NCBI GenBank assembly: GCA_008375315.1
Contig: CP032507.1
Location: 2,035,001 to 2,099,000 of the forward strand
From: Ectothiorhodospiraceae bacterium BW-2
Lineage (GTDB): Bacteria; Pseudomonadota; Gammaproteobacteria; Thiohalomonadales; Thiohalomonadaceae
Direction: 5' to 3'
DNA: 64,000 bases
The notes under the pieces are model-generated. The model was not told where the DNA came from. It saw only the letters and a program-made list of their open reading frames with translations, and did not search any database. Of the stretch, positions 1 through 64,000 are shown piece by piece. How positions within the stretch are numbered: position 1 is the stretch's first letter; every line of letters begins with the position of its first letter. Both the position numbers and the translations under genes were made by a program.

Positions 1-1547
1 TAACATTCGACCCCCAGCGCGAGGCGAGCCACTTCACTCTCTAACTGCTGCTGTAGCTGCCCACTAGAGTCGTGTAGCTCAGTGGCTAATAGCTGACAAC
101 CGGCCGGATGGAGCAGCTCGGCCGCTGGGGTCGCTTTTAGCTGCTGTAGCGCCTCTAACAGGGTCTCAGCTTCACTCTCCTCAATGCGTTCAGCTAGAGT
201 GAATATCGGTCGCTGCTCTAGCCGCTGTAGCTGGCGTAGCTGCTGCTGGTAGATCGCGATCTGTTGCTCTAGCGCGAGATTGTGTTGCTGTTGTCGGCCA
301 ATGAGGGGTTTTGTGCGATGGGCGACTATGAGTAGCAGTAGCGCGAGCAGTAGCAGTATCGCACTGATCGGGAGTAGATAGGGTTGCAAGAGAGGGGAGA
401 GAAGCGGTGCAGGGAGAGTGGTCTCAATACCGGCGTGGATCATGGCAAATAGGGTGGCAGGGATAAGCCCAAGTAGTCCGAACAGCCCGCTTAGACGGAA
501 GTGGCGCCGGCGCTGGCGCTGATATTTTGTTAGCTGCCGCTGCCCCTGTTGTCGCTGTTGCGGTAGCGGGGGCTCCTCCTGCTCATCACCGCTTTCGATC
601 TCGCCAAGCGATATCTGGAGTTGGGTAATATAGCGACTACAGCGCTGCTGTAGCTGTTGTAGCTGACCGAAGCGCTGCGTCATGTCGCTAAGCCGCTGCT
701 GTAGGGGGAGCAGCCACGGATGCGGCTCTTGGAGTGCAAAGCTAAGCTGCTGATAGTGATCTGTGAGCCGTGTGAGTTGCTGTAGCCAGTGGGAGAGGGG
801 TTGAGCCGATTGGGGCAGCGCGTCAAATTCGCCGCTCACCTGTCTTAAACCTTCGAGCTGCTGCTGTAAGTGTTGGTGCCGCCGGGCTAGCTGCTCAACC
901 ATCGCCTCTCGTTCCAGAGGGGAGGGGCTACTTTGCAGCTCTATGGCAAAGTGGTGCTCTTGTAACTGCTGTTTGATCTCGGTTAGCTGCTGGCTGAGGG
1001 TGCGATGGTGGTGCCGATTGGCCTCTATCTGCTCGGTCAAGGTGGCAATGAGCTGCTGCATCTGCTCGACCCCCGCAATAGCACCGGCAGTGTGGTGGCT
1101 AGGGTGGTGGTTGGCGGCATCGCGCTGGGCTAGATAGATCGAATCGACAAACTCACTGTAGTTAAAGCCGATGAGGCGCTCTATCTGCTCCTGCACCGAG
1201 CGGGGGCCTTGGGCCAATATCTCACCGCTATCGCTTTGTAGTAGCCGCGCCGAGACTCGACGATCAATATCGAAGCTGCGCTCAATGCGGTAGCGGTTAC
1301 CCTCATTGCCACAGAAAGCTAGCTCAACCCGACCATCGCTCTCCCCCCAGAGGATCACCTTATCGAGTTGTGAGGCATCAATTTGAAAGGTACGGCCAAA
1401 GAGGGCTAAGGCGATGGTCTCAACAATAGCGGTTTTGCCCGACTCATTGACGCCGAAGATGGCAATCGTCCCCGTCGCGGGGAGTTGATTCAGTCGAAGC
1501 TGGCGATACTTGAGGATATTGTCAGATTGCAGCGACTCAATAATCAC
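1..1547 (-). CDS. Membrane-anchored SMC/SbcC-like ATPase (partial, C-terminus off the left edge)
   Basis: About 515 codons are open from a GTG at 1547 to the window edge. The N-terminus has an ABC/RecF-type ATPase head with Walker A GVNESGKT at residues 32-39. A long Gln/Leu-rich coiled coil follows. Around residues 350-372 and 385-405 two strongly hydrophobic stretches form a likely membrane hairpin inside the coil, after which the coil continues. SMC/Rad50-like heads act in DNA repair or chromosome maintenance; a membrane hairpin in the coil recalls the YhaN group. The start overlaps the stop of the upstream 66-codon gene in GTGA, suggesting translational coupling. The second half, with Walker B and signature motifs, is outside the window, so the family call is moderate. 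No SbcD-like nuclease is next to it in this window. Confidence 0.75.
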   Translation of the reverse strand, partial: MIIESLQSDNILKYRQLRLNQLPATGTIAIFGVNESGKTAIVETIALALFGRTFQIDASQLDKVILWGESDGRVELAFCGNEGNRYRIERSFDIDRRVSARLLQSDSGEILAQGPRSVQEQIERLIGFNYSEFVDSIYLAQRDAANHHPSHHTAGAIAGVEQMQQLIATLTEQIEANRHHHRTLSQQLTEIKQQLQEHHFAIELQSSPSPLEREAMVEQLARRHQHLQQQLEGLRQVSGEFDALPQSAQPLSHWLQQLTRLTDHYQQLSFALQEPHPWLLPLQQRLSDMTQRFGQLQQLQQRCSRYITQLQISLGEIESGDEQEEPPLPQQRQQGQRQLTKYQRQRRRHFRLSGLFGLLGLIPATLFAMIHAGIETTLPAPLLSPLLQPYLLPISAILLLLALLLLIVAHRTKPLIGRQQQHNLALEQQIAIYQQQLRQLQRLEQRPIFTLAERIEESEAETLLEALQQLKATPAAELLHPAGCQLLATELHDSSGQLQQQLESEVARLALGVEC

Positions 1548-1744
1548 GATTTTATCTCCGCCTGTCTGTTCTTTAGGTAGCGTAAGACTAGCTCAGTCGC
1601 ACGGTTAAACATCTCTAGGTCAGTAATCGGATCATCACTGTTTTGGCGTCTCTGTCGCTCTTTAGCGACAAACTGTTCAAAAACGGCGGCCGCATCAGTG
1701 ACGCGAAAATCGCGCCGTTTCGATTCAGTGGCGTCAGTTAGCAT
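1544..1744 (-). CDS. Small charged protein coupled to SMC-like ATPase
   Basis: A 66-residue, highly charged, probably helical protein without signal peptide, Cys motif or membrane segment. Its TGA stop overlaps the GTG start of the SMC-like ATPase, so the two are almost certainly one operon. I do not recognise the family. It could be a small regulatory partner of the ATPase, or the remnant of a longer upstream partner; nothing in the sequence decides this. The ATG at 1744 is preceded by AGGAGGAGCC (complement of 1751-1760), a good ribosome binding site, which supports the start. Confidence 0.6.
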   Translation of the reverse strand: MLTDATESKRRDFRVTDAAAVFEQFVAKERQRRQNSDDPITDLEMFNRATELVLRYLKNRQAEIKS

Positions 1745-1836
1745 AAGGTTAGGCTCCTCCTCAATCGTGAGGGGTGAGGATACCTTGCTAACGGAGGAAT
1801 GTCATCTGCTGTCAGAGGGGGAGGAATCGGCGAGAT

Positions 1837-1870
1837 AAAAAAAAGGGGAGATTAACTCGAATCTCCCCTT
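1837..1870 (-). terminator. Rho-independent terminator of the cytochrome c4 gene
   Basis: An 11-bp perfect stem (arms 1843-1853 and 1860-1870, AAGGGGAGATT type) with a 6-nt loop is followed on the minus strand by eight T residues (plus-strand A run 1837-1844). It lies 45 bp downstream of the c4 stop codon in the right orientation. Confidence 0.9.
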
Positions 1871-1914
1871 AATCTAGGTAGGGTTGTGTGATGAGAAAGG
1901 GGGGGTAGATAGAT

Positions 1915-2511
1915 CTAGTGCAGGCCGCTGATGAAGTCAGCGACGGCACCGATTTCAGTATCGTTCATCTTGTCGGCAATCGGGTTCATCATCGGATGAA
2001 CTCGGAGACCGGAGCGAAAATCTTGTAGCGCCTTGACGGTGTAGTCGATATGCTGCCCCGATAGCGAAGGGAAGAGCGCCGCAGGGTTACCCACACCGTT
2101 CGGGCCGTGACACGACATACAGGCGGGGACATTTTTATCCTTGTCGCCGGCGTAGTAGAGCTGTTTCCCGAGTATCGCTTTTTCAGGCGTGGCCGAGCCG
2201 ATGGCGGTGGTTTGGGTGGCAAAATAGGCCCCTAAATCGGCCATATCTTGCTCACTTAGCGGAGCGGCCATTCCAGCCATAATCGGATCTTTGCGTTCGC
2301 CACTTTTGAAAGCGGCGAGTTGATTGGCGATATAGCTAGCGTGCTGACCCGCTAGTTTGGGGTATTGGGCCAGCGTGCTGTTACCATCGGCGTTGTGACA
2401 GGCAGTACAAGTGGCCGATTTGGTTTTGCCGGCAGCGGCGTTGCCGGCAGCGAGAGCAGAAGAGCTCAAACCGACCAGCACAAGGGCTGCGAGTATCTCT
2501 TTTTTCATCAT
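1915..2511 (-). CDS. Cytochrome c4, periplasmic diheme
   Basis: About 198 residues with a cleavable signal peptide (hydrophobic core then A-L-A-A). Two class I cytochrome c halves each carry a heme-attachment site, CTACH and CMSCH, with distal Met ligands likely in the PIMAG and PMMNP segments. Length and the tandem arrangement are typical of cytochrome c4, a periplasmic electron carrier to terminal oxidases in gammaproteobacteria. It is downstream of the cytochrome c5-like gene on the same strand (gap 50 bp), so the two probably form a respiratory pair. Two consecutive ATG codons (2511 and 2508) follow GGAA; either may be the start. A strong terminator follows. Confidence 0.93.
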   Translation of the reverse strand: MMKKEILAALVLVGLSSSALAAGNAAAGKTKSATCTACHNADGNSTLAQYPKLAGQHASYIANQLAAFKSGERKDPIMAGMAAPLSEQDMADLGAYFATQTTAIGSATPEKAILGKQLYYAGDKDKNVPACMSCHGPNGVGNPAALFPSLSGQHIDYTVKALQDFRSGLRVHPMMNPIADKMNDTEIGAVADFISGLH

Positions 2512-2564
2512 CAATTCCGGTGGTTACATTCTCTTATCAAGGGGAAAGGTCGTTGCAGCAGCCG

Positions 2565-2876
2565 TTACTGGCTCTGGGAGATCATATACTCCACAGCCGC
2601 TCTAAGATCGTCTTCGGTGCAGGTCATGCAGGTTCCCTTCGGAAGCATGGCGGTACCGGGAATCCCGTTCAGAGCGCTCTGCATGAGCGCGTCCATCCCT
2701 TTGGCAATCCGAGGAGCCCAAGCGGCGGTGTCACCCAGTTTAGGCGAGTTGGCAGCCCCTGTCATGTGGCAGTTGACGCAAAATTTATCATAGGTGGCTT
2801 TGCCATCGGCGGCCATCAGAGAGTGGCTGGCCAATACCATGGCGCTACCAAGCAAGATAGAGGTAATCTTCTTCAT
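2565..2876 (-). CDS. Cytochrome c5-like monoheme protein
   Basis: 103 residues: signal peptide ending near S-L-M-A-A, one heme site CVNCH, and a C-terminal CMTC motif followed by acidic residues. The second Cys pair is characteristic of the cytochrome c5 family. The ATG at 2876 is chosen over an upstream in-frame codon because GGAG lies about 9 nt before it and the signal peptide begins there. It is a small periplasmic electron carrier, upstream of and co-oriented with cytochrome c4. Confidence 0.9.
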   Translation of the reverse strand: MKKITSILLGSAMVLASHSLMAADGKATYDKFCVNCHMTGAANSPKLGDTAAWAPRIAKGMDALMQSALNGIPGTAMLPKGTCMTCTEDDLRAAVEYMISQSQ

Positions 2877-3082
2877 CGTTAAAAACTCCAAAAGTCGGGC
2901 TGGATAGAGTGGTAAATAGAGTCGCTTGCCAAGGGGGGCTGCTGACTCAATGTGGCCAGTATAGCATTGATGGGCGATAATCGCTATATCAAAAATTACC
3001 GTTACAGTTTGTCGCTCAACGGGCCGATTGGGTGGGTGAGGGATTTTTTTGGCAAACCGGCTGCGGTACTAGGGTTAACATC

Positions 3083-3973
3083 GTGCAAAAAGTGTCAGTC
3101 TGGAGTGGAATCATCGGGGTGGGGGGGCTGCTGATCTCGCTGATGCTGGAGGGTGTCGCGCTCGACGGTAGCCGCTACTGGGATGAGTCGCTGCGCCAGC
3201 AGCTACCTGAGTCGGATATTATGCCGTTAACGGTCGAGGGTGAGCCCTTTCTAGCGCTCTACCACCACGCTGAGACCGGCAATTTAAGTGGCGGAGTGGT
3301 TATCGTACCCGATTTTCACGCCCATCCCGATTGGCCCGGCGTGGTGCAGACGCTGCGCAATCAGCTACCCCGTTTCGGTTGGAGTACGCTGTCGATTCAG
3401 TTGGCGCAAAGAGCGGTCGCGACGGTGACTGAGGGGGAGAGGAGTTTAACGCAGCCGCTGCCGATGGCGCAGCTATTGCAATCTACCCCCGCCCGCATCG
3501 ATGCGGCTATTGCGGCGATGGAGCAGATCGGGGTCTCTACTGTGGTGCTATTAGGACATGGGGTGGGGGCTCAATTGGTGGTGCACTATATGCGGGACAG
3601 GGCGCAGTCGAAGATTCGTGGCATGGTGCTGGTGAGTCTGGATGGTACCGCAGCGCCTGAGGGTGAGAGCGATACGATGCTGCTTTTGCGTACTATTGGC
3701 CGGCCGATACTCGATATTTTTGGGGAGCTGGGGCCGGAGGCGGTCGTCGCGTCGGCGAGACGGCGTAAAAATATCGCGGTGACAGCACCGCCGGGGGAGC
3801 GGCGTATCCATCGCAGCGCCGAGGAGTACGCGAGGCTCTATCACCCCTCGGTGGCGACTAAAATTAGCTATCGACAGGTGGTATTACCGGCAACAGGGCA
3901 TCAGTTTCATGGCAGCGAGTCGCTACTATTGAAGCGGGTGTTAGGGTGGCTGCGGCGCTATATCGCTGAATAG
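3083..3973 (+). CDS. DUF3530-type alpha/beta-hydrolase-fold protein
   Basis: About 296 residues with an N-terminal hydrophobic export signal, then an alpha/beta-hydrolase-like domain. The motif at the nucleophile-elbow position reads GHGVGA, so the usual Ser is His, as is common in the DUF3530 group. A late His (ATGHQF) is at the usual catalytic-His position. Function is unknown; it may be non-catalytic or use another nucleophile. GTG at 3083 is chosen because AGGG lies about 8 nt upstream and the signal peptide begins there; a longer version from 3032 is possible. It is divergent from the cytochrome genes and marks the end of the left conserved block. Confidence 0.7.
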   Translation: MQKVSVWSGIIGVGGLLISLMLEGVALDGSRYWDESLRQQLPESDIMPLTVEGEPFLALYHHAETGNLSGGVVIVPDFHAHPDWPGVVQTLRNQLPRFGWSTLSIQLAQRAVATVTEGERSLTQPLPMAQLLQSTPARIDAAIAAMEQIGVSTVVLLGHGVGAQLVVHYMRDRAQSKIRGMVLVSLDGTAAPEGESDTMLLLRTIGRPILDIFGELGPEAVVASARRRKNIAVTAPPGERRIHRSAEEYARLYHPSVATKISYRQVVLPATGHQFHGSESLLLKRVLGWLRRYIAE

Positions 3974-4138
3974 GGGGGCTGCCATTGCCACTGAAAAAAA
4001 TAATGGTTTTCGCGGATTTCTGTATGACAATACCTTCGCCAAAAATGGCCCTTACCCGGTATCTTTAAGGGGTTGATTAATCCGACCTCGGTTAGCTGCT
4101 TGTTCAATGATTTGCTCAATAACAATCAAACTATTAGC

Positions 4139-4174
4139 TCCCTCCCCCAGCGGGGGAGGGTTGGGGTGGGGGCA
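4139..4174. repeat. GC-rich intergenic palindrome
   Basis: The core CCCTCCCCC-AG-CGGGGGAGGG can form a 9-bp hairpin, followed by TTGGGGTGGGGG. This type of short palindrome is dispersed in many proteobacterial genomes. There is no T run, so I do not call it a terminator. The rest of the 3974-4214 gap shows no gene. Confidence 0.6.
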
Positions 4175-4214
4175 AACAATGGCGAAACGATGAACAAGGC
4201 CGCGCTTTGAAGGC

Positions 4215-4475
4215 GTGACTTACCAAACTGACGATCAGGTTATTATCTCAGATGATCACTGCTTTATAAGCCACCCGGATTTGCTAAGCGAGCTGCAAGA
4301 ATTAGTAAGAACATCGAAGCGCGCAGACAAAATTATTGCTTCTCGCGCGTACATGCTAGCTCAAAGAGCTAAGGAGGCGCTAATTGATTGGCAGTTTGAT
4401 GTTGGCTCGATAGATCGGAAGAAGCATATCACATTTTGCTATAACAGTATTCAGCGCTATTTTAAACGGGTGTAA
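4215..4475 (+). CDS. Hypothetical protein, first gene of the accessory island
   Basis: 86 residues from a GTG codon; mostly charged and helical, no recognised motif. Base composition is clearly more AT-rich than the flanking chromosomal genes, suggesting recent acquisition. It ends 1 bp before the next gene, so both are probably co-translated. The N-terminus may be truncated because no good ribosome binding site precedes the GTG. Family not recognised. Confidence 0.5.
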   Translation: MTYQTDDQVIISDDHCFISHPDLLSELQELVRTSKRADKIIASRAYMLAQRAKEALIDWQFDVGSIDRKKHITFCYNSIQRYFKRV

Positions 4476-4476
4476 C

Positions 4477-5271
4477 ATGAAAAACCCATATACTTGTGAT
4501 AACTGCCTATTTAACCCATCCCAATATCAGGATGTTGGTACGAAAATAGGATACTGTATAAAGCACAGTCGTCTATTAAAGAACGCTTCTCACACAACGT
4601 GTCACTACTTTCGCAGAAAGGATCTTCCTTATTTCGTTGATGAAGGTGGCCATAACGAACACGCCAAAGAGTTTCCACGAAGCAATGGTGTCGTTTTTTA
4701 TCACTCTAGGTATGAAGATGAGCCTAAGTATTATTCTGAACGCCAAGCTTGGCTAACTAACTCATACGACCCGCATCTACACGAAGTAGTCGTTTACCAT
4801 CGAATGGAAAAGAAATGGGCATACATTCAAGCTTTTTTATCTTCTAGGAATCCCACAAAGAGCATCATTAGTTCTTCTTTAGTTCGTCGATACATTCAAC
4901 AGTGCGGTGCAAAGAATGATAATTATCGACTTTTGCTTTCGCTTGCCAATGACCTTCGAGAAAAGATAGACATCCGCATGAGCGACTTTAGATATGAAAT
5001 AGAAAGCGATGAGTTTTTTCTTCTGAAAGAAAATTACATGAAGGACATAGCTTTATTGAAAGTCTACGCTATCCAAGAATATGGAGCGATAACAGAAAAT
5101 GAAGAGTTAATGTGGGTATCTGATGAGCTGAACGGTTCTCTTTTGTCTTCGTGGAAAGAATTCGAGGTAGATATTAAGGCGTTAGCTCCGGTTGCTACTA
5201 GCTACATTATAGCTTCAGCTCAGCGTCGTGGAAGTTTCTTTCCAGATAGTAGTGCTGAAGCTATCGCATGA
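4477..5271 (+). CDS. Hypothetical protein with N-terminal Cys/His cluster
   Basis: 264 residues. The first 50 residues hold CDNC, YCIKH and TTCHYF segments, a possible zinc or Fe-S site; the rest is a soluble mixed helical domain with no recognised motif. The coding sequence is AT-rich compared with its surroundings. It is downstream of the 86-residue gene by one base and upstream of gene remnants. It may belong to a defence or mobile-element module, but I cannot assign a function. Confidence 0.55.
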   Translation: MKNPYTCDNCLFNPSQYQDVGTKIGYCIKHSRLLKNASHTTCHYFRRKDLPYFVDEGGHNEHAKEFPRSNGVVFYHSRYEDEPKYYSERQAWLTNSYDPHLHEVVVYHRMEKKWAYIQAFLSSRNPTKSIISSSLVRRYIQQCGAKNDNYRLLLSLANDLREKIDIRMSDFRYEIESDEFFLLKENYMKDIALLKVYAIQEYGAITENEELMWVSDELNGSLLSSWKEFEVDIKALAPVATSYIIASAQRRGSFFPDSSAEAIA

Positions 5272-5367
5272 CAAGGAAAATGCACTCGGATGGTAAAAAA
5301 CGCTGCTCGTTTCATCTCTACTCTTTTTGCCGTCGGTTATTTGTAATGTCAGGTAAAGAAACAACAC

Positions 5368-5466
5368 ATGCCAACATGTGCGTACTGTAAAAAAGAAGCC
5401 GTTCTTACTAAGGAACATATCTGGCCAAATGGATTTATTCGGCACATGAGGGGGGGCAAAGGCTAA
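5368..5466 (+). pseudogene. Remnant of an HNH-type endonuclease N-terminus
   Basis: A 32-codon reading frame encodes CAYCKKEAVLTKEHIWP, which fits the start of HNH nucleases of the form CxxC...EHIxP (zinc pair then the first catalytic His). The rest of the domain is missing; the frame stops and a different gene fragment starts within 50 bp. I infer a truncated, non-functional gene. It is a different family from the HNH gene repeated further right. Confidence 0.55.
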
Positions 5467-5507
5467 AAAGCAATGTTTTTGGCATTAATCACCATCGCCT
5501 GCTGTTA

Positions 5508-5873
5508 GTGATGGCAAGAACGCTGGTGGAGCCGGTGATTGATGAAGGGGGCGTTCCGCTACAGCTACAACGCTTTTTAACTCGTGAAGGGTTAAAACTG
5601 AACGATATTAATCTCCCTCTGGATGAGGAGAGCGGTGCCAAAATCGCGCTACTGGCTCGGCTGCAATCCAGATTACACCACCCTGATCGTTTAGAACTGA
5701 TCGCCCGTCGATTGCACCGCTTTAGTCGTGAAGAGGCAGCCTACTGGCTCGGTCGCACCACCCACTTTGGTCGTGATGCCAACCGCTGGGCAATTTCAGG
5801 GCTACGTGTGATGCTAGCTGGCGGCAGCAATCAAGATAAGGGGATTGAGCGGCAACTCAAACGACTACGCTAG
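5508..5873 (+). pseudogene. C-terminal part of an unrecognised protein (5'-truncated)
   Basis: 121 codons from GTG/ATG, with the same frame open for more codons upstream (about 5454 onward, reading ...NVFGINHHRLLLV). This suggests the 3' end of a longer gene fused to the HNH remnant. The segment EAAYWLGRTTHFGRDANRW is distinctive and resembles the end of proteins found with helicase/methylase defence genes, but I am not certain of that. Followed after 9 bp by an antitoxin-like gene. Confidence 0.45.
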
Positions 5874-5882
5874 GAGACCACC

Positions 5883-6089
5883 ATGAATCGTCAGCAACTA
5901 CACCACTGGATCGATAACGCCGAAGAGCAGCAGCTTATTGCGCTAGGTCATATTGTGCAGCTTTTTGATGCTCCCCGATCAGCCGCTCTGCCATCCTCTG
6001 AGAGCAGCCATAATCCGCTAAAAAATAGTATTGTCTCCGAGCAGGATATCCTCTCCCCCATTGATGAGGTATGGACTAGCTGTCAATGA
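5883..6089 (+). CDS. Antitoxin-like small protein upstream of dead PIN toxin
   Basis: 68 residues with an AGGAGA ribosome binding site before ATG at 5883. The C-terminus overlaps the start of a PIN-domain reading frame in ATGA, the usual arrangement of VapB/VapC pairs. The sequence (MNRQQLHHWIDN...) does not match a classic AbrB or RHH antitoxin by eye, so the antitoxin role is inferred from position. Its toxin partner is a pseudogene. Confidence 0.55.
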   Translation: MNRQQLHHWIDNAEEQQLIALGHIVQLFDAPRSAALPSSESSHNPLKNSIVSEQDILSPIDEVWTSCQ

Positions 6090-6435
6090 TTGTACTCGAT
6101 ACACATGCGTGGATTTGGTGGGTATCGGAGTCTCCCAAACTGCCGCACCGGGCTTATCAAGCGATTGAGTCGAGTCAAACAATTTGGGTACCGGCTATCT
6201 GTTGCTAGGAGGTGGCGATGTTAATCGCTAAAGGGCGAATTGAGTTTAATATGGATATTGAGGTATGGCTCGATCTGGCGCTGTAGCGGTCGAAAGTTAA
6301 GTTGCGTCCGCTCGATCCGGCTATTGCGACGCTCTCGCCCCGACTACTAGGCGACTTTCATGGTGAACCGGCTAATCGCTTAATTGTCGCTACCGGGCTA
6401 ACCCACCAACTGCCGTTAGCGAGCAGGTGTTGAAC
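6086..6435 (+). pseudogene. VapC-type PIN toxin, broken
   Basis: The frame starts MIVLDTHAWIWW, the typical first strand and catalytic Asp of VapC toxins, and runs 40 codons to a stop near 6210. Recognisable VapC sequence continues in other frames (LIAKGRIEFNMDIEVWLDLA, then a TAG, then RPLDPAIATLSPRLLG and NRLIVATGLTHQLPLA). At least one frameshift and one stop disrupt it, so an active RNase is unlikely. It overlaps the antitoxin-like gene by ATGA. Confidence 0.75.
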
Positions 6436-6527
6436 CACGGGGCGATGAGACCGGTTAGGGCGACTAGCTAGAAGAGGGTCAGGCGGAAGCGGTGCATCAT
6501 TGAGACAGAACTGAGCCGCTTACCGTG

Positions 6528-6881
6528 TCATGCAAGCGGGCGTTGCCGGATATGGGTTCGATCGACGGTGGTAAATTTCCCTTCCAACACGGCTCCTGAG
6601 GCGATAAGTTGCAGCAGATGCGCTGCCGACTCTTGCAGAGTTTGCGGCGCAAAACGCAAATAGACAACACCGGCAGGCTGTGGCAGGCGGTAACGAAATA
6701 CCAATTCACCATAATCCCGCTCAAAAGTGACAATAACTCTTCGTTCCCGGTGCACCAAAGCCATCACATCTTCATCACGACTGCCGAGCGAGTGCTCTTT
6801 AATCGCCAAGACATCGTGTCCCGCTGCCTCAAGTTCGCGGATGGTCGTCAGGGGGATGCTTTCGTTTAATAACCAGCGCAT
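6528..6881 (-). CDS. DUF5615 PIN-like protein (toxin type)
   Basis: About 117 residues from ATG at 6881: MRWLLNESIPLTTIRELEAAGHDV..., then GSRDEDVMALVHRERRVIVTFERDYGELV. The DEDV and FERDYGEL acidic motifs are those of the DUF5615/Mut7-C PIN-like family, usually paired with a small DUF433-type antitoxin. No such partner is adjacent; upstream the sequence changes abruptly into a truncated methyltransferase gene, so the operon was probably cut. An upstream in-frame extension to 6920 is less likely because homology begins at MRWLLNE. Confidence 0.7.
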   Translation of the reverse strand: MRWLLNESIPLTTIRELEAAGHDVLAIKEHSLGSRDEDVMALVHRERRVIVTFERDYGELVFRYRLPQPAGVVYLRFAPQTLQESAAHLLQLIASGAVLEGKFTTVDRTHIRQRPLA

Positions 6882-6905
6882 CAGGCGGCCGTTTGGGTAA
6901 TGTAG

Positions 6906-7388
6906 ATTGCTGCGGGGCATATTCTCGATGTTGGTTGTGGCTCGGGGCGCGATAGCCGTGCCTTTATGCAGCAGGGCTACAGCGTGACCGCCACCGAACC
7001 GGTTGAAGCGTTAGCCGAACTGGCCGAAGCGTGGCTAGGCCAACCGGTACGCCGCCAAACGGTGCAAAACCTGACCGATTGCGCTCTGTATGATGGCATT
7101 TGGGCGTGTGCCTCGCTGCTCCACCTGCTGCCGCAGGCGCTGCCGGACGCATTTTTGCGACTGGCCAGAGCGCTAAAGCCTGACGGGGTGCTTTATGCCT
7201 CATTTAAGCTCGGTAGCGGGGTGCGCCAAGCCCATGGCCGCACCTTTACCGATCTGGATAGCGCCACACTGGCCACTCTGACCCCCGACTGGCACCTTTT
7301 AGAGAGCTGGATTAGTGACGATAACCGCCCCGACCGTGCCGACCAGTGGCTTAACGCGATTCTCCGATGTCCCGCTTCTACGAAATAG
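6906..7388 (+). pseudogene. Class I SAM-dependent methyltransferase, 5'-truncated
   Basis: The open frame begins inside the SAM-binding motif I (HILDVGCGSGRDS), follows with motif II acidic residue (TATEPVE) and the LYDGIWACASLLHL segment typical of TehB-like small-molecule methyltransferases. The first ~35 residues expected before motif I are missing, with an in-frame TAG at 6903, and no good start precedes the motif; ATG 6966 would remove the SAM-binding loop. It overlaps the HNH gene by 22 bp, so the intact ancestor was probably a methyltransferase-HNH operon. Confidence 0.7.
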
Positions 7389-8395
7389 ACCCCACCCCCG
7401 AAAACTACTGGCGGGCGATTATTCTGTTTGGCCGCAATACCGCCAGCTATAAATTTGCGCTGGCCAAAGCGCTGCTGGAGTTACACGGTAACGGTAAAAG
7501 CCAAGTCAAGCTGGAGGAGTTAGCCGTACCCTACGCCAAACATCTGGCGCAGCACATCAAGCAACAACCCAAACAGATCACCAGCAAACGCAGCTCCTTT
7601 TTAGAGCAGATAACCGCCTACAACCAAGGCCAACTCGATCACGATGGCCTGATTCAGCAGACCACCCGACTCGGGTTTAATAATGTAATTGACGCCTTTC
7701 ACAAAGTGCATGGCAACGATGTCGGCAGCCGCTTTTTTATCGACCAGCGCCGCAGCCACGGCGGGATTGAGCTCACCGACAACCTGAACCACCTGTTAGA
7801 GCAGCTTTCAGCCGAAGATTTGGCCGGAGAAGTCGAAGCCCGATGGCGCTTAGTCGAAGAGGCGTGGGCGAATAACCTCTCGCGCCAACTGATGCTGGTA
7901 GAGTATGAAGAGCACGACCAGCAGCTTATCGGTATTCACAGCCAGCGGCGTATCTCGCTCACCTCCGCCCGACCGGCGCTCAACGGCTACCAAAAGGGGC
8001 GCTGCTTCTACTGCTACCGCGAGATTTCGATCCTCTACGGCAGCGACACCCCCGCCGATGTCGATCACTTCTTCCCCCACAAGCTGAAACGGTGCGATGA
8101 CGGCAAACCGATTGATGGCGTGGCCAACTTGGTGCTGGCCTGTACCGACTGCAATCGCGGCGCACAGGGCAAATTCGACCAAATCCCCGCCCTACCGCTG
8201 CTGGAACGGCTCCACACCCGCAACGAGTACCTGATTAGCTCCCACCACCCGCTGCGGGAGACCCTTATCGCCCAAACCGGTGCCAGCCGTGAAAAGCGGC
8301 AGGATTACCTGCAAGATGCCTACAACTGCGCCACGGTGTTTACTGGTAGCTGGCAGAAGTGGCAGCCGAGGGCTGAGGGAGTTGCGGTTTTTTAG
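7367..8395 (+). CDS. HNH endonuclease family protein, the only complete copy
   Basis: 342 residues. Residues 1-200 are a helical domain without recognised motifs. From residue 213 the HNH core appears: zinc pair CFYC (213-216), catalytic DVDHFFPH (231-238), then NLVLACTDCN with the second Cys pair (259, 262) and central Asn. This indicates a metal-dependent DNA/RNA nuclease. ATG at 7367 lies inside the methyltransferase frame. Six further pieces of this gene, always with the same 3' end, lie at 13.1, 17.0, 18.8, 21.3, 22.5 and 25.7 kb. Those copies are called in relation to this one. Role unknown; a conflict or mobility role is inferred from the company of methyltransferase, SNase and toxin genes. 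Confidence 0.85.
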   Translation: MSRFYEIDPTPENYWRAIILFGRNTASYKFALAKALLELHGNGKSQVKLEELAVPYAKHLAQHIKQQPKQITSKRSSFLEQITAYNQGQLDHDGLIQQTTRLGFNNVIDAFHKVHGNDVGSRFFIDQRRSHGGIELTDNLNHLLEQLSAEDLAGEVEARWRLVEEAWANNLSRQLMLVEYEEHDQQLIGIHSQRRISLTSARPALNGYQKGRCFYCYREISILYGSDTPADVDHFFPHKLKRCDDGKPIDGVANLVLACTDCNRGAQGKFDQIPALPLLERLHTRNEYLISSHHPLRETLIAQTGASREKRQDYLQDAYNCATVFTGSWQKWQPRAEGVAVF

Positions 8396-8610
8396 GGGGT
8401 TAGGTGGGATTTGGGTGAATTTCTGTGGATTTAGGCTGGACATGGGATGCGGGGTTGATACACTGGATTAGGTAGGCTAGGAGTGGACAACGGTTTCTGG
8501 TGATCCCGTTAAATCCGAAGTTAACCCGTTAGAAAATCGCGGTTTTGGCTGTCAGAATGGGGAAATAGGCGGGTCTGGAGCGGAGTTATACGGATCTGTT
8601 TAATGACTTG
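8396..8610 (+). other. HNH-gene tail ending in an attC-like right box
   Basis: Noncoding. The first ~75 bp (to GGGGTTGATACACT) recur after all seven HNH 3' ends. The remainder, from CGGTTTCTGG at 8491 to CTTGTTAGCG at 8608-8617, recurs only after the HNH copy at 17.0 kb (17244-17370). Its arms TTAAATCCG (8510 region) and CGGATCTGTTTAA (8591 region) are imperfect inverted repeats, and it ends in G|TTAGCG, the point where the next cassette begins. I read it as a diverged attC; the left box is not clear. Confidence 0.5.
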
Positions 8611-8671
8611 TTAGCGGTAAATCGCCCACCGCTGACAAGATTTTATTAAACTGGGCGTGGAGATTAAGTAA

Positions 8672-9209
8672 ATGAAGAAATTTTCATATTTAGCTGTTAT
8701 ATTATTAGCTCTTTCAGGTTGTAATAGTTCTGATGATAATTCAACCGATACTACTGATAATTCAAACACATAAACAATAACTGATTGCTACACAGCAAGA
8801 TACATCAACAGAACAGACAACAGAGTCAACTGTATTAACTCATCAGATGATTTCTGCTAACCCGTGGTATGTTATTAGTAATGATGAAAATGCTGAATGT
8901 CGTGGAAAATTTGATTATGATGTTAACGGTAATATAACTGCATATATTTTGGAAAATGGTACTGAAAATACCTATTTGGGAACCTACTCATTAGAGGAGG
9001 GAATAGTATCTTTTCCTCCTGATGATCGTGGGACATAAAATATGAGCCTTACTGAAAAACAAGAGACAAAGTTATATGTTTAAACAACTTTAATTAAGCC
9101 TGATGGTTCGGAAGAAATAGATAATACTATATGGTTTATGATTTGTGATGATGCATTAGAGTTTGCAATATCAAAAGGAAATAATTGTAATGAATTACTG
9201 CCAGGCTAA
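8672..9209 (+). pseudogene. Lipoprotein gene, frameshifted
   Basis: Starts MKKFSYLAVILLALSGCN, a clear lipoprotein signal with lipobox LSGC, preceded by GTGGAG. The frame stops after 33 codons at 8771; sequence of the same AT-rich style continues in another frame at 8847-9038 (NPWYVISNDENAECRGKFDYDVNGNI) and decays further to about 9209. Several frameshifts make it a pseudogene. It is cargo of the first well-bounded cassette (8611-9716). Function unknown. Confidence 0.6.
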
Positions 9210-9230
9210 GAAAAAAATTTGAGACAATTT

Positions 9231-9434
9231 ATGAAATTAAAAGTCATTATCCACGAAGCAGAGGAAGGCGGCTATTGGGCAGAAGTACCATCAATCTTGG
9301 GCTGTTCTACACAAGGAAATAGCTTTGATGAGCTACTCCATAATATTTATGAAGCGGTAGAAGGCTGTTTATCTGTTGATATTCAGGAAATTCAATTGGA
9401 ACCACATGATAAAGTGATGGAGATTGCTGTTTAA
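9231..9434 (+). CDS. hicB: HicB-family antitoxin
   Basis: 67 residues beginning MKLKVIIHEAEEGGYWAEVP and continuing with LGCSTQGNSFDELLHNIYEAVEG, the partial RNase H-fold signature of HicB antitoxins. HicB neutralises HicA, an mRNA interferase. The usual DNA-binding C-terminal domain is absent, as in short HicB forms. An upstream TTG at 9219 is possible, but homology begins at the ATG at 9231. It is directly followed by hicA, which has lost its start codon. Confidence 0.85.
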   Translation: MKLKVIIHEAEEGGYWAEVPSILGCSTQGNSFDELLHNIYEAVEGCLSVDIQEIQLEPHDKVMEIAV

Positions 9435-9637
9435 AGTCAATCAGCGGAAAGCAACTTTGTAAACTACTTGAGGCACGAGGTTGGATTTTACAGCGAGTGA
9501 ACGGTAGTCATCACATCTACTCAAAAGCAGGAAATATAGCTCGAATATCGGTTCCTGTGCATGGTAATAGCTCACTGAAAATTGGGCTTTTGTGTCATTT
9601 AATGAGGATAGCAGAAATAGATGAAACAGAGCTGTAA
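9434..9637 (+). pseudogene. hicA: HicA-type toxin without a start codon
   Basis: The frame reads LKSISGKQLCKLLEARGW..., then NGSHHIYSK and a late IDETEL end, a full-length HicA double-stranded-RNA-binding fold with its catalytic His (GSHHIY). The position of the initiator Met is TTA (9431-9433); no ATG, GTG or TTG occurs in frame nearby upstream. The rest of the frame is intact. I infer loss of translation by a start-codon mutation. The frame stops 7 bp before the attC left box. Confidence 0.8.
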
Positions 9638-9643
9638 ATTTAT

Positions 9644-9722
9644 CGCTAACCAGTCGCTCCACCTGACCGTCAACTGCGTCGCTTCGCTTGCGGTTGGCGG
9701 CAGGTGAGCTTGGTCGTTACCC
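9644..9722 (+). repeat. attC-like site 1
   Basis: 79-bp imperfect palindrome. Left box CGCTAAC (9644-9650), right box GTTA at 9716. Arms GCTCCACCTGACCGTCAACTGC and GCGGTTGGCGGCAGGTGAGC are complementary with mismatches, with a short TCGCTTCGC loop. The left box is the exact complement of GTTAGCG at 8610-8616, the start of the cassette it ends, as expected of an integron cassette. Confidence 0.8.
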
Positions 9723-10218
9723 CCCAGCCCGCCACCCCCAAGGCTGCTGTTGCCCCCCCTCAACCGCCCAAACCCCTAATTTAGCCGCCCGAGCCTCCCT
9801 CTCAGCCGCAAAATAAGCGGCCTCACCACAATACCGCCCATAAACCGCCGCCATCCCCGCCCGCCATCGCCAGATTAACACTCTGGCCGGTCGCATCAAA
9901 CACCTCCGCCACCACCCGCCCGTAACGGTCAGTATCATGGCGTTTGAGGGTAACTTCAGTACCAATAATCCCCCGCAAGTGATCCCGACTCTGCTCTCCC
10001 CACGGCTTCTGCCCCATCTCTGGGGTATCAATGCAGTAGAAGCGGGTTTTAATCGTTTCATTGCCACAGCTCAGGGTAGCGGTATCGCCATCATAGACCG
10101 ATTTCACCCGACACGATTCGGCAGTGGCGGTCATCGGCAGCGGTATCCCGCCATCGAGCCACGGTACCATCAGTCCGGTGAGGGCAACGCCCCAAAACAG
10201 AATCAGGCGGGCTCTCAT
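9717..10218 (-). pseudogene. Thermonuclease-like (SNase) gene, copy 1, frameshifted
   Basis: Start MRARLILFWGVALTG (ATG at 10218; signal-anchor like), then the SNase fold: DGDTATL, RFYCIDTPEMGQ, GRVVAEVF. These carry the metal-binding Asp residues and Arg of micrococcal-nuclease family enzymes, which cut DNA and RNA. A 2-bp loss near 9860, relative to copy 2, moves the frame at VNLAM; the remainder (YCGEAAYFAAEREARAAKLG) continues in another frame to TAA at 9717-9719. That stop codon is the TTA of the attC core read backwards. Lies opposite to the cassette direction. Overlaps an upstream coiled-coil gene in ATGA. Confidence 0.85.
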
Positions 10219-10400
10219 GGCATTCCCACCATCCGCCCCATCATCCCCATCGGGCTGCTCATTTGGCCGATATTGCGCCGCATCGCGCCAACATTGCCGG
10301 TCATGGTGTGCATTTGGGCGGTGAGAATACCGAGATTGTGCCCCATACCGGCCACGCTCTGGCTGAGGTGGGCTGTAGTCTGGCGGAAGCAGTAGCCCAC
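10215..10400 (-). pseudogene. C-terminus of a helical protein upstream of SNase
   Basis: Reads ...HLSQSVAGMGHNLGILTAQM...IGQMSSPMGMMGRMVGMP, a Met/Gly-rich helical tail without a recognised domain. The 5' part is missing, cut off near the IS insertion at 10415. Its TGA overlaps the SNase ATG, so the two formed an operon. A shorter version of the same tail lies next to SNase copy 2 (21193-21278). Confidence 0.5.
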
Positions 10401-10495
10401 ATTGACAGGTTACCCCCCTGAGTGTCAAGATACCCTGAGACCACCCCTGATGAGAAATGAATGTAGAATCAGGGGGGCAACAGAGGAGATACACG

Positions 10496-10900
10496 ATGCC
10501 CAAAGATACTACCGTTTTACCCTCCAACGAGGTTACCGACCCCGATGAAGAGAAGCGCTCCTACCGCAAATTTAGTGAGGAAGAGAAGCTTCGGATCCTA
10601 GCAGAAGCAGAGCAGTGCAAGGAGCCGGGTCAGCTAGGCGAGCTGCTGCGCAAAGAGCAGATCTACAGCTCCCATCTGACCAAATGGCGCCGACAACTGC
10701 AAGCACAGGGGCAGGCTGGCCTGAAAGGGAAACAGAGTGGTCGCAAACCGAGCCTAGACAAGCGAGATAAGGAGATAGAGCGTTTAAAGAAGGAAATTCA
10801 GCGTCTTAGCCAACGGTTACAGCAGACCGAAGGGGTGATTGCGCTCCAAAAAAAAGCCTTCAGCTTATTGGAGCAGATGAACACAGAGATAAGCTTATGA
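10496..10900 (+). CDS. IS3-family transposase OrfA (copy 1)
   Basis: 134 residues from ATG at 10496, which has AGAGGAGA just upstream; an earlier in-frame ATG at 10457 lacks a good site. A helix-turn-helix region (YRKFSEEEKLRILAEAEQC...LLRKEQIYSSHLTKWRR) binds the IS ends and a C-terminal leucine-zipper-like coiled coil (IERLKKEIQRLSQRLQQTE) mediates oligomerisation. The stop overlaps orfB in ATGA, suggesting coupling rather than classic -1 frameshifting. Confidence 0.9.
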   Translation: MPKDTTVLPSNEVTDPDEEKRSYRKFSEEEKLRILAEAEQCKEPGQLGELLRKEQIYSSHLTKWRRQLQAQGQAGLKGKQSGRKPSLDKRDKEIERLKKEIQRLSQRLQQTEGVIALQKKAFSLLEQMNTEISL

Positions 10901-11946
10901 GATTAGTTGAAAAAGAGTGCCCCAGTTCGGTGAGCATAAGAGCCGCTTGCGATAGCCTAGCGCTCTCGCGTGCAGGCTACTACCGCCGACAGGCTCCGGT
11001 TGTCTCCCCCCGAGCGAGCCTTCCAAGACCCGTCGCAGCCAATGCGCTGAGTGAGGCAGAGAGGCAAGCCGTTCTGGGGCTTTTGAACAGCGAACGATTC
11101 TATGACCAACCTCCGGCAGAGATCTATGCTAGCCTGCTGGATGAAGGGAAATATTACTGTTCAATCAGTACGATGTATCGGATCCTTCGTGCTAATCAAC
11201 AGACGGGAGAGCGGCGAGCTCAAAAACCGGCCAAATCACACGCTATCCCCCGATTACGGGCGACCCGCCCGAATGAGGTTTGGACATGGGATATCACTAA
11301 GCTTCCCACCACAGAGCAGGGTAACTTCTTGAATCTCTATGTGGTGATGGATCTCTACAGCCGTTTTATTGTGGCTTGGATGGTCTCAAGGAAGGAGAAT
11401 AGTGAGCTCTCCAAGCTGTTAATCAGTGACGCAGCGGCTCGCTATCGGGTCGCGCTCAGTGGCTTAACACTGCATCAGGATAGAGGTGTGCCGATGACCG
11501 CCAGAGGCTATCTCGACTTGATGGCCGAACTGGGGATCACCTGCTCCCACAGCCGTCCACGAGTCAGTAACGACAATCCGTTTAGCGAGAGTCAATTTAA
11601 AACACTCAAGCAACAACCCGATTATCCTCAACGATTTACAGGAGTTGACCATGCCAGAATATGGTTTAGTGACTATGTTGACTGGTACTGTTTCCACCAC
11701 CACCATCGAGGGATTGCGTGGTTCACTCCAGAGCAGGTATTTACCGGTCGTTACAAGGAGGTTAGCGAGCAGCGTGAACAGGCGCTGAAGCAGGCCTATC
11801 AGCAGCATCCGAAACGCTTTATTCATGGTGAGCCCAAGGTTAAGCAACCCCCTACTGAGGTATGGATTAACCCCGCTCTACCGGAGGAGGGGGTGGGGTC
11901 GCTGGAGGTCAACTATCCAACCCTGAATAGAGCGAAGGAGAGATGA
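10897..11946 (+). CDS. IS3-family transposase OrfB, DDE integrase (copy 1)
   Basis: 349 residues with an N-terminal HTH_21-like region (SIRAACDSLALSRAGYYRR) and a retroviral-integrase-fold core. Catalytic residues: WTWDITKL (D1), HQDRGVPM (D2), and NDNPFSESQFKTLK (E). D2 and E are separated by 35 residues, the DD(35)E spacing of the IS3 family. Frame intact, no stops, so probably active. Confidence 0.93.
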   Translation: MRLVEKECPSSVSIRAACDSLALSRAGYYRRQAPVVSPRASLPRPVAANALSEAERQAVLGLLNSERFYDQPPAEIYASLLDEGKYYCSISTMYRILRANQQTGERRAQKPAKSHAIPRLRATRPNEVWTWDITKLPTTEQGNFLNLYVVMDLYSRFIVAWMVSRKENSELSKLLISDAAARYRVALSGLTLHQDRGVPMTARGYLDLMAELGITCSHSRPRVSNDNPFSESQFKTLKQQPDYPQRFTGVDHARIWFSDYVDWYCFHHHHRGIAWFTPEQVFTGRYKEVSEQREQALKQAYQQHPKRFIHGEPKVKQPPTEVWINPALPEEGVGSLEVNYPTLNRAKER

Positions 11947-12013
11947 GTGACGGTGCCGCTAGTGGGTCTATCGTCGATGGCTTTAGCCGGTTGTGGTGGC
12001 TGAATGACAGAGC

Positions 12014-12076
12014 GTTATCCATAGCCCGCCCCCCGGAGACCCCCTTATTATCGTAGGGGGGCGGGCTGTGGGTAAC
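12014..12076. repeat. Large hairpin in the IS 3' noncoding region
   Basis: Arms GTTATCCATAGCCCGCCCCCC (first 20 bases from 12014) and the matching GGGGGGCGGGCTGTGGGTAAC end at 12076 pair over 21 bp with few mismatches. The element's 12077-12297 remainder has no coding signal. Repeated inverted in copy 2 at about 27492-27554. It may terminate read-through or protect the element, but this is inference. Confidence 0.75.
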
Positions 12077-12306
12077 GCGGTGCAGGAGGGAGGTTCCTAG
12101 ATTAGGGGTTGCAGTTCGCCTTGCAGCTCCCCCTTGCTGAAGGGCTTGGCTCTTGCGGCAAAGGGCCATGAGGGTCATGTTCGCTCCTTGTTGCGTCATG
12201 ACTCAACATAGGCGAAATTTGCCGGTGAGGGCAGTGGCAATCACCGGCTAGATTTAGAGCTTTATTTTTTTAACAACTGGTCTCAAATTACTTGACAGGT
12301 TACCCC

Positions 12307-13089
12307 ATGAAATACCAAAACCACCACAGAAACCACGCCATCGTTCCCGGTCGGGAGAGCGCCCTTGATGCCTTTATTCAGCAAGACTACAAAGGGATGC
12401 GGCACAAGCTCAAAAACGCCTACAGCTCCAACAGTGAAGATGCCCTCACCTGGTCATGCTTCGATACCCTGGAGCACCTGCCATCACTCGATAAAATCGC
12501 AGCGCTCGATGAGATATTGTTTGACGCCTATGGCGGCGCACCCCCTGTCACACTGGCCGAAAAAGGGTTGAGCAATAGCGATGTGACCATCCACATCGGC
12601 AAAAGATACGATGCCCCGACCCTTAAAGAGTCCACCGAAGTCGATGCCAGTATTGAAGCCCCCAACACGCTGATATTTATTGAAGCCAAACTCTACTCCG
12701 CCATTAGCCCGGCACAGCCACCCAAAAAGCCGCATGATCAAATCGCCAGAAAACTCCGCGTAGGCATTGATAGCGCCAAAGCGACAAACAGTGAGTTCTA
12801 TTTCATCTTTCTGGACATCGCACCACTGGAAAAAATGAACCAAAGAAGGTCAAAATCAGAAGTCATGGAGGGCTCTGGCAGTGGCTACCATGACAAATGG
12901 AAAAGTGCATGGCTGTTTAGCTACTACAAAAAAGGCCGCGCCAACAGCCTTAAACCACTGGAAGAGGCGCTAACAGAGGTAGCCGATAAGTCAGCCATCC
13001 CCGACATCGCCGCCAATATGGGCTGGCTCACTTGGGCTGACCTGTTTAAATGCACCTTACGCGCTACTCTTAACGCAACGAGTACCTGA
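12307..13089 (+). CDS. PD-(D/E)XK-like nuclease domain protein, 3' end fused to HNH fragment
   Basis: About 260 residues starting at ATG 12307, right after GGTTACCCC, the same core-like bases that start other cassettes here. EVDASIEAPNTLIFIEAK (111-128) fits a PD-(D/E)XK nuclease active site (E-x-D ... E-x-K), as in restriction or repair nucleases. The last codons (ATLNATST) are read out of frame from an HNH-gene fragment, so the natural C-terminus is probably lost. No ribosome binding site is clear because the IS ends 9 bp upstream. Confidence 0.6.
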   Translation: MKYQNHHRNHAIVPGRESALDAFIQQDYKGMRHKLKNAYSSNSEDALTWSCFDTLEHLPSLDKIAALDEILFDAYGGAPPVTLAEKGLSNSDVTIHIGKRYDAPTLKESTEVDASIEAPNTLIFIEAKLYSAISPAQPPKKPHDQIARKLRVGIDSAKATNSEFYFIFLDIAPLEKMNQRRSKSEVMEGSGSGYHDKWKSAWLFSYYKKGRANSLKPLEEALTEVADKSAIPDIAANMGWLTWADLFKCTLRATLNATST

Positions 13090-13240
13090 TTAGCTCCCAC
13101 CACCCGCTGCGGGAGACCCTTATCGCCCAGACCGGTGCCAGTCGCGAAAAGCGGCAGGCGTATCTGCAAGATGCCTACAACTGTGCCGCAGTGTTTGGCA
13201 GAAGTGGCAGCCGAGGGCTGAGGGAGTGGCGGTTTTTTAG
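13073..13240 (+). pseudogene. HNH gene 3' fragment (copy B)
   Basis: Matches the last ~165 bp of the complete HNH gene from GCAACGAGTACCTG to its stop, with a small internal deletion at GTGTTTGGCAGAAG (bases for TGSW missing). Carries the common tail to GATATACA. No nuclease motif is retained. Confidence 0.9.
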
Positions 13241-13281
13241 GGTTTAGGCTGGACAGGGGATGCGGGGTTGATATACAGGCT

Positions 13282-13320
13282 GGAGTCGGAGTTTTAATTT
13301 TACTCTGACCCCGTTTATTT
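13282..13320. repeat. GGGTCAGAGTAAAATTAAAA-type repeat (with copy B)
   Basis: GGAGTCGGAG, then TTTTAATTTTACTCTGACCC and GTTTATTT. The same motif follows the HNH tails at 19138-19164, 21766-21810 and 23164-23206 with small changes. Similar sequences border transposase-related repeats in other proteobacteria. It marks the junction between HNH tail and cargo. Confidence 0.6.
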
Positions 13321-13340
13321 GCTTAATCTGTTGGCTACCA

Positions 13341-13775
13341 TCATATTGGTGATGCTGTGGTAGTACTGGTATAGAGCGATCTGGCTCTCAACTCCGGGAT
13401 TTTGAAAAATGGTTTGGTCGGTTTTTCTAGGGTAATGAATTCATCTGCCTGTGCCAATATCGCTATAGCGGCATGTAGTGAATCCATCGGCGTCAAATCA
13501 TACTGGCCAGCCAGTGCAATCGCTTTGGGAAGCAGTTCTGTCGTTGAAATCACCACTTTTTCGGTCAGATCGAAAAGCTGCTGCAGAATTACCGCTTGTT
13601 CACGCTGATTATGAAACATTGGTTTCGGTAACACCTCCAGAATCACATAATCGCTAATGACCAACTGCAAATCAACCGCTTGTAGTGTGGTATAGATCGG
13701 CTCAATCACAGCGCTGTCGCCCTGTACCGCGCTAATCCAGATATTGGAATCGACATAGACCCGTGATTTAGCCAT
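13341..13775 (-). CDS. PIN-domain toxin
   Basis: 144 residues from ATG at 13775: MAKSRVYVDSNIWISA starts the PIN fold with the first catalytic Asp; EVLPKPM carries the second acidic residue and LTPMDSLHAAIAILAQADEFITLEKP the last two (Asp and Asp/Glu). Predicted Mg-dependent ribonuclease. It overlaps its upstream antitoxin by 8 bp. A longer frame exists upstream, but homology begins at MAKSRV. Opposite in strand to the attC array. Confidence 0.85.
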   Translation of the reverse strand: MAKSRVYVDSNIWISAVQGDSAVIEPIYTTLQAVDLQLVISDYVILEVLPKPMFHNQREQAVILQQLFDLTEKVVISTTELLPKAIALAGQYDLTPMDSLHAAIAILAQADEFITLEKPTKPFFKIPELRARSLYTSTTTASPI

Positions 13776-14028
13776 CGGCAGGCTCACCCCGCCGCTGCCG
13801 CATTTCTGCCAAAATTTCATCCTGACTCATGGGTTTACCACCCTGTTGCAGATAGTTATTTCGTGCAGCCATTGCTAAATGAGCTATATCACTCAATGGT
13901 TCAGAGTGAGGGGGGTGATCGCTCAATGGCTCGATTGTAATTTTCACAGTTAACCCTTCGGGTAGCTCGTCAGGCAGATGTAGCAGGTGGTCAGCCTTTA
14001 TGGTCGATTTGAGGGTAATGGTCTGCAT
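13768..14028 (-). CDS. Antitoxin partner of PIN toxin
   Basis: 86 residues from ATG at 14028 (MQTITLKSTIKADHLLHLPDELPEG), an AbrB/SpoVT-like N-terminal strand pattern. The C-terminal half (PMSQDEILAEMRQRRGE) probably wraps the toxin. The stop overlaps the toxin start, giving a standard antitoxin-toxin operon. The 14044-14307 gap upstream holds a short CCACGC-A-GCGTGG palindrome at 14109 and no gene. Confidence 0.8.
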   Translation of the reverse strand: MQTITLKSTIKADHLLHLPDELPEGLTVKITIEPLSDHPPHSEPLSDIAHLAMAARNNYLQQGGKPMSQDEILAEMRQRRGEPADG

Positions 14029-14307
14029 TTTTATTCCATCCATTCAGTTGTTAAAAGCGCTATGCTCAAATTGGGTAGTTACGCTAATCTGGTCATACAT
14101 ATTCATTACCACGCAGCGTGGGAATGAGATAATTCGTAACCTTACGCCACCGTAGCGTAAAAAGCACCGCAAAATTTGTTTCACTACTCCCCTGATGAAC
14201 CACAGAGGAGAACAGAGATGCCGACCCTTATCCCGGAGATATGCAGCATGGACAGAAGGTCGAGTCGTTGGTGATTATTAATCCGTTGTTAGTGGGTTGA
14301 GGTAACC

Positions 14308-15135
14308 CTACCTCGCAAGGCGTAGACCGATGCTGCCATAGCGGTCGCCCGGCCAGAGGCTGCTGCGACCAGCGCAACGCAGACTGTTGGCGTCGTAGCC
14401 CCAGCTACCGCCACGATTGACCCAGAGGGAGGCGCTCGCCGTATATATAGGGTTGTAACGGCTGTGTTGGTTGTAGGCATTTTTGTCATACCAATCCTGC
14501 ACCCACTCCCATACATTGCCACTCATGTCGTAGATACCTAAACCATTGGCCTGCTTTCCGCCTATAGCATGATGTCCATCTGCCCAGCTTTCTCCATGCC
14601 AGCCCACGCTATCGACACTGTTGCTGCCACTGTAGGGTTCATTTTTACCACCACTGCGGCAGGCATACTCCCACTCCGCTTCAGTCGGTAAACGGTAATT
14701 ACCGCCCGTTTTTTGGTTCAATTTTCGAATAAATTGCTGGCTATCTTCCCAACTTACCTGCTCGACCGGATGGCTACCCCCTTTTTTAAATTTGGAGGGG
14801 TTGCTCCCCATCACCGCCTGCCATTGGCTTCGAGTTACCTCATATTTGCCTATCTCAAAACTATCGAGACACACTTCATGTACCGGCTTTTCGTTACTGC
14901 CGCCACTGTTACTGCCCATCTGAAAGCAGCCACCGGGGACGCGCACCATTTTACCCGTTAATAGCTCTCGCTCCCGTTCTCGCCGCTCCCGTTCTCGCCG
15001 CTCCCGCTCCAACCTCGGCTGCTGAACCTTCTCAATAAACCGATTCATCCGCTCCACATTATCCCGCAGCATCTCATCCGCCTGTAACGACACCGGCACT
15101 AACGACAACAAAACAAGTAAACCAAAGCGTCTCAT
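14308..15135 (-). CDS. Formylglycine-generating-enzyme-fold (SUMF1-type) secreted protein
   Basis: 275 residues. Signal peptide to about residue 19, then a charged Arg/Glu helix (ERERRERERRERE), then a full FGE-sulfatase/C-type-lectin-like domain: VRVPGGCFQMGS, KYEVTRSQWQAVMG, YRLPTEAEWEYACR, YDMSGNVWEWVQDWY, and the terminal RGGSW...IGLRLAR. The catalytic Cys pair of true FGE is not evident, so it may be a binding protein. The C-terminal ~25 codons resemble the variable region of diversity-generating retroelement targets. Its ATG overlaps the stop of the LPP20-like gene by 4 bp. Confidence 0.85.
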   Translation of the reverse strand: MRRFGLLVLLSLVPVSLQADEMLRDNVERMNRFIEKVQQPRLERERRERERRERERELLTGKMVRVPGGCFQMGSNSGGSNEKPVHEVCLDSFEIGKYEVTRSQWQAVMGSNPSKFKKGGSHPVEQVSWEDSQQFIRKLNQKTGGNYRLPTEAEWEYACRSGGKNEPYSGSNSVDSVGWHGESWADGHHAIGGKQANGLGIYDMSGNVWEWVQDWYDKNAYNQHSRYNPIYTASASLWVNRGGSWGYDANSLRCAGRSSLWPGDRYGSIGLRLAR

Positions 15136-16161
15136 TTCAAATCCTCTCTAACCATCTTTTGCCGTGCCCCGCGCTGGATGCGCTGTTGCTGAATCGTCAC
15201 CTCACACCCCTCTGCCAGTATAAGCAGCTTATCCAGATGGTGGCTGTGGTAGCGCTCCCCCTTGCGGGTGGATATCGGCTCAAACGGGGTTAAATTTCGC
15301 GGCTCGGGGCAGAGCAGCAGCCAGTGGCTGACAGTATCAGAACGCTGTTCCGGTCGCAGTTCGGTGATTAAGCCATCAAACTGCTCCGGATTGGGGTAGA
15401 TGAGCTGTTGATTTGCCTCTACCGGATAGTTTTTCCGCAGTGCTACAGTCGCCCCCTCACTCAGTAGCTGTAGGTAACTTAAATACCCCGCTTGCCGGCT
15501 CTCTATCTGGAGTTGAAACAGCATTTCAGGGGGATAGTCGGGTAGTTGGGGTTGCAGCGTCAGTTGTAGTGATTGCGAGGTCACATCAGGAAATAGCTGT
15601 ATCAGCTCATTTTGACGCAGTACCACCTGTTGTTGGCCATTGCTGATAAAGTAGGTGCGCTGGCTGCTCTGCAACTGTAGCTGAGGCGGGTAACCGAGCT
15701 GCTGTTGTAGCGGTTGCAGCAGCGGGCTTTGGTGCAACAGCGTTTTGTTATCAGCAGGCTGCCAAGTGAGTGCAGCCAGGCGCTGTGCCAGCGGTCGGTG
15801 GTCATAGCCTAACGCGACAAAGTAACGCCCCTGATGCTGTTCACTCTTTACCACAGTTAACATCTGTTTTTTGCTCCAGCGTCGCGCGGCTCGCCTGTTC
15901 CAGCTGCTGTTCACTCTGTCGGGTAACGCTATCACCACTCACTTGAGTCTTTTGGGTGAGAGTAGTGCTAATTTGGCTGGAGAGCGTTTGGCTTAAATCG
16001 GCTCTGGCCAGCTACTTCGCTTGTTGTAGCTCTGGCGCATCACCATAGCCAATCCACACGCCCTGCTGCTGCAGGCTCTGCTGGGCATACCACTGCGGTA
16101 CAGTATCGGGGCGTGGCTGGCATCCGACTAATAGCGCCACCAGCAACAGTATGGCAGGCAT
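15132..16161 (-). pseudogene. LPP20-like lipoprotein gene, broken
   Basis: From ATG at 16161 it reads MPAILLLVALLVGCQPRPD, a lipoprotein signal, then an LPP20-type start (WIGYGDAPELQQAK). An in-frame TAG near 16013 interrupts it. The frame then continues (LARADLSQTLSSQIST...) to a run of six A (plus-strand T6 near 15868), after which homology (VVKSEQHQGRYFVALGYDHRPLAQRLAAL) is in another frame and runs to 15132. One nonsense and one homopolymer frameshift are seen. An alternative is programmed slippage at A6 plus readthrough, which I think less likely. Confidence 0.65.
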
Positions 16162-16397
16162 TAAAAGCGTAACGCGCGATTGCCCATTAAGACCGGGGTT
16201 TGTCGGTTCAGCCCACCCAAATCGAGGCTGGTTCGGTTCACATCCCCACTCACCTGTAGCGCTAAGTCTCCGATATGGGTCGGTGGCTTGAGTAACGCTT
16301 TCATCAGGTAGTAGCTAAACAGCCGGTGCCCGGTTTCGGGGTAGCCGTTAGAGAACTGTTTATAAGCCATAGACCGCTTTAACAAAGCCGGCAACAT
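16161..16397 (-). pseudogene. C-terminal fragment of a caspase-like peptidase
   Basis: About 70 codons reading FSNGYPETGHRLFSYYLMKALL and ending NRQTPVLMGNRALRF, the p10-side end of bacterial caspase/metacaspase (peptidase C14) domains. The His-Cys catalytic part is missing. The 5' end is fused, out of frame, to the ankyrin lipoprotein gene, which points to a deletion between them. The stop overlaps the LPP20-like start. Confidence 0.65.
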
Positions 16398-16755
16398 CGA
16401 GCGTCTGCCGCTGGTAGTCCACTGTCAATGTGGCATCGCCGCCTTTCTCTAATGCCAGTTGTAGCAGTTGTGGTGAACGGCTGGCCGCCAGCATCATAAA
16501 AGGGGTGATTTTGTCCTGATTGGGCTGATTCAGCTCTGCTCCCTGCTCCAGTAGTTGCTGTACTACGCTATCGGCTGCTCCCTGCTGCAGCGCTTCGGTG
16601 AGCGATAGCTGTGCTGAGACACTTTGCCGGGAGGCTGCTGGTGCAGCTGTTTTCTGCTGGGAGTGCTGTTGTGGGCGGCTGACTTCGCTGTTACAGCCGG
16701 TTAGGGTCATCAAGCCCAACAAAGAGAGTATTAAAAAGGCATAAATTGAAGTCAT
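16360..16755 (-). CDS. Ankyrin-repeat lipoprotein (probably truncated)
   Basis: 131 residues: lipoprotein signal with lipobox LTGC, a Gln-rich linker, then ankyrin-like helices (SLTEALQQGAADSVVQQLLEQGAELNQPNQDKITPFMMLAASR). Only about two repeats remain before the frame runs into the caspase remnant. First gene of the minus-strand operon with caspase fragment, LPP20-like and FGE-fold genes. Ankyrin modules mediate protein contacts; the protein is probably anchored at the outer membrane. Confidence 0.65.
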   Translation of the reverse strand: MTSIYAFLILSLLGLMTLTGCNSEVSRPQQHSQQKTAAPAASRQSVSAQLSLTEALQQGAADSVVQQLLEQGAELNQPNQDKITPFMMLAASRSPQLLQLALEKGGDATLTVDYQRQTLDVAGFVKAVYGL

Positions 16756-17009
16756 GGCACACGGGCTCCGCTAGCAATATAACCCGGTTCGGAGCGGGCT
16801 ATCTGTTAAAATCGCTGGTCAATTAATCTTAAACAGCGCCGGATCATATATCACTTGCGAATCTTGTCAATGGATGGCGGACGGCAAAACCTTGTCCTAA
16901 TTTAGTTGAATGTAGCGGAGTCTGTGCTCTGTTTGAGCTTGCTTAGGCTATTATTTTTAGCATTCCGGAGCCTTAATTAACTGCGATCCTTTAGTGTTCC
17001 AGGCGTTAG

Positions 17010-17180
17010 GAGTACCTGATTAGCTCCCACCACCCGCTGCGAGAGACCCTCATCGCCCAAACCGGTGCCAGCCGTGAAAAGCGGCAGGCGTACCTGCAAG
17101 ATGCCTACAACTGCGCCACGGTGTTTACCGGTAGCTGGCAGAAGTGGCAGTCTAAAGCGGAGGGAGTGGCGGTTTTTTAG
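17010..17180 (+). pseudogene. HNH gene 3' fragment (copy C)
   Basis: Begins abruptly at GAGTACCTGATTAG directly after GGCGTTAG (an attC-like right box) and follows the complete gene to its stop. It has the common tail and then the longer tail shared only with the complete copy. Confidence 0.9.
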
Positions 17181-17370
17181 GGTTTAGGCTGGACAGGGGA
17201 TGCGGGGTTGATATACTTATTGGGGTTAGCCGTGAATGATCAGCGGTTTCTGGTGACCCTGCTAAATTCGGAGTTATACCGTTAGCAAATCGCGATTTTG
17301 GCTGTCAGAAAGAGGAAATAAGCGGGTCTGGAACGGAGTTATACAGGGGCTGTTTAATAACTTGTTAGGC
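17181..17370 (+). other. HNH tail ending in GTTAGGC cassette boundary
   Basis: Noncoding; similar to 8396-8616. Contains two direct copies of CGGAGTTATAC (17269 and 17335 regions) and ends CTTGTTAGGC at 17361-17370. The GTTAGGC is the exact complement of the left box of attC site 2, so the next cassette starts at 17365. Confidence 0.55.
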
Positions 17371-17402
17371 AATATCACATTTCCACATTGAACGGTATAG
17401 GT

Positions 17403-17876
17403 ATGAAGGCAAAGGTTTATATTGAAACCAGTATTCCCAGTTATCTATGCGCCAGACGTAGCCGTGATTTGATTATGGCAGCAAACTAGGAAATAACTGT
17501 GGAATGGTGGGATGAACGGAGCCAATTTGATTTGTATATCTCCGCGCTTGTTATTCAGGAAGCCAGTGCGGGAGACCCGGTAGCTGCACAAAAGAGAATT
17601 GAGCAACTAGATGATATTCCTGAGCTTGATGTGACAGATGATGTCGAAAATTTTGCCGGGATACTCATTCAAAAAGTGCCTCTTCCCGAGAAGGCCAAAG
17701 TTGATGCATTGCATATTGCTGTAGCAGCATTAAACGGCATGGATTACCTACTGACCTGGAATTGCACTCATATTGCAAATGCTGTTTTGCGCCCTAAAGT
17801 GGAGGCGGTTTGTCGTGAATTCGGTTGTGAACCACCGACAATTTGTACACCCCGGGAATTAATGAGGTATGACTGA
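17403..17876 (+). pseudogene. PIN-domain toxin with in-frame stop
   Basis: ATG 17403 starts MKAKVYIETSIPSYLCARRSRDLIMAAN, then TAG (17487-17489) where the related toxin at 19976 has Gln (AAHQQI). After it the frame continues intact: EWWDERSQFDLYISALVIQEASAGDPVAA, DALHIAVAALNGMDYLLTWNC, to a normal end. All PIN acidic residues are present, so a single nonsense mutation separates it from a full toxin. Restart at GTG 17499 would lack the first catalytic Asp/Glu strand. Its stop overlaps the antitoxin start. Confidence 0.8.
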
Positions 17877-18052
17877 TGTGGAAAGACCCAGTTGTAGAGG
17901 AAATCCGAAAATATCGTGATGAGTATGCAAGTCAATTTAGCTATGACCTCCATGCAATCTGTCAGGATATACGGAAAAAACAGGGGCAGGCTGGACGGCG
18001 TGTTGTTTCTTTAAGTCCAAAACCGGCAAAACGAATACCCAAAGTCGCCTAA
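17876..18052 (+). CDS. Antitoxin of the PIN module in cassette 2
   Basis: 58 residues, MWKDPVVEEIRKYRDEYASQFSYDLHAICQDIRKK..., ending with a basic tail. Its ATG overlaps the toxin stop (TGATG). It resembles the antitoxin at 20454 (EVRKNR...QFNYDLRAIYDDLKK). Its own TAA stop (18050-18052) lies inside the left box GCCTAAC of attC site 2, showing how tightly gene and recombination site are packed. Confidence 0.75.
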   Translation: MWKDPVVEEIRKYRDEYASQFSYDLHAICQDIRKKQGQAGRRVVSLSPKPAKRIPKVA

Positions 18053-18145
18053 CGAATCGCTCAAGGCCGACCACCCGCCGTTGGGCTTTTTCGGTTTGTT
18101 TTTAGCTAAGTGGCGGCGGGTGTCGGCTTAGCTCAGGCGTTAGCG
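18047..18145 (+). repeat. attC-like site 2
   Basis: 99-bp imperfect palindrome. Left box GCCTAAC fits RYYYAAC; right side GGCGTTAGC. Long arms GGCCGACCACCCGCCG and CGGCGGGTGTCGGC pair well, with outer AATCGCTCAAGG / AGCTCAGGCG bulged. The left box is complementary to GTTAGGC at 17364-17370, the start of the same cassette. Best attC candidate in the window. Confidence 0.88.
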
Positions 18146-18815
18146 CGCCGCGCAAAGCGTGGCGCATCTGGTCGGGTGAGAGTCCCGGCATGGAAAGGGT
18201 TAACCACCCACCATTACCGAGTGTTGCGCCCTTGGCGAAACGGTGAATTGGCAATGAAGGCTGAGACATTCGTGAACAAGAAGGGGGAAGCGTACACAGG
18301 GTATGTTGCAGGCTGTTTGGATACGTAAGTCCTTAAAGATGGTATCGCGTCGAAATGAACAGTTCCGGCTGGCCAGCGTTGTAACGCACGCGAAGCCCAC
18401 GCGAAGCAGGCGCATTGGTGAGCCTGTGGAGAACCGGCGGAGTTCTCGAGCTGCGGCATGTAACAAAAGATGCGTCATGAACGCGGGAGATCCCATGGGC
18501 TCCAAAGGAGGGATAAGTTATTCAGAACCGCTACAAACGGAAATGATGACTGAAGGCCCTTAGGAAGTCGAATCACCTCATAGTACTCTGAGACGGTAGG
18601 GTCGATCACATGGGGAAGGGGGTGACAGTCATGTGTATTCGTCAAAGGCAACTCGCGCCGGACACTGTAGGGCCGGAGCTCGACGAGCCAACCTTCTTGG
18701 CGGAAACATCCACGGGGTGCTTGTCGCCCTCTACGAGAGTGAGCATGGCTGAGGAGCCCGGTGCGGGAAAACCGCACGCCGGGATCTGTGCAGGGGGCGC
18801 CGGGTAACCGGTGTC
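18144..18815 (+). ncRNA. ORF-less group II intron, probably class C-attC
   Basis: About 670 nt without a long reading frame, directly after the attC-2 right box. Near the 3' end, domain V is recognisable at about 18756-18788: GAGCCCGGTGCGG, GAAA tetraloop, and the complementary CCGCACGCCGGG. Domain VI follows as GGCGCCGG-GTAA-CCGGTGTC, ending near 18815. The 5' part (GGTCGGGTGAGAGTCCCGG) fits a domain I beginning. No reverse transcriptase frame is present in domain IV, so mobility would need a protein in trans. Exact 5' end uncertain by a few bases. Position against attC is the hallmark of class C-attC introns. Confidence 0.75.
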
Positions 18816-18817
18816 AA

Positions 18818-19045
18818 GGCAAATTCGACCAAATTCCCGCACTACCGCTGCTGGAACGGCTCCACACCCGCAACGAGTACCTGATTCGCTCCCACCACCC
18901 GCTGCGGGAGACCCTCATCGCCCAAACCGGTGCCAGCCGTGAAAAGCGGCAGGCGTACCTACAGGATGCTTACAACTGCGCTACGGTGTTTACTGGTAGC
19001 TGGCAGAAGTGGCAGCCGAGGGCTGAGGGCGTGGCGGTTTTTTAG
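18818..19045 (+). pseudogene. HNH gene 3' fragment (copy D)
   Basis: Starts at GGCAAATTCGACC within two bases of the intron end and follows the HNH gene to its stop, then the common tail. It retains none of the HNH catalytic residues. The tail ends at a CTCTGACCCTATTTA motif joined to the next gene fragment. Confidence 0.9.
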
Positions 19046-19266
19046 GAGGTTAGGTGGAAATCGGGCTGGACATGCGATGCGGGGTTGATATACTGGTTGA
19101 GGCCGGTATGCGTGGGGGGAAATGAGGCCGATATTAAGCTTTAATTCCGCTCTGACCCTATTTAACGGCTGTTCAAAGAGAAATTAAGAGTTTAAGTGCT
19201 GGCATCACCAAAGTAAAAGTTCTTGATGAGAAATGGAATGGTAAAACCTACTATGTCAAAGCCAGT

Positions 19267-19932
19267 GTGACCATCAACGAACAGCGAACTCTCAACCTGT
19301 TACTGGAGAGCATCAAACAAAAAGCTACCAGAGAGGATGTAGATCGTCTTAACCGGATACTAGCCGAGCAGGAGCAGATACTATCGCAAAAAGACCAACA
19401 GCTTCAGGAGATGAATAAACAACTGGTTGCGAAAGAGATTATGGGGCAGGCTCGTAAGCAGGAATTGGCTGATATGAAAAAACAGATGATTCAGTATAAT
19501 CAGGAGGAGATTCAGCAGAAAGAAGAGGCTGCTCACTATAAAACAGAACTGGAAAGAAAATTAGCCCAAATTCAGCAGATGAATCAGCAAGCGAACAATC
19601 AGGATCAACAAGAATTGAGTGAATGGAAAAATACGGTAAAGGTGCTGTGTAGTTTTCTACCAGGATTCAAGGCTTCAAATATGTCTTCTTTTACTTCTTT
19701 TACTTCTTTTACTTCATTTAAGTTTATTGATGCAGACAGGATGGGTTGGGTGCCGAGCTATCCCGAAAAAAGAAATTCAAAAAATCACACTATTCGCTCA
19801 AATAACATTTATCAATTACGGGTTTGCCCATCAGATTACCTAAACAATCAAGGTTGGCACTGTATTTACTTTAATATTGAAGATGGCAAGCTGGTAAAAA
19901 CGGGTGGTTGTAATTTGGAACAGTTATTGTGA
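19267..19932 (+). pseudogene. Coiled-coil protein fragment, 5'-truncated
   Basis: 221 codons from GTG 19267; the same frame is open upstream to about 19156 (AVQREIKSLSAGITKVKVLDEKWNGKTYYVKASV) but with no start codon and a sharp junction to the HNH tail, so the original N-terminus is missing. The KVLDEKWNGKTYYVKA segment recalls a domain found in FGE-type and LPP20-type secreted proteins. Residues 10-115 form a coiled coil; then a (TCTTTTACT)n microsatellite encodes FTSFTSFTSF, and the C-terminal ~70 residues are unrecognised. Confidence 0.55.
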
Positions 19933-19975
19933 ATAGATTTAATTTAAAACCTTGCTTGCTTATTAGAGATAGCAA

Positions 19976-20461
19976 GTGAAAAGAAGAATATATCTTGAAA
20001 CTTCAGTTATCAGTTACTTGACTGCGAAACCAAGCAAAACCATTATTGGTGCTGCTCATCAGCAGATAACGGCGGCGTGGTGGGACAAACGAACAGATTA
20101 TCAGTTATTTGTTTCAGAATCCGTCTTAAAAGAATGTGCTGCAGGTGATCCGGTAGCAGCAAGTAACAGGTTGGTGATAGCCGAAAAGTTACCTTTGCTT
20201 CTTATCACTGAAGAGGCATTTCAAATAGCTCAATCGCTGCTGGATCGAAAAATAATACCCCAAAAAGCCGCAGAGGATGGCTTGCATATAGCCATTGCGA
20301 CCATTCACCAAGTCGATTATTTACTAACATGGAACTGCAAACATATTGCTAACCCTGAAATTCAGAGAAATATATCAGCCTATCTTGATGAAATAGGTTT
20401 GTTTCTCCCATTCATCTGTACTCCAGAAGAGTTATTAGGAGAGGATAACAGTTATGACTGA
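19976..20461 (+). CDS. PIN-domain toxin (intact)
   Basis: 161 residues from GTG 19976: MKRRIYLETSVISYLTAKPS, KECAAGDPVAASNRL, EDGLHIAIATIHQVDYLLTWNCKHIANPE. These are the conserved acidic and structural motifs of a PIN ribonuclease of the IYLETS type. About half-identical to the stop-disrupted toxin at 17403. Overlaps the antitoxin by 8 bp. The upstream spacing of 43 bp to the coiled-coil fragment leaves room for its own promoter. The GTG is chosen because AGCAAG lies close upstream and the fold starts there. Confidence 0.87.
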   Translation: MKRRIYLETSVISYLTAKPSKTIIGAAHQQITAAWWDKRTDYQLFVSESVLKECAAGDPVAASNRLVIAEKLPLLLITEEAFQIAQSLLDRKIIPQKAAEDGLHIAIATIHQVDYLLTWNCKHIANPEIQRNISAYLDEIGLFLPFICTPEELLGEDNSYD

Positions 20462-20681
20462 TGATGAAATTCTTGAGGAAGTTCGCAAAAACAGAACGGC
20501 TCATGCAGCTCAATTTAATTATGATCTGCGAGCCATTTACGATGATCTAAAAAAATCAGAGTCTGAACATATACGAAACGGATATGAGTATGTTGAGCCG
20601 CCAGTAACCCATATATCTGCTAACCAGACACTCCAGCCGACCGTTACTGCGTTGCGCCGCTTTCGCTCTGCAACACAGTAA
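20454..20681 (+). CDS. Antitoxin of the intact PIN module
   Basis: 75 residues beginning MTDDEILEEVRKNRTAHAAQFNYDLRAIYDDLKKSE, as in the antitoxin at 17876. The last ~20 residues (NQTLQPTVTALRRFRSATQ) are read from within attC site 3, so the recombination site supplies the C-terminus. This is common for cassette genes that lost their own stop. Confidence 0.8.
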   Translation: MTDDEILEEVRKNRTAHAAQFNYDLRAIYDDLKKSESEHIRNGYEYVEPPVTHISANQTLQPTVTALRRFRSATQ

Positions 20682-20706
20682 CGGCGGCTGAGTTTTAGCG
20701 TTACCC
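20618..20706 (+). repeat. attC-like site 3
   Basis: 89-bp imperfect palindrome. Left TGCTAACCAGACACTCCAGCC, right GGCGGCTGAGTTTTAGCGTTA. The inner arms CCGTTACTG and CAGTAACGG are perfectly complementary, with a further CGTTGC/GCAACA stem. Right core G20700|TTACCC. The left box differs by one base from the complement of GTTAGCG at 18139, the right box of attC 2, consistent with a cassette spanning 18140-20700 that now contains the intron and HNH copy D. Confidence 0.85.
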
Positions 20707-21196
20707 CCCAGCCCGCCACCCCCAAGGCCGCTGTTGCCACCCATCAGCCGCACAAATCCCTAACTTAGCCGCCCGAGCCGCCCTCTCAGCCGCAAAATAG
20801 TCCGCCTCACCACACATAAACCGCCGCCATCCCCGCCCGCACCATCGCCAAATTAACACTCTGACCGGTCGCATCAAACACCTCCGCCACCACCCGCCCA
20901 TAACGGTCGGTATCATGGCGTTTGAAGGTAACTTCAGTGCCAATAATCCCCCGCAAGTGATCCCGACTCTGCTCTCCCCACGGCTTCTGCCCCATCTCAG
21001 GGGTATCAATGCAATAAAAGCGGGTTTTGATCGTCTCACCGTTGCAGCTCAGGGTAGCGGTATCGCCATCATAAACCGATTTCACCCGACACGATTCGGC
21101 AGTGGCGGTCATCGGCAGCGGTATCCCGCCATCGAGCCACGGTACCACTAATCCGGTGAGGGCAACGCCCCAAAACAGAATCAGGCGGGCTCTCAT
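20701..21196 (-). pseudogene. Thermonuclease-like (SNase) gene, copy 2, frameshifted
   Basis: Nearly identical to copy 1: MRARLILFWGVALTGLVVPW, DGDTATL, RFYCIDTPEMGQ, GRVVAEVF. VNLAMVRAGMAAVY is in frame here (unlike copy 1), but about 10 bp are missing next to it (GGGCGGTATT of copy 1), giving a stop at 20807; the residual C-terminus is out of frame and ends at the TTA of the attC core. The break is at a different place from copy 1, so the two copies decayed independently. Confidence 0.85.
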
Positions 21197-21278
21197 GGCA
21201 TCCCCATCATCCCCATCGGGCTGCTCATTTGGCCGATATTGCGCCGCATCGCGCCGACATTGCCGGTCATGGTGTGCA
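21193..21278 (-). pseudogene. Tail of the helical SNase partner, copy 2
   Basis: Encodes MHTMTGNVGAMRRNIGQMSS...MGMP, the same C-terminus as at 10215-10400, here only 28 codons before it is cut and joined to HNH copy E at 21279. Overlaps the SNase ATG. Confidence 0.6.
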
Positions 21279-21693
21279 CTCGGCCCGACCGGTGCTCAAC
21301 GGCTACCCAAAGGGGCGCTGCTTCTACGGCTACCGCGAGATTTCGATCCTCTACGGTAGCGACACCCCCGCCGATGTCGATCACCTCTTCCCCCACAAGC
21401 TGAAACGGTGCGATGACGGCAAGCCGATTGATGGCGTGGCGAACTTAGTGCTGGCCTGTACCGACTGCAATCGCGGCGCACAGGGCAAATTTGACCAAAT
21501 CCCCGCGCTACCGCTGCTAGAACGGCTCCACACCCGCAACGAGTACCTGATTCGCTCCCACCACCCGCTGCAAACCGGTGCTAGTCGTGAAAAGCGGCAG
21601 AATTACCTGCAAGATGCCTACAACTGCGCTACAGTGTTTACTGGTAGCTGGCAGAAGTGGCAGCCGAGGGCGGAGGGAGTGGCGGTTTTTTAG
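21279..21693 (+). pseudogene. HNH gene 3' fragment (copy E)
   Basis: Covers the HNH core to the stop. It starts at CTCGGCCCGACC, keeps DVDHLFPH and ACTDCN, but the second zinc Cys is Gly (CFYG instead of CFYC) and an 11-codon region is shortened (RETLIA lost). Without an N-terminal domain or start signal it is unlikely to be functional. Followed by the common tail. Confidence 0.88.
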
Positions 21694-21765
21694 GGTTTAG
21701 GTGGGGGTTGGGTAAATGGCTGTAGATTTAGGCTGGACATGGGATGCGGGGTTGATATACTGGGT

Positions 21766-21810
21766 GGAGTCGGGGTTTTAATTTTACTCTGACCCTGTTA
21801 ACCCTGTTTA
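21766..21810. repeat. GGGTCAGAGTAAAATTAAAA-type repeat (with copy E)
   Basis: GGAGTCGGGG, TTTTAATTTTACTCTGACCC, then TGTTAACCCTGTTTATTT. Joins the HNH tail to the BrnT-type module. Confidence 0.6.
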
Positions 21811-21833
21811 TTTAAACCGATCAGGCTTAAATC

Positions 21834-22106
21834 ATGAAATTTGAATGGGATGACAAAAAAGCAGTCAAAAACATGAAAAAGCATGGCATCTCTTTTCATG
21901 AGGCAGCTACGGTTTTTGGCGATCCTTTGGCACTCACATTTGATGATCCTGATCACTCCGGTGATGAAGAGAGAGTGTTGACATTTGGTAGAACAAGAAC
22001 AGAAAAATTAGTCATTGCTTCCCATACGCAACGCAATGGTTCAATACGAATTATTAGTGCCCGTCTAATGGATAAACATGAGAGGAATATTTATGAAGAA
22101 GGCTAA
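21834..22106 (+). CDS. brnT: BrnT-family toxin
   Basis: 90 residues: MKFEWDDKKAVKNMKKHGISFHEAATVFGDPLAL, then RVLTFGRTRTEKLVIASHT and IRIISARLMDKHERNIYEE. This is the complete BrnT RNase-like (RelE-like fold) family signature. Overlaps the antitoxin by 14 bp. AT-rich relative to the HNH pieces. Probably an mRNA-cleaving toxin silenced by the downstream antitoxin. Confidence 0.92.
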   Translation: MKFEWDDKKAVKNMKKHGISFHEAATVFGDPLALTFDDPDHSGDEERVLTFGRTRTEKLVIASHTQRNGSIRIISARLMDKHERNIYEEG

Positions 22107-22323
22107 AGATAAAGATGAAATGAGACCGAGCTATAGCAGAGAAGATTTAGGAAAGGGCGTAAGGGGTAAATATTATGACGATTATAACGCAGATCATAAC
22201 CTTGTTTTGCTTAATCCTGAAGTAGCGAAAGCATTCCCGACTGAAGAGGCAGTGAATGAGGCTTTGATGTCTCTGATTAAGATAGCACAAACATCAACAT
22301 CACTAACCAATCGCTCCACTTGA
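22093..22323 (+). CDS. Antitoxin of BrnT-type module
   Basis: 76 residues from ATG 22093 (MKKAKDKDEMRPSYSREDLGKGVRGKYYDDY...NLVLLNPEVAKAFPTEEAVNEALMSLIKIAQ). The GVRGKYY and VAKAFP-x-EAVNEAL pattern is a ribbon-helix-helix-type partner common for BrnT toxins; it is not the classic BrnA. The last residues (STSLTNRST) lie inside attC site 4. Confidence 0.85.
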   Translation: MKKAKDKDEMRPSYSREDLGKGVRGKYYDDYNADHNLVLLNPEVAKAFPTEEAVNEALMSLIKIAQTSTSLTNRST

Positions 22324-22371
22324 CCACCATTCCGCTACGCTTCATGGTGGCAAGTGAGCTTGTCGTTACCG
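22301..22371 (+). repeat. attC-like site 4
   Basis: 71-bp palindrome. Left CACTAACCAATCGCTCCACT, right AGTGAGCTTGTCGTTACC; inner arms CCACTTGACCACCAT and ATGGTGGCAAGTGAG pair almost perfectly around TCCGCTACGCTTC. Sequence-related to sites 1 and 3. The left box complement (GTTAGTG) is not found at an upstream cassette boundary, so the cassette it ends is rearranged. Confidence 0.85.
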
Positions 22372-22467
22372 CCCAGCCCGCCACACCCAAGGCCGCTGCT
22401 ACCCCCCCATCAACCGCCCAAATCCCTTTGCGCTTCCTTGCTCAGCCGCAAAATAAGCCGCCTCACC
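22366..22467 (-). pseudogene. SNase gene, copy 3, 3' fragment
   Basis: About 100 bp matching the C-terminal end of SNase copies 1 and 2, beginning at the attC-4 core (GTTACCGCCCAGCCCGCCAC). It is joined to HNH copy F at the shared hexamer CTCACC (22462-22467), which occurs in both parents. This is a microhomology junction left by a deletion. Confidence 0.8.
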
Positions 22468-23067
22468 GACCACCTGCACCAACTGTTACAGCAACTCTCA
22501 GCCGACGATTTAGCCGGAGAAGTCGAAGCCCGATGGCGCTTAGTCGAAGAGGCGTGGGCGAATAACCTCTCGCGCCAACTGATGCTGGTGGAGTATGAAG
22601 AGCACGACCAGCAGCTTATCGGCATCCACAGCCAGCGGCGTATCTCGCTCACCTCGGCCCGACCGGCGCTCAACGGCTACCCAAAGGGGCGCTGCTTCTA
22701 CGGCTACCGCGAGATTTCGATCCTCTACGGCAGCGACACCCCCGCCGATATCGATCACCTCTTCCCCCACAAGCTGAAACGGTGCGACGACGGCAAGCCG
22801 ATTGATGGCGTGGCGAACTTAGTGCTGGCCTGTACCGACTGCAATCGCGGCGCACAAGTCAAATTTGACCAAATCTCCGCGCTACCGCTGCTAGAACGGC
22901 TCCACACCCGCAACGAGTACCTGATTCGCTCCCACCACCCGCTGCAAACCGGTGCTAGTCGTGAAAAACGGCAGAATTACCTGCAAGATGCCTACAACTG
23001 CGCCACGGTGTTTACTGGTAGCTGGCAGAAGTGGCAGCCGAGGGCGGAGGGAGTGGCGGTTTTTTAG
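22462..23067 (+). pseudogene. HNH gene 3' fragment (copy F), longest partial copy
   Basis: About 200 codons in frame from LTDHLHQLLQQLSADDLAG (residue ~137 of the full protein) to the stop, including IDHLFPH and ACTDCN. As in copy E the second zinc Cys is Gly (CFYG) and RETLIA is deleted, so copies E and F share a recent ancestor distinct from the complete copy. No start codon with a ribosome binding site precedes it. Confidence 0.88.
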
Positions 23068-23163
23068 GGTTTAGGTGGGGGTTGGGTAAATGGCTGTGGA
23101 TTTAGGCTGGACATGGGATGCGGGGTTGATATACTTATTGGGGTGGGGTGAACCCGAACTAAG

Positions 23164-23206
23164 GTTTAATTCTACTCTGACCCTATTTATTTTGACCCTA
23201 TTTATT
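23164..23206. repeat. GGGTCAGAGTAAAATTAAAA-type repeat, doubled (with copy F)
   Basis: GGTTTAATTCTACTCTGACCC followed by two copies of TTTTGACCCTATTTATT-like sequence. Junction between the HNH tail and the minus-strand fragments. Confidence 0.55.
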
Positions 23207-23207
23207 T

Positions 23208-23501
23208 TCAGCGGGACGAGTCTGTGATGGGTTTGTCCCGTTTTGTTTTAGCGTGGGACTTTGCTTCTGTCTCATCTAAAAAAGGGCGGGACAAATCTCC
23301 TTGGAGAGTGTGGGACGGTACAAGCAGCGCTGCACCCTGACAATTCGGAGGCTCACCAACCCTACCGCCTGATCGGACTCGGCTTCGCGCGCTCTTCTCC
23401 GAGTTCTCCTGCCAATCTTTAAAGGCCTGCGATACGGCTGCCAGGGTGGGGTTCGGCATCTCTATTCTCCTTTGTGGTTCATCAGGGGAGTCGTGAAACA
23501 A
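23208..23501 (-). pseudogene. Transposon-associated ORF fragment
   Basis: 97 codons. From MPNPTLAAVSQAFKDWQENSEKSARS the N-terminus resembles a small ORF carried by some insertion sequences; the second half (GEPPNCQGAALLVPSH...) is low-complexity and looks like translated noncoding DNA. It may be the truncated start of an IS gene. I see no other content in 23068-23207. Confidence 0.35.
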
Positions 23502-23640
23502 ATGTTGCGGCGTTTTTTACGCTATGGTGGCGTAAGGTTACGATAATTTTACCTACGCGGGAGCCGGTAATAGAGCCGGTACGCAGGGCATGCCACTCGG
23601 CACTGCCTTGTTCAATGTCGGTTATGATGTTATGGGTCAT
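23482..23640 (-). pseudogene. N-terminal remnant of a YqaJ-type exonuclease
   Basis: 52 codons from ATG at 23640: [28 protein letters not shown]. The Q-G-S-x-E-W-x-x-x-R-x-G-x-I-T-x-S motif is that of phage YqaJ/lambda-type exonucleases. The frame then degenerates and stops at 23482. Its start overlaps the preceding gene by ATGA. Suggests a phage-derived recombination module was once here. Confidence 0.55.
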
Positions 23641-23846
23641 TCTTTTGGATCTGGCGGTCTCTGCTGCAGGTCATCACTACCTTCTAATGGTGCATCTTCA
23701 CCGATAAATTGTGGTTTACCGTCCTGCCAAAAAACAGCATAGTGACCCAAACGCCGTTTGGTGTTAAGGGCCTTGTTTACTGCAGTTTTTAATGCTTCCA
23801 GTGCTTGTAATGCTTCAGCAGAGGGAATGGTATCCTGATCTGTCAT
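23637..23846 (-). CDS. Small protein between zeta-like toxin and YqaJ remnant
   Basis: 69 residues ([53 protein letters not shown]...). No recognised family. Overlaps the zeta-like gene upstream by ATGA and the YqaJ remnant downstream by ATGA. It could be the antitoxin of the zeta-like kinase by position, though such antitoxins more often come first. Confidence 0.55.
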
Positions 23847-24415
23847 AGAGTAGCCTTTTGTTGTAATAGCTGAAAATAGTTGAGATGAACCACGCGACGA
23901 AGTTGTCGGAACTGTTCAAAAATTAATACGGGTTCACCTCCGGCATTCATATAGCAGCGACAACTATCCACATTAGCACTATAGTGATTTAGCAGATTAT
24001 TCAGACTTTTTGGAAATCGTCGTTCAATAGCTGCTATAGGGATATCATGCCCTCCGTGACGAACCCGTTCAAGAACGCGTAATCTGGATAGTTCAACATC
24101 GGGAAGCGCCAAATAGAGCAGATGAACACGCCAGCCATTTGACTGCAACCGGCGAATCAGGCGTAAATAACCGCGTCCGGAGAGCGTAGTCTCAAATGCA
24201 AAATCGTGCTGTAATGTCAGATGATTTTCAATAGAACTCAAAAACATTCGACTTGCTGCCACTGTCGCTTGCTCCGGTGCTAACGGAGAAAGACCTGCTG
24301 CAATTAAATCAGCATTAACAAACTGATAACAGCCGATCACCTTTGGTAGATACTCCAGCGCAAATGTCGTTTTACCCGCCCCATTCGGACCGGCAATGAT
24401 CCAGCAAGATGGCAC
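23843..24415 (-). CDS. Zeta-toxin-like P-loop kinase
   Basis: 190 residues from GTG at 24415 (chosen because it overlaps the upstream TAG and the conserved region begins at once). Walker [11 protein letters not shown] at residues 8-17, then [26 protein letters not shown] and [12 protein letters not shown], the pattern of zeta/PezT-like small-molecule kinases with substrate Asp and Glu and a lid Arg. Some family members phosphorylate UDP-sugar precursors; others have unknown substrates. Co-transcribed with the HEAT-like gene upstream. Confidence 0.8.
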
Positions 24416-25092
24416 TATAGTCTCTCCAACGCCGTTTCCGCCGCCTGCCGCACCCATTTGTTACCATCTTTAGCCAGGGTTTTGAGGCTATTAGGTGGCG
24501 CTTTGGGGTGAGTCGCCACCGCAAGCCGTTCGACCCAGTCACTGGAGCGTACCGCTTTGGCAATGACATCAGTCGGGCATTCATCGAGCAGCAGCGCCAT
24601 CAGGCGGTTAAATGAAGGCTTAGTGCTTTTGGCAAATTTAGCCGCATAGTTTTCGGCAAAGGTTTTGGCGTATTGCTGCTGTTCGGTTTCGCTCATAAAG
24701 CTGAATAGGTTGGCGGTCTGCTCCGGGGGCAGGGTGCTGAAAACCTGTTCCAGATGCTGGGTTGCTTTTTTGTAGAGCGACATATTGCTGGCCAGCCGAG
24801 TCAATAGTTCGGTATCGATCGCAATCGGTTTAGCTGCTTTTTTAGGCTTTGGTGGCAATTCATCAAATTCATTATCGAGCTGTTGGCGTACCTCAGCAAT
24901 CAAATCGGGCTGTTTCCATAGCACTTGGCGCACTTTGGCATCGCTATCCTGAACTAACTGCTGTTGTACCGTCGGTTTCAGGGTTTTATTGGCCGCCAGA
25001 GCTTTGCGTACCGCCACTTTCTCATCCTGCGCTAGTTGCAGTTGTATCGCTTCATTCAGGGCCTTATTCATCGTTTCGTCAGGGACAGCCAC
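24415..25092 (-). CDS. HEAT/LRV-like repeat protein, 5' end cut by a transposon
   Basis: 225 residues of helical repeats ([41 protein letters not shown]; later [47 protein letters not shown]). These resemble leucine-rich-variant/HEAT repeats used for protein contacts. Translation probably starts at GTG 25092, but a transposase element begins about 15 bp upstream, so the original N-terminus may be lost. First gene of an operon with the zeta-like kinase. Confidence 0.6.
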
Positions 25093-25120
25093 AAACCGGC
25101 AGCTTGCCCGATTTTACAAG

Positions 25121-25686
25121 TGACATGACACCCACTCTTCTGAGGCGTAAAATCTGTTGAGCAAAACCATTTATCGCCACAAAAGAGGAAGTGTCATGTC
25201 AGAAGCGAGTGTAACTGAATCGATCGCAAACCCCAAGCAGAAACCGCGCCGTATGAGCAAATGACTCAGGAGCTGAGTGAAGCCGACATTGCACAGCACT
25301 TGGACATTCTTCGCACCACACTGCGTCACTGGCGTCAGCGCTCACCGGTGGTGGCTGACTTTTTTGAGCACCCGGATGGAATTGTGTTTCTGCATCGATT
25401 GATTATTACACTTTATTTTGTGCTGAGTTATCAACCACAGGATCTGCGGGGCGTGATGCAAATGATTCAGCTCAGTGGCTTGGATATTTTTGTGGCTAAC
25501 TCACTGGGGGCTCAGCAAGCCGTTACCCAGCCAATTGAACAGCAAATCCTTAGCTATGGAGCCGAGCAACGCGAACAGGCTGTTGCTCACCGCAGCCAAG
25601 CGCCGGTAAAGCCTATCAGTTTGATCGAAGATGAGACCTTTCATCCTGACATTTGCTTAGTGGCGATGGAAGCGGTCAGTGGCTAG
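25121..25686 (+). mobile_element. Truncated insertion sequence with DUF6399-like transposase N-terminus
   Basis: Starts with a terminal-repeat-like GTGACATGACACCC. ATG at 25196 with AAGAGGAAG upstream begins MSEASVTESIANPKQKPRR and stops after 22 codons at TGA overlapping a second ATG (25261). The main frame continues MTQELSEADIAQHLDILRTTLRHWRQRSPVVADFFEHPDGIVFLHRL... to residue ~141. Family length is several hundred residues, so the 3' part is gone, replaced by a piece of the IS3-family end at 25681. Confidence 0.6.
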
Positions 25687-25739
25687 ATTTAGAGCTTTAT
25701 TTTTTTAACAACTGGTCTCAAATTGCTTGACAGCTTCCG
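25681..25739 (+). mobile_element. Solo right end of the IS3-family element
   Basis: GGCTAGATTTAGAGCTTTAT and the following GGTCTCAAATTGCTTGACAGCTTCCG match the right end of IS copies 1 and 2 with one change (TTG for TTA). The rest of the element is absent. Right after GCTTCCG comes an HNH fragment, so the IS once sat in an HNH copy. It confirms the natural right end of the IS. Confidence 0.85.
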
Positions 25740-25858
25740 CCGGTGTCAGTCGTGAAAAGAGGGAGGCGTACCTGCAAGATGCCTACAACTGCGCTACTGT
25801 GTTCACTGGTAGCTGGCAGAAGTGGCAGCCGAGAGCGGAGGGAGTGGCGGTTTTTTAG
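25740..25858 (+). pseudogene. HNH gene 3' fragment (copy G)
   Basis: Shortest piece, from CCGGTGTCAGTCGTG to the common stop, then the common tail to GATATACTTGG. Downstream it is joined to a TnpB fragment rather than a toxin-antitoxin module. Confidence 0.88.
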
Positions 25859-25946
25859 GGGGTTAGGTAGGGGGTGGGTAAATTACTGTAGATTTAGGCT
25901 GGACATAGGATGCGGGGTTGATATACTTGGCGGAGTCGGATTTTTA

Positions 25947-26351
25947 ATGGTTGTTGATAAAGCCGCCGTGATTGCGGCGGAAGAGCTCACCGCCCCGATG
26001 TCGGGCAAGTCCTTCGGCAAGAACGTCAATCGTCGGCTGGCAAGCTGGACGAAAGGCGTTATTGCCGAAGCACTTGACACTGTTTCAAACCGCAGAGGTT
26101 CTGCGGTCGTTCTGGTCAATCCTGCCTACACATCGCAAATCGATTCCCGCAACGGATGCCTACTCGGCAAACGCCAGGGGGATCGGTTTTACTGTTTCGA
26201 CGGGGTTGTGTTGCAGGCAGATCAGAACGCTGCGCGAAATGTGCTGGCACGCTTGTCCGACCCTGACATCGATCGGTTCATGCCGTACCGACAGGTGAAG
26301 ACGATCTTGCAAGCACGGACTGAGCGCCTCCGGTTGGGACTGCTCAACTAG
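25947..26351 (+). pseudogene. C-terminal fragment of an IS605-family TnpB
   Basis: 134 codons carrying AAEELTAP (RuvC-II Glu), VNPAYTSQIDSRNG, DRFYCFDGVVLQADQNAARNVL (RuvC-III Asp). The N-terminal half with the RuvC-I Asp and wedge domains is missing, so it is not an active RNA-guided nuclease. Of the zinc-finger Cys pairs, only partial residues remain. A TAG replaces a Gln codon seen in relatives right after LGLLN, and homology-like sequence continues beyond. No left end of the IS is visible. Confidence 0.75.
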
Positions 26352-26450
26352 GACTCCAGTTGCTCGCCCGCACGGGTGTTATCAACGGAGCGCGAATGAC
26401 CGAAAAACTGCCATGAGCAACTTTGCTTAGGTGTTTAGGAACAGATAAAC

Positions 26451-26708
26451 ATGAGTACACCACAAATTTTACCGATGATTCAGGCTCTGCCTCATGCCGA
26501 AAAAATACAGCTTATGGCACTTTTGGTGCAAGAGATTGCTAAAGAGGAGCAAATTCCTCTCCAGCAAGTCGAATCGGTACATGCTTCACCTGTAAGCGGC
26601 GCAGAACGATATGCCAAAATTCGGCAGTTGGTGGAGCCATTGCATGGAATTGAACTGGAACTTCCCACACGCAATGCCATGCCTCAACCGCCTGACTTTA
26701 GCGAATGA
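26451..26708 (+). CDS. vapB: Antitoxin of FitB-like VapC pair
   Basis: 85 residues (MSTPQILPMIQALPHAEKIQLMALLVQEIAKEEQ...), AT-balanced, ATG preceded by AGGAACAG. The C-terminal half is Pro-rich and probably unstructured until bound to toxin. Overlaps vapC by ATGA. Confidence 0.75.
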   Translation: MSTPQILPMIQALPHAEKIQLMALLVQEIAKEEQIPLQQVESVHASPVSGAERYAKIRQLVEPLHGIELELPTRNAMPQPPDFSE

Positions 26709-27139
26709 TTATTCTCGACACCAATGTGCTGTCTGAGTTGATACGGTTACAACCTGACATGCAAGTTATCCATTGGTTTCGTAGTTTACAAAACCAACAA
26801 TGTGTCACGACCACGATCACTCGTGCCGAAATCAGATACGGCATCGGCTTATTGCCCGAAGGCAAGCGAAAACACCAACTCCAACAGGCAGTCATTGCTC
26901 TGTTTCAACCAGCGATTGTTGAACAAGTTCTCCCTTTCGATACCGATGCTGCCGATTGTTATGCCGAAATAGCCATACTAAGACGACAGCATGGTCTGCC
27001 GATCTCGCAGTCTGATGCCATGATTGCTGCAATTACCAAAACTCATACTGCCACGCTGGCAACGCGTAATATCAAAGATTTTCATCACTGCGGTATTGCT
27101 CTCATTGATCCATGGAATAGGGAGGAACAGGTTCGATGA
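26705..27139 (+). CDS. vapC: VapC-type PIN toxin (FitB-like), intact
   Basis: 144 residues: MIILDTNVLSELIRLQPD (first Asp), TTTITRAEIRYGIGLLPEG (Glu), ILRRQHGLPISQSDAMIAAITKTH (Asp), LATRNIKDFHHCGIALIDPW (last acidic). Complete FitB/VapC PIN ribonuclease. Its TGA overlaps the ATG of the methylase pseudogene, so the module was placed exactly at, or co-evolved with, that gene's start. Confidence 0.9.
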   Translation: MIILDTNVLSELIRLQPDMQVIHWFRSLQNQQCVTTTITRAEIRYGIGLLPEGKRKHQLQQAVIALFQPAIVEQVLPFDTDAADCYAEIAILRRQHGLPISQSDAMIAAITKTHTATLATRNIKDFHHCGIALIDPWNREEQVR

Positions 27140-27621
27140 AACGCGTCAAAAAACATCAAATAATAAACAATTTGCCCACCATCAAACTTGAAGGAGCACT
27201 ATTTCTCGCCGATCAACTGGAGCGGGCAGCATTGGGATAAGCCAGTAGTCAGACTGCCAGTGACGGAAGCTGTCAAGTAATTTGAGACCAGTTGTTAAAA
27301 AAATAAAGCTCTAAATCTAGCCGGTGATTGCCACTGCCCTCACCGGCAAATTTCGCCTATGTTGAGTCATGACGCAACAAGGAGCGAACATGACCCTCAT
27401 GGCCCTTTGCCGCAAGAGCCAAGCCCTTCAGCAAGGGGGAGCTGCAAGGCGAACTGCAACCCCTAATCTAGGAACCTCCCTCCTGCACCGCGTTACCCAC
27501 AGCCCGCCCCCCTACGATAATAAGGGGGTCTCCGGGGGGCGGGCTATGGATAACGCTCTGTCATTCAGCCACCACAACCGGCTAAAGCCATCGACGATAG
27601 ACCCACTAGCGGCACCGTCAC

Positions 27622-28671
27622 TCATCTCTCCTTCGCTCTATTCAGGGTTGGATAGTTGACCTCCAGCGACCCCACCCCCTCCTCCGGTAGAGCGGGGTTA
27701 ATCCATACCTCAGTAGGGGGTTGCTTAACCTTGGGCTCACCATGAATAAAGCGTTTCGGATGCTGCTGATAGGCCTGCTTCAGCGCCTGTTCACGCTGCT
27801 CGCTAACCTCCTTGTAACGACCGGTAAATACCTGCTCTGGAGTGAACCACGCAATCCCTCGATGGTGGTGGTGGAAACAGTACCAGTCAACATAGTCACT
27901 AAACCATATTCTGGCATGGTCAACTCCTGTAAATCGTTGAGGATAATCGGGTTGTTGCTTGAGTGTTTTAAATTGACTCTCGCTAAACGGATTGTCGTTA
28001 CTGACTCGTGGACGGCTGTGGGAGCAGGTGATCCCCAGTTCGGCCATCAAGTCGAGATAGCCTCTGGCGGTCATCGGCACACCTCTATCCTGATGCAGTG
28101 TTAAGCCACTGAGCGCGACCCGATAGCGAGCCGCTGCGTCACTGATTAACAGCTTGGAGAGCTCACTATTCTCCTTCCTTGAGACCATCCAAGCCACAAT
28201 AAAACGGCTGTAGAGATCCATCACCACATAGAGATTCAAGAAGTTACCCTGCTCTGTGGTGGGAAGCTTAGTGATATCCCATGTCCAAACCTCATTCGGG
28301 CGGGTCGCCCGTAATCGGGGGATAGCGTGTGATTTGGCCGGTTTTTGAGCTCGCCGCTCTCCCGTCTGTTGATTAGCACGAAGGATCCGATACATCGTAC
28401 TGATTGAACAGTAATATTTCCCTTCATCCAGCAGGCTAGCATAGATCTCTGCCGGAGGTTGGTCATAGAATCGTTCGCTGTTCAAAAGCCCCAGAACGGC
28501 TTGCCTCTCTGCCTCACTCAGCGCATTGGCTGCGACGGGTCTTGGAAGGCTCGCTCGGGGGGAGACAACCGGAGCCTGTCGGCGGTAGTAGCCTGCACGC
28601 GAGAGCGCTAGGCTATCGCAAGCGGCTCTTATGCTCACCGAACTGGGGCACTCTTTTTCAACTAATCTCAT
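27622..28671 (-). CDS. IS3-family transposase OrfB (copy 2)
   Basis: Same 349-residue DD(35)E transposase as at 10897, residue for residue. Frame intact. Identity between the copies argues for a recent duplication or gene conversion. Confidence 0.93.
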   Translation of the reverse strand: MRLVEKECPSSVSIRAACDSLALSRAGYYRRQAPVVSPRASLPRPVAANALSEAERQAVLGLLNSERFYDQPPAEIYASLLDEGKYYCSISTMYRILRANQQTGERRAQKPAKSHAIPRLRATRPNEVWTWDITKLPTTEQGNFLNLYVVMDLYSRFIVAWMVSRKENSELSKLLISDAAARYRVALSGLTLHQDRGVPMTARGYLDLMAELGITCSHSRPRVSNDNPFSESQFKTLKQQPDYPQRFTGVDHARIWFSDYVDWYCFHHHHRGIAWFTPEQVFTGRYKEVSEQREQALKQAYQQHPKRFIHGEPKVKQPPTEVWINPALPEEGVGSLEVNYPTLNRAKER

Positions 28672-29072
28672 AAGCTTATCTCTGTGTTCATCTGCTCCAA
28701 TAAGCTGAAGGCTTTTTTTTGGAGCGCAATCACCCCTTCGGTCTGCTGTAACCGTTGGCTAAGACGCTGAATTTCCTTCTTTAAACGCTCTATCTCCTTA
28801 TCTCGCTTGTCTAGGCTCGGTTTGCGACCACTCTGTTTCCCTTTCAGGCCAGCCTGCCCCTGTGCTTGCAGTTGTCGGCGCCATTTGGTCAGATGGGAGC
28901 TGTAGATCTGCTCTTTGCGCAGCAGCTCGCCTAGCTGACCCGGCTCCTTGCACTGCTCTGCTTCTGCTAGGATCCGAAGCTTCTCTTCCTCACTAAATTT
29001 GCGGTAGGAGCGCTTCTCTTCATCGGGGTCGGTAACCTCGTTGGAGGGTAAAACGGTAGTATCTTTGGGCAT
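28668..29072 (-). CDS. IS3-family transposase OrfA (copy 2)
   Basis: 134-residue HTH/coiled-coil protein identical to that at 10496; start at the ATG at 29072 behind AGAGGAGA; stop overlaps orfB in ATGA. Confidence 0.9.
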   Translation of the reverse strand: MPKDTTVLPSNEVTDPDEEKRSYRKFSEEEKLRILAEAEQCKEPGQLGELLRKEQIYSSHLTKWRRQLQAQGQAGLKGKQSGRKPSLDKRDKEIERLKKEIQRLSQRLQQTEGVIALQKKAFSLLEQMNTEISL

Positions 29073-29470
29073 CGTGTATCTCCTCTGTTGCCCCCCTGAT
29101 TCTACATTCATTTCTCATCAGGGGTGGTCTCAGGGTATCTTGACACTCAGGGGTGATTACCACATTCCCAAAGGGTTGCAGTTCAAAGATGAGTGCAGTC
29201 GTGCGTTTCAGATTGCTACGGCATTGTGGCACACATTTCAGACTGCTTGTTAGCGTACTGACAAGGATCCACAAGGGATTACCAAGAAGTTTGTTAGCAA
29301 ATTATTACGCGACGCATTCGGTTATCATGGGATGGTACGAACTGAGAGTATAACTATTCATGATCGCCGTTTTCCCATATCGCTGCGCTATCAAACCATA
29401 CCGGTCGTGATTGCTCCGCATCAGTCAACAATTACTTTCCAACAGGAATTTATAGTATGTATTTGGGAGC

Positions 29471-29802
29471 GAATGCCGTATTAGCACTACGGTCGATGCA
29501 CTCTAGTCGTTGATGGGATGGCTTTAGTCCCTTTTATATCGAACGCAAACAGCAGAAGCGTTTTCCAAACCTACCGCTGGATATGGAGGCCACAAATGAG
29601 GCGTTGGCCTGTGAGTTGTTGCGAGCTTGATTTGAGGAGCGGGAGGCGGGTTGCACCCCTTTGCCGGAGAATTGACTGGCGGGCTCTGTAGGGGGAGAAG
29701 ATGGGGCCGCAGGCGGGGCTGTAGAGATGGCTAGCATCTTCTCTGCTGTGGCGGCATAATAGCGACTTAAATTAATTGTCGGAAAATTTTAGGGGGACGC
29801 AG
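29471..29802. other. Decayed DNA at the right edge of the island
   Basis: No intact gene. One frame reads RKQQKRFPNLPLDMEATNEALACELLRA then stops, then FEEREAGCTPLPEN and a stop, suggesting an unidentified dead gene at 29540-29750. From about 29760 the sequence leads into the conserved right block. Confidence 0.4.
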
Positions 29803-29889
29803 ATGACCGATGAAGAGTTTCTAACCCCACGAGTAAAGATCAACACGAAACCACTATGCAACGCCTTCTGTTTGCCTTTATCGAATTAG
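29803..29889 (+). CDS. Possible 28-codon leader frame overlapping the membrane protein gene
   Basis: ATG 29803 follows an excellent AGGGGGACGCAG ribosome binding site and reads MTDEEFLTPRVKINTKPLCN... to TAG at 29887-29889, overlapping the next gene's start in another frame. The next gene (29856) has no ribosome binding site of its own. It may be a coupling leader or, alternatively, the true N-terminus joined by a frameshift. Confidence 0.35.
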   Translation: MTDEEFLTPRVKINTKPLCNAFCLPLSN

Positions 29890-30356
29890 TGCTGCTACAG
29901 CGCCCGCCGCAGTCGCTGCCGGCTAACTCTCTGCTATTTGTGTTGGCGGTGGGGTGCCATGGCTTGACCGGCTGGTTGATTGGCCGACTCTCACTCGCGC
30001 CTGAGTTAGCGGCGGTGGCGGCACTTTATGGTACCTTTATCGTCTTACTCTATATGGTGGTACTACTTGAGGTCGCGCAAAAACGGATTCGGCTGATGCA
30101 GTCGCTGACCGCCCTGCTCGGGGGGGAGGCGGTGATCGGCATCGTGGCGCTACCGATAGTCTATGTCAGCCTCACAGGGGAGAGCGGTGGCGTCGCTGCC
30201 CTGCTATCGTTATCGATAGTGATCTGGAACCTCCTCTTTGCCGCCCATATCTTTCGTCATACCTTGGCCGATGGTAAAGGCAGTGGGATGACGGCGGCGG
30301 TGCTCTACATGGTTACCTCGTTACTGCTCGGCGCCATGCTGCCGCTGGAGGGGTAG
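29856..30356 (+). CDS. Small multi-spanning membrane protein
   Basis: 166 residues with four to five hydrophobic helices (about 25-45, 45-70, 85-108, 112-132, 145-163), so an inner-membrane protein of unknown function. It ends 4 bp before mpl, implying an operon. The start is uncertain because no Shine-Dalgarno sequence precedes ATG 29856 and a leader frame overlaps it. Confidence 0.65.
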   Translation: MQRLLFAFIELVLLQRPPQSLPANSLLFVLAVGCHGLTGWLIGRLSLAPELAAVAALYGTFIVLLYMVVLLEVAQKRIRLMQSLTALLGGEAVIGIVALPIVYVSLTGESGGVAALLSLSIVIWNLLFAAHIFRHTLADGKGSGMTAAVLYMVTSLLLGAMLPLEG

Positions 30357-30360
30357 CGCG

Positions 30361-31710
30361 ATGGGACGCTCTCTCCATATTCTCGGTATCTGCGGTACTT
30401 TTATGGCAGGGCTAGCGGTGCTGGCGCGAGAGCTAGGGTATCGGGTAACCGGTCAGGATGCCAATATCTATCCCCCCATGAGTACCCAGCTACAGCAGGC
30501 GGGGATTGAGCTCATTGAGGGGTATCGCGGTGCCGATATCCCTACCGATAGCGAGTTAGTGCTCATTGGTAACGCCCTATCGCGCGGGAACAGTGCCGTC
30601 GAGTGGGTGCTCAATCGGCGTCTGCCCTACCGCTCCGGCCCCGAGTGGTTACAGCAGCAGCTACTAGGGGAGCGCTGGGTAGTGGCGCTCTCGGGGACGC
30701 ACGGTAAAACCTCGACCACCGCCATGGTGACAACGATGCTACAGCAGTGCGGTTTTGAGCCGGGATTTCTAATCGGTGGCGTCGCCCCCGGTCTCGGGCT
30801 TTCAGCTCGTTTAGGTCGTCCGCCCTACTTTGTTATTGAGGCGGACGAGTACGACTCGGCTTTTTTCGACAAAAGGAGCAAATTTCTCCACTACCGGCCA
30901 CAGACGCTAGTGGTGAATAATCTTGAGTTTGATCATGGTGATATCTTTGCCGATTTGACGGCGATAGAGACCCAGTTTCACCATCTGCTCCGAACCGTTC
31001 CGGGGCGGGGGAAGATTATCTACCCTGCGGGAGTCGCCGCGATTGAGCGGGTACTCCAGCGCGGCTGCTGGAGCGATACCGAGCGGCTGCACCACCCCGA
31101 TGGCTGGCAGGTAGAGCGGCAGGAGACGCCGGCGGGGCAGCAGCTACAGTTTTGGTGGCAGGGCGAGCGACAGGGGGAGCTGCTGTGGAGCCAAGCGGGT
31201 GCCCACTCAGCCGCCAATGCGCTAGCTGCCCTTGCTGCGGTGCGACACGCCGGTATCCCCCCGCCTGAGGCGATTGCGGCGCTATCGCACTATCAAGGGG
31301 TTAAACGGCGGTTGGAGACTATCTGGCAGCGCCACGGGATTGTGATCTACGACGACTTTGCTCACCACCCGACCGCGATTGCGACCACTTTAGCGGGGGT
31401 GCGGCAGCGCTATCCTAAACAGCGGCTGATTGCGGTGGTGGAGCCGCGCTCGAACACCATGCGCCTAGGGGGGCATCGGGATAGCCTGCCGCAGGCGCTG
31501 GCGGTGGCCGATGTGGCATTTATCTATAGCGGTCAGCTAGCGTGGCAGTTAGCGGCGGGTGAGAGTATCGCCGTTAACGAGTTATCTGAGCTAGTCGAAC
31601 AGGTGGCCGACGCCGCCGTGGCAGGGGGGCATATTGTGGTCATGAGTAACGGTAGTTTTGACGGCTTTCACCAGCGCTTAATCACAGCCCTAGAGCAGCG
31701 ACTGGGGTGA
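30361..31710 (+). CDS. mpl: UDP-N-acetylmuramate:L-alanyl-gamma-D-glutamyl-meso-diaminopimelate ligase
   Basis: 449 residues, the usual Mpl length. N-terminal Rossmann-like domain ([20 protein letters not shown], with the GTFM variant typical of Mpl rather than MurC), ATP-binding [12 protein letters not shown] (about 111-122), [16 protein letters not shown], and C-terminal [10 protein letters not shown]. The enzyme joins recycled murein tripeptide to UDP-MurNAc in cytoplasmic peptidoglycan recycling. The stop overlaps the ubiX start by 4 bp. Confidence 0.95.
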
Positions 31711-32321
31711 AACAGATCACGCTCGCCTTGACTGGTGCCTCGGGAGCGGCCTACGGTCTGCGGCTGCTACAGCAGCTACTGCTCAGTGAGTGTGAGGTCT
31801 TTCTCATCTACTCTAAGGCGGCGCAGGTGGTGCTGGCGACCGAAGTTGAGCTAAAACTCAGTTCGCGTCCCGAACAGGCTAAGCCGCAGCTATTAGACCA
31901 TCTGCAGCTCCCACAGCGAGCGGAACAGTTGAGTGTATTGGGGCGGGAGCAGTGGTTCTCGCCCGTTGCGAGTGGATCGTCAGCGCCGGCGGCGATGGTC
32001 ATCTGCCCCTGTTCGACCGGAACACTGGCGGCGGTGGCGCACGGTCAGAGCAGTAATTTAATTGAGCGGGCTGCTGATGTGGCGCTTAAAGAGCGGCGTC
32101 AGCTCATTTTGGTGCCTAGAGAGAGCCCCTACAGCACCATTCAGCTACAAAATATGTTGACCTTAAGCCAAGCGGGGGCGACGATTTTGCCCGCTAGCCC
32201 CAGCTTCTACCATCGGCCCGAGTCGATAGAGGCGTTAATCGACTCGGTTGTGGCCAGAGTGCTAGATCATCTACAGTTAGAGCAGCAGCTAGTGCCGCGT
32301 TGGGGCCGTGGCGTTGGATAG
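31707..32321 (+). CDS. ubiX: Flavin prenyltransferase UbiX
   Basis: 204 residues from GTG 31707 within mpl's stop. [20 protein letters not shown] at the N-terminus binds [32 protein letters not shown] and [18 protein letters not shown] complete the family signature. UbiX makes prenylated FMN for the UbiD decarboxylase in ubiquinone synthesis. Operon with mpl and the adenylate cyclase homologue. Confidence 0.95.
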
Positions 32322-32327
32322 GGCTCG

Positions 32328-35189
32328 ATGTCCCTTTGGCATACGCTAACGACCTATCTGCAGCCGCAGCTATGGCGGTGGCTGTTGCAGCAGCGGCTCG
32401 ATCGCTGGCGGGCCGATTGGGCGCTACTGCTGGAGCGGGAGACGATTCGGCAAAAACGGCGGCTTATCGAGTGCTACGATACGCTACAACAGCAGCGACG
32501 CGAGCGAGCCGAACTGGTGCTACCGCCGAAAAGACGCCCATTTTTACGCTTAGTGCCGCTCTACTGGCACTGTAACCACCCCGGATTGCCCGGTTTTATC
32601 GATCGGCGTGGGATGCCGACCGGTATCTACCGCTTTACCCCCGATGAGGAGCTGCTACAGTTAGCACACCAGCAGCATCCGCTGTTTGAGTACCTCTCGC
32701 CGCTGCTGCCGCGTTTTGGAGCGCTGTTTGAGGTCAACGGCGCCGGTACCCTGACTCAGACAGCCGAGCATCGGTTTCGCTTCTGGATCTGTCACGAAGC
32801 GGCTCTCATCGAACAGGAGCTGCTATGGTTGCAGTATAAGGCCGATGCGTTACAGCAGTTTGCCGAGCACCAGCGGCTACAGGCCGAATTTATCTTAATC
32901 AATAGCAACAAGGTGGCAGCGGGGCTACTCAATCCGCTCTATCCGTGGCTCGATGGCTCCTCGGCCCTGCTGCTCATGCGCGATACCCTCTACCACAATG
33001 CTCTGCAGTTAGCTGGGCAGATACCGTTATGGTGGCTCATCGCTCCCGAACAGGAGGGGGAGTATCAACCGAGCCGCGAGTCGCTGGCGCTAAAACATTT
33101 CGATTGGTGTCGAGAGGTGATCGACTTAGGGCCGCTGCCGCAGGTCGCTGCGGGGGATTTTTTTGCAGTGGCGCTACAGCTGCTGCAGCGAGGAGTCGCC
33201 GAGCCCTACTCCCATCTGATTGAGCTACAGCGGGTAGAGTTCTACCTGTTTCAGCAGCCGTTGGTGGACTATCTTAGCCACCAATTGAAGCGGGAGTTGG
33301 TATTAAACGGTAGTCCGAGTACGATTGATCCTTGGCAACAGCTAAGCGATGCTCTATTGGGGCAGGATGGGTCGAGGATGGCCACAGAGGAGTGGCAGAT
33401 GGTGCGTCAAGCGCTCTTTCTACAGCTTAACTGGACCGGTGTCTCAGCCCACTACCAGCCGCAGTGGCGCCTCTCAGCGCTAGCGAAGTGGCAGCAGCAG
33501 TGGCAGCTATCGGCCTCTGAACGACAGCAGTTGCAGCGCTACGCTAACTGGCCTCTCTCCGCGCTGCTCCGTGAGCGCCAGCTGCTCTATCGCTATTTTT
33601 ATCGCCAGCTACAGCGTCTGCTGAGTTTAGCGAAAGAGCGGGACGATATTGAACACTCACGCATCGAGCTGTCGCTGCTACAGCGGCAGTTAACGACGAT
33701 CATGCAGCTACGAGAGGGGAAGGTTCTCTGGCTAGGGCGGGGAGTGCCCCACCTGCCTCAACCACACTCCCTGCTGCTGCAGGAGCAGCCGTCGCCACGA
33801 GATAGGCGACCGCAGTGGCAGCTACTTAGCGTGCCGTTGGTAACTGAAGGTGAGGGTGGCGACATTACGCTGTGTCTGCAACGACAAAATCTTGTCGAGC
33901 TGGTTAGCTGGTGCAGCTTTAACCACCTTAATCAGGGCCCAGTGGCGCTGCAACGGCAGCGAGTTCGGGTTACCGAAAAGCAGTTAAACCAGCTATTACA
34001 GCGACAGCAACGGGGGTTTCGCGACTGGCTCGACTATCAGCCTAAGGGTAGCGATTTTCGGGTACGGGAGCAGCCGCTCGTCTCGCAGCTAGTGATCAAT
34101 TTTGGCCTGACGGCAGAGGATCAGCCCGAAGGGTTGAGCACCGAGGGGGGGGAGCCGTTGCTTCACGGCGATAGCGCCACTTCACTCTTTAGGTCTCTTG
34201 ACTGGGTCAGCCTCACTAATTGGGGGGAGATAGCGTGTCGCCACTACCATGGCGAGCAGGGGCTGGCCGACTGGGTGTGTGACTATCTGCGCCTCTATCC
34301 GCTCTCGGGGGCACTCCATCCGCCGCTGCCGCAGCTACTGACCTTGGGGCCAGATTGCCATAGCAGTATGAACGGGGCGTTTACACAGTGGTTTAATGCC
34401 ATTGTCGAGCTCTTTTATGTGGCCAAAAACCGCTTTTTTAGCCGTCTGATTTGGCAGCAGGGGCAGCACTACTACCTCTTTTATATCGACAAGGGGCAGC
34501 AGGTGGGGTACCACTGCGGTAGCTGGACGGCACTGCTGCTGCAACTACAGCAGCCGCTATCCCATTTCACCACCAGCCGCTATGTTCCCAATACGACTAC
34601 CGAGCCGCTGGCGCTCATTGTCACCCTCAATCGCCCCCAATTGGTGCAGGCCTTTGGTTGGCAGACGGCGGGAGAGTTTAAGCTATGGGTGGCGGATGAG
34701 CGGGGCAGCTACTACTATCTACACGAAAAGATCGCCGCCCATCCAGAAGAGCAGTGGCGGCGATATCAGCGGCTACTGCAGGCGCTGGTTGTGCAGCAGC
34801 AGCGGCTGGTTAAACGCAAGGTGGTGCGCAGTGCCCCTAGACGGGTCGCGTGGTATCGGCTTGAGTTGTCTCAGGGGGAGCTAGATTGGGTGGCCACGCC
34901 ATTGAACATAGGCATCCAACGGCAGAGCAGGCCGCAGCTACAGCTACAGCTACAGGGGGAGGGGGTCGTGTTGCGGTTTAAATCGGAGCGTCTGGCTGAG
35001 AGTGAGTATGGTGAAAGATTAGCTGGCGAGCTAGTTGCCCGCTGGCGGCGTCACTGTGCCCAAGCGCCGCAGATTAGCGCTGTCGTGGTCGGCGGGAGCT
35101 ATTTGCGCCGCTATGCTGCCAAACGGCTGCAAACGGTGCGGCTGTTGCGCTATTATCACCATTGGCAGAGTCGATTGGATGCTATTTAG
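32328..35189 (+). CDS. Class I adenylate cyclase homologue, catalytic motif degenerate
   Basis: 953 residues, close to the length of CyaA-type cyclases. N-terminal domain matches the family: RLVPLYWHCNHPGLPGF, PTGIYRFTPDEE, and after the active site FWICHEAALIEQE, LLLMRDTLYHNALQLAG, IPLWWLIAP. In active class I enzymes the stretch reads about MGSxxSxxQSxxSDLDIWVCH; here it is VNGAGTLTQTAEHRFRFWICH (residues 136-156). Ser-Asp-x-Asp is replaced by His-Arg-Phe-Arg, removing both metal-binding aspartates. The reading frame is intact over 2.9 kb, so the protein is maintained but probably cannot make cAMP. Follows ubiX after 6 bp. Confidence 0.85.
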   Translation: MSLWHTLTTYLQPQLWRWLLQQRLDRWRADWALLLERETIRQKRRLIECYDTLQQQRRERAELVLPPKRRPFLRLVPLYWHCNHPGLPGFIDRRGMPTGIYRFTPDEELLQLAHQQHPLFEYLSPLLPRFGALFEVNGAGTLTQTAEHRFRFWICHEAALIEQELLWLQYKADALQQFAEHQRLQAEFILINSNKVAAGLLNPLYPWLDGSSALLLMRDTLYHNALQLAGQIPLWWLIAPEQEGEYQPSRESLALKHFDWCREVIDLGPLPQVAAGDFFAVALQLLQRGVAEPYSHLIELQRVEFYLFQQPLVDYLSHQLKRELVLNGSPSTIDPWQQLSDALLGQDGSRMATEEWQMVRQALFLQLNWTGVSAHYQPQWRLSALAKWQQQWQLSASERQQLQRYANWPLSALLRERQLLYRYFYRQLQRLLSLAKERDDIEHSRIELSLLQRQLTTIMQLREGKVLWLGRGVPHLPQPHSLLLQEQPSPRDRRPQWQLLSVPLVTEGEGGDITLCLQRQNLVELVSWCSFNHLNQGPVALQRQRVRVTEKQLNQLLQRQQRGFRDWLDYQPKGSDFRVREQPLVSQLVINFGLTAEDQPEGLSTEGGEPLLHGDSATSLFRSLDWVSLTNWGEIACRHYHGEQGLADWVCDYLRLYPLSGALHPPLPQLLTLGPDCHSSMNGAFTQWFNAIVELFYVAKNRFFSRLIWQQGQHYYLFYIDKGQQVGYHCGSWTALLLQLQQPLSHFTTSRYVPNTTTEPLALIVTLNRPQLVQAFGWQTAGEFKLWVADERGSYYYLHEKIAAHPEEQWRRYQRLLQALVVQQQRLVKRKVVRSAPRRVAWYRLELSQGELDWVATPLNIGIQRQSRPQLQLQLQGEGVVLRFKSERLAESEYGERLAGELVARWRRHCAQAPQISAVVVGGSYLRRYAAKRLQTVRLLRYYHHWQSRLDAI

Positions 35190-35214
35190 ATAAAAGTCTT
35201 AGGGAGCGGATAAG

Positions 35215-36402
35215 ATGAGTATTGAGGTAAAACTGTCCCAATTTCCCGAGTCGGTGAGCGAAGGGACGCTATTGAAGTGGTACCGCCAGACGGGAGAGAG
35301 GGTGAAACAGGATGAGTCGCTAGCGGAGATTGAGACTGATAAGGTGATTCTCGAAATCCCCGCGCCGGCGGCGGGGGTATTGAGCCAAATTTTGGTACAG
35401 GAGGGGGAGAGCGTAACTAGCGAGGCTCTGCTAGGGCGGATTGAGCCGGTGAACGAGATTGACACGGGCACCGGCACTGAAGCTGCTAGCATAGCCCCCC
35501 CGCAGCAGCCAGCGATGAGCCCAGCCGTACGAGCGCTGCTACAGCAGCACCAACTCAATCCGACAGCCGTCGAGCCGAGCGGCAAGGGGGGGCGACTACT
35601 AAAAGAGGATGTCCTAAAGGCGGTGGCCGACAAAGAGCCTCCAGAGGTGGCAGCGACAGCCGCGACCACGCCTAATCTGTCAGAGCCGACGCCTCACGGC
35701 GAGCGACTGACACGCAAAGAGCCGATGAGCCGTATTCGGGCTCGCATTGCCGAGCGTTTAGTCGAATCGCAGCAGAGTAGCGCGACCTTAACGACCTTTA
35801 ACGAGGTCGATATGAGTGCCGTGATGGCGTTACGGCAGCGCCACGGCGAGGCGTTTGAGAAGCGCTATCAGATTCGGCTAGGCTTGATGTCTTTCTTTGT
35901 TAAGGCGGTCACGGCGGCACTACAGCAGTTTCCAATCATCAACGCTTCGACCGAAGGGAGTGATATTCTCTACCACCCATTTTACGACATTGGCATTGCG
36001 GTTAGCTCACGGCGGGGGCTAGTTGTGCCGATTCTGCGCGACTGCGATAGACTCAGTTTTGCCGCCATTGAGCAGACGATCGCCCGCTTTGCCAATGAGG
36101 CGAGGGAGGGGAGCTTGGCGCTTGAGGATATCACCGGTGGCACCTTCTCCATCTCCAATGGCGGCGTATTTGGCTCGCTTCTATCGACCCCGATCCTCAA
36201 TCCACCCCAAAGTGCCATTTTAGGGCTGCACAAGATCGAAAAGCGGCCTAGGGTGATCGACGAGGAGATTGTGATTCGACCGATGATGTATTTGGCACTA
36301 TCGTATGATCATCGCATTATCGATGGCAGCGATGCGGTACGCTTTTTGGTGACCGTAAAGCACTACATTGAACAGCCCGTTACCCTACTGTTAGAGTTAT
36401 AG
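35215..36402 (+). CDS. sucB: Dihydrolipoyl succinyltransferase, E2 of 2-oxoglutarate dehydrogenase
   Basis: 395 residues: lipoyl domain 1-77 with lipoyl-Lys in [10 protein letters not shown], peripheral-subunit-binding domain about 101-138 ([13 protein letters not shown]...GRLLKEDVL), and catalytic domain with [31 protein letters not shown] and catalytic SYDHRIIDG. These match the succinyl- rather than acetyltransferase type. Good ribosome binding site AGGGAG. lpd follows after 10 bp; sucA is not in this window, so E1 is encoded elsewhere. Confidence 0.95.
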
Positions 36403-36412
36403 GAGATATGTC

Positions 36413-37855
36413 ATGAGTGAGACTACCCACTACGATGTTATCGTCATCGGAGCCGGAACGGCCGGCTATGTGGCGGCGATTCGCGCAGCCCAACTCGGAC
36501 TAAAGAGCGCCTTAATCGATGAGTGGCGCGACAGCCGTGGCGAGCAGCGCCTTGGCGGCACCTGCCTTCATGTCGGCTGTATCCCCTCTAAGGCGCTACT
36601 AAAGAGCTCAGACTACTACCATAAGGTGCGGCACGAGCTAGCCGAGCACGGTATCACCTGCTCTGAACTGACACTCGATTTAGCGCAGATGATGCGGCGT
36701 AAACAGCAGCTCATCGACAAACTGACCGCCGGAATCAAAACGCTACTACAGGCCAATGGCGTGCAGCTAATCGCTGGCCGGGGACGGCTGCTGCCAGAGA
36801 AGCGGGTCGAGGTGACCACTTTTGAGCAGCGCGTTGAACAGCTAGCGTATGAACATGCGATTTTGGCCACCGGCTCTCGACCGGTCGAAATAACCCAAGC
36901 GCCGGTCGATCACCAAAATATCGTCGATTCGACTGATGCGTTGGCATTTGACGAGGTACCTAAACGGTTAGGGGTGATCGGTGCCGGGGTGATTGGGTTA
37001 GAGCTCGGCTCGATTTGGAGTCGGCTTGGGAGTAAAGTGGTACTGCTAGAGGCGCAGGAGAGCTTTCTATCGATGCTCGATGAGACGATTGCCCATTTAG
37101 CGCTGAAAGAGTTTCGCCGTCAGGGACTCGATATTCGGCTAGGGGCGAGGGTGATCTCTAGTAGTGTTGGCAAAAAACAGATCAGCGTCAGCTATCAGCA
37201 GGGAGAGGAGGAGTTGCGAGTACTGGTCGATAAGCTCCTAGTCGCTGTCGGGCGCACACCTAATACCGCCGATTTAACCTCGGATGAGCTGGCGCTACTG
37301 TTAGATGAGCGCGGTGCGATTCATGTCGATAGCGCCTATCGTACCAATCTGCCCGGTGTCTATGCGATTGGGGATGCGATTCGTGGTCCGATGCTAGCCC
37401 ATAAAGGATCGGAGGAGGGGATAAGGGTTGCCGAAATGATTGCCGGTAGTGGTATGGGAGTGGCACCGGTGTCGATTCCTGGCGTGATCTATACCTCGCC
37501 CGAAATCGCCTGGGTTGGCGAGAGTGAGCAGAAGCTACAGGCGGCAGCGACCCCCTATCGAGTCGGCCAATTTGCCTTTGCCGCTAATGGCCGAGCGGTG
37601 GCGATGGGAGAGGGGCAAGGGCTGGTTAAAATCATCAGCCACGCCGAGAGTGATCGCATTTTGGGGGTGCATATTATCGGCCCGATGGCCTCAGAGCTGT
37701 TAGCGACTGCCGTGGTGGCGATGGAGTTTGAGGGCAGCGCCGAGGATTTGGCTAGAACGATTTTTGCCCATCCTACCCTTTCCGAAGCGCTACATGAGGC
37801 GGCACTGGCAGTTGATGGACGGGCGATTCACTGGGTTGCAACAAAGCGCCCGTAA
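36413..37855 (+). CDS. lpdA: Dihydrolipoamide dehydrogenase
   Basis: 480 residues: FAD-binding VIGAGTAGYVAAIRAAQLG, redox-active disulfide GGTCLHVGCIPSKALL, NAD-binding VIGAGVIGLELGSIW, second FAD motif GVYAIGDAIRGPMLAHK, and the active-site base in FAHPTLSEALHEAAL. Regenerates oxidised lipoate of E2 with NAD. AGGAGATATGTC precedes ATG. Operon with sucB. Converges on the chemoreceptor gene with only 4 bp between stops. Confidence 0.96.
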   Translation: MSETTHYDVIVIGAGTAGYVAAIRAAQLGLKSALIDEWRDSRGEQRLGGTCLHVGCIPSKALLKSSDYYHKVRHELAEHGITCSELTLDLAQMMRRKQQLIDKLTAGIKTLLQANGVQLIAGRGRLLPEKRVEVTTFEQRVEQLAYEHAILATGSRPVEITQAPVDHQNIVDSTDALAFDEVPKRLGVIGAGVIGLELGSIWSRLGSKVVLLEAQESFLSMLDETIAHLALKEFRRQGLDIRLGARVISSSVGKKQISVSYQQGEEELRVLVDKLLVAVGRTPNTADLTSDELALLLDERGAIHVDSAYRTNLPGVYAIGDAIRGPMLAHKGSEEGIRVAEMIAGSGMGVAPVSIPGVIYTSPEIAWVGESEQKLQAAATPYRVGQFAFAANGRAVAMGEGQGLVKIISHAESDRILGVHIIGPMASELLATAVVAMEFEGSAEDLARTIFAHPTLSEALHEAALAVDGRAIHWVATKRP

Positions 37856-37859
37856 CCGT

Positions 37860-40148
37860 TCACACCCCGCGGTCACTGACCCGAAACTGGCCGACCTCAC
37901 GGACGAGGCTATCAAATTCATGTTTCATCGACTCATTTAGGGCGTTAATCTGTTCGACCATGGAGGCGTTCTGTTGCACCGCCCCATCCATCTGCGATAT
38001 CGCCTGATTAACCTGGCTAATTCCCTGCGCCTGTTCACGGGAGGCGGCGGTAATTTCGCCGATATAGTCACTCACCCGCTTCACACTGTTAATAATCTCC
38101 CGTAGCGACTCATCTGAGCGCACGACTAGCTGATTACCGTGTTCGACTTTAGTCAGCGAGTCCTCAATTAACAGCTTAATCTCTTTCGCCGCTGCGGCGC
38201 TGCGCTGGGCTAGATTGCGCACCTCACCGGCAACGACCGCAAAGCCGCGCCCCTGCTCACCGGCACGGGCCGCCTCGACGGCAGCGTTCAGCGCGAGCAG
38301 ATTGGTCTGAAAGGCGATCTCATCAATGGAGCTAATAATATTGGCAATCTTATGGCTAGCCTGATTGATCTGCGCCATCGCGGTGGTGGTCTGGGTCAAA
38401 ATATCACCGCTTGCCGTCGCTTGGGTGCGGGTCTCCTGCGCGACCCGATTGGCTAGCTCGGCATTATCGGCATTTTGGCGCACAATGGTGGTGAGCTGCT
38501 CCATACTCGATGCTGTCTGCTCTAGCGAGGCGGCCTGCGACTCGGTTCGTTGCGCTAGATCGCTGTTACCGCTATTTAACTCGGCAATGCTGCGCTGAAG
38601 CTTAGAGGCGTTCTGTTTGATAGTAATGACAATAGTCTCGATTTTATCGCTAAAGCGGTTAAATGCCGCCCCCATTTGGGCGATCTCATCACGACCTTGG
38701 GCCTCAAATCGTTGGGTGAGATCGCCCTCTCCTTCGGCGATATCATCTAAAAACCGAATCGAGTCTCGCAGCGAACGGGTAACCGACAAGGCGATAGTGG
38801 CCGATAGCAGTAGGGAGAGGATGAGGGCGGCAAGGCTGAGGGTCAGCATAAGCGTCACCTGCCACAGGGTGTGGTGATAGAGGCTATCCATCTCACGCTT
38901 TAACTCGGTTGCGAGCCAATCATCCATCTGTTTGAGGAGATCGATTTTTTGGGTCTGTTTATCAAACCAATAGGTCGAATCGATACCAAAATTGCCCTTA
39001 GTGAGCTGTTTGATAGCCTTGAAGGCGTTGCTATCTTCAACTTTGATACGCAGCATAAGCTCCTCAATCGTTGCACCCGCCTCTTTGAGCGCAATCGCCT
39101 GCGCTAGCCCCTCTCGGTAGCGGTTTAGGGTGGCCGTTACCGTGTCGAGTCGGGTGAGAGTGTCGCGATTGAGATTATCGAGCTTTCGATAGTGCTCTAT
39201 CACAGCGATAGCGTTACGGTAGCTGTGGTTAAACCGCTCTATGCTCTCGGCATGGCCACGAAGTAGATAGTTGTGATAGTGGTGGATGAGGCCGCCATAG
39301 CCGATATGCTCTTCAAGATTTTGGATAAGTTGCGACTTTTTAAAGGCGCTAAAGGCGATTTGGCGCATCCGTTCGGTCTCTTGCACTACCGGATTTTGTA
39401 TCAGTTGGCGGTAGTGGCTGATCTGCGCTGGGGTGGCTAGACTTAAAAAGACCGCCTCATAGCTATTTTGCTCGCTAACTAGGGCGCTGAACTTAAGGTA
39501 CATGCCATCGGCGAACTTATCTTGAGCGAAGGTGTTAGCGAGGACTGCCCGCTCTATGCCCGAGCGCTCCTTAGCGAGTAGAAAGTTGGCGTAAGCGCTG
39601 AGGTTACGGCTAAAATGGCCGTTATTGATAACATCCATTTTAGAGCTAATTAGCTCTAAAAAGTCGCCGTTAAGGGTAGTGTAGTAGCTTAACGCTTCGG
39701 ACAGGGGTAGCTGGAGGCCGATAACTTGGCCTCGAACCTCGTCTAGCCGCTCTAGTTGAGTCAGTAGCCTATTGATCTCTTGTAGAAAGCTGGCGCCTAA
39801 ATGGTGGAGTGCCAACTCAGAGCGTCGCTGTTGTAGCTGCTGTCGTTGCCGATCGGTAAGTTGATGCTGCTGTGGCAGTTTATCGCGAAACTGGGCACCG
39901 GCTGAGCCGATATAGCCGGCCGACATTCCCCGCTCTTTCTGGAGCTCATGAACCAGGGCGCTTATGGAAGTGGAGAGCTCGACGAGGGGGATGAGTTGAG
40001 CGCTCTCCTGCCAGACTAGCCAGCGCTGATGCAGATTAGTGGCTGCAAAATAGAGCATCGCTGCGAGTGGAATGAGCAGCATTAGCGCTAGCTTCTGGTT
40101 CATCGATAGGTGGCTAAGCAACGAGGTCGAGAGTCGATGAGTTCGCAT
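37860..40148 (-). CDS. Methyl-accepting chemotaxis protein with nitrate/nitrite-sensing (NIT) domain
   Basis: 762 residues. TM1 about 20-38 ([15 protein letters not shown]), periplasmic NIT-type helical domain about 45-400 ([15 protein letters not shown] and [14 protein letters not shown] are the two NIT signatures), TM2 about 425-450, HAMP to about 500, then a methyl-accepting domain with the hairpin tip [33 protein letters not shown]. It should report nitrate or nitrite to the flagellar or twitching chemotaxis kinase. No CheA/CheW nearby. Confidence 0.92.
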
Positions 40149-40168
40149 GGTTATCTATCCCAAACTAT

Positions 40169-41227
40169 CTAAAGAAATTGAAAAATCAGCTGCTTGGTCG
40201 AGGCAATAATCGTGGCATCATATTCGTGAATGTTGCGGCTCGTTTTTTCGATAAAGATCGCTCGCAGCCACTCTCTGAGATCGTGACTGAGTCCTAGAAA
40301 GGTCTCAATGAGAAAGGGCTCGGCTTCAATATCGGTTTTAGTGCGAATGATGGTGGCAAGTTCGGCGAGGGTGGTGGCCATATCGTTAAACTCATCTAAA
40401 AAGAAGAGTGTATTGGCCAAATCTTGTAGATCATCTCCTATATGATGAGTGAGCGATGTCTGCTGAAAGCTCTCCATACTGTGCAGGGTGTCCTCAATAT
40501 CGGTTAAGAGGGCGGCGATTTCGTTAGGGTTGAAATAGTGACTATCCTTATTGCTGATATAGGCCTCTGCCGAGAGTGTCGGTTTCGGTTCGTTATCGAT
40601 GAGGACGCCGCTATCATCGATGGAGAAGTCGAAAAATTCACCCTCTTCAAATAGCTCAATACTCTGCTCCGAGCGCAGCGCAGGGGTAAAGAGGCGGGCA
40701 TTGTCGATTAAAAGTTGGGTCGTTTTCTCTTCAGTATCGAGTCGATTATTGTGGCTGATTTGGCGCAAAAATTGGCGAAAATGTTCATTCGTACTCTTTA
40801 GGCGGCTAGTGACTGCTTTGAGGTTGGTTAGATCTTTTTGGATGGAGATATAGCAGAGTATGTTGCCGTTACGCTCTTTAATGGGGGTAATATTCCACTC
40901 GACCGGATAGCTAGAACCATCTTTGCGATAGTTGGTGGTCGAGCCGTGGAAAGGTCTATCCTCACGCAGGTTAGCTACTAGGCGTTGAATCACTTTATGG
41001 TTGGTTTTCGGCCCTTGAAATAGCTTTGGGGTCTTCCCTCGTAGCTCTTCGAGGGTGTAGCCGGTCATTTGGCAGAAGGCGGGGTTGGCGTAGAGAATCT
41101 GTGGCTGGTCGATATCGGCTGTGGTAATGACGATGGAGTGAAACGAGCTGTTAAAAAACTGCATTAAAAATTGTTGCAGTAGGTCAGGGTCGTTATTTAG
41201 AATCGAATTAAATAGCTGTTCTGGCAT
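40169..41227 (-). CDS. PAS-domain protein
   Basis: 352 residues. The start is ATG 41227, which has AGGAG seven bases upstream; a TTG further up would include that site. One PAS domain at about 25-145 (YANPAFCQMTGYTLEELRGKTPKLFQGPKT ... YRKDGSSYPVEWNITPI) of the flavin/redox NifL type; the LOV photoactive Cys is absent (GKTPKLFQG). The C-terminal ~200 residues are acidic and helical with no kinase, GGDEF or EAL motif. It may be a one-domain sensor working with the neighbouring chemoreceptor or GGDEF protein. Confidence 0.8.
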   Translation of the reverse strand: MPEQLFNSILNNDPDLLQQFLMQFFNSSFHSIVITTADIDQPQILYANPAFCQMTGYTLEELRGKTPKLFQGPKTNHKVIQRLVANLREDRPFHGSTTNYRKDGSSYPVEWNITPIKERNGNILCYISIQKDLTNLKAVTSRLKSTNEHFRQFLRQISHNNRLDTEEKTTQLLIDNARLFTPALRSEQSIELFEEGEFFDFSIDDSGVLIDNEPKPTLSAEAYISNKDSHYFNPNEIAALLTDIEDTLHSMESFQQTSLTHHIGDDLQDLANTLFFLDEFNDMATTLAELATIIRTKTDIEAEPFLIETFLGLSHDLREWLRAIFIEKTSRNIHEYDATIIASTKQLIFQFL

Positions 41228-41251
41228 GGGAACACTCCTAGGTTTGCCCAA

Positions 41252-42301
41252 TTAGAGGCGATGCCTCAGTTCGTGGTAGATCACAATAATTTTACTTAAA
41301 TAGTCAACGGTACTTTGAATCACCGGAATGCGGCCATAAGGCTCGTAGAGCGATTGGGCTTTGGTACGGCTTAGGCCGGCGTGGTAGCCGGCTGCGGCAA
41401 TAAGCATATTGCCCTTTCGTGCCCGCAGATGTTCGGCTAGCATCTGTACCATCGCCGGTACCGGTTTTTCGTGAGTTAGCCGCTCATCGAGGGCGGCTAA
41501 GGCCGTGCTATCTTTCAATATCGACTTACCGGCGCTATTTAGGCGCAAAAAGTCGCGATATTCGTTGCGACTGCGTTTAATTTGCGCCTCATAGTGCGCT
41601 TTGGCGGCGTAGTAGTTGTCGTTCTCCTGTAGCCGTTGGCCTATTTTAGCCAGATCACCGGCTGCCATCAGTTTTAAACACTCCTCGCGTTCGAGCGCCT
41701 TTTGCCAGTTTTTATCGCGATAGCGGCTCAATTCGCGTCGAAATTGGTAGTAGTCATCGAGCGATTTGGCATACTCGGGCTTAAGAAAGGGGGGGTGGCG
41801 ATGTTCGGCTCGATCACCGGCGCAGACCATCTGATAGGATTGGGCCGTGGGGCGGATAAATTGGCAGACGCCAACGGCTGAGGCCCAAGAGATGGCGCGT
41901 TCGTAGAAGAACGACTCTAACATCATCTGCGCCATAATCCAGACCGGATCGACCGGATAGATAGCTCGGTGTTGTTCACACCCTTTGACTAGCCAGTGGC
42001 TAATACTCTCTAGTCTCGGTGGTAGGTTGGCCTCTTTAAATGAGACTGACCATACCGGTAAGCTATTTTGATTGTAGTGCTTTTGGATAATATCGAGTAT
42101 CGCTTGCACTAGCTTGCGCTGAAATTGGGGCGAGAGATCGGCGCTAAACCCTTTGTCAATCGTGAACTGGAGGGCAAAGGGGTTGGGTGGCGACTCTGCC
42201 TCTGTGGCAAGGGCGGTTGAGGTGGAGGTGGCGAGTGTGGTGGGTATTAGCGCAGCGGTCACTGCTTGCTGAATCCATTGGCGGCGATTGATAGAGGGCA
42301 T
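41252..42301 (-). CDS. Lytic-transglycosylase-like protein with Tat-type signal
   Basis: 349 residues. N-terminus SINRRQWIQQAVTAAL resembles a twin-arginine signal. An SLT-like domain is at about 110-200 (MAQMMLESFFYERAISWASAVGVCQFIRPTAQSY), where the Glu is the probable catalytic acid and AVGVCQFIRPTA replaces the usual G-LMQ-PTA. A terminal segment AAAGYHAGLSRTKAQSLYEPYGRIP fits the end of the fold. Should cleave peptidoglycan in the periplasm, if active. Flanked by PAS and GGDEF genes on the same strand. Confidence 0.75.
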   Translation of the reverse strand: MPSINRRQWIQQAVTAALIPTTLATSTSTALATEAESPPNPFALQFTIDKGFSADLSPQFQRKLVQAILDIIQKHYNQNSLPVWSVSFKEANLPPRLESISHWLVKGCEQHRAIYPVDPVWIMAQMMLESFFYERAISWASAVGVCQFIRPTAQSYQMVCAGDRAEHRHPPFLKPEYAKSLDDYYQFRRELSRYRDKNWQKALEREECLKLMAAGDLAKIGQRLQENDNYYAAKAHYEAQIKRSRNEYRDFLRLNSAGKSILKDSTALAALDERLTHEKPVPAMVQMLAEHLRARKGNMLIAAAGYHAGLSRTKAQSLYEPYGRIPVIQSTVDYLSKIIVIYHELRHRL

Positions 42302-42330
42302 AAGCGATACTGAGTGGGGTTAGGGGGGGG

Positions 42331-44067
42331 CTAGCTCTGGTTAGCTGGGAGTTGATATTGGTGGCAACAGCGGTTGCGCCCCCCCTTTTTGGCTAGGTAG
42401 AGGGCATCATCGGCACGGCGAAAGAGAGTCTCTAGGGTATCCTCGGCGGTAAATTCGGCGATACCGCAGGAGGAGGTGATGGGGACTCGCTGGTTACGAA
42501 AACGAAATTCGGTCTTTTCGATTCGCTTACGCAGCCCTTCGACGACCTTAATGGCTGCATCGAGGGTGGTCTCTGGTAGTAACAAGATAAACTCCTCGCC
42601 TCCGAAACGGGCGACAAAATCGGATTTGCGAATATGGCGTCGCAGCAGTTTAGCGATGACGGTCAATACTTTGTCACCGGCTAGGTGGCCGTAGTTGTCA
42701 TTCACCCGTTTAAAGTGGTCGATATCCCATACCGCCATGCAGAGGGGGTGCTGGTAGCGCACGGTGCGACTTAGCTCCTGCTCTATACGCTCGTTGTAGG
42801 CTAAGCGGTTGGGGATGCCGGTGAGTGGATCAATGAGAGCGATCTGGAGATGGTTGCGCACCTCCTCTTTTAACTGTAGCGACTCCTGCTGTACCTGTTG
42901 CAGTTGGGTGGTGAGTTGGGTGATTTGGGTTTCGGCCTGCTGTAGTCGCGCCTCTTCGGTATCGGTAAACTGCTCCATGCGGTCACGCAGCTGCTGTAAG
43001 TAGTGGCTGATGCTCTGTTTTAGTTCGGGTAGATTACTGGCGTTGGCAACATGATCGGCGAGCTGGCTGACATTCTTCTCCATATCTCGCTGTAGCTGGC
43101 CATCGACTTCACGGCTCTGCTGGTTAAACTCTAGGTGGGCTCTGATATGGTTGTCGATATCGCTTAGGTAGCCGGTGAGCTGTTGCAAAAAGCACTCTAG
43201 TTCGCTCTTCTCCTGCTGCTCGCGGTGGCGCATCGCCTGAATCAGATCGGCTATCGCCTTGAGGATCGTCTCAAGATTGTCGCTACCGAGGGTTCCCTGT
43301 TGTAGTCGTTGTTTGATCTCCTCTAACTCATCGTGGAGTCCGAGAGGGATATCAAGCCGCTCTAGCAGTCGAATTAGAATCTCATTCGGGGCGAGGGTGC
43401 CGGGGATGTTGAGCTGGATCGTGGTGGCTAGATCCTCAATGAGCTTATGGAGTGAGCTCTGCTCCCGAATCGACTCTAGCCGACGGTAGAAGAGCTGCTG
43501 CTGTTTGGCATCGCTGAGGGTGTAGTTGATCAGCTCTAGCAGAATCTGTTTAATTGAGGGCAGGCTACCGATGGGGGTCTGCTGCTGCTCTTGTGCCTGT
43601 AGGTGGCGAAAGATCTTCTGCAGCAGCTCATCGAATAGGTGTAGTGCTGTCTCCTCCATCGCTGGGGTATCACCACTGAGCCGCTCTAGTGCGGTGCGAC
43701 TCTGTTTGAGATAGCCTTGGTACTCTACCGGAAGGTGCCACTGCTCTAACATCGCTAGGAGTTGCTGGACTAGATCTTGCCGCTGGCTCGGTTTTTTCTG
43801 GCTAGCTTGCTGAGCTGGGCCGATATTAGAGACCGTCTCGTTAAACAGCGTCTCAAGACGCTCGGCGCTGTTGTCTGGGGTCAGATTGAGCCCTAGCTCG
43901 TGCAGACGCTGATTGAGACGGTAGCCACCGCTATGGGGAATCGCCGCAGCGATTGAGGCGAAGCCTCTGCGGGTGGTGGTCTGTAGCGTCTGCCACTGCC
44001 GCTCAAGCTGCTCAATGTGATCCAGAGCATCCAGATAGCGTGCTTTCCAGTCGGGAGGGGAGCTCAT
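42331..44067 (-). CDS. Diguanylate cyclase (GGDEF) with long helical N-terminus
   Basis: 578 residues. Residues 1-400 are soluble, helical and Gln-rich with a coiled coil (LQQAETQITQLTTQLQQVQQESLQLKEEV) leading into the catalytic domain. The active site is RFGGEEF, and an inhibitory I-site RKSD lies five residues before it, so product inhibition is expected. Makes c-di-GMP; the PilZ protein at 55205 is a possible reader. No membrane segment. The ATG lies 12 bp after the dsbA-like gene's stop on the same strand. Confidence 0.93.
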   Translation of the reverse strand: MSSPPDWKARYLDALDHIEQLERQWQTLQTTTRRGFASIAAAIPHSGGYRLNQRLHELGLNLTPDNSAERLETLFNETVSNIGPAQQASQKKPSQRQDLVQQLLAMLEQWHLPVEYQGYLKQSRTALERLSGDTPAMEETALHLFDELLQKIFRHLQAQEQQQTPIGSLPSIKQILLELINYTLSDAKQQQLFYRRLESIREQSSLHKLIEDLATTIQLNIPGTLAPNEILIRLLERLDIPLGLHDELEEIKQRLQQGTLGSDNLETILKAIADLIQAMRHREQQEKSELECFLQQLTGYLSDIDNHIRAHLEFNQQSREVDGQLQRDMEKNVSQLADHVANASNLPELKQSISHYLQQLRDRMEQFTDTEEARLQQAETQITQLTTQLQQVQQESLQLKEEVRNHLQIALIDPLTGIPNRLAYNERIEQELSRTVRYQHPLCMAVWDIDHFKRVNDNYGHLAGDKVLTVIAKLLRRHIRKSDFVARFGGEEFILLLPETTLDAAIKVVEGLRKRIEKTEFRFRNQRVPITSSCGIAEFTAEDTLETLFRRADDALYLAKKGGRNRCCHQYQLPANQS

Positions 44068-44079
44068 GGCTATCTCTAA

Positions 44080-44718
44080 CTACTTTGTGGCTGCAAGATG
44101 TTCCTGTTCTGCCAGTCTATCGACAATCTTCAACAGATTATCGTAGCCGCCAGCGAGGGGGCCATCGATACGAAATTTGCCGTTAACGACCACGGCAGGG
44201 ACGCCGTTAATACCCGATTTTTTGCTCAAATCGGCGGCGCGAGCCGTTTTGGCGCGAACGCTGAAAGAGTTGAAGGTCTTATCAAACGCCTCCCCCTTAA
44301 TGCCGTGTTCGATGAAAAAGTCGCGTAGCTGCTGTTCGGTTTTTAAGGGCCGCTTAGTCACATGTAGAGCGCGAAACAGCGCTTCGTGTAGCTGACCTTC
44401 AACACCTAAAATGTCGGCGGTGTAGAAGGCGGTGGCGTGGAGCTGCCACAGCGGGTTGTTAAAGATGGCCGGCACGCTGATAAATTCGATATAGTCGGCC
44501 TTGCGTTTTTTCCACGCAGCTAGCTTAGGCTCAAAGGTGAAGCAGTGGGGGCAGCCATACCAAAATAGCTCTATCACCTCGACTTTACCAGCGCTTCCCC
44601 CCGGCAGCGGTGGAGTGACCCGCTCGTAGTGAATGCCTTCGATAAACTCCTCCTCTTCAGCGGCCCAAAGCGGCAGTGCCAATAGCGAGAGGATTAGCCA
44701 TGGAATGAGTCGTAACAT
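44080..44718 (-). CDS. dsbA: Periplasmic thiol:disulfide interchange protein DsbA-type
   Basis: 212 residues from ATG 44718, chosen because GAGGG lies 8 nt upstream; ATG 44733 lacks a site. Signal peptide to W-A-A, thioredoxin-fold with active site YGCPHCFTF and cis-Pro loop NGVPAVVVNG. Introduces disulfides into exported proteins. First gene of the minus-strand block with GGDEF; divergent from pgi. Confidence 0.93.
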   Translation of the reverse strand: MLRLIPWLILSLLALPLWAAEEEEFIEGIHYERVTPPLPGGSAGKVEVIELFWYGCPHCFTFEPKLAAWKKRKADYIEFISVPAIFNNPLWQLHATAFYTADILGVEGQLHEALFRALHVTKRPLKTEQQLRDFFIEHGIKGEAFDKTFNSFSVRAKTARAADLSKKSGINGVPAVVVNGKFRIDGPLAGGYDNLLKIVDRLAEQEHLAATK

Positions 44719-44873
44719 AGTGATAGCCCTCATTAATTTTATCTAAACGCCAAAAGAGTGCCCCTGCGTATTCGCGCTAGGGCCATAAATTGGGGCTATT
44801 ATGCTTGATAACGGCGGTTTATGATACCCTTTATCTTAATCGATCCATCCAATTGACAGGGAATCCAGACATC

Positions 44874-46541
44874 ATGAATCTCTACACCTCATCTCACCGA
44901 GCAATCTCCTCTTCTCTCACCGACTCACCCGCTTGGCAGCGGCTTGAGGGGTTGGCCGAACAGATGGCGACTACCTCGTTAGTGGCGCTATTTGATAGTG
45001 ATCCGGAACGCTTTAGCCGTTTTTCGTTACAGCAAGAGGGGCTGCTGCTCGACTACTCCAAACAGTGGGTGACTACCGAGATACGAGAGGCGCTACTGGC
45101 GCTGGCGAGACAGCAGCAGCTACCACAGCAGATTGAGGCGATGTTCGGGGGGGAGAAGATTAACCATACGGAACAACGCGCGGTACTCCATACCGCACTG
45201 CGTGCGCCGGCATCGAGCGATAGTCGTGTCGATGGCGACAATGTCGTGCCTAAGGTGCATCAGGTATTAGAGCAGATGGCGCGGTTTGTCGCCGCCGTCC
45301 ACTCCGGTGAGCGGCGGGGGGCGACCGGTAAACCGCTGCGTCAAGTGGTCAATATCGGCATCGGCGGCTCCGATTTAGGCCCCCTCATGGTCTGCGAAGC
45401 GCTAAAGGCCTACGCCCATCCTGAGAGGGAGGCGTACTTTGTCTCTAATGTCGATGGCACCCATATAAGCGAAACGCTAACACGGCTCGACCCCGAGCAG
45501 ACGCTGTTTGTGGTCGCCTCCAAAACCTTTACCACCCAAGAGACGCTGACCAATGCCCATACCGCTCGTGCGTGGCTAGTCGAACAGCTAGGCGAGGCGG
45601 CTGTCATCCACCACTTTGTCGCCGTTTCGACCAATGCAGCTGAGGTGGCACGATTTGGTATCGATACGGCCACGATGTTTCCGTTTTGGGACTGGGTAGG
45701 GGGGCGCTACTCCCTCTGGTCGGCGATTGGGCTGCCGATTGCCCTCTATTTGGGCATGGATCACTTTCGCCAGCTTTTGGCCGGTGGCCATGCGATGGAT
45801 AACCATTTTCGTACCGCCCCGTTAGATCAAAATATGCCGGTGATTATGGGGCTGTTGTCGGTCTGGTATAGCAGCTTTTTTGGGGCCGAAACGCAGGCGG
45901 TTTTACCCTATAGCCAATCTCTGCATCGCCTACCGGCCTACCTACAGCAGGCGGTGATGGAGAGTAACGGTAAGCGGGTCAATCGTGAGGGGGAGCTTGT
46001 CCCCTATGCCACCTCAGCCATCGTTTGGGGCGAACCGGGGACGAATGGTCAACACGCTTTCTACCAGTTAATCCATCAGGGGGGGCGCCTCATTCCGATC
46101 GATTTTATGGCACCGATTCAGAGCCAAAATCGGCTCGGGGATCACCATGCCATCTTGCTAGCGAACTGTTTTGCCCAAAGTGAGGCGTTAATGAACGGCA
46201 GGACACAGTCGCAGGCGCTCGCTGAGTTACTCGATAAGGGGCTCGCCCCGGCTGAGGCAGAGCGGTTAGCGCCGCACAAGGTGATGCCGGGTAACCAGCC
46301 TAGTTCGACGCTGCTATTTGCTAAACTCGATCCGATGACATTGGGGCGGCTGATTGCCCTCTATGAGCACCGTATCTTTGTTGAAGGGGTGGTGTGGGAG
46401 ATTAACTCTTTCGATCAGTGGGGGGTTGAGCTAGGTAAGCAGCTAGCGGCGGTGATTCTGCCTGAGCTACAAGGGGGGGAGCCCCAGCGACACGATAGCT
46501 CTACCCGTGGTCTGATGGCCTACTATCGACAGCTATCCTAA
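44874..46541 (+). CDS. pgi: Glucose-6-phosphate isomerase
   Basis: 555 residues from ATG 44874 (earlier in-frame codons read non-homologous sequence). Motifs: [48 protein letters not shown] (family signature), [18 protein letters not shown] with catalytic Glu/His, and [20 protein letters not shown]. Interconverts glucose- and fructose-6-phosphate in the cytoplasm. Followed by 142 bp before adk without an obvious terminator. Confidence 0.97.
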
Positions 46542-46644
46542 ACTGTTGTGCGCCTTGAGTCGATTGAGTGGGGGGCTATCATAAATAAAATCGCAAAACT
46601 CATTGAGTCAGCTTATTGGTAATCTGCTTGAGAACTGTTCATAA

Positions 46645-47340
<696 letters not shown>

Positions 47341-48363
47341 TTGAGCGAGACCGTTGCGAAACAGGGGGTGCTGCTGACCAATCTCGGTACCCCCGATGCT
47401 CCGACAGCGGCCGCACTACGGCGCTATTTGGGGCAGTTTTTATGGGATCATCGCGTGGTCGATCTGCCGCGTCCGCTCTGGTGGTTGGTACTGCATGGGG
47501 TGATTTTACGCTTTCGTCCCGCCAAATCGGCGGCAAACTATGCCAAAATTTGGCTGCATGAGGGCTCACCGCTGTCGGTGATTAGCCGCCAGCAGCAGCA
47601 GCGACTACAGCAGCGACTCGATCGGGAGCAGGGGGAGGGGCGCTATCTGGTCGTACTCGGCATGCGTTATGGTAACCCCTCTATCGCCTCAGCACTGGAT
47701 GAGCTGGCACAGCAGCAGGTAGAGTCGATAACGGTACTCCCGCTCTATCCGCAGTTCTCCTGCTCGACAAGCGCCTCTACTTTTGATGCGATAGCCGACT
47801 ACTATCGCCACCGCCGCTCGATGCCCCCGATGAGCTTTGTCAATAACTACCATAGCCACCCGGCCTATATTGCTGCGCTAGCCAGATCGGTGCGTGACTA
47901 TATCGACCAGCAGGGTCAACCGGATAGGCTGCTGATCTCATTTCATGGCACGCCAGAGCGCTATCGTGCCGAGGGCGATCCCTATTTTGGCCACTGCCAA
48001 ACGACAGCGACGCTATTGGCTGACGAGCTTGGATTGAGACCGTCACAGTGGTTATTAACCTTTCAATCCCGCTTCGGGCGTGAGCCGTGGCTACAGCCCT
48101 ATACTGATCTGACTCTGGAGAGGCTCGCTAAGGAGGGGGTTAACCACATAGCGGTCATCTGCCCGGGCTTTGCTGCCGACTGTCTGGAGACGCTGGAGGA
48201 GATCGAGGGCGAAAATCGGCAGATTTTTATCGAGCATGGCGGCCAGCAGTTCGGCTATATTCCGGCACTCAATAGTCGGCCAGAACATATTGCCCTGATG
48301 GCGCAGCTAGTGCAGCCGTGCGCTACCCCTTGTCGCCGTTTTTGTGGTGGTTGTTCGAATTGA
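47341..48363 (+). CDS. hemH: Ferrochelatase
   Basis: 340 residues starting with TTG directly after the adk stop, with GGAGA inside the adk end. LLTNLGTPDAPTAAALRRYL at the N-terminus, catalytic LISFHGTPERYRAEGDPY (His) and CPGFAADCLETLEEI (Glu). Inserts iron into protoporphyrin for heme, needed by the cytochromes. The end CATPCRRFCGGC is Cys-rich. Its 3' end overlaps the convergent helicase gene by 41 bp. Confidence 0.95.
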   Translation: MSETVAKQGVLLTNLGTPDAPTAAALRRYLGQFLWDHRVVDLPRPLWWLVLHGVILRFRPAKSAANYAKIWLHEGSPLSVISRQQQQRLQQRLDREQGEGRYLVVLGMRYGNPSIASALDELAQQQVESITVLPLYPQFSCSTSASTFDAIADYYRHRRSMPPMSFVNNYHSHPAYIAALARSVRDYIDQQGQPDRLLISFHGTPERYRAEGDPYFGHCQTTATLLADELGLRPSQWLLTFQSRFGREPWLQPYTDLTLERLAKEGVNHIAVICPGFAADCLETLEEIEGENRQIFIEHGGQQFGYIPALNSRPEHIALMAQLVQPCATPCRRFCGGCSN

Positions 48364-50314
48364 GCGACTCTCTATCGTGTCGCATCTCACGATGCCAGCG
48401 ATAGAAGCGCTCTATCACCTCCGCTTTACGGGTACGGGTCATCGGTGGCAGACTCTGAATGAAAGTGGCACCGTAGCTGCGGCTGGTGAGGCGAGGATCG
48501 CAGAGCATTAATACGCCATAGTCGTTAACATCGCGAATCAGTCGCCCCACCCCCTGCTTTAGGGTAATGACCGCTTGGGGGAGCTGATAGTCAAAGAAGG
48601 GGTTGGCCCCTTCGCGGCGCATCTTATCGATTCGCGCCTGTAGTACCGGATCGCCGGGGGAGGCGAAGGGGAGTTTGTCGATGACCACTGCGGTGAGCGC
48701 CTCACCCCGCACATCGATCCCCTCCCAGAAGCTGCCAGTCCCTAGGAGTACCGCGTTGCCGTGCTCTCGAAACTGCTCTAATAGCGCCGAGCGGGAGCTC
48801 TCCCCCTGCACTAATAGCGGGTAGCTTACCCGATCTTGAAGCAGCTTAGCCCCCTGCTGTAGGGCGCGGTAGCTGGTAAAGAGCAGAAAGACCCCCCCCT
48901 TTGACTGCTCAATGAGCGGCACGGCGTGGTCGATAACCGCGTGGGTATAGTCGGGGTGGGAGGGCTCTGGCATGGCGGTCGGGACATAGAGTAGCGCCTG
49001 ATAGCGATAGTCGAAGGGGCTCGGCCAGCTATGGGTGGTGGTTAGCCGCTCATCTAGGCCGAGTTGGCGGCAGAAGTGGTCGAAGCGGTTATCGACTGCG
49101 AGTGTTGCCGAGACGAAGATCCAGCTACAGCCAGGCCACTGCGCCATCTGCTGCTGAAACTGCTGCTCTATCTGTAGCGGACTGCTGTAGAGGCTGAAGC
49201 TGCGGCTGAAGGTCTCAAACCACTGAATATGCTCCTCCTGCGGCTCGCCGGTGAGTCGTTGTAGCTGGGTGGCAAACTGTTCACAGCGGTGGTGGCACGA
49301 CTCCAACCCCTTGCTGCGCTCCTTTTGGGGCTCTAACTGCTGCTGTAGCTGCTGTAGCTGCTGCTGTAGCTGCTCTAGTGCGGCGATAACCGGTGCCTGA
49401 TGCGCTAGTTCGTGCCATGGCGAACGCTGCCCCTCTCTTCCTAGGGTCTCGCGAAAGGCTTTGAGCTGCTGTTCTAGCTTCTCTGCCTCTAGCGGTAACT
49501 GGCGATCCTCGCCGCCGGCGGCCCTATCTTCGTTGAGGGTATCGCGCACTAGCGCTAGCATCTGGTTACCGCTTAGGCTCTCGCCAAAGAGGCGGGTGGC
49601 GGTCTCGTAGAGCTGGTGCGCCTCGTCGAAGATGATCGTATCGGGTTCAGGCAGTAGCTCTGAGATGCCGTCACTTTTGAGAGCCGTGCTGGCAAAGAAG
49701 AGGTGGTGGTTTATGACCACGAGATCGGCCTCCTGCGCCTGTCGTCGGGCTTGCTGTAAAAAGCAGCGTGAGAGATGTTCGCACTCAGCGCCGAGGCAGT
49801 TATCGGCCGTCGAGGTCACTTTGCTCCAGATAGGGGCGCTATCTGCAACGGTATCGCACTCGGCGATATCGCCGTGACGGCTCTTGCCGGCCCACTGGAG
49901 AATCTGTTGCAGATCGGCCGCTTCGCTGCGGGTTTGAAAGCGTTTTCCGAGCTGGGTTAACTCCAGACGGTGGGGGCAGAGGTAGTTGGCTCGCCCTTTG
50001 AGTAGTGCGGCTCGCACATTGCTCTTTAGCGCCTTGCGAACTAGCGGTAGGTCTTTAAAAAAGAGCTGATCTTGTAGATTGCGGGTGCCGGTGGAGATGA
50101 ATACCTTGTGGCCGCCGAGTAGCGCAGGGATAAGGTAGGCGAAGGTCTTGCCGGTGCCGGTGCCCGCTTCAGCGACTAGCGTCCCTTGGGAGTCGAGGGT
50201 GGTTTTGACCGCCTGCGCCATCGCTAGCTGTGCCTCTCGTGGCTGAAAGCCCTGAATCACGCTAGCTAGAGCGCCTGGGAGGGTAAATATCGATTCGAGT
50301 GTGGCGGTGGCCAT
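48323..50314 (-). CDS. yoaA: ATP-dependent DNA helicase, DinG/YoaA type
   Basis: 663 residues. Motif I EAGTGTGKTFAYLIPAL, four Fe-S cysteines between motifs (LCPHR and CLGAECEHLSRCF), DEAH box FDEAHQL, motif V/VI GTGSFWEGIDV and QGVGRLIR. An XPD-family 5'-3' helicase with an iron-sulfur cluster; the E. coli YoaA relative helps repair stalled forks. Upstream of it on the same strand are the DUF gene, dnaQ and rnhA. Confidence 0.93.
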   Translation of the reverse strand: MATATLESIFTLPGALASVIQGFQPREAQLAMAQAVKTTLDSQGTLVAEAGTGTGKTFAYLIPALLGGHKVFISTGTRNLQDQLFFKDLPLVRKALKSNVRAALLKGRANYLCPHRLELTQLGKRFQTRSEAADLQQILQWAGKSRHGDIAECDTVADSAPIWSKVTSTADNCLGAECEHLSRCFLQQARRQAQEADLVVINHHLFFASTALKSDGISELLPEPDTIIFDEAHQLYETATRLFGESLSGNQMLALVRDTLNEDRAAGGEDRQLPLEAEKLEQQLKAFRETLGREGQRSPWHELAHQAPVIAALEQLQQQLQQLQQQLEPQKERSKGLESCHHRCEQFATQLQRLTGEPQEEHIQWFETFSRSFSLYSSPLQIEQQFQQQMAQWPGCSWIFVSATLAVDNRFDHFCRQLGLDERLTTTHSWPSPFDYRYQALLYVPTAMPEPSHPDYTHAVIDHAVPLIEQSKGGVFLLFTSYRALQQGAKLLQDRVSYPLLVQGESSRSALLEQFREHGNAVLLGTGSFWEGIDVRGEALTAVVIDKLPFASPGDPVLQARIDKMRREGANPFFDYQLPQAVITLKQGVGRLIRDVNDYGVLMLCDPRLTSRSYGATFIQSLPPMTRTRKAEVIERFYRWHREMRHDRESLNSNNHHKNGDKG

Positions 50315-50316
50315 GG

Positions 50317-50844
50317 CTAAACGGGCGATTCAGGGTGGTTAAACCAGATCTCATCGTCGATTAGCCCCTCATCGGAGCTCCAGACTAGCCGTGAGATCAT
50401 TTTAAATCGCGCCACCGACATCGCCCCGCGTGAGGTGCGGCGACTCTTTAGGGCCTGCTCTAGCGCCTGTTCAACCTCCTCTCGGGTCGCCTCGTAGATG
50501 CTAACTGGGTGGAAGGTCTCATCGAGCAGCACTAGCAGTACGGCGTCCCAGCTCTGTTCTATTTTGAGCTGGCCGATACGCTGCCCCTTTCTATTTTCAT
50601 CGAAAATGGCTCGCCCCTTAATTTGGTAGCGCACCCCCTGCCGAGGGCCATCGGTACCGATAGCGTCATAGCCGCCGGTACCGAGGGGGACGGGTTGTAG
50701 GTGGAGCTGTTTAATGGCGTCGTGGGTGGCGATTTCAGAGGTGACCGGTAGCGGTTTACCGGTCGTCAGTTTGTACTCCGCCGCGAGTTGGCGTGTCTGC
50801 TCAATCAGACTCTCAAGTTGGTAGATATCACTCATTTGGGGCAT
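50317..50844 (-). CDS. Conserved hypothetical protein
   Basis: 175 residues, soluble, one alpha/beta domain (DAIGTDGPRQGVRYQIKGRAIF, LKIEQSWDAVLLVLLDE, VSIYEATREEVEQAL). The QIKGR...D pattern resembles nuclease-like DUF proteins but no full active site is evident. The stop is 2 bp before yoaA, and dnaQ ends 10 bp upstream, so it is part of a DNA-metabolism operon. Confidence 0.75.
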   Translation of the reverse strand: MPQMSDIYQLESLIEQTRQLAAEYKLTTGKPLPVTSEIATHDAIKQLHLQPVPLGTGGYDAIGTDGPRQGVRYQIKGRAIFDENRKGQRIGQLKIEQSWDAVLLVLLDETFHPVSIYEATREEVEQALEQALKSRRTSRGAMSVARFKMISRLVWSSDEGLIDDEIWFNHPESPV

Positions 50845-50854
50845 AACAGTAGGA

Positions 50855-51574
50855 TCAGGCGAAGAGGCGCTGCCATACGCTTTGGCCCGCGAGCTGTTCG
50901 ATCTCTGCTAGTTTATTGAGGTGAGCTTGACTCTCCTCAATGCTAGCACGAACCACTCGCAGCGGAGGGCGATTAGGCGGTAGGCGACGAATTGTCGCCC
51001 CCCCTTGACTCTGACCCTCAGCACCCTCTAGGTTGAGGCTACGCTGGCCGCCGGTCATAACGAGATAGAGGCTGGCCAAAATCTCAGCATCGAGCAGGGC
51101 ACCGTGGAGTTCGCGGTGGCTGTTGTTGACCCCGTAGCGGTTGCAGAGGGTATCGAGATCGTTCTTTTGCCCCGGGTGGCGTTTGCGAGCCATGGCGAGC
51201 GAGTCGGTAATGGTGCAGCGCTGCTCTAATGGCTTCGAGTTGGGCTGCCATCGCTGTAACTCGTGGTTCAGAAAGCCGGTATCGAACGGGGCGTTATGGA
51301 TAATCAGTTCGGCATCGCCTAGGTAGTCGAGCAGCATTGGGGCAATATCGGCAAAACGGGGTTTATCGGCCAAAAAGTCGTTGCTAATGCCGTGGACGGC
51401 GATGGCACCGGCATCGATCTGGCGCTCTGGATTGAGATAGAGATGGAAGTGGTTCCCCGTTAGGCGGCGATTGACTATCTCAACGCAGCCGATTTCGATA
51501 ATGCGGTGCCCCTCTTTAGGCTCTAAGCCGGTGGTTTCAGTATCAAGTACAATCTGTCTTTCAGGACGCTTCAT
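50855..51574 (-). CDS. dnaQ: DNA polymerase III epsilon subunit (3'-5' proofreading exonuclease)
   Basis: 239 residues. Exo[22 protein letters not shown] (Asp-x-Glu), Exo[18 protein letters not shown], Exo[17 protein letters not shown]. The C-terminal tail (about 185-239) should bind the polymerase alpha subunit. The ATG lies inside the rnhA end, overlapping by 14 bp. Confidence 0.96.
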
Positions 51575-52049
51575 CCTGCTCTACCCCTCTATCTTTAGCT
51601 CGATTAGAGCGCTTCATCTCGTCAATAGCCCGATTGGCTAGAGCATCGGCGCGTTCATTCTCCGGATGTCCGGCGTGTCCTTTAACCCAGTGCCACTCGA
51701 TCTGGTGCGACTGGGTTAACTCATCTAGCCGCTGCCATAGATCAATATTTTTTACCGGCTGTTTCGCGCCATTTCGCCAGTTGCGCCGCTTCCACCCGGG
51801 CAGCCACTCCTGTATCCCCTGTAGCAGGTAGCGTGAGTCGCTGGTGAGCGAAACGGCGCAGGGGCGATTGAGTGCCTCCAGCGCTTGAATGGCGGCGAGC
51901 AGCTCCATGCGGTTATTGGTCGTCTCCGCTGCAGCACCATAGAGCTCGCGCTCGTGGCCGTTATAGCGTAGTAACGCCCCCCATCCGCCTGGCCCTGGGT
52001 TGCCTCGGCAGGCTCCATCAGTAAATATCTCTACTCTATTTTGCGACAT
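51561..52049 (-). CDS. rnhA: Ribonuclease HI
   Basis: 162 residues: [21 protein letters not shown] (first Asp), [16 protein letters not shown] (Glu), LTSDSRYL (Asp), [17 protein letters not shown] (His and last Asp). All catalytic residues present. Removes RNA from RNA-DNA hybrids. Overlaps dnaQ and the upstream methyltransferase gene by 19 bp. Confidence 0.97.
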
Positions 52050-52777
52050 GTTCGATTAGGTTGTTCTATTTGTGATCCCCTCAGACCGATATCCAGTAGC
52101 GCCGGTTGCCGCCATTTAGGTCTAACTATCGATAAGGGTATCACTCTTTTTATCGCGCTGACCATATAGCCGCCATTAAATGCGCGATTAAGGCGCTGCA
52201 AAGGGCTCTTCCAGCGGGGTAGGGCAACGGGGGAGGCAGGCAGATAGTCGTGACGATAATCAATTTTGAGCCCTAATAGCCGTAACCAATCGAAGAGCCG
52301 TAGCGAGGCGATGAGCTCTGCGCCGCGCTGAGAGGGGTGGTGCTGGTGGATAAAGTGGTTTATTCGCCACAGTCTCAGCGGCTGAAAGCCTAGGATGATA
52401 ACCGCCCCCTCCGGACGCAAAATGCGTTCGACTTCACGCAAAATGGCGTGGGGGTGGTCGTTAAACTGCAGCAGATGGCCTAAAATAACTAGGTCGATAC
52501 TATCCGATGCGACTGGGAGGTGGTGATAATGGCCGACCAAACTGGTAAACTGCTGCCACTGTTCGGTCAACAGCAGCCTTTTAGGGATGGGCGAGTGGCG
52601 GCAGGTATCAAATAGCAGTGGGCTCCCTAGCTGTAGCAGCAGATAGCCAAAGTGGTGGCTCAGCCGCTCGGCTAGGAGCTGCTGCTCCTGCTCTAGCCAG
52701 AGCCGACCGGTTGGCGTAAGGTACCAGTGTTGTAGCGCCCGTTCGCTGCGGGGGCGCTGTTGGTGTGGGGTGCTCAT
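52031..52777 (-). CDS. SAM-dependent methyltransferase-fold protein (YafS-like)
   Basis: 248 residues. SAM-binding fold but weak motif [41 protein letters not shown] is the recognisable post-motif region. Conserved location between gloB and rnhA as in E. coli yafS. Substrate unknown. Overlaps rnhA. Confidence 0.85.
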
Positions 52778-52839
52778 GGGTAAACCTTGGTGGCACTGAT
52801 GAGAGTGAGTGGGTTAGACATAGATTTTTGGGAGTGAGT

Positions 52840-53613
52840 GTGGTCTCTGTAACAGCCGTTAACGCATTTGATGATAACTATATTTGGGTGTTAAGTGTAA
52901 AGGAGGAGGGGGCGGTTGCGCTAGTCGATCCGGGCGATGCGACACCGGTGATTGAGCTATTACAGCGCCGTCACTGGCAGCCGTGTGCTATTTTGATTAC
53001 CCATCACCACTACGATCATACCGGTGGGATAGACGATCTGGTCTCGCGCTACAGTGTGCCGGTCTATGGTCCGGCTAAAGAGCAGATCTGCAACCTAACC
53101 CACTCCATGCGAGAGGGGGATGTGGCCACTGTGCCAAAGATGGGGCTCAGTTTGAGCGTTATCGACACCCCCGGCCACACTCGTGGCCATATCTGTTACC
53201 ACACCGATGGGGCGCTCTTTTGTGGGGATACCCTCTTTACTGGCGGCTGTGGTCGTATCTTTGAGGGGAGTGCGCCGCAGCTCTACCACTCACTAGAGAA
53301 GCTACGGGCGCTGCCCGATACGACTCGGGTCTATTGCGCTCATGAATATACCGCCGATAACCTCCGCTTTGCCATCGTGGCAGAGCCTGATAATGAGAGC
53401 TTGCAGCAGCGAATCGATACGGTGGCAAAACAGCGGCAGCGGGGAGAGGCGACCGTGCCGGCTACGCTGGCGGAGGAGAGGGCGACTAACCCCTTTTTGC
53501 GCTGCCACCTACCGCAGCTCAAAGCGGCGGCAGAGAGCTTTTGTGGCCACGAACTGCCGACTCCGGCGGAGGTCTTTGCGACTGTGCGCCGCTGGAAGGA
53601 TAGCCTCGATTGA
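52840..53613 (+). CDS. gloB: Hydroxyacylglutathione hydrolase (glyoxalase II)
   Basis: 257 residues from GTG 52840 (GGGAG just upstream; conserved VNAFDDNYIWVL begins here). Metal ligands THHHYDHTGG, GHTRGHICYH, FCGDTLFTGGCGRIFEG, and late CAHEYTADNLRFA. Hydrolyses S-lactoylglutathione in methylglyoxal detoxification. The stop overlaps the mltD TTG start. Confidence 0.95.
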   Translation: MVSVTAVNAFDDNYIWVLSVKEEGAVALVDPGDATPVIELLQRRHWQPCAILITHHHYDHTGGIDDLVSRYSVPVYGPAKEQICNLTHSMREGDVATVPKMGLSLSVIDTPGHTRGHICYHTDGALFCGDTLFTGGCGRIFEGSAPQLYHSLEKLRALPDTTRVYCAHEYTADNLRFAIVAEPDNESLQQRIDTVAKQRQRGEATVPATLAEERATNPFLRCHLPQLKAAAESFCGHELPTPAEVFATVRRWKDSLD

Positions 53614-55208
53614 AGCCCTCTTTGGCTGTTGCACTCCCCCTTGCGCTGCTGATCGCCCTGTTGGGCGGCTGTAGTTCGGTGAGCGAGCGCGAGGGTGTGG
53701 TAGAGGAGCGGCTCAATCGCGCTGAGATTGAGATCGATATGGGGCAGTTAATCGTCCCAGGACGGGCCGAGCCCTCACCGAATCGCTCGTTGCAGCCGAC
53801 TCTAGCTGCCGATGCCCCTGCGCCAGAGCCGCTAGCCGGTATCTGTCTGCGACCGGATGATCTCTGGAGTCGTATGGGGGAGAGGCTACAGCTAGTCGGG
53901 TACCCGCAGCGTCGTGTCACCGAGCAGGTAGAACGCTATCTGCGCCACCCCGACTATTTAGTTCGTATTGCCGACAGAGCTCGCCCCTATCTCCACCTGC
54001 TAGTGAGTGAGGCGGAGCAGGCCGGAGTCCCGCTCGATTTTGTGCTGCTGCCGATGGTGGAGAGCGAGTTCGATCCCTTCGCCTACTCGGCCAGTGGCGC
54101 GGCGGGGTTGTGGCAATTTATGCCGGCGACCGGGCGCCGTTTTGAGCTGAAGCAGACCTGGTGGTACGATGGCCGGCGCGATATTCTCGCCTCGACTCGG
54201 GCGGCCTACGCCTATTTGACGCTACTGGCTGACCACTTTGATGGCGACTGGCTATTGGCGCTAGCGGCCTATAATGCCGGTGAGGGGCGGGTGCTTAAAG
54301 CGATAAAACAGAGCCGTGAACGGGGAGGCTCTGGCGATTTTTGGTCGTTAGCTAACTATCTACCGCAAGAGACGGGGAGCTATGTGCCCAAACTGCTAGC
54401 GCTGAGTGACATTATCGCCAATCCGGCCCGCTATGGGATTAGCCTAAAGGCGATCCCTGATGAGCCGCAGTTAGCGTCGGTGGCGGTGGATGCCCAAATT
54501 GAGGTGATGCTAGCGGCCGAGATGGCTGACATTTCGGTGGAGGAGCTGCATCGGCTCAACCCGGGTTTTAGCCGCTGGTCAACCGATCCCGATGGCCCCC
54601 ATCGTCTGCTGCTACCGCGCAGCCAAGTCGATACTTTTACCGCAGCGTTAGTTAACTATCCGGCCGAAAAGCGTGGCTCATGGCAACACTATGTGGTCAA
54701 AAAGGGTGATGTATTGGGTAAGATTGCGGTTACATTTAAGACCACGGTCGAGACGCTGCGCCAATTAAACCAGCTACAGGGCAACACCATTCGGGTAGGG
54801 CAGTCGTTAAAGATACCGCAGCCGCCGACTGCGGTGAGCGAGGTGCTCGAACGCCACCTCCCCCAGCACCAGCAGCGGCCGGAGCAGGCAACGGTGACTG
54901 AGCATCAGATAGTGAGTGGGGATAATCTGTGGGATATCGCGCGTCGCTACGGGGTTAAGGTCGAGCAGCTCACGCGCTGGAACCAACTTACCCCCAAAAC
55001 GGTACTGCGTCCGGGGCAGCGGCTACAGGTTTGGCAGCAGCCACAAAAGAGGCGGATCATTCACTATACGATTCAAAAGGGGGACTCGCTCTATGAGATT
55101 GCCAACCGCTTTAAGGTCACCCCTGATGAGATTAAGCGCTGGAACAATCTACACCAACGGCGCTATATCCATCCGGGTGAGCAGCTAAAGATTCACATTA
55201 GTGGCTAG
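53610..55208 (+). CDS. mltD: Membrane-bound lytic murein transglycosylase D
   Basis: 532 residues from TTG 53610. Lipobox LLGGC; SLT domain at about 145-290 with catalytic MVESEFDPFAYSASGAAGLWQFMPATG and LAAYNAGEGRVLKA; then three LysM modules (about 360-405, 435-480, 485-530) that bind peptidoglycan. Cleaves glycan strands with 1,6-anhydro ends. Operon with gloB by TTGA overlap. Confidence 0.95.
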   Translation: MKPSLAVALPLALLIALLGGCSSVSEREGVVEERLNRAEIEIDMGQLIVPGRAEPSPNRSLQPTLAADAPAPEPLAGICLRPDDLWSRMGERLQLVGYPQRRVTEQVERYLRHPDYLVRIADRARPYLHLLVSEAEQAGVPLDFVLLPMVESEFDPFAYSASGAAGLWQFMPATGRRFELKQTWWYDGRRDILASTRAAYAYLTLLADHFDGDWLLALAAYNAGEGRVLKAIKQSRERGGSGDFWSLANYLPQETGSYVPKLLALSDIIANPARYGISLKAIPDEPQLASVAVDAQIEVMLAAEMADISVEELHRLNPGFSRWSTDPDGPHRLLLPRSQVDTFTAALVNYPAEKRGSWQHYVVKKGDVLGKIAVTFKTTVETLRQLNQLQGNTIRVGQSLKIPQPPTAVSEVLERHLPQHQQRPEQATVTEHQIVSGDNLWDIARRYGVKVEQLTRWNQLTPKTVLRPGQRLQVWQQPQKRRIIHYTIQKGDSLYEIANRFKVTPDEIKRWNNLHQRRYIHPGEQLKIHISG

Positions 55209-55513
55209 GGGGTCGGTAACATCTCAATGATATTGGCTCCGATATCGTAGCCTTGCGCGACTGAATCACAGCGAATCACCTCGACCACCGCCTTAAGTGG
55301 CGGTACGATCATCTTCTCTGGTTGGAGATGGATGGTGAGACGGGTGCCGGGAGAGAGTGGGTTGTCGGTCATTAGCCGAATGCCGGTCGCGCTTAAGTCG
55401 AGTGTGGTGGCCAGATAGTGGTTCGGGTCACCCTCTAGTTGGTAGGTGGTTGGACACTCTACTCCCATACGAATAAAATCCCGTTTTTCGGTAAAATCGC
55501 CCCGTGTCAGCAC
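55205..55513 (-). CDS. PilZ-domain protein
   Basis: 102 residues from GTG 55513 with a perfect AAGGAGG. c-di-GMP-binding motifs KRDFIRMG (RxxxR) and LDLSATGIRL (D-x-S-x-x-G). A single-domain reader, possibly responding to the GGDEF protein at 42331. Its stop overlaps the convergent mltD stop by 4 bp. Confidence 0.9.
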   Translation of the reverse strand: MLTRGDFTEKRDFIRMGVECPTTYQLEGDPNHYLATTLDLSATGIRLMTDNPLSPGTRLTIHLQPEKMIVPPLKAVVEVIRCDSVAQGYDIGANIIEMLPTP

Positions 55514-55530
55514 AATAGCTCCTCCTTAGG

Positions 55531-55572
55531 ATGAAAAATTTATCTATTTGTATCAAACCTTGTTATCAATGA
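55531..55572 (+). CDS. Possible 13-codon leader frame upstream of mutS
   Basis: ATG 55531 after CCTTAGG reads [13 protein letters not shown] and its TGA overlaps ATG 55569 of mutS (ATGA). Because mutS has no Shine-Dalgarno sequence at that ATG, this frame may bring ribosomes to it. Coding status is uncertain. Confidence 0.3.
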
Positions 55573-58175
55573 CAACTGTAACGACACCGGCGATGGCCGG
55601 ATTTCCGGCTCCAGCCGACTTTGAGCGCCACACTCCAGTGATGCGTCAGTATCTACAGATCAAACAGGCGTACCCCGAGACGCTGCTCTTTTATCGCATG
55701 GGTGACTTTTATGAGCTCTTTTTTGAAGATGCGAAGGAGGCGGCGCGGCGGCTCAATATCACCCTAACCTCCCGTGGCAGTTCGGGGGGGGAGGCGATTG
55801 CGATGGCCGGAGTCCCCTACCATGCTGTCGAGAGCTATCTGGCGAAGCTGTTACGACAGGGGGTGGCGGTCGCGATTTGTGAACAGATGGGAGATCCGGC
55901 TCAGAGTAAGGGGCCGGTAGAGCGGGAGGTGGTGCGGGTGGTGACTCCCGGCACGGTGACCGATGCCGCTTTTTTGGAGGAGCGGCGCGATAATCTGCTT
56001 GCGGTCGTGGGGGGGGGAGAGCCGCAGCTAGCATTAGCGACCCTAGAGTTAGCTAGTGGCCGGTTACAGGTGCGGCGCTTACGCAGTGAGACGGCGCTAA
56101 AAGATGAGCTACAGCGGCTCCAGCCGGCGGAGCTGCTGCTGGCCGAACATCTACAGTTAGCGCTGGATCACCCCTGTCAGCGGCCGTGGCCGGCGTGGTA
56201 TTTTGAGCTTGAGAGCGGATACCGCCTTATCTGTGAGCAGTTTGGAGTCAACTCGCTGCATGGCTTTGGGCTGGAGGGGGAGAGCGCTGCGATAGTGACC
56301 GTGGCGGCGCTACTGCGCTACGCCTCTCAGACTCAGTTACGCTCCTTGCCCCATATTCGTAGTATTCAGTTTGAACCTGATCGGCACCAAATTCGTATCG
56401 ACGCCCATAGTCGTCGCCATCTGGAGATCGATACCAGTTTAAGCGGGCAGCCGCGCCACACGCTGCTCGCGGTGGTCGATCTGACTGTCAATCCGATGGG
56501 GGCGAGAGAGCTGCGGCGCTGGCTGAATACGCCGTTAAGGGAGAGCGCTACGCTAGGTAAGAGGCAGGCGGCGGTAGCGGCACTGCGACCGCTAATCGAT
56601 TCGCCGTTAGGGGAGCTGCTGCACCGGATGGGCGATTTGGAGCGGATCTGTGCCCGTATCGCACTTAAATCGGCTCGCCCACGCGATCTACTCCAGCTTC
56701 GTAACGGGTTAAGAGAGCTACCGAGTCTCATCGAGCGGCTCCAGCAGCTACAGGAGCCGCTGCTACAGCAGATGGCGCTTGAGTTAGCGCCGCTACCCTC
56801 GCTATGCCAAGCGCTACAGCAGGCTCTGGTAGAGGAGCCGCCGGCACTGATTCGTGACGGAGGGGTGATCGCCGCCGGTTACCACGCTGAGCTCGATCAG
56901 CTACGGGCGCTGCAGGGCGATAGCGATCAATTTTTGCAGCAGTTAGAGCTTAAGGAGCGCCAACGGAGTGGCATCGCTACGCTAAAAGTCCGTTATAACC
57001 GAGTTCACGGCTACTATATTGAGGTCGGGCGCAGCCATAGTGAGGCGGTTCCGGCTGACTATAGTCGCCGCCAGACGCTAAAAAATTATGAGCGCTATGT
57101 TACCGAGGAGCTAAAAGCGTTTGAGGAGCGGGCGTTAAGTGCCGCTGAGCGGGCGCTGGCGTTGGAGAGGGCGCTCTATGAGCAGCTACTAGAGCAGATA
57201 GGGGAGGAGTTAGAGCCGCTGCAACACAATAGCGCTCTTATCAGTGAGCTCGACTGCTACCTCTCGATCGCCAACGCGGTGCAGCGGTATCGGCTAGTTG
57301 CCGCCGACTATACTACCGAGGCGAGGCTGACCATTCGTCAGGGGCGTCACCTAGTGGTCGAACAGGCGGGCGAGAGCCACTTTATCGCCAATGATACCGA
57401 TATCACCCCGACAGCGCGGCTACAGCTCATTACCGGCCCTAACATGGGGGGGAAATCGACCTATATGCGCCAAATCGCCTTGATTGTGCTGCTCGGCTAC
57501 AGCATCGGTTTCGTTCCGGCCGAGGCGGCGCGACTTGGGCCGGTGGATCAGATATTTACCCGTATTGGGGCGTCGGACGATCTGGCGGGGGGGCGCTCGA
57601 CCTTTATGGTCGAAATGAGCGAAACGGCTCATATTCTCCACAACGCCACCGCTGAAAGTTTGGTGTTAATGGATGAGATTGGTCGGGGGACATCGACCTT
57701 TGATGGCTTAGCGCTAGCATGGGCGGTGGCGACCGAGCTGAGTGCGATTGGGGCGGCAACGCTCTTTTCGACCCACTATTTTCAACTCACCGAGCTGGCG
57801 CAGCAGCTAGCGGGGGTGGCCAATTTTCACCTTGATGCGATAGAGCATCGGGGGACGATTATCTTTAAGCATCAACTAAAATCGGGGCCAGCTAGTCGTA
57901 GTTATGGCCTACAGGTGGCGGCCTTAGCAGGGGTGCCGTCGGCGGTGATTCAGCAGGCGCAACAGCAGCTACAGCGACTGGAGCGGCAGTCGTTAACTGA
58001 AGGGGGGCCGGCTGAGACTGCGCCCCCCCCTGCTATCGACGACTGTAGAGAGCAGGAGGCGGCACTTGAGCTCTATCAGGCGCTGTTGCAGCTTAAGATC
58101 GATGATCTAACGCCGAGAGAGGCGCTACAGTGGCTTTATGAGTGGCGTGAGCGGGTGATGGGCGATATAGTATAA
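55569..58175 (+). CDS. mutS: DNA mismatch repair protein MutS
   Basis: 868 residues from ATG 55569 (TTG 55548 and ATG 55593 are alternatives). Mismatch-contacting [13 protein letters not shown], core and clamp domains, Walker [26 protein letters not shown], and [10 protein letters not shown]. Recognises mispairs and starts repair with MutL. The C-terminal tail (about 820-868) holds the expected tetramerisation region. Monocistronic by spacing. Confidence 0.96.
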
Positions 58176-58255
58176 GATAAGGATAGGCTAGAGGGTACAC
58201 AACACGATGACTTCCGTTGCGGCGGCGATGTTTATCAACATAGGAGCAGAGTGAG

Positions 58256-59299
58256 ATGTCTTTAGAGGTGACGCAGTTAGGTGAGAGTGCACTGTATGTC
58301 TCAAAAATAGGTCTAGGAACCATGACCTTTGGCGAACAAAATAGCGAGGCCGAGGCGCATCAGCAGCTCGATTATGCGCTAGAGGCCGGCATTAACTTGA
58401 TCGATACCGCCGAGATGTATCCGGTGCCCGCTAGGGCCGAGACGGTACACCGTACCGAGTCGATCGTTGGTCACTGGTTAGCACGCCAGCCACGGGAGAG
58501 GATTATTCTATCGACCAAGGCGACCGGCGGCGGGCGCGGTATGGGGTGGATTCGAGGCGGAGATCACGCCTTTACTCGCGCGAACTTGCGCCGAGCGCTC
58601 GAAGGATCGCTAACACGGCTGCAGAGTGACTATATCGATCTCTATCAACTCCACTGGCCAGAACGCAACACCCCGATGTTTGGTCAGTTTCGTTTTCATC
58701 CAGCCTTAGAGCACGACTCTACCCCGATTGAGGAGACACTCGCGGCCCTCTCCGAGTTGGTCGATGAGGGCAAGGTGCGGGCGATAGGGCTCTCTAATGA
58801 GTGGCCGTGGGGGGTGATGCGGTTCTTACAGGCTGCGAAAGAGCACAACTTACCGCGCATCGTCTCGGTACAGAACTGCTATAATCTACTTAACCGTACC
58901 TATGAGACGGCGCTGTTAGAGCTTAACTACCGCGAAAAGATCGCCCTGCTAGCCTACTCTCCGCTCGCCTTTGGCCACTTAAGCGGCAAATATCTGCACC
59001 ATCCGCTGGCCGACGGGCGCGTGACCCGCTTTGGTGCCTTCTCCCAGCGTTATGCTAAGCCGATGGTTCCTGTTGCGCTTAAGGCTTACAGCGAGGCGGC
59101 AGCGCAGTTTGGCCTCTCTCTCACTCAGTTTGCGCTAGCCTATGTTTACTCGCGTTGGTTCTGTGCGACGACCCTGATCGGTGCGACTACCATGGCGCAG
59201 CTACAGGAGAATATCGCGGCGATAGAGATTCATTGGAGTGAGGCGATGGAGCAGGCGGTGGATGAGATTCAGTTGAGTTACTTTAATCCAGCGCCCTAA
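58256..59299 (+). CDS. tas: NADP(H)-dependent aldo/keto reductase, Tas type
   Basis: 347 residues; AGGAG upstream. AKR fold: GLGTMTFGEQNSEAEAHQQLDYALEAGINLIDTAEMYP (Asp, Tyr), LSTKATGGG (Lys), YIDLYQLHWPERNTPMFG (His), C-terminal cofactor loop IGATTMAQLQENI. The long Tas-type loop (RTESIVGHWL, LHWPERNTPMFGQ) separates it from other AKRs. Physiological substrate unknown. Confidence 0.9.
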   Translation: MSLEVTQLGESALYVSKIGLGTMTFGEQNSEAEAHQQLDYALEAGINLIDTAEMYPVPARAETVHRTESIVGHWLARQPRERIILSTKATGGGRGMGWIRGGDHAFTRANLRRALEGSLTRLQSDYIDLYQLHWPERNTPMFGQFRFHPALEHDSTPIEETLAALSELVDEGKVRAIGLSNEWPWGVMRFLQAAKEHNLPRIVSVQNCYNLLNRTYETALLELNYREKIALLAYSPLAFGHLSGKYLHHPLADGRVTRFGAFSQRYAKPMVPVALKAYSEAAAQFGLSLTQFALAYVYSRWFCATTLIGATTMAQLQENIAAIEIHWSEAMEQAVDEIQLSYFNPAP

Positions 59300-59359
59300 T
59301 AGCGTTATGATGGCGCTACGGTTGGGTGCTTAACAATAGACTAGGGGAGCTTTTTGGCG

Positions 59360-60571
59360 ATGATTGAATTTTTTTCTGCTAGCACACGGATGGTCAATTC
59401 GGTTCGAGCGATGACTGAGTGTATGGAGGCGGCACTAGGAGAGGCCAATCAGGCGTGTGATCTGGTGGTCATTCACGCCTCACTAGGCCACCATTTTCAG
59501 CAACTAGCTGAGACGGCAATAAAGTTAGCCCCCTCGGCGAGGGTGGTCGGTAGCTCCTGTTGTGGCGTTATCGGCAGCGAAGGGGTGAGCGAGTCGATGA
59601 AAGATGTGGCGATTATGGCGCTGCGCGGTAAGGGTGAGATCGTGGTGGCTCATGTCGATGGTATCTATAGCGGTAACTCGTTCGAGAAGGCGGTGGAGCT
59701 AGCAGAACAGCTCAAAGCGGCCAATCCGGCTATCAATATGGTACACCTGCTCGCCTCTGGTATCGATATTAACGACGATCTCTGCATCGCCGGCTTAGAG
59801 AGCGTTCTTGGGCCGGAGGTGACCCTTTTTGGGGCGACTTCGGCCGATAATATGCGCGGTAAGGTGAGCTACCAAATTGTGGATGATAAGGTCTATGAAC
59901 ATGCGGCTTGGGCGGTCGGCTATGCCGATCCAACGCTCAAAGTCGATACTCAAGCGACTCACGGCTTTATCGCCGTCGGTGAGCCGTTGGTGGTGACCCG
60001 CTCTGAGGGGAATCGGATTATTGAGTTCGATGGTCGCCCGGCGTGGGAGGCCTATACCGAACGGCTCGGGCTGAGCGCTGCGGCAAACTGTGGCGATACC
60101 ATTCCGGTAGGTGCTCTGGCAGAGAGACTACCGGCCGAGTTGGCGGCGGAGTATGGCAACGACCATATTTTGCGGGTGGTGACCCAAAAGAGGGACGATG
60201 GCAGTATGATGTATGCCACCTCCTGCCCCGAAGGGAGCGAGCTCTGGATTACTATTCGCGATGAAGAGCGAATTTTTAACGATATGAACCGCATGATTGA
60301 GCAGATGTTGCAGCGCATGGGAGGCAGCAGACCGGTGGCGGTGTTCCATGCCGACTGTTTAGCGCGGGGGCGATTTCTGTTTAATCGGGTCATGAAGGAG
60401 GAGCTAGTCGGGCAGATGCAGTATCCGTTAGCGACCGATGGCGAGATTCCCCCGTGGTTGGGGATGTACGGTTTTGGTGAATTTGCCCGTCTGGGCGGGA
60501 AAAATACCTACCATAACTACTCTACCGCTATCTACGCCCTCTATCGTGAGGGGGCTAATACGAGCGCTTAG
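59360..60571 (+). CDS. FIST-domain sensor protein
   Basis: 403 residues from ATG 59360 (TTG 59354 possible; AGGGGAG upstream). FIST N domain about 20-210 (VVGSSCCGVIGSEGV, GATSADNMRG) and FIST C about 220-390 (GRPAWEAYTERLG, CLARGRFLFNR, GMYGFGEFARLGG). FIST proteins sense small ligands and are usually linked to two-component or chemotaxis output, here the hybrid kinase starting 9 bp downstream. Confidence 0.9.
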   Translation: MIEFFSASTRMVNSVRAMTECMEAALGEANQACDLVVIHASLGHHFQQLAETAIKLAPSARVVGSSCCGVIGSEGVSESMKDVAIMALRGKGEIVVAHVDGIYSGNSFEKAVELAEQLKAANPAINMVHLLASGIDINDDLCIAGLESVLGPEVTLFGATSADNMRGKVSYQIVDDKVYEHAAWAVGYADPTLKVDTQATHGFIAVGEPLVVTRSEGNRIIEFDGRPAWEAYTERLGLSAAANCGDTIPVGALAERLPAELAAEYGNDHILRVVTQKRDDGSMMYATSCPEGSELWITIRDEERIFNDMNRMIEQMLQRMGGSRPVAVFHADCLARGRFLFNRVMKEELVGQMQYPLATDGEIPPWLGMYGFGEFARLGGKNTYHNYSTAIYALYREGANTSA

Positions 60572-60579
60572 GCTGTGAT

Positions 60580-62874
60580 ATGCCGCGCATAGAGAGGGAG
60601 AGAGAGCGAAGCTACGCTGAGCTAGAGCAGGCCTATGCCGCGCTCAAAGAGCAGATTAGCCACTTTTCGGTGGTGCAGCAGCAGCTAATTAATACCCGCG
60701 ACCAGCTCGATCGGGAGCTAGTTCGCTTCGGTTCTATGCAGCGCTATAACACCTTGGCGCTACAGCAGCAGGATATTGACCACTTTGCGCTCACTACGGT
60801 AGAGGCGGTGATCGAGATTTTTGAACTTGAGTTCGGTCTGTTATGGTTGGTCGAGGAGGAGGGGGGGGAGCTTGCCCCTGATCCTAACGCGGTAGAGGGG
60901 TTGGCGACGGATCAGATCGAGTGGCAACCGCTGCGAGGCTGGTTGGCGCAGCTATCCATCGACTCGGGAGGCGCGATTGTTGAGAGCGACGCCCTGCCGC
61001 CGGCGCAGGCATCGTTGTCGCTGTCGCAGCTACTGCTCTACCCCTGCATGAGTGAACGAGGCCTGTTAGGCTACCTCTTTACTGGGGTGACGCTGGAGGG
61101 GGCCGACTTCTATGATCCGGCTAAGCCTGAGCTTCTCACCTCATTTAATGTCTTTGGCCAACAGGTCTCGGCGCTACTCGATAACCGTCTTGATGCGGCG
61201 GTGATTAAGCTGCAGATGGAGCGAATCCGTATCTCAGAGCAGCAGCAGCGTCTCGCTAAGGAGGAGGCGTTGCAGGCTAATGAGGCCAAAGGGCTCTTTT
61301 TGGCCAATATGAGCCACGAAATTCGTACCCCGATGAACGGCGTGTTAGGGATGATGCAGATGTTGCAGCAGACCCCCCTCAATGAGCAGCAGCTAGAGTA
61401 TCTGACCACTGCCATTGAGTCGGGGGATTGGTTGATGCGGGTGATTAACGATACTCTCGACTACTCCAAAATCGATGCCGGTAAACTAAAGGTCGAGTCA
61501 GCACCGTTTGCGCTTGCCCATGAGATCGAGGCGGTGGCGTCGCTGCTACAGCCTCGTGCTGAGGCGAAGTCGATCACGCTTGACGTCGCCTTAGATCCCG
61601 CTTTGCCAGAGGCGGTTGCGGGGGATTCGGTACGCCTGCGGCAGATTTTGACCAATCTGGTCGGTAATAGCATCAAGTTTACCCAGCAAGGGGGGGTAAT
61701 GATGGCTGTGGTGCGCCTTCCCGCTTCGACCGCGCAACAGGTGTGGATTCGGTTTGATGTCAAAGATAGCGGTATCGGTATTAGCAAGGAGGTACAGAGC
61801 GAAATCTTTAACGCCTTCGCCCAAGCCGATAACTCCACCACCCGTAAATTTGGCGGTACCGGTCTGGGATTGTCGATCTCCAAGCGGCTAGTTCAGCTAA
61901 TGGGTGGTGAGCTGCTGCTAGAGAGCGAACCGGAGCAGGGGGCGCGCTTTTGGTTCGAGCTGCCGTTTTCGGTTGCCGCCACTGCGCCGCAGGTCATTAC
62001 CGCTAGCCAAGCTGAGGAGCGGTTTGAGGGGGAGGTTCTGCTAGTCGAGGATCATTGGGTTAACCAAAAGCTTGCACGCTCGTTGTTTGAGAGTCTCGGC
62101 CTGAGTGTGACTGTGGCCGACAACGGCCAAGTAGCGGTCGATACTATTAAACAGCGCAGTTTTGGTGCGATCTTTATGGATTGCCAAATGCCGCTACTCG
62201 ATGGCTATGCCGCAACTAAGCTGATTCGTAAGTGGGAGCAGGAGCGCAATCTGCCTCGTAGCCACATTATTGCCCTGACGGCCAATGCCACTTCGGAGGA
62301 GCGGACGCGCTGTATCGCTTGTGGCATGGACGATTTTTTGACTAAACCCTTTAATCGTAACGATATTATTGCTCGGTTACAGGCTATTTTTGCCGCCTCT
62401 GCTAAGGCGTCGTCTGAAGCTGGGGCTGATTTTGACTCTAAATCTGAATCGGCTCAGGTCGCGGCAGAGCCGCCGAGCACTGCCCCGTTGCCGGAGAAGT
62501 TCAGTGGCGAACTGCTTCTGGTTGAAGACAATTTGGTGAATCAGAAAATTGCCGAAGTGGTGTTTAAGAGTCTTGGCTTAACGGTGACGATTGCCGCTAA
62601 TGGTGAGGAGGCGGTGGCTATCTGTCGGCAGCGGCGGTTTGATATTATCTTTATGGATCTACAGATGCCGGTGATGGATGGTTTTGATGCCACGATCGGT
62701 ATTCGCCACTATGAGCGGCAGCAGGGGCTCTCACCGACGCCGATTATTGCGCTAACTGCGAATGCAACCGATGGCCATCGTGAACGCTGCTTTGCGGTCG
62801 GGATGGACGACTTTTTAACTAAGCCGCTCAATCGTGATGAGATCGTGCAGCGACTAGCAACGAGACTCGTTTAG
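60580..62874 (+). CDS. Hybrid sensor histidine kinase with two receiver domains
   Basis: 764 residues. N-terminal coiled coil (1-50), GAF-like region about 60-210, HisKA with NMSHEIRTPMNGVLG (phospho-His), HATPase_c with NLVGNSIKFT, DSGIGIS and FGGTGLGLSISKRL, then REC1 (about 480-600, MDCQMPLLDGY) and REC2 (about 645-760, MDLQMPVMDGF), both with phospho-Asp and Lys. No transmembrane segment, so the FIST protein encoded just upstream probably supplies the input. No HPt or output domain in it. Confidence 0.93.
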   Translation: MPRIERERERSYAELEQAYAALKEQISHFSVVQQQLINTRDQLDRELVRFGSMQRYNTLALQQQDIDHFALTTVEAVIEIFELEFGLLWLVEEEGGELAPDPNAVEGLATDQIEWQPLRGWLAQLSIDSGGAIVESDALPPAQASLSLSQLLLYPCMSERGLLGYLFTGVTLEGADFYDPAKPELLTSFNVFGQQVSALLDNRLDAAVIKLQMERIRISEQQQRLAKEEALQANEAKGLFLANMSHEIRTPMNGVLGMMQMLQQTPLNEQQLEYLTTAIESGDWLMRVINDTLDYSKIDAGKLKVESAPFALAHEIEAVASLLQPRAEAKSITLDVALDPALPEAVAGDSVRLRQILTNLVGNSIKFTQQGGVMMAVVRLPASTAQQVWIRFDVKDSGIGISKEVQSEIFNAFAQADNSTTRKFGGTGLGLSISKRLVQLMGGELLLESEPEQGARFWFELPFSVAATAPQVITASQAEERFEGEVLLVEDHWVNQKLARSLFESLGLSVTVADNGQVAVDTIKQRSFGAIFMDCQMPLLDGYAATKLIRKWEQERNLPRSHIIALTANATSEERTRCIACGMDDFLTKPFNRNDIIARLQAIFAASAKASSEAGADFDSKSESAQVAAEPPSTAPLPEKFSGELLLVEDNLVNQKIAEVVFKSLGLTVTIAANGEEAVAICRQRRFDIIFMDLQMPVMDGFDATIGIRHYERQQGLSPTPIIALTANATDGHRERCFAVGMDDFLTKPLNRDEIVQRLATRLV

Positions 62875-62902
62875 AGTCGGGGGTTACAAAAGGATGATAG
62901 TG

Positions 62903-64000
62903 ATGACTCACCGACCATTCGCGGTAGCGTTACTGGTGATCTTGCTCTGGCCTAGTTGTCGTGCGGTGGCGGGGCATGAGAGCGAGCGGCTACTAACGCT
63001 CGATCTGGAACAGCTACTGTCGGTAGAGGTGACTACCGCTAGCGGGCGTGAGACTCGTTGGCGTGATAGTGCCGCGTCGGTCTATGTGATTCAGCGCAGC
63101 GATATTGAGCACAGTAGCGCCACCACCTTGCCCGATCTATTGCGCACTGTGCCGGGGGTCAATGTGGCGCAGATATCTTCGCACAACTATGCCGTCTCGA
63201 TTCGTGGTCACAATGATCTGATCTCGACTAAACTGCTGGTGTTGATCGATGGCCGAACTATCTACGAGTGGTACTTTAGCGGCACCTTCTGGTTTCGGCA
63301 CGATATTCCGCTGGAGCTCATTGAGCGGATTGAAGTCGTGCGTGGATCAGGGGGGGTGCTGTGGGGGGCTAATGCGGTCAATGGCGTGATTAATATTATT
63401 ACTCGCAAAGCAATCGGCCAAGATGGTTGGTTAGTCCATGGGGCCGGTGGTAATGTCGAGCGCCAGCGGCTGAGTGCTAGCTATACCGGTCGAACCCGAG
63501 AAGGTACCGACTATCGCCTCTATCTTGCCAGCCGTGAGCGCGAGGGGCTGGAGGAGACTCCGACCATCAATGGGATGCAGGCAGAGGATGGCTGGCGCAA
63601 TCGGCTCGTTGGGATGCGGTTCGATAACGATCTGGTGTGGGGGGGGAAGCTGGCGATAAGTAGCCAGTTGACTCAAGGTGAGATCGATCAGTGGCAGTGG
63701 TATCCGCAGCAGCCGCTGCCGGGGAGCGACTATAGCGATTTTTATCTACAGGGGCGGTGGGTGAGAAGAGTCTCCTCTGGCGCTGAGCTCGATATTAGTG
63801 GCTATCTAGATCGATTTGAGAATTACTTTCCGCTCCCCTATTTAGGGACATCGCAGGCGCTTGAGGTGAAGTTGAGTTGGCTCAATGTTCCCGGCCATAG
63901 CGTGCAGCTTGGTCTGGGCGGGCGCAATATGAGGATGCGTGGTGAGCTTAACGAGGCCTTTTTAAACGGTAACAGGGTGAGTCACTATCTGTTACAGGGC
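62903..64000 (+). CDS. TonB-dependent outer-membrane receptor (partial, runs off the window)
   Basis: ATG 62903 is chosen because AAAGGATG precedes it; ATG 62894 is alternative. Signal peptide (ALLVILLWPSCRAVA), then a TonB-box-like EVTTASGRETRWRDSAASVYVI and full plug domain (LPDLLRTVPGVNVAQIS, IRGHNDLISTKLLVLIDGR, IERIEVVRGSGGVLWGANAVNGVINIITRKA). Barrel strands follow to the window end. This is the FepA/BtuB/Fig type of receptor; substrate cannot be told. Confidence 0.92.
   Translation, partial: MTHRPFAVALLVILLWPSCRAVAGHESERLLTLDLEQLLSVEVTTASGRETRWRDSAASVYVIQRSDIEHSSATTLPDLLRTVPGVNVAQISSHNYAVSIRGHNDLISTKLLVLIDGRTIYEWYFSGTFWFRHDIPLELIERIEVVRGSGGVLWGANAVNGVINIITRKAIGQDGWLVHGAGGNVERQRLSASYTGRTREGTDYRLYLASREREGLEETPTINGMQAEDGWRNRLVGMRFDNDLVWGGKLAISSQLTQGEIDQWQWYPQQPLPGSDYSDFYLQGRWVRRVSSGAELDISGYLDRFENYFPLPYLGTSQALEVKLSWLNVPGHSVQLGLGGRNMRMRGELNEAFLNGNRVSHYLLQG

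Follow-up and report, generated by a model that had tools for sequence, protein, structure and literature searches.

An open-frame class I adenylate cyclase homologue with a degenerate active site, beside three intact-motif paralogues, in Ectothiorhodospiraceae bacterium BW-2

Why would a genome carry a full-length adenylate cyclase gene whose active-site residues have been replaced? The question is raised by a gene in a 64,000-nucleotide stretch of Ectothiorhodospiraceae bacterium BW-2 (contig CP032507.1, positions 2,035,001 to 2,099,000; hereafter the window, to which all coordinates refer). The gene (32328-35189, plus strand) begins with ATG and runs through 953 codons without an internal stop, and its product, P0001, scores above the gathering cut-offs (27 bits each) of both Pfam models of the family, i.e., Adenyl_cycl_N (PF12633, 114 bits, residues 45-236) and Adenylate_cycl (PF01295, 133.2 bits, residues 263-812), which makes it a class I adenylate cyclase by descent. 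An earlier first-pass annotation, made from the letters alone, had described this frame as full length and otherwise family-like, and had placed it downstream of mpl and ubiX, and both descriptions agree with what we found. On the same strand, mpl (30361-31710; TIGR01081, 580 bits, cut-off 388.7) and ubiX (31707-32321; TIGR00421, 180 bits, cut-off 108.9) lie directly upstream, with only 6 bases between the end of ubiX and the ATG, and the stop codon is followed after 25 bases by sucB (2-oxoglutarate dehydrogenase E2, 35215-36402; TIGR01347, 501.8 bits, cut-off 378.65) and then lpd (dihydrolipoyl dehydrogenase, 36413-37855; TIGR01350, 516.8 bits, cut-off 408.8), giving the same-strand run mpl-ubiX-P0001-sucB-lpd. 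Promoter-like sites were no commoner here than in shuffled sequence (2 against 3.9), terminator-like sites (9 against 6.8 in shuffles) were uninformative, and the GC content of the gene by codon position resembles that of its neighbours. In this part of the window (32328-37855) sucB and lpd have no adjoining sucA, and P0001 occupies its usual place. Elsewhere in the window we noted an IS3-type transposase pair (349 and 147 aa, 27622-29111, NCBIfam IS3 match), a second pair on the opposite strand whose ORFs match these in length (10457-11946), a methyl-accepting chemotaxis protein with a nitrate/nitrite-sensing NIT domain (PF08376, 37860-40148) and a PIN-domain protein (43.4 bits, 26705-27139), perhaps half of a toxin-antitoxin pair.

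The former active-site loop, located by alignment with homologues, spans residues 136-151 (32733-32780, plus strand), where VNGAGTLTQTAEHRFR replaces MGSxG...SDxD. Residues 148-151 read H-R-F-R (codons CAT CGG TTT CGC, 32769-32780) and align without gaps to the S-D-x-D found in 99 of the 104 homologues compared, E. coli CyaA among them, while N137-G138 stands in place of the G-S of the preceding loop; both substitutions had been pointed out in the first-pass annotation and are borne out by the comparison with the family. A frameshift or a single sequencing error at the motif fails as an explanation, as the flanking residues (F-W and C-H) are in register with the homologues and each former Asp codon is 2 or 3 bases away from GAT or GAC. 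Nor has the Asp pair moved elsewhere, an outcome that would have undone the earlier claim, since a scan of the whole protein for these motifs returned no DxD and no G[SG]xG. P0001 thus lacks both the G-S loop and the S-D-x-D metal site by which a functional class I enzyme is recognised, and the net charge of the aligned loop segment is +1, against -2 in E. coli and in three paralogues from its own genome.

The alignment comprised family members of more than 550 residues from the genomes of the relatives search, from 80 fetched stretches and from E. coli; two entries of insufficient length (L026 and L027), one broken copy (L060) and two entries that did not match the family (L061 and L062) were left aside. 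The class sample counted 369 genomes, 109 of them with a family match, and 95 of these were read; the N-domain scores of the other 14 (about 213-249 bits) are in the range of intact copies. Five rows have no SDxD, namely P0001, L055 (G107), L056 (G178), L057 (G362) and L058 (G155). These were set apart for the missing motif, so that its presence in 99/99 of the remaining rows holds by construction, but the other core columns played no part in the separation. All 99 rows keep G102, S103, E185, E242, W249, K253, K260, K264 and E269 (E. coli numbering); P0001 retains only E269 from this set, L055 retains G-S, and L057 and L058 retain K253. The damage to the core goes beyond what the first-pass annotation had listed: at E185, R188, E242, W249, K253, K260 and K264, of which none varies in more than one of the 99 rows, P0001 has T, H, D, Q, R, S and E, respectively.

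In spite of these losses, the body of the protein looks familiar. An AlphaFold2 model (48 sequences, pLDDT 84.3, pTM 0.75) predicts a nucleotidyltransferase-fold domain with a helical part at about residues 53-438 (32484-33641, plus strand), and the C-terminal part is also well predicted, except for residues 596-607. A sequence search found no PDB structure for P0001, and plain Foldseek returned no match to the model at E values up to 0.001 (best AAD(9), 8.1e-3), so the fold assignment rests on a second look at the Foldseek candidates with VIA-align, in which the nine best rows were all adenylyltransferases, headed by AadA (Z 13.0, rmsd 4.0, 232 residues, model residues 53-438). The solved aminoglycoside adenylyltransferases AadA and AAD(9) share the predicted N-terminal fold including its helical half (Z 11.6-13.0) at about 10% identity, which implies no common function. 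Modelled in the same way (43 sequences, pLDDT 86.2), the intact paralogue L030 gave a Z of 12.8 to AadA; its predicted N-terminal fold is the same as that of P0001, with the homologous alignment rows helping to make the two models alike. This fold generally needs three acids, of which Tam41 has one, and RelA/SpoT synthetases have two with one missing, and carry GR in place of GS (PMC11646218). The site might have been rebuilt, P0001 being an enzyme with other chemistry or another substrate, whose loop, rich in Arg and His, could offer a new mode of binding to a nucleotide or phosphate. The tolerance of acid loss in Tam41 and RelA (PMC11646218) and the inverted charge of the loop, from -2 to +1, which is not simple erosion, favour such a rebuilding.

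Among columns invariant in 11 intact cyclases of f1, the family to which P0001 belongs, those also conserved class-wide are kept by P0001 at 11/30 in the core, 12/14 in the N-terminal and linker parts, 11/19 in the middle region and 15/21 in the C-terminal part (about residues 467-953, 33726-35186, plus strand), a part that is regulatory in E. coli CyaA. For columns invariant only in f1, the corresponding counts are 7/20, 6/14, 8/27 and 12/52. Judging by these column counts, class-wide against f1-only, the special constraint has vanished from the core and persists elsewhere. Two intact-motif paralogues from the same genome, L033 and L034, each keep 45 of the 50 f1-invariant core columns, against 18 of 50 in P0001, and all three proteins are alike at the C-terminus (31/73, 31/73 and 27/73, respectively); the middle region (residues 272-440) is less well kept in P0001 (19/46, against 31 and 32 in L033 and L034). 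In other counts, P0001 keeps 24 of the 43 columns that are invariant in 43 intact rows, with the losses crowded at residues 137-299, and in a separate count of 88 columns it keeps 12/31 in the core regions and 41/57 elsewhere. In these same 88 columns three divergent or incomplete rows with intact motifs (L028, L029 and L059) keep 28-31/31 in the core and 36-37/57 elsewhere, and L030 keeps 31/31 in the core. Since both the 93% threshold and the borders of the regions were fixed with the alignment already in view, we put no p-value weight on the region counts. Core columns at background level (11/30 and 7/20) would, as far as a single sequence can tell, be unlike what a new conserved site leaves, and both Asp, the G-S, E185, R188, W249, K260 and K264 have all been replaced, so that we consider a rebuilt site unlikely.

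The first-pass annotation had also proposed a search of the genome for another cyclase and for CRP, and this search found both. The genome encodes four class I genes, i.e., L030, L033 and L034, all with intact motifs, and P0001, together with four class III hits and one canonical CRP, 65% identical to that of E. coli, which keeps E72, R82, S83, R123, T127 and S128, residues that we take to be the cAMP contacts. Each of the 368 other genomes in the class sample shows at most one class I gene, the two matches in G380 being pieces of one broken copy. Three gene clusters in the neighbourhood of L030 also accompany the cyclase genes in G004 and G011, for which reason L030 is likely the ancestral CyaA; none of these clusters occurs around P0001. 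P0001 is most similar to L030 (25-29% identity, varying with the alignment used) and has the same domain order, length, Pfam models and predicted N-terminal fold as L030 and E. coli CyaA, but unlike them it is without GS, SDxD and most of the invariant core residues. L033 (L036:5425-9541) immediately follows a response-regulator/GGDEF gene and an HDOD-like gene, as read from the translations, and owing to these neighbours this extra cyclase may be tied to c-di-GMP signalling. Taken together, the loss of the motifs, the kept body and predicted fold, and the other cyclases and CRP in the genome lead us to regard P0001 as an extra copy that is very probably non-catalytic. That it might nevertheless make cAMP, with other residues replacing the Asp pair, would suit its overall family likeness and the adjacent, presumably active paralogues; however, it has no DxD, two Asp of the metal site have become Arg, and the best NCBIfam class I equivalog score is far below the cut-off (334.6 against 1300 bits, for models that are narrow and with which the intact members were not scanned). 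We therefore hold this to be very improbable.

That degenerate copies recur in other lineages is something the first-pass annotation could not know. Family searches recovered a degenerate homologue in 48 of 57 genomes of the Methylophagaceae (f3) and in 10 of 54 of an unnamed family (f137); G107 (f89) has no family-mate among the genomes covered. SDxD is absent from all 29 of the 30 aligned Methylophagaceae loci that cover the motif and from all 11 of 13 in f137; it is also missing from 32 of 33 named loci, the one that keeps it (L250) being from a Moraxellaceae MAG outside the group, but this set overlaps the Methylophagaceae genomes and is not independent. In the sister family f183 a match was seen in 2 of 6 genomes, both with SDxD. 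These degenerate homologues (f3, f137 and G107) have lost the same catalytic columns as P0001 and kept the same structural ones, yet they differ from it in several ways: the ESSGSAQ loop, of which P0001 keeps an altered form, is missing, and in most of their genomes the degenerate gene is the sole class I homologue found, whereas BW-2 has intact paralogues. Moreover, 23 of 29 Methylophagaceae copies carry an acidic residue (D or E) where the second Asp belongs and P0001 has Arg; this speaks against a fully dead reading in that family and is a further point for a rebuilt site. In f137, the genomes G434 (L147) and G410 (L146) each have, besides the first homologue, another one that is more distant (21-23% identity to P0002); the frame of L147 is intact, encodes 869 aa and has no SDxD. 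All six Methylophagaceae neighbourhoods that were fetched show the gene flanked by the same conserved genes, read from the translations as purH and argC. Among 32 pairs of sequences more than 60% identical, nine have dS below 1; eight of these, all from Methylophagaceae, show dN/dS of 0.097-0.159, and the ninth, involving the broken copy L158, shows 0.309 on few changes. Pairs with higher dS are saturated, including those of f137 (0.09-0.14), and one pair has no finite dS.

P0001 and the degenerate homologues of other lineages are probably of separate origin. In a 56-row tree P0001 falls inside f1 with L030, L007, L015, L033 and L034 (support 98) and 17 other degenerate rows cluster together (support 91), and a single clade of all ten degenerate rows was rejected with the core columns removed (AU p 0.020). 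The grouping of the f3, f89 and f137 copies (support 89 to 91) is compatible with one origin among these three; constraining f3 to group with the intact cyclase of its sister family f183, from which it might descend, gave an AU p of 0.048. Long branches meet in these trees and caution is warranted, yet the longest of them, P0001, is not drawn to the other degenerate rows. We found no orthologue of P0001 in 20 genomes of the order, in 56 relatives or in genome contigs searched with six exact peptide patterns; besides the window copy, the 20 genomes of the order (all from one family) contained intact cyclases or none.

This history leaves room for a gene recently freed from selection and heading towards a pseudogene, translated only by the chance of its place among mpl, ubiX, sucB and lpd. 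The branch of P0001 is the longest in the tree (3.01 changes per column), the gene is an extra copy beside intact paralogues without a detected orthologue, and broken or fragmented copies in Methylophagaceae and related genomes (G380, G443, G450, G458 and G470) tell that such a degenerate gene can be lost. However, a frame of 953 codons subject to random point change would still lack a stop with a probability of 0.2 after 0.01 changes per site and of 0.04 after 0.02, so that the open frame fits at most about 0.02 neutral changes per site, a small part of the divergence, and nearly all of it must have accumulated under selection for an open frame. The structural columns also survived this divergence while the core columns did not, and we consider recent release from selection doubtful, to a degree close to that of a rebuilt site. 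The word "preserved", used of this gene in the first-pass annotation, thus stands in part: for P0001 itself, in which the catalytic loss, the open frame and the predicted fold are what we observe, selection is indicated indirectly by the frame and the constraint pattern, and the direct dN/dS values belong to the Methylophagaceae relatives, another family.

The Methylophagaceae differ from BW-2 in their CRP as well. It was present in 10/10 of the genomes tested (48-52% identity), and in all ten Ser83 is replaced by Met, Lys or Gly and there are five extra residues; no class III cyclase was found in any of the ten, which combine (L148-L177, L181-L190) an altered CRP with a degenerate class I homologue only. 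The CRP of G107 is likewise altered, with Gly at Ser83 and an insertion, while five of six fetched from f137 keep R-S (R-T in G386), as do two from f1. Altogether, 23 of the 25 genomes tested have a CRP-like protein at 48% identity or more, and the other two, G004 and G267, only weak ones. CYTH proteins occur in 12/12 Methylophagaceae genomes tested, and the class IV cyclase model TIGR00318 was unmatched by the three that were scanned, which makes a class IV cyclase in this family seem unlikely.

Our preferred reading, which we consider probable, is that P0001 is a catalytically dead class I paralogue that arose in a lineage-specific expansion to four copies and has been retained for a task other than catalysis. 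Every sequence measure that we applied marks it as dead, with its body kept, and the loss of the metal site, as claimed at the outset, is well supported by the absence of any DxD next to non-catalytic conserved residues and a predicted fold that are still there. P0001 has lost the SDxD that binds metal and the GS loop, together with most of the remaining invariant residues of the core, and has kept the open frame, the structural residues and a predicted fold like that of an intact paralogue; without the carboxylates P0001 would be unable to hold the catalytic metal ions and, from what is known of the family, would make no cAMP. Least certain is how it would act, possibly by binding, as a partner or decoy for the targets of its active paralogues, whether regulators or the paralogues themselves, thereby tuning cAMP output, or alternatively as a scaffold produced from its place in the mpl-ubiX-sucB-lpd run. 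Regulation or scaffolding, suggested already in the first-pass annotation, is our best guess for its role, and nothing in the analysis points to a specific partner. Several points weigh against a dead paralogue: its very long branch also fits relaxed constraint, its middle region is less well kept, and nucleotidyltransferase folds can, as in Tam41 and RelA/SpoT synthetases (PMC11646218), work with fewer acids.

Pseudoenzymes are well known among kinases, and our literature search (open-licence papers) found no report of inactive class I cyclases. We tentatively raise a broader idea, in which we place little confidence: dead class I cyclases could form a recurrent functional signalling class, with the Methylophagaceae homologue and the altered CRP as a cAMP-free pair descended from cAMP-CRP, and P0001 as an independent, earlier stage in a genome that makes cAMP. 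The wider recurrence lifts P0001 above a mere curiosity, since repeated losses of catalysis that spare the rest of the protein would imply that the CyaA body does more than make cAMP. In Methylophaga, which is harmless and cultured, this could be tested directly, as could the matter of what acts on CRP when the one cyclase recognised is a degenerate copy.
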